From Bifidobacterium breve (GTDB lineage Bacteria; Actinomycetota; Actinomycetes; Nanopelagicales; Nanopelagicaceae): a stretch of 64,000 nucleotides of DNA. Position 1 is the stretch's first letter, and the number at the start of each line of letters is the position of its first letter. A program made the translations under genes and the position numbers. The stretch spans positions 1-64,000 of the forward strand of contig CAMCXZ010000002.1 of assembly GCA_945883725.1 (NCBI GenBank). Reading direction: 5' to 3'. Of this stretch, positions 1 through 64,000 are shown in pieces. The notes beneath the pieces were generated by a model that saw only the letters and a program-made list of their open reading frames with translations, made no database searches and was not told where the DNA came from.

Positions 1-1
1 G

Positions 2-72
2 AGGTGGAAACGGGATTTGAACCCGTGTAGAGGGATTTGCAGTCCCTTGCCTCGCCTCTCGGCCATTCCACC
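2..72 (-). tRNA. tRNA-Cys (anticodon GCA)
   Basis: The reverse complement folds as a cloverleaf with a 7-bp acceptor stem GGTGGAA/TTCCACC and a T-arm around GGTTCAAAT. The anticodon loop CTGCAAA carries GCA. The discriminator base is U, as expected for tRNA-Cys. The CCA end is not encoded. It lies directly downstream of tRNA-Gly on the same strand, the Gly-Cys order common in actinobacterial tRNA clusters. Confidence 0.95.
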
Positions 73-75
73 ATG

Positions 76-111
76 AAAATACGGCCCCCTGTGAAAGGCA
101 GGTGGCCGTAT
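76..111 (-). terminator. Hairpin with U-tract between tRNA-Gly and tRNA-Cys
   Basis: On the minus strand a 12-bp stem with one mismatch (ATACGGCCACCT pairing with AGGGGGCCGTAT, 9-nt loop) is followed by TTTT, 3 nt before the tRNA-Cys 5' end. It has the form of an intrinsic terminator for tRNA-Gly. It could instead be a processing hairpin in a dicistronic tRNA transcript. Confidence 0.5.
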
Positions 112-116
112 ATCCG

Positions 117-189
117 AGCGGACGACGGGGTTCGAACCCGCGACCTGAACCTTGGCAAGGTTCCGCGCTACCAGCTGCGCTACGTCCGC
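117..189 (-). tRNA. tRNA-Gly (anticodon GCC)
   Basis: The reverse complement has acceptor stem GCGGACG/CGTCCGC, a T-arm with GGTTCGAACC and the anticodon loop TTGCCAA (GCC). The discriminator is U and CCA is not encoded. It lies upstream of tRNA-Cys on the same strand, with a terminator-like hairpin between them. Confidence 0.95.
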
Positions 190-278
190 ATTTTCTTCGA
201 GCTAGTGGAGTTTCCATAAACTCGCACCAGCAGAGAGCGAAATCTATCCTAATTCATGCGTAACTGCCAAAGGGGTCA

Positions 279-284
279 TACGGT
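279..284 (+). promoter_or_regulatory. -10 hexamer TACGGT for pabB, leaderless arrangement
   Basis: TACGGT fits the actinobacterial -10 pattern TANNNT and ends 6 nt before the GTG start, placing the predicted transcription start at the start codon. No convincing -35 box is seen. An AAAGGGG run 15 nt upstream is too far away to be a good ribosome site. Confidence 0.4.
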
Positions 285-290
285 TAGCGC

Positions 291-1292
291 GTGAACCCAA
301 GCATCGAGTCAGATCAGCCCCAATTTTGGATGGGCGGGGTACTGGCGCGCGATCTGGTTGAGATAAGTAGTGATCCGAGTTGCTTGTCAGATGGTGGTTT
401 TTGGGCGATTAGTACAACTTATGAAGGTGAGTTTCGAGCGGCGAAATTTAAGTCCATTACTACTGCGCCATTTCCTCAAGGAGTAATGACACCTAAAGTA
501 AAAGGTAATTGGAAGAGCCACACTTCAGAATCTGAGTACATCGAGTACGTTGAAAAGATTCGCGAAGAGATTGCTAGCGGTGGGGTTTATCAAGTCAATG
601 CCTGCCGCCGATTAAGTATTAAGTCATCTGCCAAACTGGATCAAGCTTTTGCCAATATTCTGGCTGCTAACCCAGCACCCTTTGCCAGTTATTTAAAGTT
701 TGCAGATCTAGAGATTGCCTCAGCTTCACCAGAGTTGTTTATAACCCGTAACGGCCATGAAATTAAAACTTCTCCGATCAAAGGAACTAAGCGAACTGTT
801 TCCGAGATATTCGGCAGCAAAGACCGAGCTGAGAATGTAATGATTGTTGATTTGATGCGTAATGACTTAGGACAGATTTGTAATCCAGGCAGTATCGCAG
901 TACCAGACTTATTGCGAGATGAAGAGCATCCGGGTTTAAGTCATTTAGTCTCTGACGTTATAGGTCAACTGCGAAATGGAGTTTCTTGGGAAGAAATACT
1001 TCGAGCGTTACTTCCGGCTGGCTCGATAAGTGGTGCACCAAAGAGCGCTGCTAAACGAATTATCTCAAATCTTGAAGTGGTGCCACGTGGTACCTATTGC
1101 GGAGTACTTGGTTGGGTACATGGTGATCAAGCTGTGTTATCGGTTGCGATTAGAATTTTTTGGCGTGAATCTGAGTATTTACATTTCGGCACTGGAGCTG
1201 GCATAACTTGGAGTAGCGATCCTCAAGCCGAGTGGGATGAAACTCAATTAAAAGCTGAACGACTTATCTCAATTGTTGGTGGGCAATTATGA
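291..1292 (+). CDS. pabB: Aminodeoxychorismate synthase component I (PabB-like)
   Basis: Chorismate-binding enzyme that aminates chorismate to 4-amino-4-deoxychorismate for p-aminobenzoate and folate synthesis. At 333 aa it is a short form lacking most of the N-terminal region of classical PabB/TrpE (about 450-500 aa). The catalytic core is present: SPELF at 146-150, PIKGT at 162-166, MIVDLMRNDLG, and PAGSISGAPK. Lys164 in PIKGT is the residue that separates aminodeoxychorismate synthases from anthranilate synthases, which have Ala there. The GTG start is the first start codon after an in-frame TAG at 285. The stop overlaps the pabC start by 4 nt (ATGA). No glutamine amidotransferase partner (PabA) lies in the window. 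Confidence 0.88.
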   Translation: MNPSIESDQPQFWMGGVLARDLVEISSDPSCLSDGGFWAISTTYEGEFRAAKFKSITTAPFPQGVMTPKVKGNWKSHTSESEYIEYVEKIREEIASGGVYQVNACRRLSIKSSAKLDQAFANILAANPAPFASYLKFADLEIASASPELFITRNGHEIKTSPIKGTKRTVSEIFGSKDRAENVMIVDLMRNDLGQICNPGSIAVPDLLRDEEHPGLSHLVSDVIGQLRNGVSWEEILRALLPAGSISGAPKSAAKRIISNLEVVPRGTYCGVLGWVHGDQAVLSVAIRIFWRESEYLHFGTGAGITWSSDPQAEWDETQLKAERLISIVGGQL

Positions 1293-2062
1293 GTGCGACC
1301 GCATGGTTTTCTGGAAAGTTAGTTAGCTTCCAAGAGGCAAACTTAGATTCGTCCGGCTGGCCATCCGGTAGCGGTGTATTTGAAACAATAAAAACTGTAG
1401 ATGGCCTGCCTTGGGCGTTGTCGCGGCATATGCGACGAGCTTTAAATTCGGCCCGCCGAAACGATCAGCAATTTCCTAATGAGGAGTTAATCCGCAAAGC
1501 AGTCGATGAGATTATCATGGCGAATCCATATTCAATTGGTCGGCTTCGTCTTCTTTTCGGTTCTGACGGCAGCCTACGTGCGACTCATCAAGAGTATGTT
1601 GAAATTAATCGCCCAGCTAAGTTGAGTATTCGTAAACTGGAGCAATCAATTTCGGTGCCAGTTGAAAAGCATTATCCATATACCCAAAATCTGCAGATCT
1701 TAGATGAAGCTAAAATCGCAGGATTTGATGATTCTATTTTAGTGAACCTCGATGGCCACATTACCGAGACCGCGATCGCGAATCTAGTTTTGCGCGTTGA
1801 CGGCGAATGGATTACTCCGCCCCTTAGCGACGGAGTATTACCTGGTGTTATGCGCGCACTACTTGTAGAGAAAGCCGGCGTGATTGTGCGTCAAGTTAGC
1901 GCCAAGCAGCTAGATGAGATCGAGTGCGGGTTCGTAGTTTCCAGTCTGAAAATTGCGCAGCCAATTGGTCAGATTGATGATCGAATTTTGCAGATTTCAC
2001 CAGAGAGTGAGCAAATGCGTGCTCGATTTGCGGCAACTGCATTGGCAACTTCGGTAGGCTAG
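1289..2062 (+). CDS. pabC: Aminodeoxychorismate lyase (class IV PLP aminotransferase fold)
   Basis: Second step of p-aminobenzoate synthesis: removes pyruvate from aminodeoxychorismate using PLP. The protein is 257 aa with the class IV aminotransferase signature: GVFETIKT near 29-36, the likely PLP lysine Lys127 (spacing to the DEA and DDSIL segments matches the family), and [11 protein letters not shown] in place of the usual V-x-E-x-T-x-S-N. Translational coupling to pabB by a 4-nt overlap makes the PabB-PabC assignment stronger than the sequence alone would allow. A branched-chain or D-amino acid aminotransferase is the alternative from fold alone. The last bases hold the hexamer assigned to the thrS promoter. 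Confidence 0.8.
2055..2060 (+). promoter_or_regulatory. -10 hexamer TAGGCT for thrS, leaderless arrangement
   Basis: TAGGCT ends exactly 6 nt before the thrS ATG and lies inside the last codons of pabC. The identical hexamer at the identical spacing precedes ruvC, rpe and the minus-strand gene at 4587-5159. Confidence 0.5.
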
Positions 2063-2066
2063 GGGC

Positions 2067-4055
2067 ATGTCTGAACTCAAGATCACGGTAGATGGCGTGG
2101 CCACTGCGATTGCGGCAGATCAGCGACCAACTCAAATCTTCGCCGAGCGCAAAGATGTGGTCGTTTGTCGAATTAATGGCGAGCTTCGTGATCTCTGGAC
2201 TGACCTTTCTAACGGCGATGTTGTTGAATCTGTAACGATCGATTCTGAAGATGGTCTCAAAGTTCTACGTCACTCAACTGCCCACGTGATGGCACAAGCT
2301 GTTCAGCAGATCTATCCAGAAGCAAAGCTTGGTATCGGACCACCGATTACCGATGGCTTCTATTACGATTTCGATCCGCAAGATCCGTTCACACCGGAGT
2401 CTTTAGAGAAGATCGAAAGTGCAATGCGCAAGATTGTTAAGGAAGGTCAGCGCTTTAAGCGTCGCGTCACTAATGAAGCTGATGCGTTAGTCGAGCTAGC
2501 TAAAGAGCCATACAAGTGTGAATTAATAGGTATCAAGGGCGGTTCAAGTGATGAAAGTTCAGTTGAAGTTGGTGGCGCTGAACTAACAATTTATGACAAT
2601 TTAGGTCGCGATGGTCAGCCAGTTTGGTCAGATCTATGTCGCGGTCCGCACCTGCCTTCTACAAAGCACATTCCAGCCTTTAAATTGATGCGAAGTGCTG
2701 GCGCGTATTGGCGGGGATCCGAAAAGAATCCGATGCTGCAGCGAATTTATGGCACTGCTTGGCCTAGCGTTGATGCGCTTAACGCCTACCTTGAACTATT
2801 ACTCGAAGCTGAAAAGCGCGATCACCGTCGCTTGGGTGCTGAGCTAGATCTATTTAGTTTTCCCGAAGAAATCGGTTCGGGTTTAGCGGTCTTTCATCCT
2901 AAAGGCGGAATTATTCGTCGCGCGATGGAAGATTATTCACGCATTCGTCATGAGGACGAAGGTTATGAGTTCGTTTATTCACCGCACATAACTAAGTCGG
3001 CCCTCTTTGAAACTTCAGGTCATCTTGATTGGTATGCCGATGGCATGTACCCACCAATGATCATGGATGAAGAACTACATGCCGATGGCACAGTAAAACG
3101 CGCAGGCCAGCAGTACTACATGAAGCCGATGAACTGCCCATTTCATAATTTGATTTACAAATCACGCCAACGTTCATATCGCGAGCTACCACTGCGTCTA
3201 TTTGAATTCGGCACTGTTTATCGTTACGAAAAATCAGGCGTACTTCACGGAATCACGCGTGCTCGTGGTTTCACGCAAGATGACGCACATATTTATTGCA
3301 CCGCTGAGCAGATGCCAGGTGAACTAGATTCACTCTTAACATTCGTTCTTAATTTATTACGCGATTATGGTTTAAATGATTTCTATCTTGAACTATCAAC
3401 GCGTAATCCGGAGAAATCAGTTGGTGAAGATGCTGAGTGGGTTGCAGCCACTGAAGCACTACGACAGGCAGCCAGTTTGCAAGGACTCGATTTGGTTCTC
3501 GATGAAGGTGGAGCTGCGTTCTACGGACCCAAGATTTCAGTGCAAGCAAAAGATGCGATCGGGCGAACATGGCAGATGTCTACAATTCAAGTTGATTTCC
3601 AATTGCCACAACGATTCGAATTGGAATACGCAAATACTGATGGATCTCGTTCTCGTCCGGTAATGATTCACCGCGCGCTATTTGGATCAATCGAACGTTT
3701 CTTTGGTGTTCTGACCGAACACTACGCAGGTGCATTCCCACCATGGTTAGCACCAGTGCAAGCAATTGGTATTCCAGTTGCCGAAGCTTTTACGCCTTAT
3801 CTTTCAGATGTCATCAACCAAATGCGTAAGGCAGGCTTGCGCGTGGAATTGGATGCATCTGATGATCGCATGCAGAAGAAAGTCCGCAATGCTCAGATGG
3901 CGAAGATTCCATTCATGGTAATTGCTGGTGAAGAGGATCAGAATGCTGGTGCGGTTTCATTCCGCTACCGAAACGGTGAACAGAAAAACGGTATTCCAGT
4001 ATCAGAAGCGATCGCAGAAATTAAGAAAATCGTTTCCGATCGCACTCAGGTTTAG
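2067..4055 (+). CDS. thrS: Threonyl-tRNA synthetase
   Basis: Charges tRNA-Thr with threonine. The 662-aa protein is full length: an N-terminal TGS domain (about 1-60), an editing domain with the HxxxH motif HSTAH (His69, His73), a class II catalytic domain with MKPMNCPFH (zinc Cys357) and [14 protein letters not shown] (zinc His408), and a C-terminal anticodon-binding domain after about residue 560. The ATG start lies 4 nt after the pabC stop. There is no room for a T-box leader. A HIT hydrolase follows with 2 nt spacing, the order found in many actinobacteria. Confidence 0.97.
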
Positions 4056-4057
4056 TT

Positions 4058-4585
4058 ATGTCCGAGATGGTTGGTGGCGCCGGAATTCCTGATGCTTGGC
4101 AGCGGTTATGGGCACCACACCGAATGGAATATTTAACTGGTGATAATCGACCGCTACCAGGCAATGAAGTTGAGTGTCCGTTCTGTCGAATTCCAACACT
4201 AAGTGATCAAGAGGGTTTAGTAGTTTCCCGCGGTGTTGAGGCATACGTGGTCATGAATCTCTACCCATATAACGCCGGCCATCTACTGGTATGTGCTTAT
4301 CGACATGTAGCAGATCTAACTGATTTGTCAGAGTCTGAACGAAATGAAATCAGCGAACTAACTGCCCATGCCATGACCACGTTGCGAAAAGTAAGCGCAC
4401 CGGCTGGATTTAATTTAGGAATGAATCAGGGCGCAATTTCAGGTGCTGGCGTCGCTGCGCATATTCATCAGCACATTGTTCCGCGATGGTCAGGGGATGC
4501 AAACTTTATGCCGATCATTGGCCAAACCAAAGTTCTACCCCAATTGCTATCTCAGTCTCGGGATTTGATCGCAGCTGCTTGGTAA
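4058..4585 (+). CDS. HIT-family nucleotide hydrolase or phosphorylase
   Basis: The 175-aa histidine-triad protein carries His135-x-His137-x-His139 in the sequence AAHIHQHIVP, the active-site signature of nucleotide-binding HIT proteins, and an N-terminal CPFC pair (Cys40, Cys43) of the kind that can bind zinc. In mycobacteria the homologous gene next to thrS and pgsA is reported as a diadenosine tetraphosphate phosphorylase; this gene likely handles a similar dinucleotide, which is inference from position and family. It starts 2 nt after thrS and is presumably co-transcribed. Its stop is 1 nt from the stop of the convergent gene downstream. Confidence 0.88.
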   Translation: MSEMVGGAGIPDAWQRLWAPHRMEYLTGDNRPLPGNEVECPFCRIPTLSDQEGLVVSRGVEAYVVMNLYPYNAGHLLVCAYRHVADLTDLSESERNEISELTAHAMTTLRKVSAPAGFNLGMNQGAISGAGVAAHIHQHIVPRWSGDANFMPIIGQTKVLPQLLSQSRDLIAAAW

Positions 4586-4586
4586 T

Positions 4587-5159
4587 TTAAAGCTGAGTTA
4601 AATATTCTCGAACTTCTTTGATTCCGAGCCCGGTATTAAAATCTAGGGGAATGGCAGGAAATAAGAGACCGGCCGCGAATGCATCTGGTCCCATCTGATC
4701 AATGGCAAGTAAGTATTCGTCACGAAATTCGCTAACTAAGGTCTTATGTTCGTCAGCACTTTCTATCTGAACTGATGAGCCGTCTTGATAATTCGTAATC
4801 TTCAAATCACTTAATGAAATTAAGGCACATGGAGTTCCGGCATCATCATGCAGAACTAGATACGGAGTAACGCATTGCTCAAAAACGCGATTAGCTAACA
4901 TCACCGCATCGTCGAAATCGCCATCGTTACCAGTTAGACCAGTAACCACAATTAACCTAGGCATCAGGTAATCATCAAGTGATTCCCAGATAGCGATTGA
5001 TTCGGGGGAGATACCCGAATTTGGGTTTATCGCAAAGATGGCCAAGTCAGACTCGACCACGCCCTCCGCACTAATTGTTCCCTTGAATTCAGCGGCTATC
5101 TCATCCAAAAAAGCGCTCTCGTGACCATATATATGGACGCGTAAGTTAGTTGAACTCAT
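4587..5159 (-). CDS. Degenerate EF-G2-like translational GTPase G-domain relic, intact ORF
   Basis: The 190-aa protein aligns by eye, from memory of the family, with the G domain of actinobacterial EF-G2-like proteins. Shared are RVHIYGHE at the N-terminus, DLAIFAINPNSGISP for the strand after switch II, MPRLIVVTGL where the NKxD loop should be, DFDDAVMLANRVF, and FPAIPLDFNTGLGIKEV at the end. It lacks a P-loop (GHESAFLDE where GHSGSGKT is expected), both switch regions (about 60 residues gone), NKxD (TGLT instead) and domains II-V. GTP binding is therefore not expected. The frame is intact and a TAGGCT hexamer sits 6 nt before the ATG, so it is probably expressed. Function unknown. Confidence 0.6.
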   Translation of the reverse strand: MSSTNLRVHIYGHESAFLDEIAAEFKGTISAEGVVESDLAIFAINPNSGISPESIAIWESLDDYLMPRLIVVTGLTGNDGDFDDAVMLANRVFEQCVTPYLVLHDDAGTPCALISLSDLKITNYQDGSSVQIESADEHKTLVSEFRDEYLLAIDQMGPDAFAAGLLFPAIPLDFNTGLGIKEVREYLTQL

Positions 5160-5165
5160 GACTAC

Positions 5166-5171
5166 AGCCTA
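5166..5171 (-). promoter_or_regulatory. -10 hexamer TAGGCT for the EF-G2-like relic
   Basis: Read on the minus strand, TAGGCT ends 6 nt before the ATG at 5159. It overlaps the plus-strand hexamer proposed for pgsA, so two divergent promoters would share a 24-bp intergenic gap. Confidence 0.45.
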
Positions 5172-5175
5172 CGAT
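5170..5175 (+). promoter_or_regulatory. -10 hexamer TACGAT for pgsA
   Basis: TACGAT fits TANNNT and lies 8 nt before the pgsA ATG. It is the only candidate in the 24-bp gap between the divergent genes. Confidence 0.3.
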
Positions 5176-5183
5176 GGGTCACG

Positions 5184-5780
5184 ATGATTAGTGACATTCT
5201 TAAGCCCGCGGTGGTGCGACTAATTTCACCAACTGCGCGAGGTCTGCTGCGTATCGGATTGACTCCTAATTCAGTCACCACGATTGGCGCACTTGGGGTT
5301 ATCACTACCTCGCTAGTTGCTTACCCAAACGGACATTTATTTGGTGGCACAGTTGTCATTTGTTGTTTAGCGTTAAGTGACTTATTCGATGGCACCATGG
5401 CGCGGCTTTCGCAGCAAGGGCCTAGCAGATGGGGTGGGTTCCTAGATTCAACAATCGATCGTGTCACCGACTCAGCTATCGCCATGGGCTTACTTATTTA
5501 TTTAGCGCAGAGCAACGATCCACTTTCCTATGTGCTCTTGGTTTCTATCGTCTCTGGATTTCTTGTTTCATATATTCGCGCAAAGGCAGAAAGTCTGCAG
5601 ATTGAATGCAAGGGCGGTTTTGCCGAACGCACCGAACGTTTAGTTATTTTGTTAACTGCTATCGGTTTTGCTGGCTTAGGCGTTGAGTACATTTTATCTA
5701 TTGGTGTGTGGGCCCTAGCGGTAGCAAGTGTTGTGACCGTGCTGCAGCGTTTGCGGATAGTTTGGAAAGCCACCAGCTAA
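5184..5780 (+). CDS. pgsA: CDP-alcohol phosphatidyltransferase, probable phosphatidylinositol-phosphate synthase
   Basis: Integral membrane enzyme that transfers a phosphatidyl group from CDP-diacylglycerol to an inositol-phosphate acceptor. The 198-aa protein has the full family signature D-x2-DG-x2-AR-x9-G-x3-D-x3-D: Asp66, Asp69-Gly70, Ala73-Arg74, Gly84, Asp88, Asp92, followed by several hydrophobic segments. The inositol-phosphate substrate is inferred from the PatA-like and PimA genes directly downstream, which use phosphatidylinositol. Phosphatidylglycerophosphate synthase is the main alternative. The acyltransferase gene overlaps its stop codon by 1 nt (TAATGA). Confidence 0.85.
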   Translation: MISDILKPAVVRLISPTARGLLRIGLTPNSVTTIGALGVITTSLVAYPNGHLFGGTVVICCLALSDLFDGTMARLSQQGPSRWGGFLDSTIDRVTDSAIAMGLLIYLAQSNDPLSYVLLVSIVSGFLVSYIRAKAESLQIECKGGFAERTERLVILLTAIGFAGLGVEYILSIGVWALAVASVVTVLQRLRIVWKATS

Positions 5781-6667
5781 TGAGGGCCGAAGATTTAACA
5801 GCTAGTGCCTACTTTGCTGGTTGGCGAATAGTTCGCTGGCTGCCTGAGAAGAATGCTTATCGCTTCTTTGAATTTGTAGCCGACCGCGTCAGCGCCAAGA
5901 AGGGAAAGAGCTTTCAAAGGTTAGAAAGTAATCTAAAACGAGTTGTGCCGACGCTATCGGACCAAGAATTACGAACTTTAACCAAAGTCGGAATGCGTTC
6001 ATATTTACGTTATTGGTGTGACACCTTTCGCTCACCGGATTGGGATACCAAGCGGATCCAATCCAGCGTTACGGTAAATGACGCCGAACTACTATTCGAA
6101 CCAGTTAGAAGTAAACGCGGTGTCATAGTGGCTCTCCCTCATGCTGGAAATTGGGATCATGCTGGGTCATATTTCTGCAGCCATGGTGTTCCGTTGGTTA
6201 CGGTGGTCGAGCGGTTAAAGCCAGAGAAGTTATTTCGCAAGTTTCTGGAGTATCGCGAAGCAATAGGTATGGAAGCGTTACCGCTAGATGGCCGAGTTAT
6301 GGGCACGCTGGCTAGCAGACTACGCGAAGGCAAGTTGGTAGCTCTCGTAGCTGACCGTGACCTATCGCGCAACGGAATTGATGTTAAATTCTTTGACGGC
6401 ACAGCTCGAATGCCCGCAGGCCCAGCGCTTTTAGCAATTCGAACCTGTGCGGATTTGATCACGGCATATGTCTCTTATACCGATACTGGGATTCATATTG
6501 ATTTTCGCAAAGTGCTTATCGCTGATGGCGATTCTGAAAGCGAGAGAGTCGCTAAGACAGTTCAACTTTGCGCTGATAATTTTGCCGCCGGAATCAAGGA
6601 ACATCCGCAAGATTGGCATATGTTGCAACGCATTTGGGTCGATGGCGACTTCGTGGAGCGAACATGA
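5780..6667 (+). CDS. Phosphatidylinositol mannoside acyltransferase (PatA-like)
   Basis: LpxL/HtrB-family acyltransferase that would acylate a mannose of phosphatidylinositol mannosides on the cytoplasmic face of the membrane. The 295-aa protein has the catalytic HX4D motif at His121-AGNW-Asp126, matching the HSGNWD motif of mycobacterial PatA. The ATG at 5780 overlaps the pgsA stop (TAATGA) and was preferred over in-frame upstream codons inside pgsA. The next gene, pimA, starts within its stop codon (ATGA). The pgsA-patA-pimA order is conserved in mycobacteria and streptomycetes. Confidence 0.85.
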   Translation: MRAEDLTASAYFAGWRIVRWLPEKNAYRFFEFVADRVSAKKGKSFQRLESNLKRVVPTLSDQELRTLTKVGMRSYLRYWCDTFRSPDWDTKRIQSSVTVNDAELLFEPVRSKRGVIVALPHAGNWDHAGSYFCSHGVPLVTVVERLKPEKLFRKFLEYREAIGMEALPLDGRVMGTLASRLREGKLVALVADRDLSRNGIDVKFFDGTARMPAGPALLAIRTCADLITAYVSYTDTGIHIDFRKVLIADGDSESERVAKTVQLCADNFAAGIKEHPQDWHMLQRIWVDGDFVERT

Positions 6668-7836
6668 TTGACCGTAAGTTAAGAATTGGCATTGTCTGTC
6701 CCTACAGTTGGGATTATCCGGGTGGCGTTCAGAACCATGTTCGCGATTTAGCCGAGTTTCTGATTAACAACGGACACCACGTTGAAGTTTTAGCGCCAGC
6801 AACAGAGAGTGATGATTTGCCAAGTTATGTCGTAAGCGCCGGTCGTGCTATTTCGATTCCGTATAACGGTGCAGTCGCTCGCATTCTTTTTGGCGTAGTT
6901 GCTAATAGTCGAGTGCGAAGTTGGATTCATGAGGGCAACTTCGATCTATTGCACCTTCATGAACCAGCGATACCTTCCCTTTCACTTCTTGCTTGCTGGG
7001 CGGGCGAAGGCGCAATGGTCGGAACTTTTCACGCAGCGGCAAAGTATCAGAAAGCAATTGTGGCAATCGGGCCGATTCTCGAACCAGTTATTGAGAAGCT
7101 TTCGGCACGTATCGCCGTCAGCGAGTCTGCTCGGTTAACGCTAACTGCGCACCTAGAGACCGATGCCATTGTTATCCCAAATGGAATCTATGCTGACAAT
7201 TATCGAGATGGTTCGCCGCGCCAAGAATGGCAAGGAAATACAATCGGTTTCTTGGGCAGATTCGAAGAAGATCGTAAAGGTTTACCAGTTCTACTAAATG
7301 CGCTTCCGATTATTTCGCGTTTCATTCCAGATATTCGCGTTCTGATTGCAGGGCCCGGTGACAGCGAAGAAGTATTGGAAAATGTTGATCCGCAGCTTCG
7401 AAATCGAGTCGAATTCTTAGGCAAGATCAGCGAAGAAGATAAGGCCGATTTCCTGGCAAGTGTTTCGCTTTACATCGCACCAAATACTGGCGGTGAATCA
7501 TTTGGCATTATTTTGGCCGAGGCAATGGCCGGGGGAGCCACTGTTGTTGCAAGTGACATTCCGGCATTCGCAGACGTGTTGGGAAATGGTCAATACGGTT
7601 CACTCTTTGAATCGGAAAATTATGAGAGCTTAGCCAAGGTAGTAATTGATTTACTCCGCGATCAGGCAAAGCGAGAAGATTTGGCAAATGCTGGAGCGAC
7701 CCATGCCCAAAGATTTGATTGGAGCCAAGTTGGAGAAGAGATTTTTGAAGTTTATGAACTAGCAATGGTTAGTGGCCAGAAAGTATCGCTTTCGTCCGAA
7801 AACCGCTCATGGACTAGATTGCTAGGTAGAGACTAG
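6664..7836 (+). CDS. pimA: GDP-mannose-dependent phosphatidylinositol mannosyltransferase
   Basis: GT4-family glycosyltransferase that adds the first mannose to phosphatidylinositol, the entry step to phosphatidylinositol mannosides. The 390-aa GT-B protein has an N-terminal acceptor-side motif PYSWDYPGGVQNH (near 12-24), the inter-domain motif GFLGRFEEDRKG and the C-terminal EX7E region in GGESFGIILAEAMAGG. The start used overlaps the preceding stop by 4 nt; an in-frame codon further upstream lies within the acyltransferase gene and is unlikely. The gene sits in the conserved PI/PIM cluster. Confidence 0.9.
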   Translation: MIDRKLRIGIVCPYSWDYPGGVQNHVRDLAEFLINNGHHVEVLAPATESDDLPSYVVSAGRAISIPYNGAVARILFGVVANSRVRSWIHEGNFDLLHLHEPAIPSLSLLACWAGEGAMVGTFHAAAKYQKAIVAIGPILEPVIEKLSARIAVSESARLTLTAHLETDAIVIPNGIYADNYRDGSPRQEWQGNTIGFLGRFEEDRKGLPVLLNALPIISRFIPDIRVLIAGPGDSEEVLENVDPQLRNRVEFLGKISEEDKADFLASVSLYIAPNTGGESFGIILAEAMAGGATVVASDIPAFADVLGNGQYGSLFESENYESLAKVVIDLLRDQAKREDLANAGATHAQRFDWSQVGEEIFEVYELAMVSGQKVSLSSENRSWTRLLGRD

Positions 7837-7838
7837 AA

Positions 7839-8342
7839 ATGAAAAACATAATATTCTTCGCGGGACTTGCCCTACTCATTTTCTGGTATTTAAGTTTTTC
7901 GGCTAGTCGGCTAGATCGGCTCCATCATCGAGTAGAGACAAGTTGGGCAACCTTGGATTCTTTATTACAACGTCGGGCGGCCATAGCTCTTGAGGTTGCT
8001 CGAAGCGCGATAACAGACCCGGCGACTTCGCTTTTACTAACAGCGAGTGCCTATCAAGCGAGAAGTGCGGATATTGAAGACCGTTCGAGTGCGGAGAGCG
8101 TTTTATCTGGTGCTCTCGGAATGATGCTGGCTGAACGTGAGAGCATTGTGGCCAAGTCAGATCAAGCGCTACTGGGCGAGCTTGAGCAACTCTCGGACAA
8201 GATCAAAGTTGCGATTGCTATTCATGTCGAGTCGGTAACTCGTACTCAATTGATCCGTGGCAAGTTAGTGTTCAGGTTATTTCGGTTAGCCGGCACAGCG
8301 CCGTTACCAGTTACTTATGAGTTTGAAGCCGATGCGATCTAA
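7839..8342 (+). CDS. LemA-like single-pass membrane protein
   Basis: The 167-aa protein has one N-terminal hydrophobic segment (about 3-20) followed by a helical, soluble domain. The stretch RVETSWATLDSLLQRRAAIA resembles the LemA-family signature of a helix ending in a run like LQRRxDLIPNLV, but the PNLV portion is not conserved, so the match is partial. It starts 2 nt after pimA, so it is probably co-transcribed, and its end overlaps the start of the next gene. The molecular function of LemA-type proteins is not established. Confidence 0.55.
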   Translation: MKNIIFFAGLALLIFWYLSFSASRLDRLHHRVETSWATLDSLLQRRAAIALEVARSAITDPATSLLLTASAYQARSADIEDRSSAESVLSGALGMMLAERESIVAKSDQALLGELEQLSDKIKVAIAIHVESVTRTQLIRGKLVFRLFRLAGTAPLPVTYEFEADAI

Positions 8343-9336
8343 ATTATTAGCCGTGGCTGTTTTCGCGGCTCTCGTTCTAACTTCTTGCGCAAGCGAGACT
8401 GTGATTACAGAGACTGAGAGTCCACAAACTTACAACTCGATCAGTGGGCGTATTGGCACAGATGGACCAGTCATGGCGGTAAAGATCGATGACACTTCAG
8501 CGTCTCGTCCGCAGATTGGATTGGAAGATGCCGACCTGGTTTACATCGAACAGGTTGAAGGTGGCTTAACAAGATTGGCCGCAATTTTCTCTTCAACTAT
8601 TCCGCAAAATATTGGGCCAGTTCGTAGTGCAAGAATCTCTGATATCGACATTTTGTCGCAGTACGGGAAAATCATTTTTGCTTTCAGTGGTGCGCAGCGA
8701 GCGATGTTGACAGTAATCTCTAATTCGAATCTCTGGGATTACGGTGCACAACGCTCTTCACCAATAATTTATACTCGTGATGAAAATCGTCCCGGGCCAT
8801 ACGACATGGTCTTGCGTGGAGACTTACTTCTAGAGAAAGTAAAGTCCGATGGACGCGAAGTCGCTGTTTCTAAATCCATCGGCTGGAATTTTGGTGATGC
8901 ACCTAAAGGTGGCGTGGCAATAGATTCAGTTGCGGTTAAATGGCCAGCATCAAAGTACGAGGCAACCTGGTCAAGGTCTGAAAATCGCTGGCTACTTAGT
9001 AATTTCGGTAAACCTAATTTCTCTGCGAGCGGAAAGCAGTTAGGTGCAACTACTTTCGTGATTCAAAGCGTTGAGATGTCAGATTCGGCTTTTCGTGCAT
9101 CCGATGGTTCCTATACGCCGCTATCTGAAACTATTGGAACTGGTACTGGCTACATTTTGCGTGATGGCCGATCTTTCAAAGCTAACTGGAACCGGCCATC
9201 GGCTGAATCTGGAACAACATGGACTTTGGCAGATGGCAGCGAGATCAAGTTCGCCGCAGGGTCAGTTTGGGTAGCTTTGACCGATCGCAAACCAAGCTTC
9301 ACGCTCACCGCGCCAACTACACCTGATTCAAAGTAG
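8332..9336 (+). CDS. DUF3048 (YerB-like) lipoprotein
   Basis: The N-terminus is a lipoprotein signal peptide: basic start (MRSK), hydrophobic core, and lipobox LTSC with the modified cysteine at residue 19 of the 334-aa form. The mature part has DUF3048 features: VMAVKIDD, SRPQIGLEDADLVYIEQVEGG, and NIGPVRSARISDIDI. It would be exported and anchored on the outer face of the membrane. Two starts are possible, ATG at 8317 or ATG at 8332; both overlap the previous gene. The later one is chosen because it gives a compact signal peptide. The biochemical role of the family is not established. Confidence 0.75.
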   Translation: MRSKLLAVAVFAALVLTSCASETVITETESPQTYNSISGRIGTDGPVMAVKIDDTSASRPQIGLEDADLVYIEQVEGGLTRLAAIFSSTIPQNIGPVRSARISDIDILSQYGKIIFAFSGAQRAMLTVISNSNLWDYGAQRSSPIIYTRDENRPGPYDMVLRGDLLLEKVKSDGREVAVSKSIGWNFGDAPKGGVAIDSVAVKWPASKYEATWSRSENRWLLSNFGKPNFSASGKQLGATTFVIQSVEMSDSAFRASDGSYTPLSETIGTGTGYILRDGRSFKANWNRPSAESGTTWTLADGSEIKFAAGSVWVALTDRKPSFTLTAPTTPDSK

Positions 9337-9396
9337 AGTAAGCACCCTGATCGCGGGCTAATTACTCGCCAAGAAGACCTAACTAGGAGTATCTGA

Positions 9397-10284
9397 ATGA
9401 GCCAGAACGTAGGAACAGCACGAGTAAAGCGCGGCATGGCAGAAATGCTTAAAGGCGGCGTCATCATGGACGTAGTCAATGTCGAGCAAGCCAAGATAGC
9501 TGAAGCCGCTGGCGCAGTTGCAGTTATGGCACTCGAGCGGGTGCCTGCAGATATTCGTGCTCAAGGTGGCGTCGCTCGTATGTCAGATCCAGACATGATT
9601 GAGAAAATCAAAGCCGCTGTTTCAATTCCGGTAATGGCTAAGGCACGCATCGGGCATTTTGTTGAAGCGCAAATTCTGCAGAGCTTAGGCGTTGACTACA
9701 TTGATGAGTCTGAAGTCTTAACACCAGCGGATATGGAAAACCATATCGATAAGTGGAATTTCACGATTCCGTTTGTTTGTGGCGCTACCAACTTAGGTGA
9801 AGCACTTCGTCGCATTAATGAAGGTGCAGCAATGATTCGCTCAAAGGGCGAAGCAGGTACTGGCGATGTATCAAATGCGATGACTCACATGCGTTCAATT
9901 GGTGGCGAGATTCGACGACTATCGACTCTTCGCGAAGATGAACTTTATGTCGCTGCAAAAAACATGCAAGCACCGTATGACTTAGTAAAAGAAGTTGCCG
10001 AGACTGGAAAGTTGCCAGTAGTTCTTTTTACAGCCGGCGGTATTGCTACTCCAGCTGATGCTGCGTTGATGATGCAGATGGGCGCCGACGGTGTATTTAT
10101 TGGTTCTGGAATTTACAAGTCTGGCGATCCTGCCGCACGTGCTGCGGCATGTGTGAAGGCGACAACATTCTTTGACGATGCAAAAGTTTTAGCTGATGTT
10201 TCGCGTGGCTTGGGTGAAGCAATGGTTGGCATTAATGTTGCTGATCTGCCAGTTGCGCATCGCTTAGCTGAACGCGGTTGGTAA
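9397..10284 (+). CDS. pdxS: Pyridoxal 5'-phosphate synthase subunit PdxS
   Basis: Synthase subunit of the DXP-independent vitamin B6 pathway: condenses ribose 5-phosphate, glyceraldehyde 3-phosphate and ammonia to PLP as a dodecamer of TIM barrels. The 295-aa protein is full length with Asp25 in GVIMDVVN, the substrate-binding Lys82 in VMAKARIGH and the phosphate-binding segment [13 protein letters not shown] good ribosome site (AGGAG) lies 8 nt before ATG. pdxT follows after 17 nt, giving the complete PLP synthase. The 60-bp upstream gap shows no convincing promoter or terminator. Confidence 0.96.
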
Positions 10285-10301
10285 TTTAGGTTCTCTAAGC
10301 C

Positions 10302-10901
10302 ATGCGAGTAGGTGTTCTGGCGCTGCAAGGCGATTTTCGTGAGCATCTATTTGCGCTAGAAGAGTGTGGTGTTAGCGCCAGTCTCGTTCGTCGCCCTTCT
10401 GAGCTCGCTGCTGTAGATGCGCTAGTTCTACCTGGCGGAGAGTCAACTGCGATAGCGAATTTAGCTCGTAGCTTCGACTTGTTCGATCCACTTAAGGCGC
10501 GGATAGCTGCGGGAATTCCGGTTTATGGATCGTGCGCCGGGATGATTTTGTTGGCTGATCGGGTATTAGATGCTGGCGTTGGTCAAGAAACTTTTGGTGG
10601 CCTTGACATCACAGTTCGTCGAAATGCCTTTGGCCGCCAAGTTGATTCTTTTGAAACAGATTTGGATTTTGCCGGAATTACCAATCCACCAGTGCGCGCA
10701 GTTTTCATTCGTGCCCCATGGGTTGAATCAATCGGACCAAATGTCGAAGTGTTGGCAACGCTTGATCATGCGGTTGCTGTCCGCCAAGGTGGGCTATTAG
10801 CCACGAGTTTTCATCCCGAATTAACGGGGGATAATCGAATCCATCGCTTCTTTATTGAATCGGTAGCACGTCCGGCTTTGGAAAAGGCTGCGGTAAAGTA
10901 G
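10302..10901 (+). CDS. pdxT: Pyridoxal 5'-phosphate synthase glutaminase subunit PdxT
   Basis: Class I glutamine amidotransferase that hydrolyses glutamine and channels ammonia to PdxS. The 199-aa protein has the nucleophile Cys78 in GSCAGM, the oxyanion-loop motif LPGGEST (43-49), and His171/Glu173 in FHPEL completing the triad. It lies directly after pdxS on the same strand. Confidence 0.95.
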
Positions 10902-10950
10902 TTCCATAACTTTCATCGGTAGTCACGGTGAAATTTCTAGGGGGTAGAAG

Positions 10951-11703
10951 ATGTCCGGCCATTCCAAGTGGGCAACGACAAAACACAAAAAGGCAATCAT
11001 CGATAGTCGTCGTGCCAAGAATTTTGCCAAACTGATTAAAGCAATCGAAGTTGCCTCCCGTAATGGTGGACCTGATATTGATGGCAACCCAACACTTTTT
11101 GATGCGATTGCCAAAGCTAAAAAGAATTCAATGCCAGCAGATAATATCGAACGCGCGATTAAGCGCGGAGCTGGTCTTGAGTCCGGAGGTGCCGATTGGC
11201 AAACCATTATGTATGAGGGCTATGGACCTAATGGCGTTGCGATCATGATCGAATGTTTAACTGATAGTCGCAATCGTGCGGCCTCTGAAGTTCGCGTAGC
11301 TGTTACCCGTAACGGTGGCAGCATGGCTGATCCTGGTTCGGTTTCGTATTTGTTTAATCGCAAAGGTGTAATTATTGTTAATAAGAATGGTCAGTTATCT
11401 GAGGATTCAGTACTCGAAGCCGTTCTAGATGCCGGTGCCGAAGAAGTGAATGATTTGGGCGAATCTTTCGAAGTCGTCTGTGAAGCTAGCGACCTAGTTG
11501 CTGTTCGTACTGCGCTTCAAACAGCAGGCATCGACTATGAATCAGCTGATTCTTCGTTCTTGCCATCCATGACTATCCCGCTAGATGCCGATGGTGCGAC
11601 TAAAGTTTTTGAGTTAATTGATGCGATTGAAGAACTAGATGATGTGCAGAACGTATTTAGTAACTTCGATGTATCTGATGAGGTAATGGCGAGCCTGACT
11701 TAA
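10951..11703 (+). CDS. yebC: YebC/PmpR family protein
   Basis: The 250-aa protein of the YebC/TACO1 family begins with the signature [13 protein letters not shown] and contains the helical segment [18 protein letters not shown]. Family members have been described as transcriptional regulators and more recently as factors that relieve ribosome stalling; which applies here cannot be told from sequence. A purine-rich ribosome site (AGGGGGTAGAAG) precedes the ATG. It lies upstream of ruvCAB as in most actinobacteria and many other bacteria. Confidence 0.93.
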
Positions 11704-11721
11704 CATGTCTGAGCCAGTATC

Positions 11722-11727
11722 TAGGCT
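11722..11727 (+). promoter_or_regulatory. -10 hexamer TAGGCT for ruvCAB, leaderless arrangement
   Basis: TAGGCT ends 6 nt before the GTG start of ruvC in the 30-bp gap after yebC. There is no Shine-Dalgarno sequence in front of the GTG, which supports a leaderless transcript. Confidence 0.5.
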
Positions 11728-11733
11728 GAGCAA

Positions 11734-12288
11734 GTGAGAGTTCTAGGTATTGATCCAGGTCTAACGCGCTGCGGAATAGGCGTTGTTGAAGGATCTATTG
11801 GAGCCCCGCTTCACATGGTTGCCGTCGGTGTAATTCTTACTTCGTCGGAAGATCCGACCGAATCACGACTATTACAGCTTGAACGTGAGATTCAACTATG
11901 GATTACTGAATTCAAACCAGATGTCATAGCGATCGAACGCGTTTTTTCACAACATAATTTGCGCACCGTGATGGGTACCGCTCAAGCCGCCGGAATAGCA
12001 CTTTTACTTGCTGCTCGTAATCAGACCAAAGTCGTTATGCATACACCAAGTGAGGTCAAGGCAGCTGTTACTGGTTCCGGCCGTGCTAACAAGGCTCAGG
12101 TAGGTAAGATGGTGTTAAATATTTTGAAGCTAGATGCAGCTCCCAAGCCGGCAGATAGCGCTGACGCATTAGCGTTAGCAATTTGTCATATCTGGCGTGG
12201 AGGTGGCAACACCAAGATTGCTGATGCACTCGCCAAAGAGAAAAAACGTTTAGCGCTACTAAAGAAGACGGGATCACTAAAGAAATGA
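11734..12288 (+). CDS. ruvC: Crossover junction endodeoxyribonuclease RuvC
   Basis: Resolves Holliday junctions in homologous recombination as a dimer. The 184-aa protein has the RNase H-like fold with the acidic catalytic residues Asp7 (GIDPG), Glu68 (AIERVF), Asp141 and Asp144 (DSADALALAICH). The GTG start is set by conserved residues beginning at MRVLGIDPG. The ruvA start overlaps the stop by 4 nt. Confidence 0.96.
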   Translation: MRVLGIDPGLTRCGIGVVEGSIGAPLHMVAVGVILTSSEDPTESRLLQLEREIQLWITEFKPDVIAIERVFSQHNLRTVMGTAQAAGIALLLAARNQTKVVMHTPSEVKAAVTGSGRANKAQVGKMVLNILKLDAAPKPADSADALALAICHIWRGGGNTKIADALAKEKKRLALLKKTGSLKK

Positions 12289-12893
12289 TTGCCACGCTTA
12301 CTGGTGAGATCAAGGCTATCTCGTTAGATCGTGCTGTTGTTGAAGTAGGTGGTGTTGGCCTTTCAGTCAATTTAACTCAATCTTCTGCTGCGCATTTAAA
12401 TTTAGGCACAGTGGTAACTTTTCATACTTCACTTGTAGTCCGAGAAGATTCCTTAACTCTTTATGGTTTTCTGACCTCTGATTCCAAACAACTATTCGAG
12501 CAGTTACAAACTGTTAGTGGTATTGGGCCCAAGGTTGCCCTAGCCATTCTTGGTTCGCTATCACCAGAAGAATTAGCGACAGCAATTGCTAGTGAAAACA
12601 TTGCAGCGATCGAACGAGTGCCAGGCATTGGTCGAAAAGGCGCGCAACGTTTAATTCTAGAGTTAAAAGGAAAGCTATCTGATCTCTCCGATGGCGCTCG
12701 AGTAACTAACCATCAACCGATTTGGCGTGAACAGTTAACTAACGCGTTGATTTCGTTGGGTTTTGCGCCAAAGGATTCTGATCGAGCGATAACTACGGTA
12801 GTTAATGAATTGCAGGGCGAAGGCATTGAACCAGGTGAGCTCGAGATGAGTGAGCTCTTAAAAAAGGCACTTCAAAGTGGTGGTCGTAAGTAA
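12285..12893 (+). CDS. ruvA: Holliday junction DNA helicase subunit RuvA
   Basis: Junction-recognition subunit that tetramerises on four-way DNA and loads RuvB. The 202-aa protein has an N-terminal OB fold (about 1-63), two helix-hairpin-helix motifs ([14 protein letters not shown] and [16 protein letters not shown]) and a C-terminal RuvB-contact domain (about 150-202) with SLGF. The 4-nt overlap with ruvC and 1-nt overlap with ruvB indicate tight translational coupling. Confidence 0.96.
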
Positions 12894-13936
12894 TGGAAAA
12901 TGACGATCGCCTGATTTCTTCGGCTGCAGCATTAGATGAATCTGCCGCCGAAGGTGCTTTGCGTCCGAAAGATTTACAAGAGTTTATTGGTCAAGAGCGT
13001 GTGCGCCAGCAAATTGATGTGCTTTTAACTGCTGCGAAACATCGTGGTACTAGCGCGGATCACATTCTACTTAGTGGCCCACCAGGTCTTGGTAAAACAA
13101 CTCTCGCACTAATCTTGGCGGCGGAAATGCAAGTTCCAATTCGAATTACTTCTGGGCCAGCAATTACGCACGCCGGTGATTTAGCCTCAATACTTTCTTC
13201 ATTGGTTGAAGGGGAAATACTTTTTATTGATGAAATTCACCGTTTGCCGCGTCCTGCCGAAGAATTACTTTATCTAGCAATGGAAGATTTTCGAGTCGAC
13301 GTTGTAGTTGGCAAAGGGCCTGGCGCAACAGCGATTCCACTAGAGCTTCCTAGATTCACATTAGTCGGAGCCACAACTCGAGCAGGATTATTGCCGAGTC
13401 CATTACGTGATCGATTCGGATTTACTGCGCAATTAGATTTCTACGCCGAATCCGAATTAGCGCAAGTGATAGCTCGATCTGCAGCTCTTCTAGGTTTAGC
13501 AATTGATGCGAAAGCCATAGAACAAATTGCTAGTCGCTCGCGCGGCACTCCGCGTATTGCAAACCGCTTACTTCGCAGAGTGCGCGATTACGCTCAGGTT
13601 AAAGGTTCGAACAAGCTCTCGCTAGACCACGCTAACGATGCCCTTGAAATGTATGAAGTAGATGCCGCGGGACTTGATCGACTGGACCGCTCAGTGCTAA
13701 TTGCTCTAATTGAAAGATTTGGTGGGGGACCAGTCGGTCTTTCCACCTTGGCTATTGCTGTGGGCGAGGAAACCGAAACGGTCGAATCAGTAGCGGAGCC
13801 GTTCCTGGTCCGAAATGGATTTATGGCGCGCACCCCGCGTGGACGAGTGGCTACCGCTCTAGGTTGGTCACATTTGGGCAAAGTCGCGCCTGCTGGGGCT
13901 TCTTCGCTTTTCGACACACCGCTAAATGACGCCTAG
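12893..13936 (+). CDS. ruvB: Holliday junction branch migration ATPase RuvB
   Basis: Hexameric AAA+ motor that drives branch migration with RuvA. The 347-aa protein has Walker A GPPGLGKT (62-69), Walker B FIDEIHR (111-117), sensor I GATTR and a C-terminal winged-helix domain. It starts on the last base of the ruvA stop codon. Its own TAG stop forms the first three bases of a -10-like hexamer in front of secD. The gap to secD is 11 nt; yajC, usual here in actinobacteria, is absent. Confidence 0.97.
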
Positions 13937-13939
13937 ACT
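13934..13939 (+). promoter_or_regulatory. -10 hexamer TAGACT for secDF, formed by the ruvB stop codon
   Basis: TAGACT begins with the TAG stop of ruvB and lies 8 nt before the secD ATG. The spacing is slightly longer than the 6 nt seen most often in this window. Confidence 0.3.
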
Positions 13940-13947
13940 CACCTCTT

Positions 13948-15489
13948 ATGTCAACACCTACAAAACCTGTTAAGAGCTCCGGTCGTCCAGGTCGCACATT
14001 AGCGATCTTAACTGGGGCAATTGTCCTACTAATTGCAGCAGTCTTCATTCAGGGGGCAACCGCTGTGCGCTTGGGTCTAGATTTGCGCGGCGGCACAAGT
14101 GTTACTTTGCAGCCTCGCTTAGGCGTCGGAGAAACGGGCAAAGTTACCTCTGAGGCAATTGATCAAGCAGTCTCGATCATTCGTCAACGTGTTAACTCAT
14201 TAGGTGTTGCCGAGAGCGAAGTGGCATCGCAAGGTTCAGGTACTAATCGCCAGATCGTTATTTCAGTACCGGGCGAAAGTGGTCGTCGCGTTATCGAGTT
14301 AGTTGGCCAAACTGCAGAACTGCGTTTCCGTCAAGTACTTGCCGAGACTTCGGGCGTGCCAACACCGATAACTGATGCAGCCGCAACACCGCCTGCCGGA
14401 ATAAGTGCGGAATTGAATGCTCGTTACGCCGAGCTTGATTGCACACTTCCAGCCAATCGCCAAGGAACCGGTAGTGATGTTGCAACCGATGTAATTGTGG
14501 CTTGCTCGACTGATGGGGGAGCTAAATACATTTTGGCTGGTGCTGAAGTTCTTGGTCGTCAAGTTTCTAAAGCAACAGCAGCCGTTGACACGACAACTGG
14601 TGGTAACTGGTTTGTCTCTCTTACTTTTAATGGCGAAGGCACAAAAGCTTTCGGCGATCAAACAGCTCGCGTTGTTTCATTAACTGCGCCACAGAATCAA
14701 GTAGCAATTGTTCTTGATGGTTTAGTTGTATCTGCGCCACGAATTACCGAAGCTATCCGTGGTGGCAGTGCTCAGATCACCGGTAACTTCACTCAAGTTG
14801 AAGCTCAAGATTTGGCTAATGTCTTGAAGTATGGATCTTTGCCTCTTGCTTTTGATCGCGGCGAAGTTCAGCAAGTTTCACCAACTCTAGGATCTGATCA
14901 ACTCTCAGCAGGTTTACTGGCTGGTGGTTTAGGTCTAGGACTCGTCCTTCTTTACTCAGTTCTCTACTATCGCGGTCTTGGTTTAGTCACAGTTGGTTCG
15001 CTAACAGTTGCCGCAGGCTTGATCTATCTACTGGTTCTGCTCCTTGGTGAATGGATTGGCTTTACGCTCACGTTAGCTGGTATTGCTGGAATCATTGTCG
15101 CTATTGGTATTACGGCCGACTCATTTATCGTCTATTTCGAACGTATTAGAGATGAATTACGTGAGGGTAAGACGCTTCGCTCAGCGGTTGAAACCGGTTG
15201 GGTAAGAGCACGCCGAACCATTGTTGTGGCTGACTCTGTCTCAATCATTGCCGCAGTCCTGCTCTACTTCTTAGCAGTAGGTGGCGTTCGCGGTTTTGCT
15301 TTCACTCTAGGTCTAACAACTTTGGTAGATCTACTTGTGATCTTTGCATTTACTAAACCAATGATGACCATTCTTGCGAAGTGGAAATTCTACGCAAACG
15401 GTCACCCGCTCTCTGGTTTATCCAAGAAGAGTTCAGGTATCGAAGAAACGAAAAATATTCAAGTATCAACCACAGGCATGGAGGCGTAA
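13948..15489 (+). CDS. secD: Protein translocase subunit SecD
   Basis: Membrane component of the SecDF complex that uses the proton gradient to pull proteins through SecYEG. The 513-aa protein has an N-terminal TM helix (about 17-36), the conserved RLGLDLRGGTSV motif right after it, a large extracytoplasmic P1 domain and five C-terminal TM helices. secF follows after 4 nt. An Ala/Pro/Thr-rich insert around 140-155 lies in the P1 region. YajC is missing in front of it. Confidence 0.95.
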   Translation: MSTPTKPVKSSGRPGRTLAILTGAIVLLIAAVFIQGATAVRLGLDLRGGTSVTLQPRLGVGETGKVTSEAIDQAVSIIRQRVNSLGVAESEVASQGSGTNRQIVISVPGESGRRVIELVGQTAELRFRQVLAETSGVPTPITDAAATPPAGISAELNARYAELDCTLPANRQGTGSDVATDVIVACSTDGGAKYILAGAEVLGRQVSKATAAVDTTTGGNWFVSLTFNGEGTKAFGDQTARVVSLTAPQNQVAIVLDGLVVSAPRITEAIRGGSAQITGNFTQVEAQDLANVLKYGSLPLAFDRGEVQQVSPTLGSDQLSAGLLAGGLGLGLVLLYSVLYYRGLGLVTVGSLTVAAGLIYLLVLLLGEWIGFTLTLAGIAGIIVAIGITADSFIVYFERIRDELREGKTLRSAVETGWVRARRTIVVADSVSIIAAVLLYFLAVGGVRGFAFTLGLTTLVDLLVIFAFTKPMMTILAKWKFYANGHPLSGLSKKSSGIEETKNIQVSTTGMEA

Positions 15490-15493
15490 AGAA

Positions 15494-16546
15494 ATGGCAC
15501 ATGGAACAACGCTAGGTGCACGTCTCTATAGTGGCGAGACTTCATTTGATTTCATCGCTTCCCGCAAACGTTGGTACGCAGTTTCTGCTCTACTGCTTGC
15601 AATCTCAATCGGCACAATCGTTTTCCAAGGGCTTCATCTCGGCATTGAATTCAAAGGTGGATCTAGCTACACAGTCACAAAAGTAGGAGCAACTGTTGAA
15701 GAGGCTCGCTCTGCGGTCGAATCAGCCGGCGTAACATCTGAGGTAATTGTGCAGAGCGTTGGTAACGAGAAGATTCGCGTCCAAACAGGTTCTCTGACAA
15801 ATGTTCAGTCAAACGCTGTGCAAGATGCACTTGCTGCAAAATTTGCTATCAACGTTGAGACGATAGATACCCAAATCATTGGACCTTCTTGGGGTAAAGA
15901 GATCACCAAGAAAGCTTTATATGGCTTGATCGCATTCTTGCTTGCGGTAATGCTTTATCTAGCGATGGCCTTTGAACCAAAAATGGCGATCGCCTCAATC
16001 GTGGCAGTAATTCACGACGTGATCATCACTGTGGGCATCTACGCTCTAGTTGGTTTTGATGTTACGCCAGCTACCGTTATCGGTTTCCTAACGATTCTGG
16101 GCTATTCGCTTTATGACACAGTTATCGTCTTTGATAAAGTCCGCGAAAATACTCGGTCAATCACAACAACTGGCAAATCGACTTATTCGCAGGCAACAAA
16201 CTTGGCTGTTAATCAGACCATCGTGCGATCATTAAATACTTCGATCATCGCTTTGCTTCCAGTAGGTTCAATTCTCTTCGTCGGTGCTGGACTATTAGGC
16301 GCAGGTACGCTGAAGGATCTTTCGTTAGCACTCTTTATTGGTCTAGCAATTGGCACTTACTCATCACTATTTATCGCTCCGCAAGTTCTATCGGGTCTGC
16401 GCGAGCGTGAACCAGCGATGATTGCGTTAGCTAAGCGAGTAAATGGTCGTGCCGGAGTGGCTCCAGTTTCAGTTCAGACGAGTTCAGATACCAGCCAGAA
16501 TCGTGGCCCGCGTAACCAACCAAAACGAAAAGCCAAAAAGAAGTAA
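15494..16546 (+). CDS. secF: Protein translocase subunit SecF
   Basis: Partner of SecD in proton-driven protein export. The 350-aa protein has an N-terminal TM helix, the motif LGIEFKGGSSY, a short extracytoplasmic domain, five further TM helices and a basic C-terminal tail (KRKAKKK). The ATG at 15494 is used; in-frame codons further upstream lie inside secD. In most actinobacteria apt follows secF; here rel follows directly. Confidence 0.95.
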   Translation: MAHGTTLGARLYSGETSFDFIASRKRWYAVSALLLAISIGTIVFQGLHLGIEFKGGSSYTVTKVGATVEEARSAVESAGVTSEVIVQSVGNEKIRVQTGSLTNVQSNAVQDALAAKFAINVETIDTQIIGPSWGKEITKKALYGLIAFLLAVMLYLAMAFEPKMAIASIVAVIHDVIITVGIYALVGFDVTPATVIGFLTILGYSLYDTVIVFDKVRENTRSITTTGKSTYSQATNLAVNQTIVRSLNTSIIALLPVGSILFVGAGLLGAGTLKDLSLALFIGLAIGTYSSLFIAPQVLSGLREREPAMIALAKRVNGRAGVAPVSVQTSSDTSQNRGPRNQPKRKAKKK

Positions 16547-16585
16547 TCACTACTATTCGAAGTAACTATCCACCGAATTGTTAAC

Positions 16586-16591
16586 TAGAAT
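16586..16591 (+). promoter_or_regulatory. -10 hexamer TAGAAT for rel, leaderless arrangement
   Basis: TAGAAT matches the sigma-70 type -10 consensus at five of six positions and ends 6 nt before the rel ATG. No Shine-Dalgarno sequence is present in the 51-bp gap and no clear -35 box is seen. Confidence 0.5.
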
Positions 16592-16597
16592 CCGATC

Positions 16598-18760
16598 ATG
16601 GACACTCTGTTAGCGCCGGTGGTTAGTGCTTTAACGGAGCATCACCCTGGCGATAAGTTAGAAAATCTTCAGCGCGCTTTTTTGGTGGCAAAAGAAGCTC
16701 ACACTGGACAGTTCCGTAAATCTGGTGAAGATTACATAACTCATCCAGTCGCTGTGGCTGCGATCTTGGCCGAGTTCGGCCTAAATGAAGCTGTCATAAT
16801 CGCAGCTTTGCTGCACGATACAGTCGAAGATACGACATATTCGTTGCAGCAATTACGTAAAGATTTCGGCGAAGAGATTGCCCTGTTAGTCGATGGCGTT
16901 ACTAAATTAGACAAGCTAACTTATGGACCTACGGCCGAGGCAGAAACCGTTAGAAAGATGATCGTAGCGATGTCGCGAGATATTCGCGTTTTGCTTATCA
17001 AGTTGGCCGATCGTCTACACAATGCGCGAACCTGGAAGTATGTCTCACCAGAATCAGCAGAGCGCAAGGCTCGTGAAACGCTCGATATTTATGCGCCACT
17101 GGCTCATAGATTGGGAATGAACGCAATCAAATGGGAACTCGAAGATTTGAGTTTCGAGGTTCTTGAGCCAAAAAAATTCTTGGAAATTTCGCGGTTAGTC
17201 GCTGAACGCAATCCAGCTCGCACAACTTTAACTAATGAAGTTGTTGAAGCGGTGAAATCAGATCTGTTGGCCGATGGTGTTAAATGCACAGTTACCGGAC
17301 GACAGAAACATTTCTATAGCGTGTATCAAAAAATGGTGGTGCGCGGTCGGGATTTCAATGACATTTATGATCTAGTAGGTATTCGCGTGCTAGTGGAAGA
17401 TGTCCGTGATTGCTACGCAGTTCTTGGTGCGATTCACGCCCGCTGGTCCCCAGTACCAGGTCGATTCAAAGATTACATCGCGATGCCGAAATTCAACCTT
17501 TATCAATCACTGCACACAACTGTAATTGGGCCAAGCGGTAAGGCCATCGAAATCCAAATTCGCACATATGACATGCATTCTCGTGCTGAGTTCGGTATCG
17601 CAGCGCACTGGAAATATAAGCAGGGCGCCGAAGCTAACTCGTCATCACCTGAAATGCTTTGGTTGCGCCAACTACATGAATGGCAGAAGGAAACCGAAGA
17701 TCCATCCGAGTTCTTAGATTCGTTACGTTTTGATTTAGGGTCTCCCGAAGTATTTGTTTTCACGCCGAAGGGGAGTGTGATTGCCCTGCCAGGTGGGTCA
17801 ACGCCAGTGGACTTTGCTTATTCAGTACATACCGATGTTGGAAATCGTTGTGCTGGAGCAAAGGTAAATGGTCGGTTAGTGCCGTTGGAGTCAAAGCTGA
17901 GCAATGGCGATGTTGTCGAAGTGGTTCTAAATAAAGGCGAGCACGCCGCACCAAGTCGCGATTGGCTAAATTTCGTAAAGAGTCCTCGAGCGCGATCGAA
18001 GATAAAAGCGTGGTTTAGCAAAGAGCGCCGAGAAGAAGCAATCGAAGCTGGGCGAGAATCAATTGCACGTCAAATGCGAAAAGCCGGCCTTCCACTTCAA
18101 AAGATTTTCGCAGGCCATGCTTTGCTAGAACTTTCGCACGAACTGCACTATCCAGACATTTCGGCGCTATATAGCGCAGTCGGTGATGGACACGTTTCCT
18201 CAGCTTCAATTATTGAAAAACTAATCGCTTCAATGGGGGAGGAAGACTCTCATCCAGAAGCAACTGTTCCAACTTTTCCAACTGGCGTTCAAACCGCCAG
18301 ACGCTCAAGTAGTTCGATTGAGGTTGCTGGAATCGGAGATGTGTATGTGAAGTTGGCTCGGTGCTGCACACCAGTGCCAGGCGATGTGATTATGGGATTC
18401 ATAACCAAAGGCAATGGCGTCTCTGTGCATCGCAGCGATTGCATAAACGCGGCTGATTTGAAATCACACCAAGGCGAGCGCGTTGTTGAAGTTAAATGGT
18501 TAGCTGGCGCGGCCAGCGTATTCCTCGTAAATATCCAAGTTGAAGCACTTGATCGGGCAAGATTGTTAGCAGATGTAACTCGCACGCTATCAGAGCAGCA
18601 TGTGAACATTTTAAGTGCGTCGGTGACAACCTCAAAAGATCGCACAGCAATTTCAAGATTTACGTTTGAAATGGCTGATGCAACACATCTCGATGCGGTA
18701 TTAAGTGCGGTTAGAAATATTGAAGGCGTTTACGATGTTTATCGCACCTTCAATAACTAG
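16598..18760 (+). CDS. rel: Bifunctional (p)ppGpp synthetase/hydrolase Rel
   Basis: Makes and degrades the stringent-response alarmone (p)ppGpp. The 720-aa protein has an HD hydrolase domain with the intact motif HDTVED (His73-Asp78), a synthetase domain with RFKD (Arg289-Asp292), the RXKD form typical of bifunctional Rel enzymes rather than the EXDD of RelA, then TGS (about 385-445), a zinc-finger/helical region with CCTP and a C-terminal ACT domain. Both activities are predicted. Its stop codon directly abuts the stop of the convergent DUF349 gene. Confidence 0.96.
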   Translation: MDTLLAPVVSALTEHHPGDKLENLQRAFLVAKEAHTGQFRKSGEDYITHPVAVAAILAEFGLNEAVIIAALLHDTVEDTTYSLQQLRKDFGEEIALLVDGVTKLDKLTYGPTAEAETVRKMIVAMSRDIRVLLIKLADRLHNARTWKYVSPESAERKARETLDIYAPLAHRLGMNAIKWELEDLSFEVLEPKKFLEISRLVAERNPARTTLTNEVVEAVKSDLLADGVKCTVTGRQKHFYSVYQKMVVRGRDFNDIYDLVGIRVLVEDVRDCYAVLGAIHARWSPVPGRFKDYIAMPKFNLYQSLHTTVIGPSGKAIEIQIRTYDMHSRAEFGIAAHWKYKQGAEANSSSPEMLWLRQLHEWQKETEDPSEFLDSLRFDLGSPEVFVFTPKGSVIALPGGSTPVDFAYSVHTDVGNRCAGAKVNGRLVPLESKLSNGDVVEVVLNKGEHAAPSRDWLNFVKSPRARSKIKAWFSKERREEAIEAGRESIARQMRKAGLPLQKIFAGHALLELSHELHYPDISALYSAVGDGHVSSASIIEKLIASMGEEDSHPEATVPTFPTGVQTARRSSSSIEVAGIGDVYVKLARCCTPVPGDVIMGFITKGNGVSVHRSDCINAADLKSHQGERVVEVKWLAGAASVFLVNIQVEALDRARLLADVTRTLSEQHVNILSASVTTSKDRTAISRFTFEMADATHLDAVLSAVRNIEGVYDVYRTFNN

Positions 18761-20074
18761 TTAACTGAATTCAGCTAGATTCTTTTCAGCTTCTTCTAGC
18801 CAAACTTTACGAGCAACTGCTGAATCAGCGGCCTCTTGTGCCTTCTTAGTATTCCCGGCAGCGGTGGCTTTAGCAGCAGCTTTTTCGTAATTGGCGATAG
18901 CCTCTGAGAGTTGGCGAACCACATCCGCAGCACGTGCCTTTGCGGCTGGATCAGATTTACGCCAAATTGTCGCTTCAGCCTCTTTGTATGCAGCCTCAAC
19001 AACTTCTAAGCGGGCATCAAGAGCTGCGCGCTTATCACGAGCAGTCATGCCAATTTTGCTCCACTGGTTCTGCAATTCACGAAGTACTTTCTTCTGCTCA
19101 GCTAAATCGGTAATCGGTAGCAAACTCTCAATTTCCATGATCAACGTATTGCGCTTTTCTAGATTTGCACCCATCGTAACTTCGCGCTTTTCTAGATCAG
19201 CATTCTTTGCGGCAAAGAAAGTATCTTGGGATGCTTTAAAGCGCGCCCAGAGTTTGGTGTCATCGCTCATCTTGCCGCGACCGGCAGCTTTCCAGGCATC
19301 CATAAGTGCTTTGAAACGACGAGCTGTTGCAACCCAGTCGGTTGAAGTCGCAAGACTTTCAGCCTCTGTTACTAATTTCTTCTTAGCTTCGGATACGAGA
19401 GAAGTTACTTCTTCAAGAGATGCGAAGTGGGTGCGACGACGCTTATCGAACTTATTTCGTGATGATGAGAAACGCTTCCAGAGATCGGTATCAGTTTTCT
19501 TATCTAAACGCGGGGCAGACTTCCACTCATCCAGCAGCGCCTTTAGGCGATCGCCGGTTACTTTCCAACTAGTTGAATCGCTAAGGGATTCCGCTTCAGC
19601 AACAATCTTTTCTTTTTCAATTAATACTTGAGCTAGACGCTCAGCTTTAACAATTTCTTCCGCAGCCTTCTTCGCCTCGTAAGCGCCGCGATGATCTTCA
19701 ATCAGCGGTGATAATTGCTCAACTGCCACAGCTAATGCGGCCAAGTCTCCGACACCATTTAATTCGCGAACTTGCTCGCGCAATTTTACTACCGCAGTTG
19801 TTGCGTCCCCTGGAACCATAGCCCCAGATTTAATGCGCGCAGATAACAAAGCAACTTCAGATGCAATCGCTTCAAATTTACGGACGAAGTAAGCGAGCGC
19901 TTCTTCGTTACTTTTGCCGGGGTAGGAACCAACCGGCTTATCGCCTTCTGGCGTAATTACAAAGACAGTGCCATCTTCACCAACGCGACCGAATCGAGCC
20001 GGGTCCCCAATAAGTGCTGAAGCTGCAGATACAACTGCGGGGGATTGGGTGGGAGTAATTGGATTCTCGATCAT
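18761..20074 (-). CDS. DUF349 repeat protein
   Basis: The 437-aa, highly charged and mostly helical protein has several DUF349 units, seen as repeated segments of the type W-x-x-x-x-x-R-x-K-A-L-x-D-x-W-K (for example around 170-190 and 245-265), each followed by lengths of K/A/E-rich predicted coiled coil. The family is widespread in actinobacteria next to rel; its molecular role is not established. The start has a good ribosome site (GAAAGGA) 7 nt upstream on the minus strand. A hairpin lies just before it in the presumed leader. Confidence 0.85.
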   Translation of the reverse strand: MIENPITPTQSPAVVSAASALIGDPARFGRVGEDGTVFVITPEGDKPVGSYPGKSNEEALAYFVRKFEAIASEVALLSARIKSGAMVPGDATTAVVKLREQVRELNGVGDLAALAVAVEQLSPLIEDHRGAYEAKKAAEEIVKAERLAQVLIEKEKIVAEAESLSDSTSWKVTGDRLKALLDEWKSAPRLDKKTDTDLWKRFSSSRNKFDKRRRTHFASLEEVTSLVSEAKKKLVTEAESLATSTDWVATARRFKALMDAWKAAGRGKMSDDTKLWARFKASQDTFFAAKNADLEKREVTMGANLEKRNTLIMEIESLLPITDLAEQKKVLRELQNQWSKIGMTARDKRAALDARLEVVEAAYKEAEATIWRKSDPAAKARAADVVRQLSEAIANYEKAAAKATAAGNTKKAQEAADSAVARKVWLEEAEKNLAEFS

Positions 20075-20096
20075 GGTGGATCCTTTCAGCGCGGTA

Positions 20097-20121
20097 GCTC
20101 TCGAGAAAATCTCGCAAGAGC
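20097..20121 (-). repeat. Inverted repeat in the 5' leader of the DUF349 gene
   Basis: On the minus strand GCTCT-TG-CGAG-ATTTT-CTCG-AGAGC forms a 9-bp hairpin with a 2-nt bulge, 22 nt upstream of the start codon and just before the ribosome site. No U-tract follows, so a terminator is unlikely. Confidence 0.45.
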
Positions 20122-20225
20122 CTTCGCTATTGGGTTAATTGATAGATGGCGAATCATTGGGGTGACGATGTACAAAAATGATCGAAATCATCGCCGCACT
20201 ACGTCGTTGGTTGGAAAGGTAAAGG

Positions 20226-20275
20226 TACCCTGTCCGCCTAGGGTATTTCCAATGGGCATTTGCCAGATATTGGAA
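20226..20275 (+). repeat. Two successive hairpins in the MBL-hisS-aspS leader
   Basis: TACCCT/AGGGTA (20226-20245, 8-nt loop) is followed immediately by TTCCAAT/ATTGGAA (20247-20275) enclosing a nested GGC-ATTT-GCC tetraloop hairpin. They lie 26-75 nt upstream of the start codon in the longest gap of the window between coding regions. No T-box sequence was recognised. Confidence 0.45.
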
Positions 20276-20300
20276 TTGAGCGTGAAAGGGTGAGGTAGCG

Positions 20301-20966
20301 ATGCTAGTTACAGGCTTCCCAGCTCAGATGTATGCCACTAATTGTTGGGTTTTGGCTACTGGCGAAGGCTCTGAGTGCATCGTTATTGATCCAGGCATGC
20401 CAGATGTTTCGATGGAGCTCGCAGATTTGCTGGACAAGCACCATTTAAAGCCAGTAGCAACTCTGATAACTCACGGACATCTTGACCACACATTTTCGGT
20501 CGTGCCGGTTTGTGATGGTTATGGAATCCCCGCCTACATTCACAGCGAAGATCGAAATCTTTTGAATGATCCGACCGCTGCTATCACGCCTGAGTTTCGT
20601 AGGATGTTGGACGGAATGAGTTTTAGCGAACCAAGAGAAGTTAGGGAGTTAAAGAGTGGCGAAGAATTCGAATTAGTTGGTCTAAAGATCAAGGCAATTC
20701 ATAGCCCAGGTCATACTCGAGGTTCGCTAATGTTTTTAGTTGATGGGCAGACACTCCTTAGTGGTGATGTGTTGTTCGCAGGTTCAGTCGGACGAACCGA
20801 TCTGCCTACTGGCTCAAGTGCAGATATGCAGATAACGCTGAGCAAGAAAGTTCTGACTTTGGACGATGAAATAAGAGTTCTCCCGGGTCACGGTCCAGAA
20901 ACTAAGATTGGTTATGAGCGAAAGAACAATCCGTATTTAATTGAAGCTGCGAGAGCGAGTAGATGA
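20301..20966 (+). CDS. MBL-fold metallo-hydrolase (glyoxalase II-like)
   Basis: The 221-aa metallo-beta-lactamase-fold protein has the metal motif THGHLDH (His58, His60, Asp62, His63), the second-shell HSPGHTRGS motif and a final metal histidine in LPGHGPET. The overall form resembles hydroxyacylglutathione hydrolase and persulfide dioxygenase relatives; glutathione is not expected in actinobacteria, so the natural substrate is unknown. A ribosome site (AAAGGGTGAGG) precedes ATG. hisS overlaps its stop by 4 nt. The same gene lies between rel and hisS in mycobacteria, with a peptidyl-prolyl isomerase gene that is missing here. Confidence 0.88.
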
Positions 20967-22207
20967 TGAGGTTTCAAGCACCTAAAGGCGTTAGTGAGTA
21001 TGTCCCACCTCGCAGTAACGCTTTTGCATGGGTACGTTCAACTTTAGAGAGCACCATTACTGCGGCTGGCTATCAATTACTTGAGCTACCAATTTTTGAA
21101 GATACTGAATTATTCACCCGCATTGGTGCCTCAACTGATGTGGTTTCTAAAGAGATGTATACCTTTGAAGATCGTGGTGGGCGTTCAATCACCTTGCGCC
21201 CGGAAGGAACTGTTGGCGCACTACGTGCAGTTAACGAACATGGGTTAGATCGCGGCTCGCTGCCAGCAAAAGTTTATTACTGCGGTCCATTTTTCCGGGC
21301 AGAACGTCCGCAGAAAGGTCGCTATCGTCAATTTTATTCAATCGGCATCGAAGCAATCGGAACTCACGATGCAGCACTTGATGCCGAAGTAATTTCTATT
21401 GCAGATGCTGGTTTTAAGAAGTTAGGCTTGACTAAATATCGCCTAGAGCTGACTTCGCTCGGTGATGCCGAGTCACGCGCTGCACATCGGATAGATCTGG
21501 TGAAATTTATCGCTGGCCTCGATTTAGATGATGAAACAAAAGAGCGAGCGAAGTTAAATCCACTGCGGTTATTTGATGACAAGCGTGATGAAGTTCGTGA
21601 TCTAATGGCAAATGCGCCAATTCTGTTGGATTATTTATCGCCAGGGTCAAAAGCAAATTTCACCGAAGCACAAGAACATCTAACTACGATGGGGATTTCC
21701 TTTACGATTAATCCACGCATGGTCCGTGGTCTCGACTATTACACCGGCACGACATTTGAATTTGTGCACGATTTACTTGGTGCGCAATCAGGTATAGGCG
21801 GCGGTGGCCGATATGACGGTTTAATGGGTGAAATTGGTGGCCAAGATATATCTGGAATTGGTTTTGGAATCGGACTAGATCGCGCACTTCTAGCCGTTGA
21901 GGCCGAAGGCGTAGTTATTCCAGAAACTTTCGTGAGCGATCTATTTATTATTCCAATGGGGCAACCAGCTAAATCGGCCGCCCTAAAGTTCGCAGCCGAT
22001 CTACGTGCCGCTGGCTTTCAGATTGAGTTGGCATTCGGCGATCGCGCCCTAAAAACAGCTATGAAGATGGCTGATAAGAGTGGCGCACGATATTCGATAG
22101 TTATTGGCGATGAAGAAATGGCCAGTGGGGTCGGTGAAGTCAAAGAGATGAGCAGCGGATCTGTGAACTCGGTTAGACTTGACTCCTTAGCCAGCGCTTT
22201 GAAATAG
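20963..22207 (+). CDS. hisS: Histidyl-tRNA synthetase
   Basis: Class II synthetase that charges tRNA-His. The 414-aa protein has motif 1 around 30-60, motif 2 with [15 protein letters not shown], the histidine-specific motifs [13 protein letters not shown] and GGGGRYDGL, and a C-terminal anticodon-binding domain after about residue 325. Start ATG 20963 overlaps the preceding stop; a second ATG follows at once. Coupling to the MBL gene indicates a shared transcript, with aspS 55 nt downstream. Confidence 0.97.
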
Positions 22208-22262
22208 GCGCAGGACTACGTAATTCGAATTGATTAACCAATAAGGAAGCTAGGTAGCTAAA

Positions 22263-24011
22263 TTGATCCGTACGCACGGGGCAGGCACAATCCGCAAGAG
22301 CCAAGTTGGGCAGACCATCACCTTGGCTGGTTGGGTTGCACGTCGCCGTGATCACGGTGGAGTTGCCTTCATTGATTTTCGCGATGCCACTGGTTGGGTT
22401 CAAGTAGTTATCCGCGATGAAGCTATCGCCAATATGTTGCGCGCCGAGTGGTGTCTAAAAATCACTGGTGTTGTTTCTGAGCGCCCAGCAGGTAACGAAA
22501 ATACCAATGTCGCAACAGGTGAGATCGAAATTATGGCCGACGAAGTGATCGTGCTGAGCGAAGCTGCAGCCTTGCCTTTTCCGGTCGATAGTGGCGATGA
22601 ATCAAATATTTCGGAAGAAGTTAGGTTGAAGTATCGATATTTAGATCTTCGTCGTGAAAAGCCAGCCGCTAATCTTCGCATGCGCTCAAAGGTGACGGCT
22701 GCGATTCGTCGAGTTATGGATTCTGAAGAATTCCTGGATATTGAAACGCCTTACTTAACTAGGTCAACACCAGAAGGTGCTCGCGATTTCTTGGTTCCAG
22801 TTCGTTTGCAACCAGGTTCTTGGTATGCCTTGCCACAATCACCGCAGTTGTTCAAGCAACTTTTAATGGTTGCTGGCATGGAGAAGTACTACCAAATAGC
22901 TCGTTGTTTCCGCGATGAAGATTTTCGCGCTGATCGGCAACCAGAATTTACGCAGCTCGACATTGAAATGTCCTTCATCGATCAAGAAGACATCTTGGCA
23001 ATAGCCGAGAAAATTGTTTCGACAGTTTGGCGCGAAACCGTTAACTACGAGATTGCCCTGCCACTTAAGCGGATGACTTATGCCGATGCGATGGCAGATT
23101 ATGGTTCAGACAAACCAGATCTTCGATTTGGTCAGAAACTAGTTGAGCTAACTAACTTCTTTAGTGAAACTCCATTCCGCGTATTCCAAGCTCCCTACGT
23201 TGGCGCAGTTGTTATGCCAGGGGGAGCAGATTCCCCTCGTCGCGAGTTGGATGCATGGCAAGACTGGGCTAAAGCGCGCGGAGCAAAAGGACTTGCTTAT
23301 ATTTTAGTAGATGCTGACGGCACCTTAGGTGGCCCAGTGGCCAAGAATCTTTCCGAGAAAGAGCTAGCCGGAATTGTTGCTGCGGCAAGTGCTGCACATG
23401 GCGATGCGATTTTCTTCGCTGCCGGCGAACGCGCTGCTTCGCAGAATTTGTTGGGCGCAGTTCGTAATGAAATTGGTAAGCGTTGCAATCTAATTAATGA
23501 AGGCGCTTGGGAATTTCTCTGGGTTGTAGATGCGCCAATGTTTGAACCAACAGATGGCGGCGGCTGGACTGCAGTTCACCACCCATTTACTGGTCCAAAG
23601 CCAGAGTTCGCTACAACTTTTAAGGATAATCCAGCATCGGCTCTGGCCTATGCCTATGACATTGTTTTAAACGGTACCGAATTAGGCGGCGGTTCAATTC
23701 GTATTCACGATCGCAATATGCAAAAGCAGGTCTTCGAAGTCATCGGATTAACTGATGAAGAAGCAAACAGCAAGTTTGGCTTCTTGCTAGATGCCTTCAA
23801 TTACGGACCACCTCCTCACGGCGGAATTGCCTTAGGGCTAGATCGGGTATGCGCACTTCTAAGTGGATCAGAATCAATTCGCGAAGTGATCGCATTTCCA
23901 AAGACTGCATCCGGTGGTGACCCATTAACTGGTGCGCCAACTCCAATCACTCCTGCCCAACGCAAGGAAGCGGCAATTGACTGGGTTCCAGAAGTGGCTG
24001 AGACGAAGTAG
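22263..24011 (+). CDS. aspS: Aspartyl-tRNA synthetase (bacterial type)
   Basis: Class II synthetase of 582 aa with an N-terminal OB-fold anticodon domain ([19 protein letters not shown] near 22-40), the catalytic core with [18 protein letters not shown], the bacterial GAD insertion (about 285-415) and motif 3 [13 protein letters not shown]. The start is TTG: the first in-frame codon after a TAG at 22251, and translation must begin there to include the conserved [18 protein letters not shown] and AGGTAG upstream may serve as ribosome sites. Whether it also charges tRNA-Asn cannot be read from the sequence. Confidence 0.95.
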
Positions 24012-24063
24012 TTCGACGCCTAAGCGGTAGGATTTACTTAATTATTTAGCTAGAGGAGATGTC

Positions 24064-24429
24064 ATGAGCGCAGGCGGGATTGCCTTAATCATTTGTGCAG
24101 TGTCGCTATTTGCAATAGCCGTCGCTATTGCCTACGCAGTTATTCGCTTTGGTCGTTTAATCGACGAGGCATCGGTCTCTCTTAAGTCCCTTACCGAAGA
24201 GACAGTGCCACTGCTAGATGGTGTCACACAGACCGTAAATTTAGTAAATGGGCCGCTCGAGAGTTTTAACAAAATCACCAAAAACGTTGAGAATATTTCC
24301 ACTAAAGCATCTGAGGCAACTTCAAGTTTTGTTGATAAAGGCGGACCCGCGCTAAAGATTGCCGGAGCGCTTATTGGCGCAGCTGGTGCGTCAAAGAAGC
24401 GTAAAGCTAAAAAGACAAAGGCAGAGTGA
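24064..24429 (+). CDS. DUF948 membrane-anchored protein
   Basis: The 121-aa protein has one N-terminal TM helix (about 5-27), then an amphipathic helical stretch (VTQTVNLVNGPLESFNKITK) and a Lys-rich tail ending KKRKAKKTKAE. This layout is that of DUF948 proteins, which lie between aspS/rarA and alaS in many actinobacteria. Function is not established. A strong AGAGGAG ribosome site lies 7 nt before ATG. Confidence 0.8.
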   Translation: MSAGGIALIICAVSLFAIAVAIAYAVIRFGRLIDEASVSLKSLTEETVPLLDGVTQTVNLVNGPLESFNKITKNVENISTKASEATSSFVDKGGPALKIAGALIGAAGASKKRKAKKTKAE

Positions 24430-24438
24430 TCAGCAACA

Positions 24439-27114
24439 GTGGAATCTGCCGAGATACGTTCACGTTGGCTGCGCTTTTTCGAATCTGAGAACGCTCAAGG
24501 TTTAACGCATACTGTAGTTCCATCTGCATCCTTAATTGCCGATGATCCCAATTTGCTCTTGGTGAATGCCGGCATGGTGCCATTCAAGCCATTCTTCTTA
24601 GGTGAAGTAACACCGCCCTATGCACGCGCAACATCAGTCCAAAAGTGTGTTCGTACTCTAGATATTGACGAAGTTGGCAAGACAACTCGTCACGCTTCAT
24701 TTTTTCAGATGTGCGGCAACTTCTCATTCGGTGATTACTTCAAAGAAGGCGCAATCGCACTTGCCTGGGAGTTACTAACTAAGCCAATTGCTCAGGGCGG
24801 ATATGGCTTTCCAGAAGACAAGTTATGGGTGACTGTTTTTCATACTGATGATGAAGCTGCTGATATTTGGCATCACAAGATGGGTGTGCCAAAGGAGCGA
24901 ATCCAACGTCGCGGAATGGCCGATAACTTCTGGTCTATGGGTGTACCGGGGCCATGCGGTCCATGTTCTGAAATTTATTACGATCGCGGTCCGGCTTATG
25001 GCGCTGAGGGTGGTCCAATAGCCGATGAAAATCGTTACTTAGAAATCTGGAACTTAGTGTTCATGCAGAATGAACGTGGAGCAGGCACCAGCAAAGATGA
25101 TTATCCAATTCTAGGAGAGCTGCCAGCTAAAAGTATTGATACTGGTTTAGGTCTAGAACGTACAGCGGCACTTCTTCAAGGTGTTGAGAACATCTATGAA
25201 ATTGATACCACTATGCAAATATTGAATATGGCTAGTTCATTAACTGGCATCAACTATGGCAAGGATGAAAAGTCAGATATTTCACTACGAGTTATTGCCG
25301 ATCATGCCCGAACTTCAGCAATGCTTATTGGTGATGGCGTAACGCCCGGAAATGAAGGCCGTGGCTATGTATTACGCAGAATGATGCGTCGTACTATTCG
25401 AAATATGCGTTTACTCGGCTCTCATGATCCAATTATTTCTGAGTTAACAAGAGCTGCTATTGGCGCTATGGCTCCGCAATATCCAGAACTAGTCGCTGCG
25501 CAAGACCGTATTTTGGCCGTGTCAGTAGCTGAAGAAGAAAGTTTCTTACAAACTCTTAAGAGCGGAACCCAAATTTTTGATCTAGCGGCAACAGCGCTTA
25601 AGGCCAAGAAGGTTTCCACTCTGGGCGGCGAAGAGGTATTTAAATTGCACGATACCTACGGTTTCCCATATGACTTAACTCTTGAAATGGCGCAAGAAGT
25701 TGGATTACAGATCGACACTGAAGGTTTTCAGCGTCTAATGAAAGAACAGAAAGATCGCGCTAAAGCAGATGCGCGCGCTAAGAAATCTGGCCACACCGAC
25801 TTGTCGCAGTACAAGCAGATCGCAGATGGATCAGGCTTATCAACTTTCCTTGGCTACACGCATACTGAAGCCGAAGGCAAGATCAATGGTCTATTAGTTG
25901 ATGGAGTAATTGCGAAAAGCGCAAAAAGTGGTGACGAAGTTGAAGTAATTCTTGATCGCACGCCGTTTTATGCAGAGGGAGGCGGCCAGTTAGCTGACGC
26001 CGGAATTATCAAATTGGCCAATGGCGCAATTGTTGAGATCGACGATGTCCAAGCGCCGGTAAATGGTCTATCAGTTCACCGCGGGCGAGTAGTGAGCGGT
26101 GAGGTTGAAGTTGGCCAAAGCGCTCTTGCGACTATTGACCAAGAACGTCGTGATGCTATTTCTCGCGCACACACTGCAACACATATGGTGCATAAAGCTT
26201 TCCGCGAAGTTCTGGGTGAAACCGCTACGCAAGCAGGCTCTGAAAACTCACCAGGCCGATTCCGTTTTGATTTCCCAGCAACTGGCGCAGTTTCAGATGC
26301 CGCCCTCGATGAAGTTGAGTCACGCGTTAATACTTTGTTGCTAGATAACCTTGAAGTTACTGCGCAGAGCATGTCGCAAGCTGAGGCAAAAGCAATTGGT
26401 GCGATGGCTTTGTTTGGCGAAAAATATGGCGACACAGTTCGGGTTGTGAGTGTCGGCGATTGGGCGCGTGAACTATGCGGGGGCACACACGTAACGCGAT
26501 CCGGTCAACTAGGTGTTGTAAAGCTACTTAGTGAATCTTCAATTGGTGCTGGCGTTAGACGCGTTGAAGCTTTAGTGGGCGTGGATGCGTACAAGTTCTT
26601 GGCCAGAGAGCATTTACTTTTGAACTCATTGACTCAAATCATTAAGGGTGCTCGCGTTGATGAATTGCCTGAGCGCATTAATGATCTGTTAGAGAAAATC
26701 AAAGAGATTGAAAAAGAGTTAGCCGCGGTTCGCTCGGCGCAAGCTTTAGGCACCGTCTCGGCCATCGCTGAGTCAGTTGCTAAAGTTGGTCAAATTGATT
26801 TGATCACCGCAGTGTTACCTGGTGAAATTTCTGGCGATGATCTGCGCACAATTTCACTTGATCTACGAAATCGTTTTACAACTTCGGTAATTGCACTCAT
26901 CAGTTCAGCAGCCGGCAAGTCAGTCCTGGTCGTTGCTGCTTCTGATTCAGCTCGTGCTCTTGGCGCTAAATCAGGTGCACTGGTGAAAATTGGCTCAGCC
27001 GTACTTGGTGGTGGCGGTGGCGGTAAAGATGATTTCGCTCAAGGTGGCGGAACAGATGCCAGCAAAGCTGGCGAAGCGCTTGCCGCAATAACAGCTGCAG
27101 TGGCAGCGCTATAA
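24439..27114 (+). CDS. alaS: Alanyl-tRNA synthetase
   Basis: The 891-aa enzyme is full length: class II catalytic core (about 1-240, with [19 protein letters not shown]), helical tRNA-recognition region, editing domain with zinc ligands His578 and His582 (HTATH) and Cys680 and His684 (CGGTH), and a C-Ala domain ending in the glycine-rich [15 protein letters not shown]. The editing site is intact, so mischarged serine and glycine should be cleared. The start is GTG, 9 nt after the DUF948 stop. Confidence 0.97.
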
Positions 27115-27119
27115 CTCAA

Positions 27120-27548
27120 ATGCAAAGAGGTCGCCGGATCGCCTTTGATTATGGTGATGTGCGAATCGGTGTTGCCATTTCAGATCCAGATTCCATTTTG
27201 GCGTCGCCTCTGACCACTCTTTCTAGTGGCGATCCCAAACTCATGGCGCAAATATCAGAACTTATAGCCGAGCATGAACCTGTTGCATTTTACGTCGGTG
27301 ATCCACTTAATCTTTCTGGTCAATCGAGCACTTCGGCGCAAAAAGCATCAGTATTCGGTGAAGAATTGCGTTCAATATTCAATCTACCCGTAACCATGAT
27401 CGATGAACGCTTATCAACAGTTTCAGCCATAAATGCAATGCGGCAAAGCGGAATAAATGCCAAGAATGCTCGCAGCAAAATTGATATGGCAGCAGCGGTG
27501 GCGATTCTTGAACAAGGGTTAGCGATGGAAAAGGCGAAAGATGCTTAA
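27120..27548 (+). CDS. yqgF: Putative pre-16S rRNA nuclease (YqgF/RuvX)
   Basis: The 142-aa RNase H-fold protein begins RRIAFDYGDVRIGVAISD, with the first catalytic Asp, and has DERLSTVSA and DMAAAVAIL segments typical of YqgF. It is expected to finish maturation of the 16S rRNA 5' end. It lies between alaS and mltG as in most actinobacteria. Its last 8 nt overlap mltG. Confidence 0.92.
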   Translation: MQRGRRIAFDYGDVRIGVAISDPDSILASPLTTLSSGDPKLMAQISELIAEHEPVAFYVGDPLNLSGQSSTSAQKASVFGEELRSIFNLPVTMIDERLSTVSAINAMRQSGINAKNARSKIDMAAAVAILEQGLAMEKAKDA

Positions 27549-28569
27549 TCGCCAATCTCTGAAGCGCCTAAGTATTGCTGGTATTTTTATCCTCGCTCTT
27601 ACCCTTGGATTGCGCGAGATGAACCAATCAGGTGCGGGATACGCGAACTTTCCGGATCGAGTCGTTTCGAATACCGAGGAGAACGTTTCAATTTCGATCC
27701 CATCTGGGGCAACTGGAGCGGAGATTGCGAAAGTACTTCAAACGGCTGGAGTAGTTGCGTCGGCGGAAAGTTTCTTTAGAGCAGCAGTCGCGAATCCGAA
27801 AGCAGCATCTATCGCGCCTGGCACACACTTGCTCTCTCTAAAAATCAGTGGGAAAGCTGCACTTGAGCAATTGCTTGATCCAATGCGCATAGTTGACTTA
27901 ATCAAAATTGTAGAAGGCGCGTGGAATTCTGAAATTTTTAGAAATATGACTAAGACGAGAATTTGGTCAGAAGATCCCGCTCAATCGGCCAAGAAGGTAG
28001 CCCTCCCAAAAGGCATCACATCGCTCGAAGGTGTTCTATTTCCTGCGCAATATAGTTTCGCTGAAGGAACCACTCAGGTTGAAGCACTGCAAAGTATGGT
28101 CAATAAGTTCGAACAAGTGGTTTCAAACCTTGATTTTTTCGATCCAGCTGGAAAAATGAATATTCAACAATTGGTCACAGTCGCATCGCTAGTCCAAGCC
28201 GAAGGTGATACTAAAGATTTCGCTCAAATCTCTCGAGTAATTAGAAACCGTCTGGCGATCGGCATGCCGCTGCAACTCGATTCGACTGTTCACTATCTGA
28301 AAAATACTCGCGGTCAGATATTCCTGAGCAATAATTCAACGAAGTTAAAGTCGCCATACAACACTTACCAGAATTACGGATTGCCGCCAGCTCCTATCGG
28401 AAATCCAGGTTTGGCAGCACTTAAAGCGGCCATCGCACCAGCCGATGGAGATTGGCTATTCTTTATAACCGTGGCACCAGGAGATACGCGCTTTACTAAA
28501 TCATTTTCTGAGTTCAATACATGGAAGTTGCTGTATCAAAAGAATCGAAAGGCGGGTGCATTCGAGTGA
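27541..28569 (+). CDS. mltG: Endolytic murein transglycosylase MltG (YceG-like)
   Basis: Membrane-anchored lytic transglycosylase that cleaves nascent peptidoglycan strands. The 342-aa protein has a short cytoplasmic N-terminus, one TM helix (about 9-25) and an extracytoplasmic YceG domain. The catalytic glutamate lies in VASLVQAEG, and the substrate groove motif YNTYQNYGLPPAPIGNPG is conserved. aroE overlaps its stop by 4 nt. Confidence 0.92.
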   Translation: MLNRQSLKRLSIAGIFILALTLGLREMNQSGAGYANFPDRVVSNTEENVSISIPSGATGAEIAKVLQTAGVVASAESFFRAAVANPKAASIAPGTHLLSLKISGKAALEQLLDPMRIVDLIKIVEGAWNSEIFRNMTKTRIWSEDPAQSAKKVALPKGITSLEGVLFPAQYSFAEGTTQVEALQSMVNKFEQVVSNLDFFDPAGKMNIQQLVTVASLVQAEGDTKDFAQISRVIRNRLAIGMPLQLDSTVHYLKNTRGQIFLSNNSTKLKSPYNTYQNYGLPPAPIGNPGLAALKAAIAPADGDWLFFITVAPGDTRFTKSFSEFNTWKLLYQKNRKAGAFE

Positions 28570-29375
28570 GGACGTTTAATGGCGCAGTACTGGGTTCGCC
28601 AATTTCGCATTCTCTTTCCCCGGTTATTCATCAAGTTGCCTATGAATGTTTAGAAATCTCGGCCAAGTACACAGCTGTAGAAGTTCGTGGCGGCAAACTC
28701 GCGAAATATCTAGAATCAACACCGCCAGAATTAAATAGCTTTTCATTGACTATGCCACTAAAGGAAGAACTGGTTGATTTAGGTTTCCCAACTTCTGAAT
28801 TAGCTCAACGAATTAGAAGTGGCAATACTTTGATCAAAGTCGGAGATTCCTGGAAAGTTGATAATACTGATGTGGTTGGTTTCCAACAAAGTGTCGCAGC
28901 AAAGACGAATGCTACATTTCAAAACATTTTGATTTTGGGCGGGGGAGCAACAGCTCGGGCAGCAATTGCGGCTTTCGATAGCGTCGGAGTCTCCATCGAT
29001 GTTGCAAGTCGCAGCGAACATCGCAGCGCAAGTTTGACAAAGTCAGCTCTTTTTGCGCCAGTTTCAATAATCGGTTTTGATGAGCATATCAATTGGTCAA
29101 AATATGATTTGATAATCAATACTTCACCTGCCGGTGCTGCTGACGAGCTAGTTGGAAAGATTGCTGGCGCAAGCGCACTTCTATTTGAATCACTTTACAA
29201 TCCTTGGCCTACCGCTTTGATGGGTTTCTGGCGAAATGTGGGCCTTGAAAGTATTGATGGCCTAGATTTGTTGGTTCACCAAGCCATTTCGCAGATCGCT
29301 ATTTTCGCTGACACGCCAGTTAAGAGATCACAACTCGCACCTCTGATGCGAGAAGCTGCTTTGAAACGACTGTAA
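28566..29375 (+). CDS. aroE: Shikimate dehydrogenase
   Basis: Reduces 3-dehydroshikimate to shikimate with NADPH. The 269-aa protein has the substrate motif SPISHSLSPVIH (near 11-22), the catalytic lysine in LTMPLKEEL and a nucleotide-binding loop LGGGATARA. The GTG at 28566 overlapping the mltG stop (GTGA) is preferred to an in-frame ATG at 28521 because family members begin just before the SPxSHSxSP motif. Confidence 0.9.
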   Translation: MRTFNGAVLGSPISHSLSPVIHQVAYECLEISAKYTAVEVRGGKLAKYLESTPPELNSFSLTMPLKEELVDLGFPTSELAQRIRSGNTLIKVGDSWKVDNTDVVGFQQSVAAKTNATFQNILILGGGATARAAIAAFDSVGVSIDVASRSEHRSASLTKSALFAPVSIIGFDEHINWSKYDLIINTSPAGAADELVGKIAGASALLFESLYNPWPTALMGFWRNVGLESIDGLDLLVHQAISQIAIFADTPVKRSQLAPLMREAALKRL

Positions 29376-29394
29376 GAAGTTTTTACACACTAAT

Positions 29395-29421
29395 TTGTAA
29401 GGGCTCGAGCCGTCTTAAAAT
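29395..29421 (+). promoter_or_regulatory. Possible promoter with palindrome in the spacer
   Basis: TTGTAA (29395-29400) and TAAAAT (29416-29421) could be -35 and -10 boxes with a 15-bp spacer. The perfect palindrome GGCTCGAGCC (29402-29411) lies between them where an operator could sit. The short spacer makes this tentative; a second candidate -10 lies nearer to the gene. Confidence 0.3.
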
Positions 29422-29428
29422 TTGCGGC

Positions 29429-29434
29429 TACCTT
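29429..29434 (+). promoter_or_regulatory. -10 hexamer TACCTT for the prepilin-peptidase-like gene
   Basis: TACCTT ends 7 nt before the ATG at 29442, matching the leaderless spacing seen at other genes here. It competes with TAAAAT at 29416 as the true -10. Confidence 0.3.
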
Positions 29435-29441
29435 TTCTGAC

Positions 29442-29858
29442 ATGACTATCAATTCAATAGCACTGGGTGTTTGCGCATTATGGGCCGTGGCTATTGCCGT
29501 AATGGATTTACATACATATCGAATTACCAATTTCTCACTGATATTGGGCTTACTTCTAGTCTGGCCCGCACTGCGCCTGATCGAGGAAAAGTTTCAATTC
29601 TCTTTAGGTGTGTTCGCCTTTATGGTCATCGCAGCGTTGGCTGGGTTGGCCTCATTAATCGGAATGGGAGACGTGAAGTTGCTGCTCTTTCTGGCACCTT
29701 GGTTGCATTACGACAATCTGAGAAATCCAATTTTTCTTCTAATAGCGCTCTCATGGTTACAGCTAACAGCCGAACTTGTCCTTAAACGAAGTTTCCCGCA
29801 ACGAATCGCATTCGCCCCAGCTATCTTGGCGGCTGCGGCGCTTAATATGGCGACATAA
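29442..29858 (+). CDS. Small A24-type prepilin peptidase-like membrane protein
   Basis: The 138-aa protein has about four or five TM helices and both aspartates of the aspartic prepilin peptidases: Asp22 in MDLHTYRITN (the D-x5-RIxN form) and the second in the loop GMGDVKLL (GxGD motif). It lacks the N-terminal methyltransferase domain of PilD, as do TadV/CpaA/FppA-type enzymes. A role in processing type IV/Tad-like prepilins is implied, but no pilin or secretion ATPase gene is nearby; the aro genes around it are unrelated. Confidence 0.8.
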   Translation: MTINSIALGVCALWAVAIAVMDLHTYRITNFSLILGLLLVWPALRLIEEKFQFSLGVFAFMVIAALAGLASLIGMGDVKLLLFLAPWLHYDNLRNPIFLLIALSWLQLTAELVLKRSFPQRIAFAPAILAAAALNMAT

Positions 29859-29873
29859 AAGTGATTCATCTGA

Positions 29874-29879
29874 GAGAAT
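29874..29879 (+). promoter_or_regulatory. Weak -10 candidate GAGAAT for aroC
   Basis: GAGAAT ends 6 nt before the aroC ATG, matching the spacing of the other hexamers but lacking the initial T. No ribosome site is evident in the 27-bp gap. Confidence 0.2.
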
Positions 29880-29885
29880 TGGCCC

Positions 29886-31067
29886 ATGCGTTGGCTAACT
29901 GCGGGTGAGTCTCACGGCCCAGCTCTCAGTGCGATCATTGAGGGCATTCCGGCTTCGGTTCAGATTACAACTGCCGACATTGATTACCATCTGGCCCGCC
30001 GCCGGTTAGGCGTTGGACGTGGTGCGAGACAGAATTTTGAGGCCGATAAAGTCACCATCCTTGGTGGAATTCGTTTGGGTTTAACTCAAGGCGGACCAAT
30101 TTCAATTCAGGTAGCAAACTCAGAGTGGCCAAAATGGGAAAAAGTCATGTCGGCAGATCCCGTTCCAGAAGAAGAGATTAGAGACCTAGGTCGAAATGCA
30201 CCGCTGAGTCGTCCGCGACCAGGGCACGCAGATTTAGTAGGAATGCAGAAGTACGACTTCGATGATGCTCGCGCGATTTTAGAACGTGCCAGTGCTCGCG
30301 AAACTGCGGCCCGTGTTGCACTCGGCGCTGTTGCTCGTGCTTTCTTGACACAAACATGCGGCATCACAATATTAAGTCACGTCTTATCAATTGGCTCAGT
30401 TCGGGTTCCTGAACATACTTTGTTGCCTAGCGAAGGCGACATGGAACGAATTGATGAAGATCCAGTTCGTTGTGCTGACGCAGAGACAAGTGCTGCGATG
30501 ATTACTGAAATTGAATCTGCGCATTCAGATGGCGACACTTTAGGTGGCGTTGTCGAAGTGTTGGCATATAACTTGCCGCCAGGATTAGGTTCGCACGTGC
30601 ACTGGGATCGTCGCCTAGATGCGCGTTTAGCTGCTGCCATGATGGGTATTCAAGCTATTAAGGGTGTTGAAGTTGGCGATGGATTCACAACTGCAACACG
30701 TCGTGGCTCGGTAGCACATGATGAGATTGAGCGCGGTCCAGATGGCGCAATTCGTCGACGCACTGATCGGGCGGGCGGTACTGAAGGCGGCATGTCTAAC
30801 GGAGAAATTCTGCGCGTGCGCGCTGCAATGAAACCTATTTCAACCGTACCAAAGGCGCTCGATACGATCGATGTAAAGACTGGCGAAGCAGCGAAAGCAA
30901 TCAACCAGCGATCTGATGTTTGCGCTGTTCCTGCCGCAGGAGTTGTAGCCGAAGCAATGGTGGCACTTGTACTTGCTGAAGCAGTACTAGAAAAATTTGG
31001 TGGCGATAGCGTTGGTGAAACTAAGCGCAATTTCGAAAGTTATATCGCGCACCTCTCGATAAAATGA
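29886..31067 (+). CDS. aroC: Chorismate synthase
   Basis: FMN-dependent enzyme that makes chorismate from EPSP. The 393-aa protein starts [14 protein letters not shown], the family signature including the catalytic histidine, and has [13 protein letters not shown] and [12 protein letters not shown]. It heads the aroC-aroK-aroB-aroQ run, in which each gene overlaps the next by 1-4 nt. Chorismate made here feeds PabB at the other end of the window. Confidence 0.97.
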
Positions 31068-31567
31068 GCAGTCAGATTATTTTGATTGGTCCACCTGGTG
31101 CCGGAAAGAGCACAATTGGACATTCGCTAGCTAAGAAGATGAAGGTTAAGTTCGCCGATACTGATTCCCTGATTGAGGCTAAATTAGCTAAGAAAATTTC
31201 AGACATTTTTGTTGACTTAGGTGAACCCTTTTTTCGCACTGAAGAATTGAGTGTTCTGGCCGAAGTCTTGCAATCTGACAATGGCGTTATCTCTCTTGGG
31301 GGAGGCGCACCAATCTCACCACAAGCACAGGAATTGATACGAAGCAGCGGTGCAACGGTTATTTTCTTAGATATTTCTCTGGGCAAAGCAGCGGCAAGAG
31401 TTGGGTTCAACCGCGATCGCCCACTTTTACTAGGCAATCCACGAGCGCAGTGGAATGAGCTAATGAACTCTCGTAGACCAATTTATGAAAGTTTGGCGAC
31501 AGCGGTAGTACCAGTTGATGACCGTTCCGTTAATGAAATCTGTGCAGATATTTTGGCGGTGGCGTAA
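31064..31567 (+). CDS. aroK: Shikimate kinase
   Basis: Phosphorylates shikimate with ATP. The 167-aa P-loop kinase has GPPGAGKS (9-16), Asp32/Asp34 in FADTDSLIE for substrate and magnesium, FFRTEE with the shikimate-binding arginine, and the GGGAP loop. It overlaps aroC by 4 nt and aroB by 1 nt. Confidence 0.95.
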
Positions 31568-32622
31568 TGAAAAGTATTACCGTTACCGCTGATCGTGATT
31601 ATGAAGTTGTTATCGATGTTAACTGGCAGAAAGCTATTGAGCCTTATCTAGTACACCGTGGCCAAGTCGCAGTCATTGTTTCTGAAGCTATGCGTGATCG
31701 CATTGTTAATGTGCCAGCTACGAATGCGCAGGTTCATATTTTCACGGTGCCAGATTCTGAGGCAGGAAAATCCTTTGCGACTTTCCAAAAAGTTCTAGAT
31801 TGGTTAGGCGCTGCTGGTTTCACACGTAATGACTTGGTTGTGGCGGTAGGCGGCGGGGCTGTTACTGATCTATCTGGATTTGTGGCTAGTAGTTGGTTGC
31901 GTGGCATTGACTGGGTTGCGGTTCCCACAACACTTGCGGCAATGGTTGATGCTGCAGTCGGTGGCAAGACCGGGATTAACAGCGAGTACGGCAAGAATCT
32001 AATTGGTTCGTTCTATTCACCAATTTCAGTTTTAGTTGATCTGTCCTGGTTAGAAACGCTAAGTGATCGTGATTTCGCGGCTGGGCTAGCCGAGGTTCTA
32101 AAGTCCGGTTTTATTGTCGATCCCGAGATAGTCAAACTTCTTAAGGCTAGAAATTTAGCCGAAGTTCGCAATGATCAAGTCCTTACTTTTGAACTAATTA
32201 CTCGCACTGTGGCAGTAAAAGCAAAAGTAGTCAGTGGAGATTTCAAGGAAAGTTTTGATCGTGAGATTTTAAACTATGGTCACACCCTCGGTCATGCCAT
32301 TGAGTCACACAGTAATTACTCTTTACGACATGGAGAATGTGTATCTATTGGCTTAGTTTTCGCCGCTAATCTTGCCAATCAAATCGGCATTCTTTCCGAT
32401 GAGATACGGGATTTACACCGGCAAATTCTGGGCGATCTCGGGTTGCCAACCTCATATGAGAGCCGTCACTGGCCAGTGTTGCGCGCCAATATGGCAATCG
32501 ACAAGAAATCACGATCAGGGACATTGCGGTTTGTGGCGATCAGCGAGATCGGTAAGACGCTCCGTATCGAAGCGCCTAGTGAAAGCGACTTGCTTGCAGC
32601 TTATGAGAGGCTTTGCTCATGA
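31567..32622 (+). CDS. aroB: 3-Dehydroquinate synthase
   Basis: NAD- and metal-dependent cyclisation of DAHP to 3-dehydroquinate. The 351-aa protein has the NAD-binding GGGAVTDLSGFVAS, PTTLAAMVDAAVGGKTGIN, and the metal-binding segment NYGHTLGHAIE. The reading frame is complete and embedded in the aro run. Confidence 0.96.
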   Translation: MKSITVTADRDYEVVIDVNWQKAIEPYLVHRGQVAVIVSEAMRDRIVNVPATNAQVHIFTVPDSEAGKSFATFQKVLDWLGAAGFTRNDLVVAVGGGAVTDLSGFVASSWLRGIDWVAVPTTLAAMVDAAVGGKTGINSEYGKNLIGSFYSPISVLVDLSWLETLSDRDFAAGLAEVLKSGFIVDPEIVKLLKARNLAEVRNDQVLTFELITRTVAVKAKVVSGDFKESFDREILNYGHTLGHAIESHSNYSLRHGECVSIGLVFAANLANQIGILSDEIRDLHRQILGDLGLPTSYESRHWPVLRANMAIDKKSRSGTLRFVAISEIGKTLRIEAPSESDLLAAYERLCS

Positions 32623-33050
32623 AGATCTTAGTAATTAATGGTCCTAACCTTGCTCGTTTAGATATTCGCGACTCAAGCATCTACGGTGATTTCAACTATC
32701 CGCAACTCAAATCCTTCATTGAAGAGTCGGCCAAGAGCCATGGTTTTACGGCAGATGTCAGACAAAGTGATGACGAAGCCACCATTATTTATTGGTTACA
32801 TGAGGCAGCTGATAATTCAACGCCGGTAATCATAAATCCAGCCGCATTTACACATTACTCATATGCAATACGGGATGCCGCGGAATTAGTTAAGTCACCA
32901 TTGATTGAAGTGCATTTATCTAATCCATTAGCCCGCGAAGAGTTTCGCCATACATCAGTTATCTCGGGTGTTGCAAACGGCACGATCGGCGGATTTGGTC
33001 CGAATTCATACGCTTTGGCGATTTCAGCGCTTAAAGGCCTAACTAAGTAA
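32619..33050 (+). CDS. aroQ: 3-Dehydroquinate dehydratase, type II
   Basis: Converts 3-dehydroquinate to 3-dehydroshikimate. The 143-aa protein has the type II features: [10 protein letters not shown] (usual GPNLNLLGxR) with Arg17, the catalytic Tyr22 in [26 protein letters not shown], and [10 protein letters not shown]. Several positions in the first motif differ from the usual form but the catalytic Arg, Tyr and His remain. The ATG at 32619 overlaps the aroB stop (ATGA); an in-frame TTG two codons earlier is less likely. Confidence 0.93.
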
Positions 33051-33105
33051 TAGCGAGCAAGGTAGCAATGCGGGTGCGGATTTAAGTATTCGCATAGGTA
33101 TTCGG

Positions 33106-33111
33106 TATCCT
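33106..33111 (+). promoter_or_regulatory. -10 candidate TATCCT for efp-nusB
   Basis: TATCCT is the best TANNNT hexamer in the 136-bp gap between aroQ and efp. It would give a leader of about 70 nt containing a hairpin and the ribosome site AAGGGGAG. No good -35 box is visible. Confidence 0.3.
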
Positions 33112-33127
33112 AAGCACTTATTCGAGT

Positions 33128-33144
33128 CCACCGAACTGCGGTGG
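33128..33144 (+). repeat. Hairpin CCACCG/CGGTGG in the efp leader
   Basis: A perfect 6-bp inverted repeat with a 5-nt loop (AACTG) lies about 43 nt upstream of the efp start. It is not followed by a T-run, so it is more likely a leader structure than a terminator of the aro genes. Confidence 0.4.
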
Positions 33145-33186
33145 CAAACAGCTTGCGTCAAGTTTCGCAATAAGGGGAGTTTCCAA

Positions 33187-33747
33187 GTGGCAACCACGAG
33201 TGATCTTAAAAACGGCATGTGTCTTGATATCGAAGGTTCACTTTGGACGGTAATCGAATTCCAACATGTTAAGCCCGGCAAAGGTCCAGCATTCGTGCGC
33301 ACCAAGATGCGTCAAGTTTTAACTGGCAAAGTGGTTGAAAAAACTCTAAATGCTGGTGTCAAAATCGAGATAGCTATTCTGGAAAAGCGCGAAATGCAGT
33401 TCCTCTACAAAGAGGGTGAAGATTTCGTATTCATGGATAATAAAACTTATGATCAAATGAATATTTCAGCTGCAACAGTAGGAGATGCGGCCAACTACAT
33501 GTTGGAAAATACTGAGGCAATTGTGGCTATTCACGAAAGCAATCCGCTCTATATTGAGTTGCCGGCCTCCGTTCAATTAACCGTTACCTATACCGAGCCT
33601 GGCCTACAAGGTGATCGCTCATCTGGTGGCACAAAGCCAGCAACAGTTGAAACTGGAATTCAGATTCAGGTTCCACTCTTCATCAAACAAGATGAGAAAA
33701 TTATGGTTGATACTAGAGATGGATCCTATCAAGGTCGCGCTAACTAG
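33187..33747 (+). CDS. efp: Translation elongation factor P
   Basis: Relieves ribosome stalling at polyproline. The 186-aa protein has three OB-like domains. The tip loop reads KPGKGPAF with Lys32, the position modified in many bacteria. The GTG start has a good ribosome site (AAGGGGAG) 7 nt upstream and is the family N-terminus (ATTSDLKNG). nusB starts on the last base of its stop codon. Confidence 0.96.
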
Positions 33748-34169
33748 TGTCTGCTCGTAGCAAAGCTCGAAAACACAGTCTGGATATTCTCTACGAAGCT
33801 GATATCCGCAAGAGTGATCCGTTAGCAATTATTGAAACACGCCTCAACATAAGTGATGATGCAGAACTGCCACCGGTTCGCGATTACACCAAAGAGCTGG
33901 TGACCGGTGTTGCCGAACATAAGCGTAAAATTGACGAATTGATCGCAACTTATATTCAAGGCTGGGACTTAGACCGACTGGCCGCCGTTGATCGAAACAT
34001 CCTACGTATTGCGATCTTTGAAATTCTCTGGGCTACGCAGATTCCTGATGCAGTTGCGATAGATGAAGCGCTAATACTTGCCAAGGATCTTTCAACCGAG
34101 GAATCTGCCGGTTATATTCATGGCGTTCTGGCAAAGATCACCTCAATTAAGAGTGATTTATCTCTTTAA
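33747..34169 (+). CDS. nusB: Transcription antitermination factor NusB
   Basis: All-helical 140-aa RNA-binding protein that with NusE binds boxA RNA in rRNA operons. Typical features are ARSKARKHSLDILYEAD at the N-terminus and AIFEILWATQIPDAVAIDEALILAK in the C-terminal half. The GTG start overlaps the efp TAG by 1 nt. The last 23 nt overlap the 3' end of bldD on the other strand. Confidence 0.94.
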   Translation: MSARSKARKHSLDILYEADIRKSDPLAIIETRLNISDDAELPPVRDYTKELVTGVAEHKRKIDELIATYIQGWDLDRLAAVDRNILRIAIFEILWATQIPDAVAIDEALILAKDLSTEESAGYIHGVLAKITSIKSDLSL

Positions 34170-34659
34170 GAAGATAGTTTTCTGTTGTAAGCCAATGCAG
34201 TAGGTCGGCTTGCTCAATGCCCAACGCAAAACTCATATTCAACAGGTCTGACTCTCTGATCGAGAGCACCTCACCATTCCAGTCACTACGTTTTTTAACT
34301 ATTCCAGCGCAATAACTAACTACCACAGTTAGGCGATCTGGGTTTGTAAAGCTCGGCCGACTAATTGCTCGTAGATCTAAAGTCAGAACTAGATCTGTTT
34401 CCTGCCGGGATATTGGCTGACCAAGTAGATAGGCCACATCAACTCCGAGAATTCTGGCGATTTCACCGAGCCGAGAGATGGGCATATTTCGAGAGCCACG
34501 TTCGTACGAGCCAATTACGACGGCCTTTATTTTCCCGATTCCAGCCATTTCGGCGATAGTCCAACCACGCTTCTTTCGAGCAGCGCGCATGCGCCGACCG
34601 ATCTCGATATTGCTGGGAAATGGACGAGCGAAAGCATCGGGTTGGGGATTGATAGTCAT
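34147..34659 (-). CDS. bldD: BldD-like transcriptional regulator
   Basis: The 170-aa protein has an N-terminal helix-turn-helix domain (about 18-82; AVVIGSYERGSRNMPISRLGEIA closely follows BldD) and a C-terminal domain with RSD (Arg124-Asp126), eight residues, then RESD (Arg135-Asp138). This matches the RXD-X8-RXXD signature by which Streptomyces BldD binds tetrameric c-di-GMP. It is expected to bind DNA as a c-di-GMP-bridged dimer. It lies between nusB and pyrR as in other actinobacteria and ends inside nusB. Targets here are unknown, since sporulation genes are not expected. Confidence 0.9.
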   Translation of the reverse strand: MTINPQPDAFARPFPSNIEIGRRMRAARKKRGWTIAEMAGIGKIKAVVIGSYERGSRNMPISRLGEIARILGVDVAYLLGQPISRQETDLVLTLDLRAISRPSFTNPDRLTVVVSYCAGIVKKRSDWNGEVLSIRESDLLNMSFALGIEQADLLHWLTTENYLLKEINHS

Positions 34660-34666
34660 GAGCCCA

Positions 34667-34672
34667 AAGTTA
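34667..34672 (-). promoter_or_regulatory. -10 hexamer TAACTT for bldD, leaderless arrangement
   Basis: On the minus strand TAACTT ends 7 nt before the bldD ATG. No Shine-Dalgarno sequence is seen. Confidence 0.4.
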
Positions 34673-34727
34673 GTCTCTTAAGAAATTCGGCGACTTTGTC
34701 CATCCACAGGTTTGGCCATCATGGTGC

Positions 34728-34733
34728 TATTCT
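34728..34733 (+). promoter_or_regulatory. -10 candidate TATTCT for the pyr operon
   Basis: TATTCT would start transcription near 34740, just before the PyrR-binding stem. The resulting leader is about 45 nt and consists almost wholly of that element. No clear -35 box is visible. Confidence 0.4.
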
Positions 34734-34740
34734 TGCGCCG

Positions 34741-34778
34741 CATCCTTTAAGACCCATCCTGCGAGGTGGGGAAGGAGA
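34741..34778 (+). promoter_or_regulatory. PyrR-binding RNA element covering the pyrR ribosome site
   Basis: The leader contains TCCTGCGAGG, a match to the PyrR consensus UCCNGNGAGG, as the loop of a hairpin: CCCA pairs with TGGG, one bulged T, CC with GG, loop TGCGA. Below it TCCTT (34743-34747) pairs with AAGGA (34772-34776), which is part of the Shine-Dalgarno GAAGGAG. No terminator follows. Bound PyrR plus UMP would therefore hide the ribosome site, as proposed for mycobacterial pyr operons. Confidence 0.75.
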
Positions 34779-34783
34779 TTTAT

Positions 34784-35320
34784 ATGAAAACAGTTCTGCC
34801 TGCGCCCGATATCTCGCGCGCAATAGTCCGCATAGCTCATGAAATTCTAGAGCGCTATGACGGTGCTGACTCAATCACTCTCTTAGGAATTCCCACTCGT
34901 GGAGCTCACTTAGCGACTCGTATCGCAACGGCGATAAATGCCATTGAAGGCGGACAAGTCGCGGTTGGAACTCTTGATACCACGATGCACCGCGATGACC
35001 TGCGAACTCGTTCACCTAAAGCTCTATTGCCGACTTTGATCCCGGTAGCCGGTGTTGAAGGTCGCCACGTTGTTCTAGTCGATGATGTTCTTTTCTCCGG
35101 CCGCACCATTCGCGCAGCACTAGATGCCCTCGGTGAAATCGGTCGTCCCACCAGTGTCTCTCTGGCTGTACTAGTAGATCGCGGTCATCGCGAGCTGCCG
35201 ATTAAGGCAGATTTTGTTGGCAAAAATATCCCAACTTCTCGCAGTGAAATAATCAAAGTCAATTTGGTCGAAGTTGATGGGCTGGACGAAGTAACAATTT
35301 CTGAAGGGGGAGTCAAGTGA
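34784..35320 (+). CDS. pyrR: Bifunctional pyr operon regulator / uracil phosphoribosyltransferase PyrR
   Basis: RNA-binding regulator of the phosphoribosyltransferase fold that senses UMP/UTP against PRPP. The 178-aa protein has the PRPP loop [16 protein letters not shown] (near 98-113), [10 protein letters not shown] and the basic patch [14 protein letters not shown]. The ATG at 34784, 6 nt after GAAGGAG, is chosen because it follows the leader element; the in-frame codon at 34766 would lie inside the RNA stem. pyrB overlaps its stop (GTGA). Confidence 0.95.
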
Positions 35321-36264
35321 AACATTTGCTAAGCATCAACGATCTCTCTCGCGATGAAGCTATTTTGATTCTTGATACGGCAGCCGAACTAGCTCGTATC
35401 TCAGATGGTCCGATGAAGAAGCTTCCGACACTGCGTGGTCGCACCATCGTTAACTTGTTTGCTGAAGACTCAACTCGAACCAGAATTTCTTTCGAAGCGG
35501 CAGCCAAGCGACTCTCAGCGGATGTAATTAATTTTTCAGCAAAAGGTTCGAGTCTAAGTAAGGGTGAATCTCTAAAGGACACGGCGCAGACTTTGCAAGC
35601 TATGGGCGCTGACGCGGTTGTAATCCGCCATCCAGCTTCAGGTGCACCATTTCGATTAGCGGATAATCAATGGATGAGTGGTTCGGTAATAAACGCCGGC
35701 GATGGTACCCATGAGCATCCAAGCCAAGCTTTACTTGACGCTTTTACGATTCGCAAGCATCTGGGTAAAGGCGCTAGTGATTTAGCTGGCCTACGGGTTG
35801 CAATAGTCGGTGACATTCTGCATTCTCGAGTGGCTCGCTCAAATGTTTTATTGTTAACCAAGTTAGGTGCTCACGTTACGCTAGTCGCGCCGCCAACGCT
35901 ATTGCCCTTTGGTGTAGATAGCTGGCCATTAACAGTTTCATATGATTTAGATTCAGTGATTCCACAAGTGGACGCAATTATGATGTTGCGAATTCAACAG
36001 GAAAGAATGCATGAGATTTTCTTTCCTAGCGCTCGCGAATATTCAAGATACTTCGGCTTAAATCGCGACCGCGTGAATGCGCTAAACCCAAATGCCATCA
36101 TCATGCATCCGGGCCCAATGAACCGTGGGCTTGAAATCACTGCAGAGGCTGCCGATAGCGCAAGATCAGTTATCGTAGAACAAGTAAGCAATGGCGTTAG
36201 TGTGCGAATGGCGATTCTTTATCTATTACTAGGTGGGGCACCAATCGAAGGCGGGATCAACTGA
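35317..36264 (+). CDS. pyrB: Aspartate carbamoyltransferase catalytic subunit
   Basis: Committed step of pyrimidine synthesis: carbamoyl phosphate plus aspartate to carbamoyl aspartate. The 315-aa protein has the carbamoyl-phosphate motif STRTRISFE (near 50-58), [11 protein letters not shown] and PGPMNRG. No pyrI regulatory subunit is present, so feedback would act through PyrR or on carbamoyl phosphate synthetase. It overlaps pyrR by 4 nt and pyrC by 1 nt. Confidence 0.96.
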
Positions 36265-37529
36265 TGAGCTACTTATTGAAGAATGCAACCCTGCCTAATG
36301 GCAGCAAGGCTGACTTAGCGATTCAAGATGGGCACTTAGTTGTCGCTAATTCATTGGCTAAAGGTCATCAGGTTATTGATTTGGCGGGCAAGCAGGTTCT
36401 GCCAGGGTTAGTTGATCTTCATACACATCTACGCGAACCTGGTTTCGAAGAATCTGAAACAGTTGCAACCGGTTCACTTTCTGCGGTTCGCGGCGGGTTC
36501 ACAGCAATTAGCGCAATGGCTAATACTTCACCAGTTGCCGATACCGCCGGAGTTGTTGAGCAAGTTTATCGCCTAGGTCAAGCGGCTGGGCTTTGTGATG
36601 TTTTTCCAATCGGTGCGGTAACTCAAGGCCTTAATGGTCAGACACTTTCCGAAATTGGCGCAATGGCAGATTCGGCTGCGCGAGTCAGAGTTTTTAGCGA
36701 TGACGGGAAATGTGTATTTGATCCGCTCATCATGCGTCGTGCTTTGGAATATGTGAAAAAGTTCGACGGAGTTATCGCTCAGCACGCGCAAGAACCAACT
36801 CTTACTCAAGATGCGCAGATGAACGAAGGCGAAATGTCTGCCCAACTTGGTCTCAAAGGTTGGCCCGCAGTTGCCGAAGAAGCCATTATTGCACGCGATG
36901 TCTTGCTAGCTGAACATACAAAATCACGTTTACATATTTGTCATCTAACAACAGCCGGTGGCGTAGAGATTATTCGTTGGGCAAAAGCGCGTGGTATTCA
37001 AGTAACTGCTGAAGTGACGCCACATCACCTATTGCTCACTGATGATTATGCCAAGAATTACGATCCGATCTTTAAAGTGAACCCGCCATTGCGTTTAGAG
37101 AGCGATGTCCTAGCGTTACGTGCTGGTTTAGCAGATGGAACGATCGACATCGTGGCAACCGATCACGCGCCGCACAGTTCTGAAAGCAAGGATTGTGAAT
37201 GGTCAGTAGCTAGTTTTGGCATGGTTGGTCTAGAAACCGCGCTTTCAATCGTGATCAAAACAATGGTTGAAACTGGAGCGATGACCTATGAAGATGTCGC
37301 GCAACGTCTATCTATCGCGCCAGCTCGTATCGCTCGATATGAAAATCACGGCCAGTCGCTAGAAGTTGGAAGCATCGCCAATCTCACTGTTGTAGACACC
37401 GCGGCGAAGTGGGTAGTTGATCGTGACTTGATGTCTACTAGATCCAAGAACACACCGTTCCATGGTTTTGAACTACCTGGCGTTGTTACGCACACCTTCT
37501 TTAATGGAAAGTTGGTCTTTGGTGAGTAA
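36264..37529 (+). CDS. pyrC: Dihydroorotase
   Basis: Zinc amidohydrolase that cyclises carbamoyl aspartate. The 421-aa protein has [17 protein letters not shown] with the first two metal histidines, the FSDDGKCV region, CHLTTAGG and VATDHAPHS with the catalytic aspartate. It is the long type I form typical of Gram-positive bacteria. The last 8 nt overlap carA. Confidence 0.95.
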
Positions 37530-38649
37530 GGCGCTTTTAGTTTTAGAAGATGGCCGGATCTTTACAGGTAATTCCTGGGCAGCTACCGGGACTACTTTTG
37601 GCGAAGCAGTTTTCTCAACTGGCATGACTGGATACCAAGAGACCCTGACTGATCCGAGCTATCACAAGCAAGTGGTGATCATGACAGCGCCACATATTGG
37701 TAACACCGGCATGAATTCACCTGATGAAGAATCAAAGCAAATTTGGGTAAGTGGTTTCGTAGTGCGCAATCCTTCGTCAGTGGTAAGTAACTGGCGAAGC
37801 GAGCGTTCGCTAGAAGATGATTTGATCGCGCAGAATGTTGTGGGCATCAGTGGAGTAGACACCAGGGCTCTTACTAGACACCTGCGTGATCGCGGGGCTA
37901 TGAAGGTTGGAATTTTTTCAGGCACAGATCTTTCGATTGAAGAAATGGTCACCCAAGTTCGATCAAGTGGTGCGATGTCAGGTGCCTATTTAACTCAAGA
38001 TGTATCTACCGATAAGCCATACGTTGTGCCAGCTATCGGTGAAAAGAAATTCACAGTGGCAGCTCTTGATCTAGGAATAAAGGCAGCTACTCCGCGTTCA
38101 ATGGCTGCCCGTGGTATCGAAGTCCACGTTTTGCCAGCCAACACAAACTTTTCGCAAATTCTTTCGCTCAATCCAGATGGTGTTTTTATCTCCAATGGTC
38201 CCGGTGATCCCTCGACTATGAATGAGACAGTTGAATTGGTGCGCGAAGTCTTATCGGCAAAGATTCCGATATTTGGAATCTGTTTTGGCCATCAGATTCT
38301 TGGTCGAGCGCTCGGTTTCGAATCCTACAAACTGCAATTTGGGCACCGCGGAATTAATCAACCGGTGATCGACAAAGTTACTGGCAAAGTTGAAATCACT
38401 GCTCACAATCATGGGTTTGCCATCAAAGCTCCCACTACCGGCACGTTCACGACTGTTTTCGGACTCGGGCATGTTACGCATGTGAACTTAAACGATGATG
38501 TTGTTGAAGGTTTAGCTCTTCTTGAGCAGCCAGCCTTTAGCGTGCAGTATCACCCAGAAGCTGCAGCTGGACCACATGATGCGAACTATCTATTTGATCG
38601 TTTCGTTGACTTAATGACTGCAAATCCAGTTAGAGCAGTCAATGCCTAG
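37522..38649 (+). CDS. carA: Carbamoyl phosphate synthase small subunit
   Basis: Glutaminase that supplies ammonia to CarB. The 375-aa protein has the amidotransferase triad Cys254 (GICFGHQ), His344 and Glu346 (YHPEA) and an N-terminal domain with TGMTGYQE. The GTG at 37522 is preferred because it begins [10 protein letters not shown] as in the family; an ATG at 37504 is an in-frame alternative. Overlap with pyrC is 8 nt and with carB 8 nt. Confidence 0.94.
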
Positions 38650-41600
38650 AGATAATTCAATCAAAAGCGTTCTCGTAATAGGCAGCGGCCCGATTGTAAT
38701 TGGACAGGCATGCGAGTTTGATTATTCGGGAACCCAAGCTTGTCGCGTGCTACGCGCCGAAGGTATTCGAGTTATTTTGGTTAACTCAAACCCGGCCACC
38801 ATCATGACTGACCCAGAATTCGCCGATGCTACATATATCGAACCGATTACAGCCGAATACATTGAAAAGATTATTGAGATCGAACGACCGGATGCGATTC
38901 TGGCAACGCTAGGCGGGCAAACAGCGCTCAATGCTGCTATCGCTTTGAGTGAAAGAGGAACGCTTGCGAAGTTCAATGTGAAATTAATTGGCGCCGATAT
39001 TCCGGCAATTAATCGCGGCGAGAACCGCGAACTATTCAGAGCAATTGTTGAAAAAGTCGGGGGAGAGTCTTCCAAGTCGATCATCTGCCACACCATTGAT
39101 GAAGTTCTAGCTGCGGCTGGTTTATTGAATTACCCAGTCGTAGTTCGCCCATCTTTTACGATGGGTGGTTTAGGTTCGGGAATTGCCTTTGATGAGCCAT
39201 CTTTGCGACAGATCGCCGGAGCTGGCTTAACTCATAGTCCAACAACTGAAGTTTTAATCGAAGAATCAATTATTGGTTGGAAAGAGTATGAACTTGAAGT
39301 AATGCGCGATCACAAAGATAACGTCGTGATTGTTTGTACTATCGAGAACGTTGATCCTATGGGAGTTCACACCGGAGATTCAATAACCGTAGCTCCAGCG
39401 ATGACTTTAACTGATGTTGAATATCAACGTCTGCGCAATCTTTCGATCGATATTATTCGTGAAGTTGGTGTTGCAACTGGTGGCTGTAATATCCAGTTCG
39501 CAGTAAATCCAGTTGATGGTCGCATAATTGTGATTGAAATGAATCCGCGAGTTTCTCGATCAAGTGCACTTGCCTCAAAGGCAACTGGGTTCCCAATCGC
39601 CAAAATCGCAACGAAGTTAGCTATTGGTTACTCGCTAGATGAGATTCAAAATGACATCACCAAAGTAACGCCTGCTTCATTTGAGCCAACTCTGGACTAT
39701 GTAGTTGTTAAAGCACCACGGTTTGCCTTTGAAAAGTTCGCTGATGCCGACCCTCGCTTAACCACGACCATGAAATCAGTTGGTGAGGCTATGGCCATTG
39801 GGCGTTCCTTTGCTGAAGCTCTTCAGAAAGCTCTGCGCTCACTAGAGCGCAAAGAAGCACCGTTTTCTTGGCCAGCAGGGCCGGCTTCAGGCGAGCTCGC
39901 AGCTCTACTTACCGCAATCGAAATTCCTACCGAATATCGCCTGCAACAAGTTCAACGGGCTCTCTGGTGGGGCGCTTCAATTGCTGAAGTATTTAACGCG
40001 TGCAAGATTGACCCGTGGTTCTTAAACCAGATTATTGAGTTAAATGATGCGGCGAAAGTAATCGCAATCCCTGGTGAATTAACTGATGAAATTTTGCGCA
40101 ATGCAAAGCAATTGGGATTTTCAGATAAGCAGATCGCAGACTTGCGCGGAATCACTGAATCAGATGTCCGAGCAGCGCGAGGAAGTTTAAATGTGCACGC
40201 GGTTTATAAGACGGTTGACACTTGTGCCGCCGAGTTTGAAGCCTTTACGCCATATCACTACTCAAGTTATGAAGAAGAGAGCGAAGTTAAGCCACGAACC
40301 AAGCCGGCGGTAATAATTCTGGGATCTGGTCCAAACCGCATCGGCCAAGGCATCGAGTTCGATTACTCCTGTGTGCATGCTTCTTTCACATTGCGTGAAT
40401 CGGATTTTGAAACAGTAATGATTAACTGCAATCCCGAAACAGTTTCGACAGATTACGACACTAGTGATCGACTTTACTTTGAACCGTTGACACTAGAAGA
40501 TGTCTTAGAAGTTGTTAGGGCTGAAGAGTTAGCTGGTCCGGTGTTGGGCGTAATCACTCAACTGGGCGGGCAAACTCCGCTTGGGTTAGCGGCTGGTTTA
40601 AAGGCGGCCGGTGTAAATATTTTGGGTACTTCACCAGATGCAATTAACTTGGCCGAAGATCGTGGCGAATTCGGTGAAGTTCTAGCCCAACAGCAACTAG
40701 TTGCGCCCAAATTCGGTATGGCAGCCTCTCAAATGGAAGCTCTAAAGATTGCTCACGAAATAGGTTATCCAGTCCTAGTACGACCAAGTTTTGTCCTTGG
40801 CGGTCGAGGCATGGAAATTGTTTACGATGATGAATCACTATCTGGCTTCATCGCTCGTGCAACTGATATCACGCCAGATCGGCCAGTATTAGTTGATCGA
40901 TTCTTAGATAGCGCTATTGAAATCGACGTTGATGCTTTATTCGATGGCAATGAGCTTTTCTTAGGTGGCGTTATGGAACACATCGAAGAGGCTGGAATCC
41001 ACTCCGGCGATAGTGCATGTGTCCTTCCGGCGATGACTTTAACTCCTGAGATGGCTACTGAAATAGCAATTGCTACGGAGAAAATTGCCCGTGGTGTTGG
41101 CGTATTGGGTTTGATAAATATCCAGTTCGCTATTGCAGATAAGCAACTCTATGTTTTAGAAGCAAACCCTCGTGCATCTCGGACCGTGCCATTTGTAAGT
41201 AAAGCAACGGGCGTTCCGTTAGCAAAAGCTGCGGCACGTATTTCAGTTGGTGCCACAATTGCACAACTTCGAAGTGAAGGAATGTTGCCTGCTGGCAACG
41301 GTGAAGCAAAAGGCATTTCAGTCAAAGAAGCTGTTCTGCCTTGGAATCGTTTCCGTCGAGTGGATGGTCGCGGGGTCGATTCCGTGCTCGGCCCAGAGAT
41401 GCGTTCAACTGGTGAAGTGATGGGAATCGCTGCCACCTTCGGTGAAAGTTATGCTAAGAGCCAAATTTCCTCATTCGGCCCACTTCCAAAATCTGGCAAG
41501 GTTTTCGTTTCGCTAGCTGATAAGGATAAGAGTCAAGGGATTGCACCGGCAAAATCATTGATTGATTTGGGTTTCACTATTTTGGCGACAACTGGAACCG

Positions 41601-41902
41601 CTGCCTATTTACGTGAATCTGGTATTTCTGTGACTGAAGTTCGTAAGTATTCTGAAGGTCAAGGAGCTATGGGGCAACGCACAATTGTTGATCTCTTACA
41701 TGCTGGCGAAATAGATTTAGTCATAAATACGCCGGTTGGTCGGGGTACTAGAGCCGATGGCTGGATGATTCGTACAGCTGCTATCCAGCGTTCAATTCCG
41801 TGCATCACAACTACGGCTGGTTTTGCGGCTGCAGTTTCGGGTATCGCGGCGCTACAACAGGGCGAGATGAGTGTTAAATCCATCCAGAAGTGGTTGGCTT
41901 AA
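38642..41902 (+). CDS. carB: Carbamoyl phosphate synthase large subunit
   Basis: Makes carbamoyl phosphate for pyrimidines and arginine. The 1086-aa protein is full length with two homologous ATP-grasp halves (about 1-400 and 555-935; compare [17 protein letters not shown] with [16 protein letters not shown]), an oligomerisation domain between and a C-terminal allosteric MGS domain (about 940-1086) that would bind effectors such as UMP. Confidence 0.97.
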
Positions 41903-41904
41903 CC

Positions 41905-42747
41905 ATGACCGGAATCAACCGAAGTGCTGCTCAATTATTGGCAACGATTGTTGGCAATAAGAAAGTGGGTCAGTACCACCAGATACTGATCAGCGTTGGT
42001 GAACTAGTTTCGCAATGCAAGCCTGGAAACTTCGTAGCAATTAGTGTTGGTGGACCAAATTCCAGAATGGTGCTTCGACGAGCTTTTGCGATTTCGCGCA
42101 CAACTACTTCACCACAATATGGCGGTGCAATTGAGTTAATCGTGGCACCCTTTGGCAGTGGTTCATCGTGGCTCTGCGGACTATCCGAAGGTGAGCAAAT
42201 TGATATTACGCTGCCACTCGGAACTGCTTTTGGAATTCCAACAACTAGCGTCAATGCACTCTTAGTCGGTGGAGGTTATGGGTCAGCGCCGCTATTTGGT
42301 CTAGCTGAAGTCTTAAAAGAACGCGGTTGCCGCGTTGACATGTTGTTGGGTGCCAGCACTGGGTCAAAAATTTACGCACCACTAGAAGGTAAACGAAGTG
42401 TTAACTCATTACGCATTTTTACTGAAGATGGATCTATGGGCGAAACTGGTCGCATCACAGCGCCTATCGCCCAGCTAGTTTCTGAGCTGCAAATCGATGT
42501 TATTTACTCTTGCGGTCCGATGGCAATGCTAAAAGCTATTTCTGAAATTTTGGCTGGGGGAGATGTAGTTCATCAGTGCGCAGTTGAAGAAGCCATGGCA
42601 TGCGGTATCGGTATCTGTATGACTTGTGTACTGCCAGTTAAAGATGAGAGCGGCAAGATCAACAATCTTCGTTCTTGTATTGATGGCCCAGTCATGGATG
42701 GCTCGGCCATCGAATGGGATCTCGTAGGTAAGACGTTAGTGCTTTGA
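41905..42747 (+). CDS. pyrK: Dihydroorotate dehydrogenase electron transfer subunit PyrK
   Basis: FAD and 2Fe-2S protein that passes electrons from class 1B dihydroorotate dehydrogenase to NAD. The 280-aa protein has an N-terminal flavin-binding barrel (VLRRAFAIS), a NAD-binding domain (VGGGYGSAPLF, YSCGPMAML) and the iron-sulfur cysteines Cys233, Cys238, Cys241 and Cys258. ATG at 41905 is chosen; the in-frame GTG at 41890 lies inside carB. Its stop overlaps the pyrD start. Confidence 0.92.
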   Translation: MTGINRSAAQLLATIVGNKKVGQYHQILISVGELVSQCKPGNFVAISVGGPNSRMVLRRAFAISRTTTSPQYGGAIELIVAPFGSGSSWLCGLSEGEQIDITLPLGTAFGIPTTSVNALLVGGGYGSAPLFGLAEVLKERGCRVDMLLGASTGSKIYAPLEGKRSVNSLRIFTEDGSMGETGRITAPIAQLVSELQIDVIYSCGPMAMLKAISEILAGGDVVHQCAVEEAMACGIGICMTCVLPVKDESGKINNLRSCIDGPVMDGSAIEWDLVGKTLVL

Positions 42748-43691
42748 TGTCGCAATTAGATTTCTCTACAACGCTCGGAAATGCCTGGTTTCCAACTCCA
42801 ATCTTCACGGCAAGTGGCTGTGCTAGTTCAGGTAAAGAGTTATCTCAGTTCTTTGATCTGCGGGATATGGGCGCGATCGTAACTAAATCAATTATGACTA
42901 AACCGCGTGCTGGCCGCGCGACTCCGCGAATGGCTGAGACTCCAAGTGGCATGCTTAATTCGATTGGATTACAAGGTCCAGGTATTGATACTTTTTTATC
43001 GAACGATTTAGCTTGGCTCGTTGAACAAAAAGCACGCGTGATTGTTTCGATTGCTGGCGAGACTGCTGAAGAATTTGCGTCCCTTGCTCGTCGACTTCGT
43101 GGCGTCGCTGGAATATCCGCACTTGAAGTAAATATCTCTTGTCCCAATGTGGAAAATCGCGGCATGGTTTTTGCTTGTCATCTCGAATCAGCGCAAACAG
43201 TGATTGAAGGAGTTCGGCGAACCATCGGCGGAGATTTACCAATCATCGCCAAACTCTCACCAGATGTGACAGATATCGTTTCAATCGCTCGCGGTGTTAT
43301 CGATGCTGGCGCCGATGGATTGGCTCTGATTAATACTGTGCTTGGAATGGTGATTAACCCAAATACCATGCGTCCTCATTTAGGTGGGCGTACGGGTGGT
43401 CTATCAGGCCCGGCCATTAGACCAATTGCGGTTCGTGCGATTTATCAAGTACACGAAGCGTTACCGAAAGTTCCGATTTTAGGTATGGGTGGAGTTTCAT
43501 CTGGTGCTGACGCCTTTGAGTTAATTATGGCTGGCGCAAGTGGAGTTTCGGTAGGTACTGCCTCTTTTGGAAATCCAACTGCGATTGTTAAAATTCAAAA
43601 CGAGTTGCGTCAGATTTTGACAGTTAAAGGTTTTAGCTCGCTTCGGGAAGCTGTTGGGTTCGCGCATCGACCAGAAAACAGTGTCCGATGA
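42747..43691 (+). CDS. pyrD: Dihydroorotate dehydrogenase, class 1B (PyrD)
   Basis: FMN enzyme oxidising dihydroorotate to orotate. The 314-aa TIM-barrel has Cys132 in NISCPNVENRG as catalytic base; cysteine here marks class 1 enzymes, whereas the membrane-bound class 2 uses serine. With PyrK next to it this is the NAD-linked class 1B form. The glycine-rich GLSGPAI and GMGGVSSGADA phosphate loops are present. Start ATG overlaps the pyrK stop (TGATG), and pyrF overlaps its end by 4 nt. Confidence 0.94.
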   Translation: MSQLDFSTTLGNAWFPTPIFTASGCASSGKELSQFFDLRDMGAIVTKSIMTKPRAGRATPRMAETPSGMLNSIGLQGPGIDTFLSNDLAWLVEQKARVIVSIAGETAEEFASLARRLRGVAGISALEVNISCPNVENRGMVFACHLESAQTVIEGVRRTIGGDLPIIAKLSPDVTDIVSIARGVIDAGADGLALINTVLGMVINPNTMRPHLGGRTGGLSGPAIRPIAVRAIYQVHEALPKVPILGMGGVSSGADAFELIMAGASGVSVGTASFGNPTAIVKIQNELRQILTVKGFSSLREAVGFAHRPENSVR

Positions 43692-44395
43692 AAGCACCAA
43701 TTATTTTAGCTACCGACACTTCGGATCTAGAGGTAGCAAAACAATGGGCGAGATTGATAGCTCCACACATAACTGGAATTAAGTTAGGTCTTGAATTCTT
43801 TTTAAATTTCGGTGCCGAAGGGGTACGAGCAGTCTGCGCAGATCATGAGCTAGATCTTTTTCTCGATCTCAAACTGCATGACATCCCAAATACCGTAGGT
43901 CAAGCAGCAGCTGCAGTTTCAGATTTGAAGCCCCGCTTCTTAACGGTCCATGCCTCAGGTGGGCAAGCGATGATTGCAGCGGCCGCAAAGGAGCTTGCTT
44001 CAAGTGAAGTAACTGCGGTAACAATTCTGACGAGTTTGGGCGAGTCAGATTTAATTGAGATTGGTTATCGCAGTAACGCCCTAGAAAGCGCAGTTGGTTT
44101 GGCAAAATTGGCAATATCCGCCGGTGCTAAGGCGATCGTATGTTCGCCGATGGAGGTCGCAGCTATTCGCGCCGCAATTGGTAACCAACCAGCAATCATC
44201 ACGCCAGGTGTTCGCCCAATTGATGCCAGCGCACCACTTGATGATCAAGTTCGTACTATGACCCCATTGGCCGCAATGGAGGCAGGCGCAAGTTATGTGG
44301 TTATTGGTCGACCTATCACGCGATTCTGGAGTCAAGGTGAAGCCGCGTTTAGCGCAAACTTGGCGCAGATTTGTGAACCGCTCTTAGCCCGATAG
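43688..44395 (+). CDS. pyrF: Orotidine 5'-phosphate decarboxylase, type 1
   Basis: Last step to UMP. The 235-aa enzyme has the catalytic array Asp60-Lys62-Asp65 in FLDLKLHDIPNT, Lys32 in ITGIKLG, and IVTPGVRP-like ITPGVRP for the phosphate. This is the common bacterial type 1 sequence; mycobacteria and streptomycetes, as far as recalled, have the longer type 2 enzyme. Its TAG stop forms the start of a -10-like hexamer for the next gene. Confidence 0.93.
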   Translation: MKAPIILATDTSDLEVAKQWARLIAPHITGIKLGLEFFLNFGAEGVRAVCADHELDLFLDLKLHDIPNTVGQAAAAVSDLKPRFLTVHASGGQAMIAAAAKELASSEVTAVTILTSLGESDLIEIGYRSNALESAVGLAKLAISAGAKAIVCSPMEVAAIRAAIGNQPAIITPGVRPIDASAPLDDQVRTMTPLAAMEAGASYVVIGRPITRFWSQGEAAFSANLAQICEPLLAR

Positions 44396-44398
44396 ATT
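44393..44398 (+). promoter_or_regulatory. -10 hexamer TAGATT for the mIHF-gmk gene, formed by the pyrF stop codon
   Basis: TAGATT begins with the pyrF stop TAG and ends 6 nt before ATG 44405. A -35-like TTGTGA (44371-44376) lies 16 bp upstream, the best -35 match among these promoters. Confidence 0.5.
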
Positions 44399-44404
44399 TA
44401 CCCC

Positions 44405-45271
44405 ATGCAACCTCCGAAACTCACGCCAGAAGATCGCGCGCGAGCTCTGGCAAAGGCGGCTGCTTCACGTAAGCGGCGAGCTGAGGTAAAGGCACAGATT
44501 AAAAGTACTGAGTATTCGCTAAGCCAAGTTTTCGAACTGAGCAAAACTGACGAAGCGGTTGCGAAAATGAGAGTGTTCGAACTTCTAGAATCAATCTCGG
44601 GTGTTGGAAAAGTAAGAGCCCGTTCGGTAATGGAACGATTAAATATTTCACCAACCCGACGTATTCAGGGCTTAGGTGCGAAACAACTCCCTGCGCTGCT
44701 AGCAGAGTTTGCCAGTCCCACGCTGATCGAACGCGGAAAGTTATTGGTCCTATCTGGACCAGGGGGAGTCGGTAAAAGTACCGTTGCTAAAGAACTTCGC
44801 AAAGAAGCAAATTTCTACGTTTCCGTAAGTGCGACAACCAGAGTGCCTCGCCATAATGAACACGATGGAATCGATTATTTCTTTATTACAGATGCCGAGT
44901 TTGAATCGCGTAAAGCGGCTGGTGATTTTTTAGAGTGGGCCGAATTTGCAGGGGCAAGGTATGCAACTCCGAAAGCACAAGTAGAGGATGCGTTAACAAG
45001 AGGCAAAAACGTACTTTTGGAGATAGATATCGCTGGCGCTGAGCAAGTGCGAAAGGTCAGTACCGAAGCGATTCTGGTGTTTTTGGAGCCACCTTCATGG
45101 GAAGAGCTAGTAACGCGACTTGAGGCTCGAGGAACTGACTCAACGGAACGCAGGGCACAACGCCTTGAATTGGCGCAGGAAGAACTCGCTCACGCCCCTA
45201 ATTTCGACCATCGCATCGTAAATCACTCGGTAACCCAGGTTCTTCGTGAACTGGTATCCTTGGCCTCTTGA
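44405..45271 (+). CDS. gmk: Fused actinobacterial IHF (mIHF) and guanylate kinase
   Basis: One uninterrupted 288-aa frame joins two proteins that are separate neighbouring genes in mycobacteria and streptomycetes. Residues 1 to about 104 are an mIHF/sIHF-type nucleoid protein (LTPEDRARALAKAAASRKRR, helix-turn-helix GVGKVRARSVMERL, GLGAKQ). Residues from about 110 are guanylate kinase, which phosphorylates GMP: P-loop GPGGVGKST at 118-126 with Lys124, SATTRVPRHNEHDGIDYFF, LLEIDIAGAEQV. No ATG or strong ribosome site lies at the junction, so separate translation of the kinase is unlikely. Both halves look intact. Confidence 0.93.
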   Translation: MQPPKLTPEDRARALAKAAASRKRRAEVKAQIKSTEYSLSQVFELSKTDEAVAKMRVFELLESISGVGKVRARSVMERLNISPTRRIQGLGAKQLPALLAEFASPTLIERGKLLVLSGPGGVGKSTVAKELRKEANFYVSVSATTRVPRHNEHDGIDYFFITDAEFESRKAAGDFLEWAEFAGARYATPKAQVEDALTRGKNVLLEIDIAGAEQVRKVSTEAILVFLEPPSWEELVTRLEARGTDSTERRAQRLELAQEELAHAPNFDHRIVNHSVTQVLRELVSLAS

Positions 45272-45323
45272 TCGAAGCAGATTTTTTCACACTTTTGAAT
45301 GATCACTTGATACTGGAGGACAC

Positions 45324-45572
45324 ATGGACGGCATTACAAATCCACCTATCGACGAACTTCTCGATAAGGCCGGCTCTAAGTACAGCTTGGTTCTCTACGC
45401 CGCAAAGCGCGCACGCCAGATCAACGCTTATTACTCACAACTAGGTGAAGGTCTTCTTGAATATGTGGGTCCACTAGTTGAGACACACGTTCACGAGAAG
45501 CCACTTTCAATTGCACTTCGTGAGATCAATGAAGGTTTATTGACTATCGAGAATCTCGAGCCAACTGCTTAA
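45324..45572 (+). CDS. rpoZ: RNA polymerase omega subunit
   Basis: The 82-aa small subunit assists RNA polymerase assembly. It contains the family core [18 protein letters not shown] and [11 protein letters not shown] strong ribosome site (GGAGGA) lies 4 nt before ATG. The order gmk-rpoZ-coaBC-metK is conserved across actinobacteria. Confidence 0.95.
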
Positions 45573-45599
45573 TTTTTCCCAATAGGCGGGGTATTTGAA

Positions 45600-46784
45600 A
45601 TGCCGAAACGAATTAGCAAAGTAATTCTTGGCGTTGGTGGTGGAATAGCTGCCTATAAATCCTGCGATCTTCTGCGTCGAATGCAAGAACGAAGCTACGA
45701 TGTCACAGTAGTGCCAACACCGTCAGCACTTAATTTTGTCGGAACTGCAACCTGGGAAGCACTCTCTGGCAAGAAGGTAACTACCCAAGTTTGGGAATCA
45801 GTTGATGAAGTTAGGCATGTAAAGCTTGCTGCTGAAAATGACTTGATTCTTATTTCACCAGCAACAGCCGATTTGATTGCTCGTATTGCAATGGGTCGCG
45901 CTGATGATTTACTAACAAATCTCGTTCTCGCGAGTAACGCAATAAAAGTTCTGATCCCTGCAATGCATCCCAATATGTGGAATAACGCTGCAACTGTTGC
46001 CAACATCGCGTTATTGCAAGAGCGAGGTTTTAACGTGATGCGGCCAGCGACCGGACGTCTAACCGGTGCCGACAGTGGCGTTGGGCGTCTGCCTGAAACA
46101 TCCGAAATTCTTTCCTACTTGGCAACTGTGATCGCAGATACCCAAGATTTACTTGGCAAGCGAGTCTTGGTTACTGCCGGTGGAACTCGTGAACCAATTG
46201 ATCCAGTGAGATATATCGGCAACCGCTCATCTGGAAAACAAGGCTACGCAGTCGCACAGGCCGCACTTGCTCGCGGGGCCGATGTAACAATTTTGAGCGC
46301 AAATGTAAATCTGCCTGATCCAGTAGGGGCCACAGTAGTTAGAGTCGAGAGTGCGAAAGATTTGGGACTCGAGTTAGAGAGACATTTCCGAAATACTGAT
46401 TTATTGGTGATGGCAGCAGCAGTAGCTGATGCTCGGCCCGCACAAGTAGGTGCTGAAAAGTTGAAGAAGGATTCATACCGCGAGATTTCTTTAGTCGAGA
46501 ATCCTGATCTAGTTGCCCAAATTTCACAGCAAAAGCGCAAGCAAGTCATCGTTGGTTTTGCAGCTGAAACTTCGCTGAATATTGCTGAGGCTAATCGCAA
46601 GTTGGTTGCAAAAGGCTTGGATCTGATTTATCTAAATGATGTCTCAACAGGTGAAATATTCGGTAGCGATTCAACCCAAGGTGTGTTTGTAACATCCGAT
46701 GGCAAAGAGATACCAGTTAGTAAGAGTAATAAGGCGACACTGGCAGGGCAATTACTCGATCTGGTCATTGATAAGTTAAGTTAG
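45600..46784 (+). CDS. coaBC: Bifunctional phosphopantothenoylcysteine decarboxylase/synthetase
   Basis: Two consecutive steps of coenzyme A synthesis. The 394-aa protein has an FMN-dependent CoaC half (about 1-180; [40 protein letters not shown]) and a CoaB half (about 185-394; [33 protein letters not shown]). An upstream GGCGGGG could be the ribosome site. The end of the gene contains the hexamer assigned to metK. Confidence 0.95.
46777..46782 (+). promoter_or_regulatory. -10 hexamer TAAGTT for metK, leaderless arrangement
   Basis: TAAGTT lies in the last codons of coaBC and ends 6 nt before the metK ATG. The 4-nt gap leaves no room for a SAM riboswitch or a ribosome site outside coaBC. 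Confidence 0.4.
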
Positions 46785-46788
46785 CCCA

Positions 46789-47979
46789 ATGTCAAAGCGC
46801 CTATTTACTTCTGAATCCGTAACCGAAGGTCATCCAGATAAGATCGCAGATCAAATCTCTGATGCCATCCTCGACTCATTGCTGAGCCAAGATTCTAAAT
46901 CGCGCGTTGCGGTTGAAACCTTAATCACAACTGGTCAGGTACATGTCGCCGGTGAAGTGACCACAAATGGTTATGCCGATGTAATGAGCATCGTGCGCGA
47001 CACCGTTTTGAATATCGGCTACGACTCATCAGATAAAGGTTTTGACGGAAATTCTTGCGGTGTTTCACTTTCGATCGGGCAGCAATCACAAGATATCGCC
47101 CAAGGCGTAGATGATGCTTACGAGAAAAGATTAGATTCTTCAGTTGATCCACTCGATTTGCAAGGTGCGGGCGATCAGGGCTTAATGTTTGGCTATGCCT
47201 GCGAAGACACTAAAGAATTGATGCCATTGCCTATCTCTTTAGCGCACAGATTAGCTCAGCGATTATCTGCAGTTCGTAAATCTGGCGAGTTAGCATATTT
47301 GCGCCCAGATGGAAAAACTCAAGTAACCATTGAATACGATGGCGATAGGGCGATCGCGCTAAATACGATTGTTATCTCTTCTCAACATAGCGCTGATGTC
47401 GATGTGGCCAAGAAGTTGACGCCGGAGATTATTGATTTAGTAATCAATCCAGTTCTTGCCGATGTTGATTTGCCTAGGTCCGATCTGCGCACGCTGATTA
47501 ACCCAACTGGCCGTTTCGTAATCGGCGGCCCTATGGGAGATGCTGGTTTAACCGGTCGCAAAATCATCGTTGATACGTATGGCGGCATGGCTCGTCATGG
47601 CGGCGGCGCATTTAGCGGAAAAGATCCATCGAAGGTGGACCGCTCTGCGGCATATGCGATGCGTTGGGTCGCAAAAAATATTGTGGCAGCAGGTCTTGCT
47701 TCACGATGTGAGGTTCAGGTGGCCTATGCCATTGGAAAAGCACAACCAGTAGGTCTTTTCATTGAAACTTTTGGTACTGAAAAGGTGCCAGTTTCTAGAA
47801 TTCAAGACGCAGTTCTTTCGGTATTTGATCTACGCCCAGCTGCGATCATTCGTGATCTCGATCTATTGCGTCCTATCTATTCGCTCACCAGCTCCTACGG
47901 ACACTTTGGTCGCGAGCTCGCCGAATTCACGTGGGAAAAGACTGATCGCGCAGCTGCTCTACAAGCCGCAATCAAGTAG
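46789..47979 (+). CDS. metK: S-adenosylmethionine synthetase
   Basis: Makes SAM from methionine and ATP. The 396-aa protein is full length with [16 protein letters not shown] (near 14-29), [12 protein letters not shown] and [22 protein letters not shown], the ATP and potassium motifs. It follows coaBC with 4 nt spacing. Confidence 0.97.
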
Positions 47980-48004
47980 AGGCCCCGGTACAACTTTCAT
48001 CTCA

Positions 48005-48010
48005 TAGACT
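48005..48010 (+). promoter_or_regulatory. -10 hexamer TAGACT for priA, leaderless arrangement
   Basis: TAGACT ends 6 nt before the priA ATG in the 37-bp gap after metK. There is no ribosome site. Confidence 0.5.
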
Positions 48011-48016
48011 TAAAGC

Positions 48017-49888
48017 ATGCTGCGCCCGTTAAAACTCAAAATCCAACGAGCTCCGCAGCCGGCTGGACCACCGGCAAGTGATTTACCGGTTGCCTCAGTT
48101 TGGGTTGATACTGGAATCCCGACTTTAACGGAGCCTTTCTCTTACCTGATTCCAGAGAAACTAAGTTTGCAAATCAGGATTGGTTCACGCGTCCAAGTGC
48201 CTTTTAAGGATAAGCATCTTGAAGGAATTGTTATTAACCGCACCTCTTTAACAGATGATGCCCGAGAGCTGAAATCGATCTATAAATTACTGGGGGAGTT
48301 TCCTGTTGCAAGTGGTGAGACACTTGAATTGATTTCATTGACCGCCAGTTATTGGGGCGGTTCACCATATGATGTAATCAGAAGCGCAATACCGCCTCGT
48401 GTAGCAAGTTCTGAAAAAGGCCTAGCGGCAAACGTTGCACCTGCGATCTCTAACTCAGAATCTACTGCTACCTTCCATTTACTGCCACCAAAGTTGGATC
48501 CTATTTCTGCTCTGATTTCTTTAATCGGAACTAGCAAGGTCATCGGCACAAAGTTAGTAATTGTGCCTACTGCTCGCGATTTGAATCGGTTAACTGCGGC
48601 TCTCGCTAATTCGGCCATTGAGTTCACCTCATTGGACTCAAATTTGCCCCGGGCCGATCGGTATCGCAATTTTCTTGCTGTGTCTCTTGGTGGCACCAAG
48701 TTAGTAGTCGGAATGCGTGCTGCCATATTTGCGCCAATTCCCGATCTCACTGAAATCTACCTTCATCAAGAAAATAGCGAGCATTACTACGAACGTAGAA
48801 CTCCATATTGGAATACTCGTGAAGTTGCCTGGATACGCTCAAAGATTTCCAATTTAGATCTCCATTTAACTGGCTACGTCCCCAGCTTGGATGTTGCGAT
48901 AGATATTGATAAGAAGGAAATTTTGTATCAGGCGGCGCGAGCTAAGATTTCAGTTGTTGCTCAGGCTAGTAGTAACGGTGAATTGATTCCGAGCAAGATT
49001 TATCAACAAGTTCGAAAAGCAATTGCGACTGGTCCAGTTCTTTTCTTGGTTCCGGCAAAAGGTTACGCGACTGCTATTAGTTGTGCTAAATGTCGCAATA
49101 TTGCTTTGTGCGAATGTGGCGGCAAGTTAAGCAAAAGTAGCGCCAAAAGTGACCCAGCCTGTGTCATATGTAGTAAGAAATATCAAAACTGGAAATGTGG
49201 TTGGTGTGGTGAGGCAAGAGTTTTCCTTACCAGCCGCGGTATCGAGCGATTTGCCGAAGAGATAGGAAGATCTTTCCCAAATCAAATCGTAATTCAATCT
49301 ACGGCAGGTGATCCACGAGATTCGGTGAGTGCTGAACCAGCGCTGGTAATATCAACTCCAGGTGTTGAACCAATTGCTGAGAAGGGTTACTCCGCTGTCG
49401 TTATCCTGCAAGTTGATCGCTTCTTAAGTTCAACCTCTTCAAACGGTGTCGAATCTGCGTACTCTAATTTCTTTGCCGCAAGCGCCTTAGTTGGCGACAC
49501 TGGGGTTGTTGCGTTGGTTCATGATGACGGAGCGCCAATTACTAGTGCGCTAACGACCTGGAATCCGGCTACGATTTCTAAACGAGAGATTGAGCAACGG
49601 ATTTCGCTTCAACTTCCACCAATATCTGGCGCTGTACTTGTTCTGGCCGATTCGGCGGAACTCGTAAGACTCAAGAGTGCGTTAGAGAGTGCCAAAGAAG
49701 AAAGCAGGGCACCTAAAACGCTTCGAGTTTATGGGCCAACAGCAGGTGAAGGTGCAAAGCTCACACTCTTGGTAGATCCAATCGAGCAGTTGGAAATCGT
49801 TTCGTTATTACGTGAGATCAATAAACGACGAGCCATCTCAAAGAAGCCATTGCTGGCATATCGCGTCAATCCATACTCGCTCGATTAA
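48017..49888 (+). CDS. priA: Primosomal protein N' (PriA), helicase-inactive form
   Basis: The 623-aa homologue of the replication-restart protein has the N-terminal 3' DNA-binding domain (VWVDTGIPTLTEPFSYLIP near 27-45) and a zinc region with cysteine pairs from about residue 356 to 402 (CAKC, CEC, CVIC, CGWC). The ATPase motifs are lost: there is no GSGKT Walker A, and the DEEH box position reads HQENSEHYYERRTPYWNTR. Loss of helicase motifs is known for actinobacterial PriA, so this is family-typical rather than a local defect. It likely acts as a DNA-binding loader without helicase activity. Confidence 0.9.
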   Translation: MLRPLKLKIQRAPQPAGPPASDLPVASVWVDTGIPTLTEPFSYLIPEKLSLQIRIGSRVQVPFKDKHLEGIVINRTSLTDDARELKSIYKLLGEFPVASGETLELISLTASYWGGSPYDVIRSAIPPRVASSEKGLAANVAPAISNSESTATFHLLPPKLDPISALISLIGTSKVIGTKLVIVPTARDLNRLTAALANSAIEFTSLDSNLPRADRYRNFLAVSLGGTKLVVGMRAAIFAPIPDLTEIYLHQENSEHYYERRTPYWNTREVAWIRSKISNLDLHLTGYVPSLDVAIDIDKKEILYQAARAKISVVAQASSNGELIPSKIYQQVRKAIATGPVLFLVPAKGYATAISCAKCRNIALCECGGKLSKSSAKSDPACVICSKKYQNWKCGWCGEARVFLTSRGIERFAEEIGRSFPNQIVIQSTAGDPRDSVSAEPALVISTPGVEPIAEKGYSAVVILQVDRFLSSTSSNGVESAYSNFFAASALVGDTGVVALVHDDGAPITSALTTWNPATISKREIEQRISLQLPPISGAVLVLADSAELVRLKSALESAKEESRAPKTLRVYGPTAGEGAKLTLLVDPIEQLEIVSLLREINKRRAISKKPLLAYRVNPYSLD

Positions 49889-49902
49889 GTCCACGCTGTT
49901 GA

Positions 49903-49908
49903 TAGGAT
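49903..49908 (+). promoter_or_regulatory. -10 hexamer TAGGAT for def, leaderless arrangement
   Basis: TAGGAT ends 7 nt before the def ATG in the 27-bp gap after priA. No ribosome site is visible. Confidence 0.4.
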
Positions 49909-49915
49909 TGCGCCC

Positions 49916-50476
49916 ATGTCGATTCAACCAATCCGCCTTTTCGGAGACCCAGTGCTGGTTACTCCAGCGGCGAGTGTGGTCGACTTTGATAAAGAACTCC
50001 GAAATCTCGTTGCCGACTTAACCGAGACGATGATTGAAGCCCCAGGGGCTGGTTTAGCCGCACCACAAATCGGAGTATCGCTACGTGTCTTCGTCTGGGA
50101 TGTTGATGACGAACTTGGGCATCTAATTAATCCGACGTTAGATTTAAGCGACGAGCTACAAGATGGCGAAGAAGGATGCTTAAGTTTCCCTGATTTACGT
50201 TACCCAACGCCGCGTGCGATGCGAGTCGTTGCCAAAGGTTTTAATATGTATGGAGATCCAATCAGAGTTGAAGGAAGCGAACTGCTCGCACGAGCAATCC
50301 AGCATGAGACTGACCATTTAGATGGCATTGTCTTTATTGACCGGTTAACAACTGCTGATCGTAAGCTGGCAATGAAAGAGATTCGTGAATCAGAATGGTT
50401 TGGTTCCGCGATTGCCAACGGCACTTCACCAGTAATTAAGGTATCTCCGCATTTCACCAATGGTTTAGGAAACTAG
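49916..50476 (+). CDS. def: Peptide deformylase
   Basis: Removes the formyl group from new proteins. The 186-aa metalloenzyme has the three motifs GAGLAAPQIG (44-53), EGCLSFP with Cys88 and QHETDHLDG with His130, Glu131 and His134. fmt, which adds the formyl group to initiator tRNA, starts on the last base of its stop codon, a natural pair. Confidence 0.96.
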   Translation: MSIQPIRLFGDPVLVTPAASVVDFDKELRNLVADLTETMIEAPGAGLAAPQIGVSLRVFVWDVDDELGHLINPTLDLSDELQDGEEGCLSFPDLRYPTPRAMRVVAKGFNMYGDPIRVEGSELLARAIQHETDHLDGIVFIDRLTTADRKLAMKEIRESEWFGSAIANGTSPVIKVSPHFTNGLGN

Positions 50477-51381
50477 TGAAGATTGCGGTTGCCGCGTCGC
50501 CTGAAGTTGCTATCCCGACTTTAGAATATTTGCTCGCATCTGATCATGAACTAGCACTCATCATTTCTCGCCCCGATAGCCAAGTTGGTAGGGGTCGCGA
50601 ACTCACGCCAACCGCAGTTTCAAAGTGGGCAACCGCCAACGGCATTGAACTTTATTGCCCCAATAAGGCAGTCGATTTTGATGATCGGCTTAAGAGTTTC
50701 GATCTGGTGGTAACGATCGGGTATGGCGTTTTGTTGCCTGAATACATTCTCAACCAACCAAAGCACGGCTTCATAAATCTGCATTTCTCGCTTCTACCAA
50801 AATTGCGAGGTGCCGCCCCTGCTCAACGCGCCATCATCGATGGCCTTACGGAAACAGGTATTACTGTTTTCCAACTTGATGCAGGCATGGATGCTGGTCC
50901 GATCTATCTACAAACAAAACATCCGATTAAGCCAAACACAACGGCTGGCGAACTACTTACTGAACTAGCGCAATTAGGGCCAAGTGCGATTGAGCAAACT
51001 CTTTACGCAATCGAAAACGGCATTCAACCTGTCTTGCAAGATCACTCACTGGCCACCAGTGCTGCCAAATTGGATAAGGCTGAGGCTCAAATTCATTGGT
51101 CTAGCTCCGCTGCAGAGATTGTGAATAAGATTTTGGGTTTCGCGCCTAATCCTGGAGCAACAGCAAAGTTCCGAGGTGAAGCTCTTCGGATAACCAGGGC
51201 GAAAGGCAGCGATCAGTCACTGCCGGTTGGAGAAATTACTTCAGCAAACGGTTCGGTTTTTGTGGGAACTTCTACAACTGCGGTTGAACTTCTTGAAGTA
51301 ACTCCGGCTGGCAAGAAATCCATGTCGGCTGCGGCATGGGCAAATGGCGCTCGTTTTTCCGCTGGGGAAACCATTGAATAA
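50476..51381 (+). CDS. fmt: Methionyl-tRNA formyltransferase
   Basis: Formylates Met-tRNAfMet with 10-formyl-THF. The 301-aa protein has the catalytic INLHFSLLPKLRGAAP (Asn101, His103), the LDAGMDAG motif and a C-terminal OB domain from about 205. The GTG start overlaps the def stop by 1 nt. The end overlaps rsmB by 8 nt. Confidence 0.95.
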   Translation: MKIAVAASPEVAIPTLEYLLASDHELALIISRPDSQVGRGRELTPTAVSKWATANGIELYCPNKAVDFDDRLKSFDLVVTIGYGVLLPEYILNQPKHGFINLHFSLLPKLRGAAPAQRAIIDGLTETGITVFQLDAGMDAGPIYLQTKHPIKPNTTAGELLTELAQLGPSAIEQTLYAIENGIQPVLQDHSLATSAAKLDKAEAQIHWSSSAAEIVNKILGFAPNPGATAKFRGEALRITRAKGSDQSLPVGEITSANGSVFVGTSTTAVELLEVTPAGKKSMSAAAWANGARFSAGETIE

Positions 51382-52729
51382 GCCGGTTCCGCGCACCTAT
51401 AAGCGTGCAAATCCAGATGCGACTCGACTTCTGGTTTTCGATTTACTAACTGAAGTTAATCGCAGCGATGGTTACTCCAATCTACTTTTACCGCAAGCTC
51501 TAACTGCCAGCAAGTTCGATGACCGAGATAAGGCTTTTGCAACTGAACTTCTTTATGGGACTCTACGAATGCAAGGTCGTCATGATTGGATTTTGGCGCA
51601 AGTTTCTAATCGCTCCTGGGATCAAATAGATCCAGGTGTTATAGATGTTGGACGCATGGCGTTACAACAGATACATGAGATGCGCGTGCCAGATCATGCC
51701 GCCGTTTCTGCCTCAGTTGATATCGCTCGCAAAAGATTAGGCGAAGCCCAAGGTTCATTCCTAAACGCTTTACTTCGCGCTGTTTTGAAGGAATCACTCG
51801 AAGAGTGGTTGGCTCCTCTTGCCGATCTCAAAGATCCGATCGAGCGACTTTCGATCAAATATTCCCATCCGCAATGGATCGTTTCAGCCTATTTTGATCT
51901 ACTTAAAAGCGAAGCAGATGTGACAGCAGCTTTGATCGCAAACAACATTCCAGCGCAACCAACGTTAGTTTCCTGGCCTGGTCGTTCTACCCAATCTGAG
52001 TTAGTAGAACTTGGGGGAGTGCCCACGCAATATTCTCCATATGGCGTTCGACTATCAGGCTCTCCTGGTGCGATACCCGCAATTAGAGAGCGACGCGCTG
52101 GCGTACAGGATGAAGGCTCTCAATTGGTTGCCGAAATATTTGCTGCAGTTAGCAAGAACGCACATAGCTGGCTAGATCTTTGTGCCGGACCTGGCGGTAA
52201 AGCCGCACTCATTTCAAGCATTGCTGCACTTGGTGATCACACATTCACGGCTAATGAAATTTCTGAACCTCGAGCAAATTTAGTTTCGCAAGTAGTCGAG
52301 TTTGGCCAAGTATTAGTTGGTGATGGTCGGCAAATCGATAACACTGGTCGCACTTTTGATGCCATCTTGGCAGATGTGCCATGTACTGGGCTCGGCGCTC
52401 TTAGGCGTCGACCTGAAGTTCGCTGGCGACGAACCCTTGCCGACCTGCGAACTCTTACTGATCTACAAATTGAGTTAAGTGATGCTGCGATTGCAGTTTT
52501 AAATCCAAACGGTTTTTTTGCATACGTCACTTGTTCGCCTCATCTAGCTGAAACGAAGTTCCAAGTTTCGGCTATTTTGAAAAAACATCCGGAACTCATA
52601 AAAGTAGATCTCCGGCCGTATTTCCCAAGTGGATTAATAAGTGCAATTGATGATGGTTCGCTTTTGCTTTGGCCGCAAATTCATAACACGGATGCAATGT
52701 TCATGACTATCTTTCAAAAGACGGGTTAG
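51374..52729 (+). CDS. rsmB: 16S rRNA m5C967 methyltransferase (RsmB/Sun)
   Basis: SAM-dependent rRNA cytosine methyltransferase. The 451-aa protein has an N-terminal NusB-like RNA-binding domain (about 12-150) and a Rossmann methyltransferase domain with LDLCAGPGGKAA, the motif IV cysteine in DVPCTGLGALRRRPE and the motif VI cysteine in YVTCSPH. The start used is TTG, 8 nt inside fmt with GGGGAAA upstream; an in-frame ATG at 51344 is the alternative and would add 10 residues. The TAG stop is also the first half of the rpe hexamer. Confidence 0.9.
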   Translation: MNKPVPRTYKRANPDATRLLVFDLLTEVNRSDGYSNLLLPQALTASKFDDRDKAFATELLYGTLRMQGRHDWILAQVSNRSWDQIDPGVIDVGRMALQQIHEMRVPDHAAVSASVDIARKRLGEAQGSFLNALLRAVLKESLEEWLAPLADLKDPIERLSIKYSHPQWIVSAYFDLLKSEADVTAALIANNIPAQPTLVSWPGRSTQSELVELGGVPTQYSPYGVRLSGSPGAIPAIRERRAGVQDEGSQLVAEIFAAVSKNAHSWLDLCAGPGGKAALISSIAALGDHTFTANEISEPRANLVSQVVEFGQVLVGDGRQIDNTGRTFDAILADVPCTGLGALRRRPEVRWRRTLADLRTLTDLQIELSDAAIAVLNPNGFFAYVTCSPHLAETKFQVSAILKKHPELIKVDLRPYFPSGLISAIDDGSLLLWPQIHNTDAMFMTIFQKTG

Positions 52730-52732
52730 GCT
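52727..52732 (+). promoter_or_regulatory. -10 hexamer TAGGCT for rpe, formed by the rsmB stop codon
   Basis: TAGGCT begins with the rsmB TAG stop and ends 6 nt before the rpe ATG. A -35-like ATGACT (52703-52708) lies 18 bp upstream. Confidence 0.5.
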
Positions 52733-52738
52733 TGATTC

Positions 52739-53404
52739 ATGTCTCATCAGATCAGAATCACACCAAGTATTCTCAATGCTGATTTTTCAAATTTGGGTGG
52801 AGAGATAGAGCGAATTTCTGCCACTTCCGATTTGGTTCATCTAGATGTAATGGATGATGTTTTCGTTCCCAACTTCACCTTTGATTTCAAGCAGGCATCA
52901 GAAATTATTGCCGTAAGTAAATTGCCAGTGGATGCGCATCTAATGGTTGCCGACGTAGATCTAATAGCGCCAAAGTATGCTGAAGTCGGATGTGCGAGTG
53001 TCACCATTCATGCTGAGGCCACAATCGATATTCGGGGCACCTTAAAAGCGATTCGTAGCAATGGAGCACGAGCATCGCTAGCACTTAAGCCGAAGACTTC
53101 ACTTGATCCGTATCTAGAATTTCTAGATGATCTCGACATGCTTCTTATCATGACGGTCGAGCCTGGTTTTGGTGGCCAGAAATTTATGACCGACCAGTTA
53201 CCTAAGATTGCACGTGCGCGTAAAGAAATCGGGACAAAAGCAATTTGGCTACAGGTTGATGGCGGTATCTCACTTGAAACGATCGAATCCGCGGCCACAG
53301 CTGGTGCCGATACTTTCGTTGCTGGTAGTGCGGTGTTTAATAGCGCAGACCCTGCGCAAATGGTCTCTATTCTGCGCGAAAAAGCTCAATCAGTCAGCGG
53401 CTAA
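52739..53404 (+). CDS. rpe: Ribulose-phosphate 3-epimerase
   Basis: Interconverts ribulose 5-phosphate and xylulose 5-phosphate. The 221-aa TIM barrel has TPSILNADFSNL (near 8-19), the metal-binding HLDVMDDVFVPN (His34, Asp36), DAHLMV (His67) and VDGGIS. The residue after VMD is Asp where most homologues have Gly. Confidence 0.95.
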   Translation: MSHQIRITPSILNADFSNLGGEIERISATSDLVHLDVMDDVFVPNFTFDFKQASEIIAVSKLPVDAHLMVADVDLIAPKYAEVGCASVTIHAEATIDIRGTLKAIRSNGARASLALKPKTSLDPYLEFLDDLDMLLIMTVEPGFGGQKFMTDQLPKIARARKEIGTKAIWLQVDGGISLETIESAATAGADTFVAGSAVFNSADPAQMVSILREKAQSVSG

Positions 53405-53444
53405 CTGAGAAATAAATAGTGGTCCACGTTCTTTGCTCTTGAAG

Positions 53445-53450
53445 TAAACT
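53445..53450 (+). promoter_or_regulatory. -10 hexamer TAAACT for hisE-hisG, leaderless arrangement
   Basis: TAAACT ends 6 nt before the hisE ATG in a 52-bp gap. No attenuator-like histidine-rich leader peptide is present. Confidence 0.45.
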
Positions 53451-53456
53451 GATCCC

Positions 53457-53720
53457 ATGAAGTCATTTGAATCGCTCTTTGCCGAACTAACAGAAAAAGT
53501 GGCAGCTCAATCGCCGGACTCAGCCACCGTAGTTGCGGTTGGCGCTGGGGTTCATTCAATTGGCAAGAAAGTTCTAGAAGAGGCTGGCGAAGTATGGCTG
53601 GCTGCCGAACATGAGAGCGATGAGGCTCTGGCCGAAGAGATAAGCCAATTGCTCTATCACTTGCAAGTTCTTATGTTAGCTCGCCAAATTTCAATTGCCG
53701 ATGTTTATCGATACTTATAG
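53457..53720 (+). CDS. hisE: Phosphoribosyl-ATP pyrophosphatase
   Basis: Second step of histidine synthesis. The 87-aa MazG-like all-alpha protein has [13 protein letters not shown] and [15 protein letters not shown], the acidic metal-binding helices; the SQLLYH form is that seen in actinobacteria. hisG follows after 9 nt, with a GGAG ribosome site between. The remaining his genes are not in the window. Confidence 0.94.
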
Positions 53721-53729
53721 GAGCAGAAA

Positions 53730-54569
53730 ATGATTCGAATTGCAGTTCCTAATAAGGGTTCACTTGCTGAAGCGTCGATCTCAATTCTTAAAGAGGCAGG
53801 CTATCGTCAACGAGTTGATTCTCGCGATTTAGTTTTACTGGATCCTGAAAATGGTGTTGAGTTTTATTACTTGCGGCCACGCGATATTGCGATTTATGTT
53901 GGTTCTGGCGAATTGGAAGCGGGAATCACCGGGCGTGATTTGCTAATTGATTCAGGTGCACCAGCAAAGGAAATCTTAAGTTTAGGATTCGGCGGTTCTA
54001 CTTTTAGATTTGCCGGTGGTACAGATCGCGAATGGAAGATAGGTGATCTCGCCGGCAAACGGATTGCGACTGCCTATCCAGGTCTAGTAGCGGCGCACTT
54101 GAAGGAATTGAAGATCTATGCCGATGTTGTTCGTTTAGATGGCGCAGTCGAGAGCAGTGTGCGACTGGGAGTTGCAGATGTAATCGCCGATGTGGTCAGT
54201 ACTGGAAACACGTTGCGACAAGCTGGTCTTAAAATTTTTGGTGAGCCAATTCTTAACAGTGAAGCAATCTTGATTAAGAACTCCAGCCAAGCCGATGGTC
54301 TTGAGATTCTTATGCGCCGACTGCAGGGTGTAGTTACAGCCAGACAATACGTGTTGCTTGATTACGATATTCCAAAGAGTGCTCTCGATCGGGCTTGCGA
54401 ACTAACCCCGGGCTTGGAGTCACCAACTATTTCACCACTACAAAAGGCAGACTGGGTCGCGGTGCGTGCAATGGTTCCACGCCTGGACACTAACGCCGTG
54501 ATGGATGATCTTTGGACAATTGGAGCTCGCGGTATTTTGGTTACTGATATCCACGCTTGTCGCTTATAA
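53730..54569 (+). CDS. hisG: ATP phosphoribosyltransferase, long form
   Basis: First and regulated step of histidine synthesis. The 279-aa protein is the long, HisZ-independent form: a periplasmic-binding-like catalytic domain ([11 protein letters not shown] at the start, [14 protein letters not shown] for the PRPP loop) and a C-terminal ACT-like domain from about residue 205 that would bind histidine for feedback inhibition. It ends 1 nt from the stop of the convergent serB. Confidence 0.95.
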
Positions 54570-54570
54570 C

Positions 54571-55761
54571 TTAAATATTTGCAGCTTCCACATCTTCGCG
54601 CGTAATACCGAGCAAATAAAGTACTGAATCCAAATAAGGCGCAGATAGTGAACTGTCTGCAGCTGCACGGACGGCAGGCTTTGCATTAAATGCGATACCT
54701 AGACCTGCCGCTGCAATCATGTCTAAGTCATTAGCGCCATCACCGATAGCAATAGTTTGTTCGAGAGTAACACCGGCTTTAGTTGCAAAATCTCGCAGCG
54801 CTTGGGCCTTAGCTGCTCGATCAATAATCGGCTGAAGAACTTTTCCAGTCAATTTTCCACCAACAATTTCAAGATTATTAGCGCGGTAGTTAGTGATTCC
54901 CAATTCGGTTAGCAATGGCTCAATAACGCAAGTGAACCCACCTGAAACAACAGCTACTTCGTGACCCAACTTCTGCAACGTCTTAACCAGAGTCCGAGCT
55001 CCTGGAGTTAACTTAATTTCGTTTCGCACTTGGTCAAGAATTTCCTCAGAAGCACCAGCTAAAAGCGCTACCCGAGCACGCAATGAAGCTTCGAAGTCTA
55101 ACTCGCCAGCCATTGCCGCATTAGTTATCTCGATAACTTGCTTTTCGACGCCGACCTTGGCTGCAAGCAACTCGATAACTTCCTGCTGGATAAGAGTGGA
55201 ATCCACATCCATTACAACTAATTTCTTGGCCAATCTCGCTAATCCACCAGGGGAGACAGCAATATCTATTCCCACTTCACGGGCAACTAGAGCAAGAGAG
55301 GTGCGTAATTGATCAACGCTTGCTGCCGACACTTGAAACTCAACTGCCGTAACAGGGTATGAAGCAGTACGAAAAATACGTTCGATGTTTCCACCTTGGG
55401 CAGAAATTGCGGTGGCGATCGCTGCGATTGCACTTGGCTGCAGCTTTTGCGATAAAGCTACAACATGTAAGAGACCTTGCTTAGCTTGAATCGAACTAGT
55501 CGCGGAATCTGAAAAGAGCGTCGCGATGTCCACATCTAGCTTCACGGCACATTCATTTAAATCAGCTTCTATCGCACCAGCATGCGCCGGGCTCAAACCA
55601 ATCAAAACAGTCAATATCAAGCGATCACTAATCACGACCTGCTCAATATCCAACACGGTGATAGCAAAAGGTTCTAGGGTGGCAAATAGCGCTTGGGTGA
55701 TGCCAGGGGCATCTGAGCCAGTTAGAAGAATAAGGCCAGTGTGTTGCGCATCGCTGCTCAT
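54571..55761 (-). CDS. serB: Phosphoserine phosphatase with N-terminal ACT domains
   Basis: Final step of serine synthesis. The 396-aa protein has two ACT-like domains (about 8-80 and 95-170) and a HAD phosphatase domain with the nucleophile motif DVDST (Asp185, Asp187), VSGGFT and GDGANDLDM. This layout matches mycobacterial SerB2, whose ACT domains respond to amino acids. The ATG lies 6 nt after a minus-strand TAATCT hexamer. An ABC ATPase gene is divergent upstream, also a neighbour of serB2 in mycobacteria. Confidence 0.94.
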   Translation of the reverse strand: MSSDAQHTGLILLTGSDAPGITQALFATLEPFAITVLDIEQVVISDRLILTVLIGLSPAHAGAIEADLNECAVKLDVDIATLFSDSATSSIQAKQGLLHVVALSQKLQPSAIAAIATAISAQGGNIERIFRTASYPVTAVEFQVSAASVDQLRTSLALVAREVGIDIAVSPGGLARLAKKLVVMDVDSTLIQQEVIELLAAKVGVEKQVIEITNAAMAGELDFEASLRARVALLAGASEEILDQVRNEIKLTPGARTLVKTLQKLGHEVAVVSGGFTCVIEPLLTELGITNYRANNLEIVGGKLTGKVLQPIIDRAAKAQALRDFATKAGVTLEQTIAIGDGANDLDMIAAAGLGIAFNAKPAVRAAADSSLSAPYLDSVLYLLGITREDVEAANI

Positions 55762-55767
55762 ATGCGC

Positions 55768-55773
55768 AGATTA
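55768..55773 (-). promoter_or_regulatory. -10 hexamer TAATCT for serB, leaderless arrangement
   Basis: On the minus strand TAATCT ends 6 nt before the serB ATG in the 40-bp divergent gap. Confidence 0.45.
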
Positions 55774-55787
55774 CCGTGAATCCACGC

Positions 55788-55793
55788 TATCTT
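55788..55793 (+). promoter_or_regulatory. -10 hexamer TATCTT for the ABC ATPase gene
   Basis: TATCTT lies 8 nt before ATG 55802. With the serB hexamer it makes a compact back-to-back promoter pair. Confidence 0.3.
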
Positions 55794-55801
55794 TTCGTTC
55801 T

Positions 55802-56593
55802 ATGGCAAGCGATACCGTTCTAACTCTCGACGAAGTAACCGTTCGTCGCGGGGCCTCAACTATCTTGGGGCCACTGTCGCTGACCTTGCGAACTGGGCAA
55901 CGATGGGTGATTTTAGGCCCGAATGGCGCCGGCAAATCCACACTTCTGCAATTAATCGCCACTCGTATTTTTCCATCTTCGGGTTCTGCGCTAATCCTTG
56001 ATAAAGCAATGGGCAAAGTTGATCTCTTTGAATTACGAACCAGAATCGGTCTGGTCTCGGCTAACAGCACGACCGGAATCCCAGATGGAGAACTTGTTCG
56101 AGATGTCGTTCTAACTGCGGCTTACGCAATCAGTGGTCGCTGGAATGAAACCTATGATCTCTGGGATGAATCCCGAGCCATCGCGTTGCTGACAACTTTT
56201 GGAGTTAGAAGTTTGGGCGATCGTGCTTACGGAACACTAAGTGAGGGTGAACGCAAGCGCGTAACAATAGCTCGCGCTCTAATGGTTGATCCCGAATTAA
56301 TTTTACTTGATGAACCTACTTCTGGACTAGATCTGCCGGGTCGAGAAGATCTGTTAACTCGATTTGCCACTTTTGCAAGTGATCCATCGTCACCAGCTTC
56401 AATTATTGTCACGCACCATCTCGAGGAGATTCCGGTAGGCACCACGCACGCACTGCTTATTAAGAACGGCCAGATTGCCTACTCTGGCGAGATCAATGAT
56501 GTCTTGACCACTCAAAATGTTTCTGAGGTTTTCAACTACCCACTTACGGTTACCAAAGAGGGTGCTCGGTTCTTTGCTCGCTCAAATCGATAA
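55802..56593 (+). CDS. ABC transporter ATP-binding protein without partner permease
   Basis: The 263-aa ATPase has Walker A GPNGAGKST (39-47), signature LSEGERKR, Walker B LILLDEPTSGLD and the switch histidine in TIIVTHH-like IVTHH. No membrane or binding-protein gene lies next to it. A single ATPase next to serB2 is also known in mycobacteria, so the association is old. ATG 55802 is preferred to in-frame codons upstream, which would run through serB antisense. Substrate unknown. The last 20 nt overlap ung. Confidence 0.88.
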   Translation: MASDTVLTLDEVTVRRGASTILGPLSLTLRTGQRWVILGPNGAGKSTLLQLIATRIFPSSGSALILDKAMGKVDLFELRTRIGLVSANSTTGIPDGELVRDVVLTAAYAISGRWNETYDLWDESRAIALLTTFGVRSLGDRAYGTLSEGERKRVTIARALMVDPELILLDEPTSGLDLPGREDLLTRFATFASDPSSPASIIVTHHLEEIPVGTTHALLIKNGQIAYSGEINDVLTTQNVSEVFNYPLTVTKEGARFFARSNR

Positions 56594-57215
56594 GAGTTGG
56601 CAGCCATTATTTGCTAGGTACCAATCAGAGCTAACCGAGATCCAAAACATCGTTGCTTCGCAACGAATCGCACCGGCAAATGAGAACGTATTTCGGGTCT
56701 TTAACTATTCGATTGATCATTACCGCGCCGTGATCGTGGGCCAAGACCCTTATCCGACGCCAGGATATGCAACTGGATTAGCGTTTAGTGTTAATCCTGA
56801 GGTTAGAAAACTTCCGGCTTCACTTAAGAATATATTTACCGAGTATGTATCGGATACAGGTTTTAGCCAACCAAAAAATGGCGACTTATCGGATTGGGCT
56901 CGAAACGGGGTCGCGCTTTTAAACAGCTCTCTAACTCTAAATCTTGATAATAAGTCAGATCATTTATCAATTGGTTGGCAACGTATTACCGCCGCTGTCT
57001 TAGAAGTTCTGGCTAATCGTGGATGTGTGGCAATCCTTTGGGGGAGTCAGGCCCAGAAGTTGGGATCCGCTTTCGCCGAAGATCAGAAAGTCCAGTCGGT
57101 GCACCCGAGCCCGCTTTCGGCCTATCGAGGGTTCTTTGGGAGTAAACCGTTTACTAAATGCAATGAGCTATTAATCTCTTCGGATCAGATTCCGATAAAT
57201 TGGCGTTTGCCGTAA
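56574..57215 (+). CDS. ung: Uracil-DNA glycosylase, family 1
   Basis: Excises uracil from DNA. The protein (about 214 aa) has the water-activating Asp in GQDPYPTPGYATGLAFS (the actinobacterial variant of GQDPYHGPGQAHG) and the DNA-intercalation loop HPSPLSAYRGFFGS. Ends with NWRLP as in mycobacteria. The start is uncertain: TTG at 56574 has GAGGG 11 nt upstream and fits the family N-terminus; GTG at 56562 is an alternative. Either start lies inside the ABC ATPase gene. Confidence 0.9.
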   Translation: MLAQIDKSWQPLFARYQSELTEIQNIVASQRIAPANENVFRVFNYSIDHYRAVIVGQDPYPTPGYATGLAFSVNPEVRKLPASLKNIFTEYVSDTGFSQPKNGDLSDWARNGVALLNSSLTLNLDNKSDHLSIGWQRITAAVLEVLANRGCVAILWGSQAQKLGSAFAEDQKVQSVHPSPLSAYRGFFGSKPFTKCNELLISSDQIPINWRLP

Positions 57216-57218
57216 TAG

Positions 57219-57250
57219 AAAACGGGCCACGATTTCTCGTGGCCCGTTTT
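57219..57250. terminator. Bidirectional intrinsic terminator between ung and the purine permease
   Basis: A perfect 14-bp stem (AAAACGGGCCACGA, loop TTTC, TCGTGGCCCGTTTT) with A-run and T-run flanks lies between the two convergent stop codons. It can terminate transcripts from both sides and is the only strong terminator seen between protein genes in the window. Confidence 0.9.
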
Positions 57251-57267
57251 CATTAAGTTTACTTAGC

Positions 57268-58761
57268 TTATGCGAGCCAAGCATTTATTGGTGATGCTAA
57301 GAAGTAGATCATAAACAGACCAGCTACTAGAAGAAGAAGTGGATGAACTTCTTTTCCGCGGCCTTGCACATAACGAATTACTACGTGAGTTACGAAACCA
57401 GCTCCGATACCTACTGAGATGTTATAGGAGAATGGCATCAAGATAATGGTTAAGAATGCTGGGATTCCTATTCCTAGATCGTCCCAATCAATATTCTTAA
57501 TCTGGCTCATCATTAGGAAACCAACGATGATCAACGATGGAGTCGCAGCCTCGTAAGGAATGATTGCTACCAATGGTGCTAAGAATGTGGTCAGAAGGAA
57601 TGCCAGACCTGTCACAATCGATGCAAGCCCAGTACGTGCGCCTTCACCAACACCCGTTGCTGATTCGATGTAACTGGTGTTTGAAGATACGCCAGCTGCT
57701 CCACCTGCTGCTGCTGCGATTGAGTCAACAATCAGGATCCGATTAGCACTTTCAATATTTCCATCGCGATCAGTCAGACCCGCTTGATTTCCAATGGCCG
57801 TCATGGTTCCCATGGTGTCAAAGAAATCAGCCAATAGAAGAGTGAAGACTAGAAGCAGAGCCGCAAGCATTCCGGTCTTTGGATTAGTGAATGCACCAAA
57901 GATGTCTTGGAACCCTATGCCGAGTGTGTCAAAACGTGGGGTATCTGCAAGATTTAGATTACCGCTAGCGTCTTTAGGTAGCGCTGGATTATTCAGCGCC
58001 CAACCACGAGGATTAGATTCGGTAGGACTTAGGAAGCTATTGCCTATTTTGAATTGAGCCTCAACAAAGATAGCAAGAAGAGTTGAAGTGACAATTCCAA
58101 TCAGAATAGAACCCTTGACTTTTTTGATCATGAGAACGATTGTTAGGAATAGACCGAAAGCAAAAATAACGATCGGCCAGCCGACCAACTGCCCACCATC
58201 GCCAAGTTCTAGTGGTACTGCAGATGGCTTCGAATTAGTACTTCCCCAAACGACGTTAGGGGTTCTTCTAACAAAGCCAGCATCAACTAGGCCAATAAGA
58301 GCGATGAATAGACCAATACCTACCGAGATCGCGATTTTCAGTGAAGTCGGAATGGCTTTGAACACTGCCACGCGGAATCCTGTTAAAACCAAAATGAGAA
58401 TCAAAACACCTTCGATTAATACCAAGCCCATCGCTTGCTCCCAAGTTGAATTCTTGGCTATGGATACGGCAACGAAGGTGTTCAAACCCAAACCAGTTGC
58501 TAGTGCTAAAGGAAAATTAGCGATAGCTCCCATGAGTATTGTGAGGACACCCGCAACAAGAGCGGTACCTGCTGCGACGATTATGATCGCATTAGTTCTG
58601 TCGCCACCACCGATGAACTGACCAGCTCCATCTGTAGTTGCAAGAATCAACGGGTTTAGGGCCACGATGTAGGCCATGGTAAAGAAAGTTACGAGTCCGC
58701 CTCGAATTTCTTGAGCGACCGACGAACCACGTTCTGAGATTTTGAAATACGAATCCAGCAT
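57268..58761 (-). CDS. NCS2/AzgA-family purine permease
   Basis: The 497-aa membrane protein has about 12-14 TM helices and the AzgA/PbuG signature segments TFFTMAYIVALNPLIL (near 26-41), GLGLNTFVAV, DFFDTMGTMTAIGNQAG and SSNTSYIESATGVGEGARTGL. It likely imports hypoxanthine, guanine or adenine by proton symport; which base cannot be told. A ribosome site AGAAAGG precedes the ATG. With apt and tdk nearby it forms a nucleobase-salvage neighbourhood. Confidence 0.9.
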   Translation of the reverse strand: MLDSYFKISERGSSVAQEIRGGLVTFFTMAYIVALNPLILATTDGAGQFIGGGDRTNAIIIVAAGTALVAGVLTILMGAIANFPLALATGLGLNTFVAVSIAKNSTWEQAMGLVLIEGVLILILVLTGFRVAVFKAIPTSLKIAISVGIGLFIALIGLVDAGFVRRTPNVVWGSTNSKPSAVPLELGDGGQLVGWPIVIFAFGLFLTIVLMIKKVKGSILIGIVTSTLLAIFVEAQFKIGNSFLSPTESNPRGWALNNPALPKDASGNLNLADTPRFDTLGIGFQDIFGAFTNPKTGMLAALLLVFTLLLADFFDTMGTMTAIGNQAGLTDRDGNIESANRILIVDSIAAAAGGAAGVSSNTSYIESATGVGEGARTGLASIVTGLAFLLTTFLAPLVAIIPYEAATPSLIIVGFLMMSQIKNIDWDDLGIGIPAFLTIILMPFSYNISVGIGAGFVTHVVIRYVQGRGKEVHPLLLLVAGLFMIYFLASPINAWLA

Positions 58762-58787
58762 GAATTTAGCCTTTCTAATTTTGTTGA

Positions 58788-58807
58788 CGGAGGTGTTTGC
58801 GACTCCG
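58788..58807 (-). repeat. Hairpin CGGAG/CTCCG in the permease leader
   Basis: A 5-bp inverted repeat with 10-nt loop lies 27-46 nt upstream of the permease start codon. It does not match a purine riboswitch core. Confidence 0.25.
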
Positions 58808-58837
58808 AGCCGAAGAACGTCCAGCTAACGTAGGGAA

Positions 58838-58855
58838 CTTAGGAGTAAACCTAAG
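58838..58855 (-). repeat. Hairpin CTTAGG/CCTAAG after the YczE-like gene
   Basis: A 6-bp inverted repeat with a 6-nt loop lies just past the stop of the upstream minus-strand gene. There is no T-run, so it would be at best a weak terminator or a stability element. Confidence 0.3.
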
Positions 58856-58857
58856 GC

Positions 58858-59538
58858 TTACTGAGAAGTTTTTGAGGTAAGCCGAGCCACGATCCCTAAG
58901 AAAATTGCGATTGATTGCCCGATTAAGAGCGCAAACAGGGCAGTTCCTACGCCTAGCGCCCCGCCTAGCAGAGCTCCAAATATCAAAACCGTTCCTTCGA
59001 TCGCCAATCGCACCCGACCGACTCGGATACCCGTCTTATGGTGAAGAGCTGTCATCAAGCCATCTCGAGGTCCCGGCCCTAGACCACAAGTTATGTAAAG
59101 ACTGGAGCCAGCACCTACTAAAGCAATTCCTGAGAATACATAGAGCAATCCGACGATCGTATTTTCGGCAGGTGGAATGAAGTCGATACCTAATTGAATG
59201 GCAGCTGCGATGATCACAATATTTGCGATCGTTCCAAAACCTGGCTTCTCCTTTAGCGGTATCCAAAGCAGAAGAACGATGGCACTGATTATAAAAGTAA
59301 GTAACCCGATCTCTGAGTCAAATGTTTTTGCTAAACCTTGTGCCAAAACTGACCAAGGTGCGTTACCCAAGTTTGATTGAATGAGCACTGAATCACCGAT
59401 ACCAAAAATAAATAGCCCAAAACAAAGGATCGCAACTCGAGAGACCGATAAGTCCCAACGACTCTGCGCACGCCATGGCGTTACTGGAATCGTCTTATGT
59501 GGTCGTAAGAAATCCATAAAGCGCGAGGTCAATGACAT
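58858..59538 (-). CDS. YczE/YitT-like integral membrane protein
   Basis: The roughly 226-aa protein has five or six TM helices with the family traits LFIFGIGDSVLIQSNLGNAPW and a glycine/proline loop CGLGPGPRDGLMTALHH. The family is annotated as membrane protein of unknown role. The ATG at 59538 is preferred over a GTG at 59556 because TATCCT, a -10-like hexamer, ends 6 nt before it, so the longer form would begin upstream of the promoter. Divergent from the DUF554 gene. Confidence 0.75.
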   Translation of the reverse strand: MSLTSRFMDFLRPHKTIPVTPWRAQSRWDLSVSRVAILCFGLFIFGIGDSVLIQSNLGNAPWSVLAQGLAKTFDSEIGLLTFIISAIVLLLWIPLKEKPGFGTIANIVIIAAAIQLGIDFIPPAENTIVGLLYVFSGIALVGAGSSLYITCGLGPGPRDGLMTALHHKTGIRVGRVRLAIEGTVLIFGALLGGALGVGTALFALLIGQSIAIFLGIVARLTSKTSQ

Positions 59539-59544
59539 TTGCCG

Positions 59545-59550
59545 AGGATA
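59545..59550 (-). promoter_or_regulatory. -10 hexamer TATCCT for the YczE-like gene
   Basis: On the minus strand TATCCT ends 6 nt before ATG 59538. It decides the start of the gene. Confidence 0.45.
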
Positions 59551-59573
59551 GCCCACTTCTGAACTTGCCGAGA

Positions 59574-59579
59574 TAGCAT
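59574..59579 (+). promoter_or_regulatory. -10 candidate TAGCAT for the DUF554 gene
   Basis: TAGCAT lies 9 nt before ATG 59589, which would give a leader of only 2-3 nt. No other candidate is seen in the 50-bp divergent gap. Confidence 0.25.
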
Positions 59580-59588
59580 TGCGCCCTA

Positions 59589-60326
59589 ATGGAATTCCCA
59601 GGCCTTGGAACGTTAATCAATACCTTCACCATCATCGGTGGAGCAGCCCTTGGTGTTCTCATCGGTTCACGAGTTAGTGAAAAGCTACGAGATTTAGTTA
59701 CCGATATCCTAGGACTAGTCACTTTATTAGCAGCTGCAAGTGCGTTGATTCCGCTCTGGTCTTCTGAATATGTATCGGCACTACCTAAGGGTTGGACGCT
59801 ACTTTGCGTTTTGGGTTCACTCCTAATTGGAGCCTTGATCGGTAGCGCACTGCATCTGGAAGAGAAGCTTGAAGTTCTCGGTGAAAATTTGCGGAAACGT
59901 TTCCGTGCCTCTAAGGAAAGTCCATTTATCGAGGGATTCGTCAGCGCATCGCTGCTCTTTGCAATTGGACCACTAGCAATCCTCGGCTCGATAAGCGATG
60001 GCATGGGCACCGGGATTGATCAATTGATTTTGAAATCTACCCTCGACTTTTTCGCTGCTATGGCTTTTGCTACATCTCTGGGTTGGGGGGTAGCTGCATC
60101 CGCAATTCCAGTGGGAATCTATCAAGGCACTTGGACTTTAGTTGGTCTCGGCTTGGGATCGATTTTAAGTGATTATCAGATCGCCGCTATGACAATTGTT
60201 GGTGGCCTGATGTTGCTTTGTATCGCACTTCGCTTGTTAAAGATAAAGGAAGTCGCTGTGGCTAATTTGTTGCCAGCTCTAGCTATCGCGCCAGTCTTTG
60301 CGCTAGTGGTACATCAATTCGTTTAA
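59589..60326 (+). CDS. DUF554 (YdfK/YqgA-like) membrane protein
   Basis: The 245-aa protein has six or seven TM helices. The N-terminus GLGTLINTFTIIGGAALGVLIG and the segment FVSASLLFAIGPLAILGSI are typical of DUF554. Family members are uncharacterised inner-membrane proteins. It faces tdk tail to tail with a 23-nt gap that holds no terminator. Confidence 0.8.
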   Translation: MEFPGLGTLINTFTIIGGAALGVLIGSRVSEKLRDLVTDILGLVTLLAAASALIPLWSSEYVSALPKGWTLLCVLGSLLIGALIGSALHLEEKLEVLGENLRKRFRASKESPFIEGFVSASLLFAIGPLAILGSISDGMGTGIDQLILKSTLDFFAAMAFATSLGWGVAASAIPVGIYQGTWTLVGLGLGSILSDYQIAAMTIVGGLMLLCIALRLLKIKEVAVANLLPALAIAPVFALVVHQFV

Positions 60327-60349
60327 AGAACAGCTAACCCACCTATCCT

Positions 60350-60994
60350 TTATGAATTAAAGGGGAGTGGCTCACTTGAAGTATGTCCTGCTCGAGAAAC
60401 GCGAGCAGTTAACTGACGCATGTGATGGCGGCGACAAAGAACTTCATAAGCAACTTCGTCGGCATTATTGGTATCTCCGACAACTACTTGTTCGCCCTCA
60501 GTAACCATGATGCCGTTAATAGTTCGTGCATTATGAGTAGCGCGCTGACCACACCAGCAAAGCGCTTCTACTTGAAGAGTATTTACGCGATCGGCTAGTT
60601 CAACTAACCGAGCCGAACCCGGAAAAAGCTTGGTTCGAAAATCCGCCAAGATTCCAAAGGCATATACATCGATTCCAAGACCATCGACTATGCGGGCTAA
60701 CTGGTCGATTTGAATTGGTTCATAGAACTGAGCTTCGTCACAAATAATGTAATCAACCCGAGATCCAATGGATAACTGATCGACTACAAATCTGTGAATA
60801 TCTAACTCAGGTCCTACTTCAATGGCTGCACTCTGTAGCCCAAGGCGAGAGGAAATTACTCCAACGCCAGCTCGATCCTGATTCGTAAAGATCAATCCAG
60901 TACGACCGCGACTTTGGTGGTTATGAGCTGTTTGAAGCGCAAGCGTCGACTTACCACTGTCCATCGTTCCGCAGTAATACGTCAACTCAGCCAT
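60350..60994 (-). CDS. tdk: Thymidine kinase, type II
   Basis: Phosphorylates thymidine (and deoxyuridine) for salvage. The 214-aa protein has P-loop GTMDSGKS (9-16), the catalytic glutamate in CDEAQF (Glu87), the lasso-loop region and zinc-type cysteines in CWCG and CRRHH near the C-terminus. It follows the acyltransferase gene on the same strand after 18 nt, with AGGA as ribosome site. Confidence 0.94.
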   Translation of the reverse strand: MAELTYYCGTMDSGKSTLALQTAHNHQSRGRTGLIFTNQDRAGVGVISSRLGLQSAAIEVGPELDIHRFVVDQLSIGSRVDYIICDEAQFYEPIQIDQLARIVDGLGIDVYAFGILADFRTKLFPGSARLVELADRVNTLQVEALCWCGQRATHNARTINGIMVTEGEQVVVGDTNNADEVAYEVLCRRHHMRQLTARVSRAGHTSSEPLPFNS

Positions 60995-61012
60995 GCCGGC
61001 AATCCTGCCACA

Positions 61013-62872
61013 TCAAAGCTTAAATCCCTTGTTAACGAGTGCTTGCCAAAGTGAATCGGATAGTTCCAATGAAGTTGCAACGCTAATGTGCGAAGCATCA
61101 CGGTAGGCCACATTTCCACGCACGATACCCGGGCAATCTACTTGGCAGAGCCATGCTGCTGGATCAATTATTTCGAAGTCAGCATCCTGTGGTAATCCTA
61201 TTTTCGAATCAGCTAAGCATTTATCAGCACTAGTACTTGCCAAACAATCAGGAATATTTCGTTTTGGTAGTGGCGTATCCATTAGATATACGAGCTTAGG
61301 AGTTAAGGATTTGAGAGTTGCGTAAGTGCGCAAAGAGCCATCTTGCCACCACTTCTCGACCTCACTTGGGTTTCCATAGGGCGCGAAATGTTCAAAGGAG
61401 GAAAGGATGATCAGATCTGGTTTCACCTCGGTAATTCGTTTAATCGAGTTCTCACGCCACGTCGCGCAGTTGCTCATTTTGAATGCGCCCACACTCTCGC
61501 GCACAACATCTATTGACGGACAGGCCGACTTGGTCAAGGTGATTAGCTTAAATCCCTTTTCTTCAGCCAATTTCTCCAGCGCTGGAAACCACTGCACTGC
61601 ATGGGAATCTCCATAAAGGACTACCGTTTTTTCACTATCCAACTTTCCAAATTCGCAAAGAGGTGAGAATGATTTATGGTAATTAAGGTGACACCCATCG
61701 TCATATGGTGTTGGGCGAGCCTCAATGCTGGCCAAGGTGACTTGTTTTCCGTCGATCAAAATCGCCGATGTAGTGGTTTGCGTTATGCCAAAACCAATTA
61801 AGAGAGCCAAAGTCATCGATGTCATTGTGGTTAAAACAATTCGTCGTGGCGCAAAGCTCTTGGTGCGAATTGGTTCTTCGACATATCTCGTTGTTAAGTC
61901 AGCTAAAATGACGGTGACAGCTAATGCAAGGATTCGTTCGCGGAGAGATAAATCACGAGCGAAAAGTGCGATTGGTAGAACTAAAACTGGCCAGTGCCAA
62001 AGATAAAGTGGATAAGAAATCTTGCCTAACCAAACAGATACTCGATTAGTGGCTAACCATTTCAAAGGTTCTGGCCATGCTCCGATACTCGATAACAAGG
62101 CGGCGGTTCCGAGCACCGGCAACAAGGCGTAAAAACCAGGAAAGGCAGTACTTTCGTTAAACCACAAAGCAGATACAACTAACGCGACAACGCCGAGAAT
62201 TGATAGCAAGCGACTTCTTCGCCTTAACGTGGGCAACAGCGCAATCAAGGCGCCAACGCTTAGTTCCCAGGCTCGCGTGGGCAATGAATAGAAAGCCCAG
62301 ATCGGAGCAACAATCGTAAGCCAAACTCCAAGTGCGAAAGTGGTAATCGTTACTAATGAGAATCCAACTAGAAACTTTCGAGCGCTTCTAAATTTTGCAA
62401 GTGCAATAATGAAAAGCGGCCAGAAAATGTAGAACTGCTCTTCAACCGCCAGTGACCAATAGTGAATAAATGGTGACGGTGTTGCGTTCAGATTCTGATA
62501 ATCGTTTTGCCACCAAGCAAAAAGATAATTGGATATATATAAAGTGGTTGCAATTAGGTCGCGCCCGATAGAGCCACGTGAGATGGGAGGCAGCAACAGC
62601 CAGGCGATCAGTGCTGTAACAAATAGAACCAGGAACGAAGCTGGTAGCAGTCGCTTACTTCGTCTTAAGTAAAATGCCTTAAGCGATATCCGCCCCGTTG
62701 AATTGAGCTCTGTTAGCAATAATCCAGTGATCAAGAAGCCAGAGATAACATAGAAAATATCCACACCAATAAATCCACCCGAAATTAATTTCGCATGAAA
62801 AATCAGAACTAAGGTCGCGGCAAGAGCGCGAAGCCCTTGGATTTCGAGAATCTTATTGGTACTTGATTTCAA
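61013..62872 (-). CDS. OafA-type acyltransferase with C-terminal SGNH domain
   Basis: The 619-aa membrane protein has an N-terminal acyltransferase-3 domain with about ten TM helices (IQGLRALAATLVLIFHA with His26, GGFIGVDIFYVISGFLI, the WSLAVEEQFYIFWP motif) and an extracytoplasmic SGNH hydrolase-like domain with GDSH near residue 420 and DASH near 590. Such proteins O-acetylate cell-surface polysaccharides or peptidoglycan. The TTG at 62872 overlaps the apt stop (TTGA), the same kind of coupling as elsewhere here; a longer form starting inside apt is less likely. Target polymer unknown. Confidence 0.88.
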   Translation of the reverse strand: MKSSTNKILEIQGLRALAATLVLIFHAKLISGGFIGVDIFYVISGFLITGLLLTELNSTGRISLKAFYLRRSKRLLPASFLVLFVTALIAWLLLPPISRGSIGRDLIATTLYISNYLFAWWQNDYQNLNATPSPFIHYWSLAVEEQFYIFWPLFIIALAKFRSARKFLVGFSLVTITTFALGVWLTIVAPIWAFYSLPTRAWELSVGALIALLPTLRRRSRLLSILGVVALVVSALWFNESTAFPGFYALLPVLGTAALLSSIGAWPEPLKWLATNRVSVWLGKISYPLYLWHWPVLVLPIALFARDLSLRERILALAVTVILADLTTRYVEEPIRTKSFAPRRIVLTTMTSMTLALLIGFGITQTTTSAILIDGKQVTLASIEARPTPYDDGCHLNYHKSFSPLCEFGKLDSEKTVVLYGDSHAVQWFPALEKLAEEKGFKLITLTKSACPSIDVVRESVGAFKMSNCATWRENSIKRITEVKPDLIILSSFEHFAPYGNPSEVEKWWQDGSLRTYATLKSLTPKLVYLMDTPLPKRNIPDCLASTSADKCLADSKIGLPQDADFEIIDPAAWLCQVDCPGIVRGNVAYRDASHISVATSLELSDSLWQALVNKGFKL

Positions 62873-63402
62873 ATCTGCACCAGCGCCCGAATCTTTAAAT
62901 CTGGGAAAGCAGCCAAGATTCGATCTCGACCGCCAAGCGCGCTGATTTCTAGCAAGACCGCAACTTCGCAAACTTCACCTGCTAAATCCGCGATCAGTTC
63001 AAGTGCGGCAATTAAGGTCCCACCAGTTGCTAGTACGTCATCTATTAATAGAACCTTTGGATCCCTGACATGTGCAAGAGCATCTATCTGCATTTCGAGG
63101 CTGTCACTGCCATACTCCAAACCGTATTCGCGTTTAATGACGGCGCCAGGCAATTTGCCTGCCTTGCGGATCGGAACAAACCCAACAGCGCTATCAATAG
63201 CTATTGCGCTAGCTAAAATGAAACCACGAGATTCAACACCGGCGACTACGTTAAATGGTGATTCGGTTTGAGCAAATTCCTTAGTAACTAATTCAAAGGC
63301 TCTCGGATTTGCGATAAGAGGTGCTATATCTTGAAATAAAACGCCGGGGATTGGGAAATCGGGAACTGGGCGAATCAGAGCGAGCGCTTCGGCAATCTTC
63401 AT
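62869..63402 (-). CDS. apt: Adenine phosphoribosyltransferase
   Basis: Salvages adenine to AMP with PRPP. The 177-aa protein has the PRPP loop VLLIDDVLATGGT (near 117-129), the phosphate loop AGVESRGFILASAIA and GVLFQDIAPL. GAGAGG lies 8 nt before ATG. In most actinobacteria apt lies between secF and rel; here that place is empty and apt heads a unit with an acyltransferase and tdk. Confidence 0.95.
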   Translation of the reverse strand: MKIAEALALIRPVPDFPIPGVLFQDIAPLIANPRAFELVTKEFAQTESPFNVVAGVESRGFILASAIAIDSAVGFVPIRKAGKLPGAVIKREYGLEYGSDSLEMQIDALAHVRDPKVLLIDDVLATGGTLIAALELIADLAGEVCEVAVLLEISALGGRDRILAAFPDLKIRALVQI

Positions 63403-63434
63403 GCGCTCTACCTCTCGGTCTCGAGTTGCTAAGA

Positions 63435-63440
63435 AATATA
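63435..63440 (-). promoter_or_regulatory. -10 candidate TATATT for apt
   Basis: On the minus strand TATATT, five of six matches to TATAAT, lies just after the 3' end of tRNA-Leu and would give a leader of about 26 nt. Its -35 region would fall inside the tRNA gene; read-through from the tRNA is an alternative. Confidence 0.35.
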
Positions 63441-63442
63441 TG

Positions 63443-63526
63443 TGTCCGGGAGGGGACTTGAACCCCTAAGCCCTTGCGGGCACTAACACCTCAAGCTAGC
63501 GCGTCTGCCAATTCCGCCACCCGGAC
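63443..63526 (-). tRNA. tRNA-Leu (anticodon GAG)
   Basis: The reverse complement folds with acceptor stem GTCCGGG/CCCGGAC, anticodon loop TTGAGGT (GAG), a long variable arm (TGCCCGCAAGGGCTT) as expected for a class II tRNA, T-arm GGTTCAAGTCC and discriminator A. CCA is not encoded. Confidence 0.95.
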
Positions 63527-63549
63527 GAGTGGTTTTTCAACGAAGCGCA

Positions 63550-63555
63550 AGGATA
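63550..63555 (-). promoter_or_regulatory. -10 candidate TATCCT for tRNA-Leu
   Basis: On the minus strand TATCCT lies 23 nt before the mature 5' end of tRNA-Leu, a suitable distance for a tRNA promoter. No good -35 box is seen. Confidence 0.35.
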
Positions 63556-63628
63556 GCAATAGAGGTCACATCACAGCAAAAGGTCCGTTTACTTCACATT
63601 TTGGCGTGGAAACTGAAAGAGTGTCCCT

Positions 63629-64000
63629 ATGAATCAAGAACGCATATCGCTGGAAGAAGAGACAATTCGTATTTGCCAAGATTTGATTCGAATCCCGAGT
63701 GTCAATTTTGGCGAAGGTAAAGGTGATGAAAGCGCTATTGCTGCCTATGTTGTCGATGCGCTCGCGCAAGTTGGTATCACTGCAGATGTTTATGAATCAG
63801 CGCCCAATCGTGTCAATGTAATTGCCAGAATAAGCGGCAGCGATTCGAGCAGACCTGGGTTAGTACTACATGGACACATCGACGTAGTCCCAGCTGATGC
63901 AAAAGATTGGTCGGTAGATCCATTTAGTGGCGAGATAAAAGATGGTTTTATTTGGGGTCGCGGGGCAGTGGATATGAAGAATGTGGATGCCATGATTCTG
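63629..64000 (+). CDS. M20-family metallopeptidase or deacylase, N-terminal part (runs off the window)
   Basis: The first 124 residues are visible. They contain the M20 metal and catalytic motif LHGHIDVVP and the second motif GRGAVDMKN, and the order and spacing fit the M20 dipeptidase/ArgE/DapE group. The exact substrate cannot be assigned from this part. ATG 63629 is preceded by GAAAGAG. The gene continues beyond the right edge, so length and dimerisation domain are unknown. Confidence 0.88.

Follow-up and report, generated by a model that had tools for sequence, protein, structure and literature searches.

EF-G2 occurs widely among actinobacteria, where its role is still unsettled. The known systems considered here include EF-G paralogues and proteins that keep a G-domain fold after losing nucleotide binding. 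Bacteroides EF-G2 (structure 8dmf), a paralogue of EF-G, is reported to translocate with no hydrolysis of GTP (Han et al. 2023, as cited in PMC12775393), and the known pseudoGTPases include degenerate septins (PMC10731463) and the pseudoGTPase domains of p190RhoGAP (PMC5593906). Two further papers describe how EF-G meets the ribosomal stalk: mitochondrial EF-G1 touches the C-terminal domain of uL12m with its G' subdomain (PMC7395135), and the glutamates of M. tuberculosis EF-G1 that contact L7/L12 are E221, E225 and E228 (PMC8446442).

We analysed a locus within a 64,000-nucleotide stretch of Nanopelagicaceae DNA (the window), for which an original prediction, made from the letters alone, had proposed a shrunken EF-G2-like G domain. 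The gene proved to be a reduced EF-G2 that is still under selection, and below we set out its descent, what it has kept and what it might do.

Results

Locus and neighbouring genes

Four features define the locus.

4587-5159, minus strand: coding sequence of a short EF-G2 orthologue, a putative pseudoGTPase (translation, NF009377 match, order-wide search, synteny, hhalign)
5184-5780, plus strand: divergent neighbour, a pgsA-like CDP-alcohol phosphatidyltransferase (named by reading of the sequence)
4058-4585, plus strand: convergent neighbour, a HIT-family protein (named in the same way)
5166-5171, minus strand: TAGGCT, a -10-like box 6 nt before the ATG of a leaderless-type start

The EF-G2-like frame begins with an ATG at 5159, ends with a stop at 4587-4589 and encodes 190 aa on the minus strand; the coordinates and length given by the original prediction were both right, and it had not named the strand. 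The start codons of the short gene and pgsA are divergent and only 24 bp apart (5160-5183), so that the upstream part of each promoter must overlap the other gene. A promoter of the form TAGGCT plus 6 nt had been predicted as well and is present, and an exact TAGGCT 6-7 nt upstream of the start is retained in 73 of 79 relatives' loci, against 0.04 expected from its density. We presume that the gene is annotated as a short hypothetical protein.

The window's assembly (G000) is 1.34 Mb long, and at its 86% completeness no full-length canonical EF-G (fusA) match is listed for it, though most relatives searched have one; the best EF-G-type match listed there (E 8.6e-21, 637-codon frame) is probably LepA. 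A short EF-G2 with ≤88% protein identity to the window protein is also present at L115, L120, L121, L123, L134, L158, L162 and L174, in public MAGs whose records bear the name Bifidobacterium breve or Streptomyces griseus; they look misnamed, being Nanopelagicaceae.

Descent from EF-G2

The NCBIfam model for EF-G2, NF009377, matched the window protein alone with E 1.8e-16 over residues 23-153 and matched 28 of 28 diverse members of the short family at E ≤ 0.001. The window protein scores 59.7 bits, below the curated family cut-off of 890 bits, because most of the EF-G2 protein is missing. When the short family was compared with full EF-G2 by hhalign, the alignment covered 159 columns with E 1.1e-28 and a probability of 99.8, whereas the control with a reversed EF-G2 alignment gave E 0.42; the aligned span begins at beta4 (the strand preceding that of the G4 loop), takes in the G' subdomain and reaches the final helix of the G domain. 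Identity between the window protein and single full EF-G2 sequences is 23-39%, and Pfam returned no GTPase match for the window protein, only sub-threshold DUF5370 and SinI noise, the GTPase model being silent because the family is too diverged. According to the original prediction, the resemblance ran along the whole 190 aa. This holds for structure, but by sequence only residues ~31-189 align, and the N-terminal 30 residues resemble EF-G2 by fold and by the P-loop remnant GH only.

The interval between HIT and pgsA holds a full-length EF-G2, oriented as in the window, in one genome of the same family (G100) and in 6 of 8 genomes of other families; in the remaining two (L200, L201) no full EF-G2 occupies the thrS-HIT/pgsA spot. 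Both the profile-profile search and the synteny check that had been suggested with the original prediction therefore bear out the EF-G2 resemblance. The window gene is an orthologue of actinobacterial EF-G2 at the ancestral locus, cut down to the G domain without its GTP motifs.

Predicted fold

AlphaFold2, run on the window protein with 59 relatives, gave a compact model with a pLDDT of 92.9 and a pTM of 0.89. In a Foldseek search with this model the 19 best matches were EF-G or EF-G2 chains, among them M. smegmatis EF-G2 on the 70S ribosome at rank 2 (9k0z, 2.7e-10), and RF3 first appeared at rank 20. The structure overlay proposed with the original prediction was obtained with VIA-align, which superposed the model on the EF-G G domain with a Z of 20.2 and an rmsd of 2.6, aligning 189 of 190 residues to EF-G residues 6-279. 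The short form is thus predicted to have the G-domain fold expected of a pseudoGTPase, and in the model it consists of a compactly folded G-domain core plus the proximal portion of G'.

Losses and retained parts

Six segments of the protein, all on the minus strand, carry the comparison with full EF-G2.

5112-5141, minus strand: residues 7-16, beta1 and P-loop remnant, RVHIYGHESA versus VVLVGHSGSGKT in full EF-G2, no Walker lysine (alignment, model)
4932-4943, minus strand: residues 73-76, TGLT where the G4 motif of EF-G2 is TKLD (hhalign, column counts)
4707-5048, minus strand: residues 38-151, beta4, alpha3, beta5, alpha4, G' strands and first G' helix, EF-G2 columns 104-220, also kept in the other short forms examined
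4692-4868, minus strand: residues 98-156, G' subdomain remnant including TPYLVLHDDxGxPxALI, whose EF-G counterpart contacts the bL12 C-terminal domain (alignment, model, hhalign)
4716-4751, minus strand: residues 137-148, acidic helix
4593-4679, minus strand: residues 161-189, final strand and helix of the G domain (G5 region), joined up once the distal G' helices had been lost (alignment, model)

Compared with its full-length counterpart, the short EF-G2 has lost the lysine and threonine of the P-loop (YGHESA in place of VGHSGSGKT), the whole stretch spanning both switches, the distal helices of G' and domains II-V, the protein ending after the G domain. None of the GTPase motifs G1 (GxxxxGKT), G3 (DxPG) and G4 (NKxD/TKxD) occurs in the window translation, and the position of the G4 lysine is K in only 3 of 28 short-family members. 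The loss of P-loop, switches, NKxD and domains II-V had all been called correctly. The parts that remain are a degenerate beta1/P-loop strand, the beta4-alpha3-beta5 half-sheet, the proximal portion of G' and the final strand with its helix.

Sixteen positions are invariant in the 28 diverse short forms (M1, G49, P67, D81, F82, P99, L101, V102, L103, H104, G108, Y124, F145, G164, P171 and G179), and the first G' helix has E or D at 137, 144 and 148 and F at 145 in 28/28. The counterparts of 144, 145 and 148 are variable in nine full EF-G2s (alignment read by eye), so that the stripe of acidic residues and phenylalanine on this helix characterizes the short form. From genus to genus the N-terminus varies strongly.

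Selection on the short gene

Matches were found in 271 of the 296 genomes of the order that were searched, a count that includes a few non-short matches (the full EF-G2 of G100 and other EF-G genes at weak E, e.g., in G120 and G110); every one of the 17 genera was represented, and of the 108 genomes of good quality 106 had a match. When 36 genomes from 16 genera were searched again, 28 had the short form, two the longer form of genus g28, one the full gene, two other EF-G genes only and three nothing. A named collection, which includes Candidatus Planktophila lacus and other Planktophila/Nanopelagicaceae genomes, provided 80 loci, with a complete frame in 79 and the remaining one running off its contig. 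Given these named relatives, we regard the window's genome as that of a Planktophila-like species within the Nanopelagicaceae.

Nei-Gojobori dN/dS to the three nearest relatives was 0.027, 0.027 and 0.041, synonymous sites being near saturation for two of them; for the same relatives the values were 0.039, 0.020 and 0.048 in HIT and 0.052, 0.066 and 0.060 in pgsA. Across 63 closer pairs, 56 fell below 0.2 for the short EF-G2 (maximum 0.42), and since its median was 0.091 as against 0.035 for HIT and 0.062 for pgsA, constraint on the gene is clear, though somewhat weaker than on those two neighbours. Throughout the order, strong purifying selection acts on the reading frame, on the promoter at the start site and on the residues. 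Nucleotide-binding motifs are gone from the protein while selection persists, as would be expected of a pseudoGTPase. The view that this was not a simple pseudogene is well supported, and the dN/dS check proposed for it returned 0.03-0.09, with no neutral ratio.

Loss of the gene from the order's genomes without a hit was considered as a separate matter and was not borne out in 20 genomes with no, weak or partial hits. A pgsA at ≥44% identity was found in only three of these (G110, G303 and G108), and in each the contig ends at or near pgsA; another 16 have weak pgsA paralogue hits only and one (G128) has none, so that the whole locus appears to be absent from those 17 assemblies.

Reduction within the family

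The full EF-G2 of G100 has a 749-codon frame and scores 1094 bits, above the family cut-off. Genus g28 has a distinct reduced EF-G2 of ~325 aa, with the distal G' helices and 93 further aa (loci L194, ~7.4-8.4 kb, and L237-L240). A tree built from seven neighbouring genes placed G100 and g28 in one clade (support 0.999), split from all short-form genera of that tree with support 1.000; at least two reductions therefore took place in the family. The motif LVLHxxDGSPxALI is common to G100, g28 and the short forms and is different in other full EF-G2s, a pattern that favours vertical descent of the gene in G100. On inspection and in a MAFFT alignment, the 93 C-terminal residues of the g28 protein looked like a plausible remnant of domain V, but we do not claim one: hhalign gave E 0.013 at a probability of 3%, one of five column shuffles reached E 0.025, and Pfam EFG_C did not fire.

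Reduction across actinobacteria

Searches across the class (246 genomes, 168 matching at 1e-8) and in one additional family (85 genomes, 67 matching at 1e-6) revealed degenerate short forms at the same locus in g117 (198-201 codons), g97 (232-249), g103 (262-423) and g67 (352-363); further short forms occur in part of g87 (377-422 codons, other g87 species having 711 and 762) and in G423 (344). The short g87 frames (L266, L268, L269, L270 and L276) keep the P-loop GPxxSGKT and TKLD, and have no DxPG and no C-terminal domains, while their congeners L265 and L275 are full-length; possibly these frames are an intermediate stage of reduction.

For a 61-taxon locus tree, 36 taxa were scored as short and 22 as full, the latter including L253 (G385), whose frame stops at 533, and L277, truncated where its contig ends, and three were set aside as unknown (L267, L279 and L288). 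Under irreversible loss, the minimum number of reductions was 10 without collapse, nine when nodes below 0.7 or below 0.9 were collapsed, eight below 0.95 and seven below 0.99; without G441, which is at odds with its genus label, the count at 0.9 was eight. Among the sampled actinobacteria, degenerate short forms thus seem to have had at least 7-9 separate origins, assuming that no full gene was restored by recombination. The single shrunken gene of the original prediction is therefore real but not a one-off, like reductions having recurred at the HIT/pgsA locus.

Much of the block from beta4 to the first G' helix was kept in 34/34 short forms examined: EF-G2 profile columns 104-220 were each covered in ≥90% of them, a P-loop column in four and sampled columns from 426 on in none. 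This retention is partly built in, because the forms outside the order were found with the short-family profile. To offset the bias, the HIT/pgsA spot was examined in 22 genomes that had given no hit at the chosen threshold, and HIT was found in 14 and not in eight. Among the 14 HIT-bearing loci, 11 had HIT and pgsA adjacent with nothing between, two had degenerate forms with the block and one had the end of a full EF-G2 beside HIT; a C-terminal-only EF-G2 remnant between HIT and pgsA was seen in 0/14 readable loci. The loci at which HIT directly adjoins pgsA are L299 and L301-L310, and EF-G2 is absent there in several actinobacterial families.

Discussion

GTP binding in the usual way is not expected of the short EF-G2, because P-loop, switches and NKxD are gone, and translocase action is not expected, because domains II-V are gone. 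Since a folded core with conserved surface residues remains under selection, we propose a docking module, and the several, apparently independent, reductions suggest that the remaining piece has a GTP-free job. The original prediction had spoken of a repurposed ribosome-associated or protein-binding domain, which fits, with the stalk protein bL12 as the leading candidate partner. That the short EF-G2 is a protein-binding, GTP-independent module is very probable; that its partner is bL12 or another component of the ribosomal stalk is a tentative assignment, at somewhat less than even odds. For the proposal as a whole, a pseudoGTPase docking module that reaches its partner through the G' surface, probably on the bL12 stalk, we put the probability at about 0.5. 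Such a folded module would bind its partner constitutively, with no GTP switch, through the G' surface that EF-G uses for the C-terminal domain of bL12, and would occupy the stalk or titrate it, with no translocation. In this way EF-G2 may have retained a minor role, in recruitment or in regulation, after its GTPase and tRNA-mimicking parts were lost in genome streamlining. The residues give this stalk model mixed support. The acidic G' helix is kept, the stalk-contact glutamates of EF-G only in part: by alignment, the equivalent of E221 is E in 16/28 short forms and is L151 in the window protein, and the part of the helix with E225 and E228 is mostly deleted, all three glutamates being located near the end of the G' helix. 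Most EF-G-ribosome contacts come from parts that are missing here, which counts against the model.

Two readings are very improbable. A likeness to EF-G2 that was due to chance, or just to the common P-loop fold, would agree with the silence of the Pfam GTPase models and the low identity to full EF-G2, but the hhalign score against its reversed control, the identical locus and orientation and a fold list headed by EF-G chains refute it, and we regard its probability as negligible. Nearly as improbable is a decaying pseudogene whose frame is open by chance. The host lineages do have small genomes and have lost most of EF-G2, and some relatives lost the gene cleanly, leaving HIT next to pgsA; this reading is nevertheless contradicted by the presence of matches throughout the order, the low dN/dS, the complete frames in the collection, the retained TAGGCT and the compact, high-confidence predicted fold.

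The other two readings accept the origin and the fold and differ over what is bound. Residual nucleotide binding of an unconventional kind could draw on the retained G-domain core and on the less reduced relatives in another family that keep a P-loop (GPKGSGKT) without DxPG, but with the Walker lysine, G3 and NKxD missing from the window protein and a lysine so rare at the G4 position of the family, we consider it improbable. A partner unrelated to the ribosome, be it another protein or the module itself in an oligomer, is about as likely as a stalk partner, and in that case descent from EF-G2 would reveal little of the present function. The glutamate of the G' helix that is conserved in EF-G2 is relaxed, and E144, F145 and E148 of the short family are not the EF-G2-conserved residues, so that the interface appears rebuilt; the genus-to-genus divergence of the N-terminus points the same way. 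Set against this, the fold is closest to EF-G over its entire length, and a partner inherited in common would more easily account for the same block in separate lineages. The docking module itself is common to the stalk reading and to this one.

A broader claim is that of a recurrent and hitherto undescribed bacterial pseudoGTPase class, in which at least 7-9 actinobacterial lineages whittled EF-G2 in place to a beta4-G' stalk ligand under selection; we think this rather doubtful. The clear purifying selection on the block was measured in the window's order. If true, the ancestral role of EF-G2 would include a GTP-independent stalk-binding function separable from translocation. The reductions amount to a natural domain-deletion experiment, in which the GTP-binding loop and domains III-V usually go on shrinkage and one block stays, and the retained block tells experimenters which part of EF-G2 to examine for binding. 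The freshwater group to which the window belongs is abundant, and in these actinobacteria with tiny genomes a bacterial translation factor would have turned into a stand-alone pseudoGTPase. In the open PMC papers searched we found no paper on a short or degenerate EF-G2 in the Nanopelagicaceae group, nor any on a translation-factor G domain repeatedly reduced in place to a stand-alone module free of GTP motifs.

Among known systems, actinobacterial EF-G2 (EFG II; NF009377; M. smegmatis 9k0z) shares with the short form the orthologous locus, the orientation, the beta4-G' block and the G-domain fold; the short form differs in having 190 aa rather than ~700, in lacking G1-G4, domains II-V and the distal G' helices, and in scoring 59.7 of 890 bits. 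Bacteroides EF-G2, as reported, is likewise an EF-G relative that works without GTP hydrolysis, but it is a full-length translocating factor, whereas the short form is a fragment of domain I for which translocation is not expected. With the septin and p190RhoGAP pseudoGTPases the short EF-G2 has in common a G-domain fold without nucleotide-binding features; those cases are eukaryotic, whereas the short EF-G2 is bacterial, derived from a translation factor and also devoid of the switch strands.

Follow-up and report, generated by a model that had tools for sequence, protein, structure and literature searches.

The mIHF proteins of mycobacteria and sIHF (SCO1480) of Streptomyces represent a family of nucleoid proteins that, in most of the class, are free-standing and about 105 aa long. 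mIHF is essential in mycobacteria and is one of the most abundant M. tuberculosis proteins (PMC6155035), and it binds DNA dynamically, probably as a monomer (PMC10028186); in one report the recombinant protein is described as a dimer (PMC3724605). In M. tuberculosis, mihF is followed by gmk and rpoZ (PMC6155035), which gives the order mihF-gmk-rpoZ (rv1388-rv1389-rpoZ), and the guanylate kinase (GMK) encoded by the second gene, Rv1389 (structure 1znw), has a free N-terminus. The window analysed here, a stretch of 64,000 nucleotides probably from a freshwater-type actinobacterium of the Nanopelagicales (acI), keeps this gene order, with pyrD, pyrF, rpoZ, coaBC, metK and priA as neighbours. However, the first two genes, which are separate in the mihF-gmk-rpoZ clusters of Actinobacteria, form one frame in the window. 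Its N-terminal domain resembles mIHF and sIHF in the H2TH motif GVGKVRA, in the basic residues R22, R25, K29, K54, R85 and R86 and in the fold, whereas the C-terminal kinase is an addition and position 88 is Gln. The C-terminal half resembles Rv1389 along the whole kinase, including the P-loop and most signature columns, and differs from it in being preceded by a DNA-binding domain. The locus is organised as follows.

43688..44395, plus strand: pyrF, lying upstream of the fusion gene at a distance of 9 bp, in conserved operon context
44405..45271, plus strand: fusion gene for mIHF-GMK, 288 aa plus stop; the frame is open in 63/63 genomes of the genus
44414..44710, plus strand: actinobacterial IHF (mIHF/sIHF) domain, aa 4-102 (NF041260, H2TH_5, 4itq/6bek/6tob)
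44711..44734, plus strand: junction or linker, aa 103-110, the ASPTLIER region, with the lowest pLDDT of the model
44735..45262, plus strand: guanylate kinase domain, aa 111-286 (TIGR03263, match to 1znw)
45324..45572, plus strand: rpoZ, the downstream neighbour, in the canonical mihF-gmk-rpoZ order

The 288-aa frame begins with an ATG at 44405, ends with a TGA whose last base is 45271 and contains no internal stop. Searches with the NCBIfam profiles revealed actino_IHF (NF041260) at aa 4-102 with 123.2 bits against a cut-off of 60, covering profile positions 3-101 of 102, and guanyl_kin (TIGR03263) at aa 111-286 with 210.6 bits against a cut-off of 160.45; Pfam assigned H2TH_5 (94 bits) and Guanylate_kin. 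The fusion therefore consists of two complete domains in one frame, joined by about 8 residues. This agrees with the first-pass annotation, which had read the frame as a complete mIHF fused to a complete GMP kinase, as both domains exceed curated cut-offs in a single frame; its estimate of the junction at codons 105-112 is close to residues 103-110 given by the domain ends. The mIHF half carries the H2TH motif GVGKVRA at aa 66-72 and the segment RRIQGLG at aa 85-91, and the kinase half has the P-loop GPGGVGKST. Among proteins of solved structure, the N-terminal half is closest in sequence to sIHF (4itq/6bek) and mIHF (6tob), as found by phmmer, and the C-terminal half to bacterial GMKs; in addition, ribosomal protein uS13 shows weak sequence similarity to the mIHF half. 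The distance between the two domain models is 12-27 nt in most fused members of the window's family and 63-66 nt in genus g9.

An AlphaFold model of the fusion protein was built from 19 sequences, and structures were compared by VIA-align. The model has a mean pLDDT of 88.7, with the lowest block (pLDDT 67) at aa 101-110, and a pTM of 0.64, indicating two well-formed predicted domains whose mutual placement is uncertain. Superposition on M. tuberculosis GMK (1znw) yields a Z of 25.3 and an rmsd of 2.2 Å over 179 residues with 45% identity, and superposition on DNA-bound sIHF (6bek) yields a Z of 16.9 and an rmsd of 1.0 Å over 89 residues. In the model the C-terminal half adopts the GK fold, with its first strand at residues 113-117, and the N-terminal half adopts the H2TH DNA-binding fold.

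One open mIHF-GMK frame was found in 63 of the 63 sampled genomes of the genus, 13 of which are single-contig assemblies. Each genus genome gave one GMK match, and each of those searched for mIHF gave one mIHF match; no second copy of either domain and no pair of separate mihF and gmk genes was found among the sampled genomes of the genus. Comparison of the fusion with five close relatives gave dN of 0.04-0.07 and dS of 1.0-2.6, the silent sites being near saturation, and an omega of about 0.02-0.045, in both halves. These values argue that selection maintains the reading frame as well as the two domains, with strong purifying selection acting on each half. A missed frameshift at the junction, which the first-pass annotation had wanted checked, is thus excluded by the open frames in all sampled genomes of the genus and by dN far below dS. 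That an assembly or sequencing error joined two genes is vanishingly improbable: the window belongs to a draft assembly that is 86% complete, the single point in favour of such an error, and the same fusion is present in the 13 single-contig genomes and in independent public contigs.

The original observation also raised the question of how widespread the architecture is. About two thirds of the window's family carry it: 68 of 101 genomes have the full-length fusion and contig ends truncate it in two others, the fused genera being g1-g5, g7-g9, g12, g14 and g16. Two further groups in the class sample share the fusion, as confirmed for representatives at the level of the locus: family f33, which we infer to be Microbacteriaceae, with 20 of 21 genomes, and genus g96 of family f31, with both of its genomes. 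In genera g6, g10, g11, g13, g15 and g17 of the window's family the two genes are separate, with either a short gap or an overlap of the ATGA type between them. The first-pass statement that mihF and gmk are normally adjacent separate genes thus holds for these six genera as well as for the outgroups. Beyond the class Actinomycetes, no fusion was seen among the matches listed for about 180 genomes from other classes of the phylum, and Collinsella (class Coriobacteriia) has mihF and gmk as separate genes. Several candidates were discarded on inspection, since they proved to be separate genes: an apparent single-frame fusion in one genome (G592) and the long frames of family f55, all of them overlapping genes, and three full-length tblastn matches from Actinomycetaceae (L075-L077).

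A fusion of the same kind is present in a member of a different family, Microbacteriaceae: Microbacterium sp. NIBRBAC000506063 (WP_223172673.1, 298 aa), where it is annotated only as gmk/guanylate kinase. Like the window protein it combines actino_IHF (69.6 bits, cut-off 60) and guanyl_kin (208.9 bits) in one CDS, whereas its mIHF half is more divergent and its linker longer, and it is apparently of separate origin. Annotation as guanylate kinase only can hide the mIHF domain, and surveys of nucleoid proteins may score such lineages as lacking mIHF. A described mIHF-GMK fusion was not found in the searchable open literature. Both domains and the operon are already known; the stable and apparently repeated fusion seems to be undescribed.

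Two observations concern the distribution of mIHF itself. No mIHF was found within about 1.5 kb upstream of gmk at nine loci (L143, L144, L146, L148, L151, L152 and L154-L156) from families f5 and f30 and from genera g63 and g107 of f31, suggesting that mIHF has been lost or relocated in these genomes. A contig labelled Bacillota (L078, JAAYRO010000057.1) carries separate mIHF and GMK genes, the mIHF with 47% identity, and is either misbinned or an instance of mIHF outside Actinomycetota.

The history of the fusion was traced on a tree of the neighbouring genes carB, pyrD, pyrF, rpoZ, coaBC and metK (2487 columns, 63 rows). The fused and separate states need five changes on this tree, at least four of them on starred branches. 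Family f33, genus g96 of f31 and the window's family lie apart; provided that the separate state is the ancestral one, as its broad distribution suggests, this implies three origins or more. Therefore, the mIHF-GMK fusion is a stable architecture that, as far as the sequences indicate, has apparently evolved independently at least three times. A single clade of fused members within the window's family was not rejected (AU test, p 0.113), a value compatible both with one gain without loss and with re-splitting in g11/g17.

The mIHF-GMK pair is read through in 39 of 70 loci, rows that are related so that 39 loci are not 39 events, and read-through of the other seven adjacent operon pairs in the same loci was found in none of about 335 pair instances. 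This shows that the pair behaves unlike its operon neighbours. A general tendency of operons to fuse under streamlining was rejected, because the other adjacent pairs never fused and the f33 genomes measure 2.8-4.3 Mb. In relatives with separate genes, mihF and gmk overlap (ATGA) or are a few nucleotides apart, so small changes are enough for fusion. We propose that the fusion arose when the mihF stop codon was lost from an operon in which mihF and gmk are tightly packed and often overlap, and that it was retained since both halves still function when joined. The apparent repeated origin suggests that the pair is either especially easy to fuse or useful when joined.

Whether the frame yields one product or two was approached by surveying start codons at the junction in 86 fused relatives, one of which (L117) is a separate-gene locus. 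Of the 86, 2 have an ATG or GTG between codons -8 and -4 relative to the P-loop motif SGPGG, and 8 have a start-type codon at the position of window codon 114; a conserved internal start across the whole fused family is ruled out by this survey. The first-pass annotation had seen no start codon or ribosome site at the junction. This stands insofar as no start is conserved and needs amending for the window itself, which has a TTG at codon 114 (44744) preceded by a weak SD-like GGAAAG (-4.4 kcal/mol). The own start ATG of the fusion has no clear Shine-Dalgarno sequence (-1.8 kcal/mol), so a missing one is weak evidence in this genome. Neither an RNA family at the junction nor an excess of promoter- or terminator-like sites over chance expectation was found. 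In addition, 29 of the 86 relatives, most of them from a single subclade of the genus (L002, L021-L025, L038-L043 and others), keep an in-frame ATG (in EF-M-K) where the mIHF domain ends, 15 codons before SGPGG; in this subclade it is possibly a relict or a working internal gmk start.

This subclade ATG, the TTG with its weak SD-like site and the lower model confidence of the linker would fit the production of a free GMK beside the fusion, by an internal start or by proteolysis of the linker. We consider such a second product improbable: no start at the position of codon 114 is conserved in the fused family as a whole, the ATG at the mIHF end is absent from the window and its closest relatives, and the TTG lies inside the first GMK strand, so initiation there would delete residues of that strand. 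A single polypeptide in vivo is accordingly predicted with good confidence.

Both halves appear to have kept most of what defines them. In the window's family, mean retention of the GMK signature columns is 0.85 in fused and 0.88 in separate proteins; the window protein has G187 changed to Ala and a few other signature columns altered. Retention of the conserved mIHF columns is 0.84 for the window protein, 0.75 for the fused and 0.86 for the separate proteins of the family, and about 0.55 on average in the fused proteins of f33/f31, where DNA binding may have changed. Among the fused family members compared, R22, R25, K29, K54, R71, R85 and R86 are invariant and R56 is nearly so, and in all fused groups R22, R25, K29, R71, R85 and R86 are basic and the net charge is +8 to +10. 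The window protein retains 12 of 14 conserved basic columns, columns 31 and 88 being Gln. Position 88 (window 44666-44668, within RRxRGLG) is basic in 50 of 59 separate and in 3 of 97 fused mIHF domains, with Lys in the three exceptions. Each of the three fusion lineages has lost the basic residue, which is missing from all five separate g17 proteins too. An independent-pairs test of position 88 against fusion has only 4 pairs (p 0.125-0.25) at a site picked after looking, so the correlation is underpowered and serves as a lead. We take position 88 to be the last of three arginines to which a part in DNA binding by M. tuberculosis mIHF has been ascribed; the DNA-binding arginines of mIHF were reportedly mapped by Sharadamma in 2014.

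The divergence of the mIHF half in f33/f31 could be taken to mean that this half now serves the GMK as an accessory domain, for stability, oligomerisation or contact with RNA or the ribosome through its S13-like H2TH fold. The weak similarity to uS13 fits this idea, as does the presence of HU, which could carry nucleoid packing, in 15 of 16 genomes searched, the exception being the incomplete genome of the window. We regard it as quite unlikely, since actino_IHF scores reach 108-130 bits across the window's genus, the H2TH motif and most basic residues are retained, and the omega of the mIHF half is as low as that of the GMK half. Moreover, these genomes yielded no other mIHF, a protein essential in mycobacteria (PMC6155035; PMC10028186).

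Based on these sequence comparisons and the model, we propose, with a probability of roughly 0.78, that the gene encodes one bifunctional protein, an mIHF DNA-binding and DNA-bending domain joined to a complete guanylate kinase, which arose by loss of the mihF stop. In support, M. smegmatis grows normally with msIHF-EGFP in place of the essential native gene (PMC10028186), indicating that mIHF tolerates a folded partner. The two functions would be locked at 1:1, an unusual architecture for a nucleoid protein and an essential nucleotide kinase, so that the only mIHF and the only GMK of the cell would share one expression level. Part of the GMK pool would ride the chromosome transiently; the first-pass annotation had likewise suggested that the kinase might be tethered to the nucleoid, or the DNA-binding protein made sensitive to GMP/GDP or ppGpp. 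If the kinase forms a dimer, as in other bacteria, the mIHF domains would be paired and possibly capable of bridging besides bending.

Fusion might also have been selected for coupling, in which occupancy of GMK by substrate or (p)ppGpp affects DNA binding or bridging by mIHF and links GTP supply with compaction, or DNA binding in turn alters GMK activity. GMK is a dimer that (p)ppGpp is known to target in several phyla, and in the enzymes studied the degree of sensitivity to (p)ppGpp is determined by the interface between the subunits (PMC6783271). RelA/SpoT is encoded in all sampled relatives and in the window, where one feature marks it:

17297-17626: RelA/SpoT synthetase domain, in a 723-aa open frame

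Judging by this gene, the window's genome encodes the stringent response. The apparent origins of the fusion, at least three while other operon pairs stayed apart, and the usual absence of a basic residue at position 88 from fused mIHF domains also point towards coupling. However, M. tuberculosis GMK is reportedly regulated differently from those of other Gram-positives (PMC6892785), and position 88 carries the post hoc choice, the few pairs and the exceptions in both directions described above. Selection for coupling is therefore a speculative reading to which we give low odds, and so is its fullest form, a chromatin-bound GTP-supply enzyme in which kinase or (p)ppGpp occupancy would be tied to DNA binding, evolved in at least three independent lineages with a parallel change of a basic residue. 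In Microbacterium, a culturable host, the fusion makes it directly testable whether GTP metabolism is linked to the organisation of the chromosome.

Some database records at this locus deserve caution. Three contigs titled Bifidobacterium breve (L062, L064 and L070; CAMCYS010000001.1, CAMDBB010000001.1 and CAMDCL010000001.1) encode proteins with 63-89% identity to the window protein, and their organism names look wrong. A Microbacterium 'plasmid' of 465 kb (L190, NZ_CP072877.1) carries a pyrF-gmk-rpoZ-metK block of chromosomal type, in which pyrF is broken into two CDS, and is probably a chromosome fragment or a misassembly.
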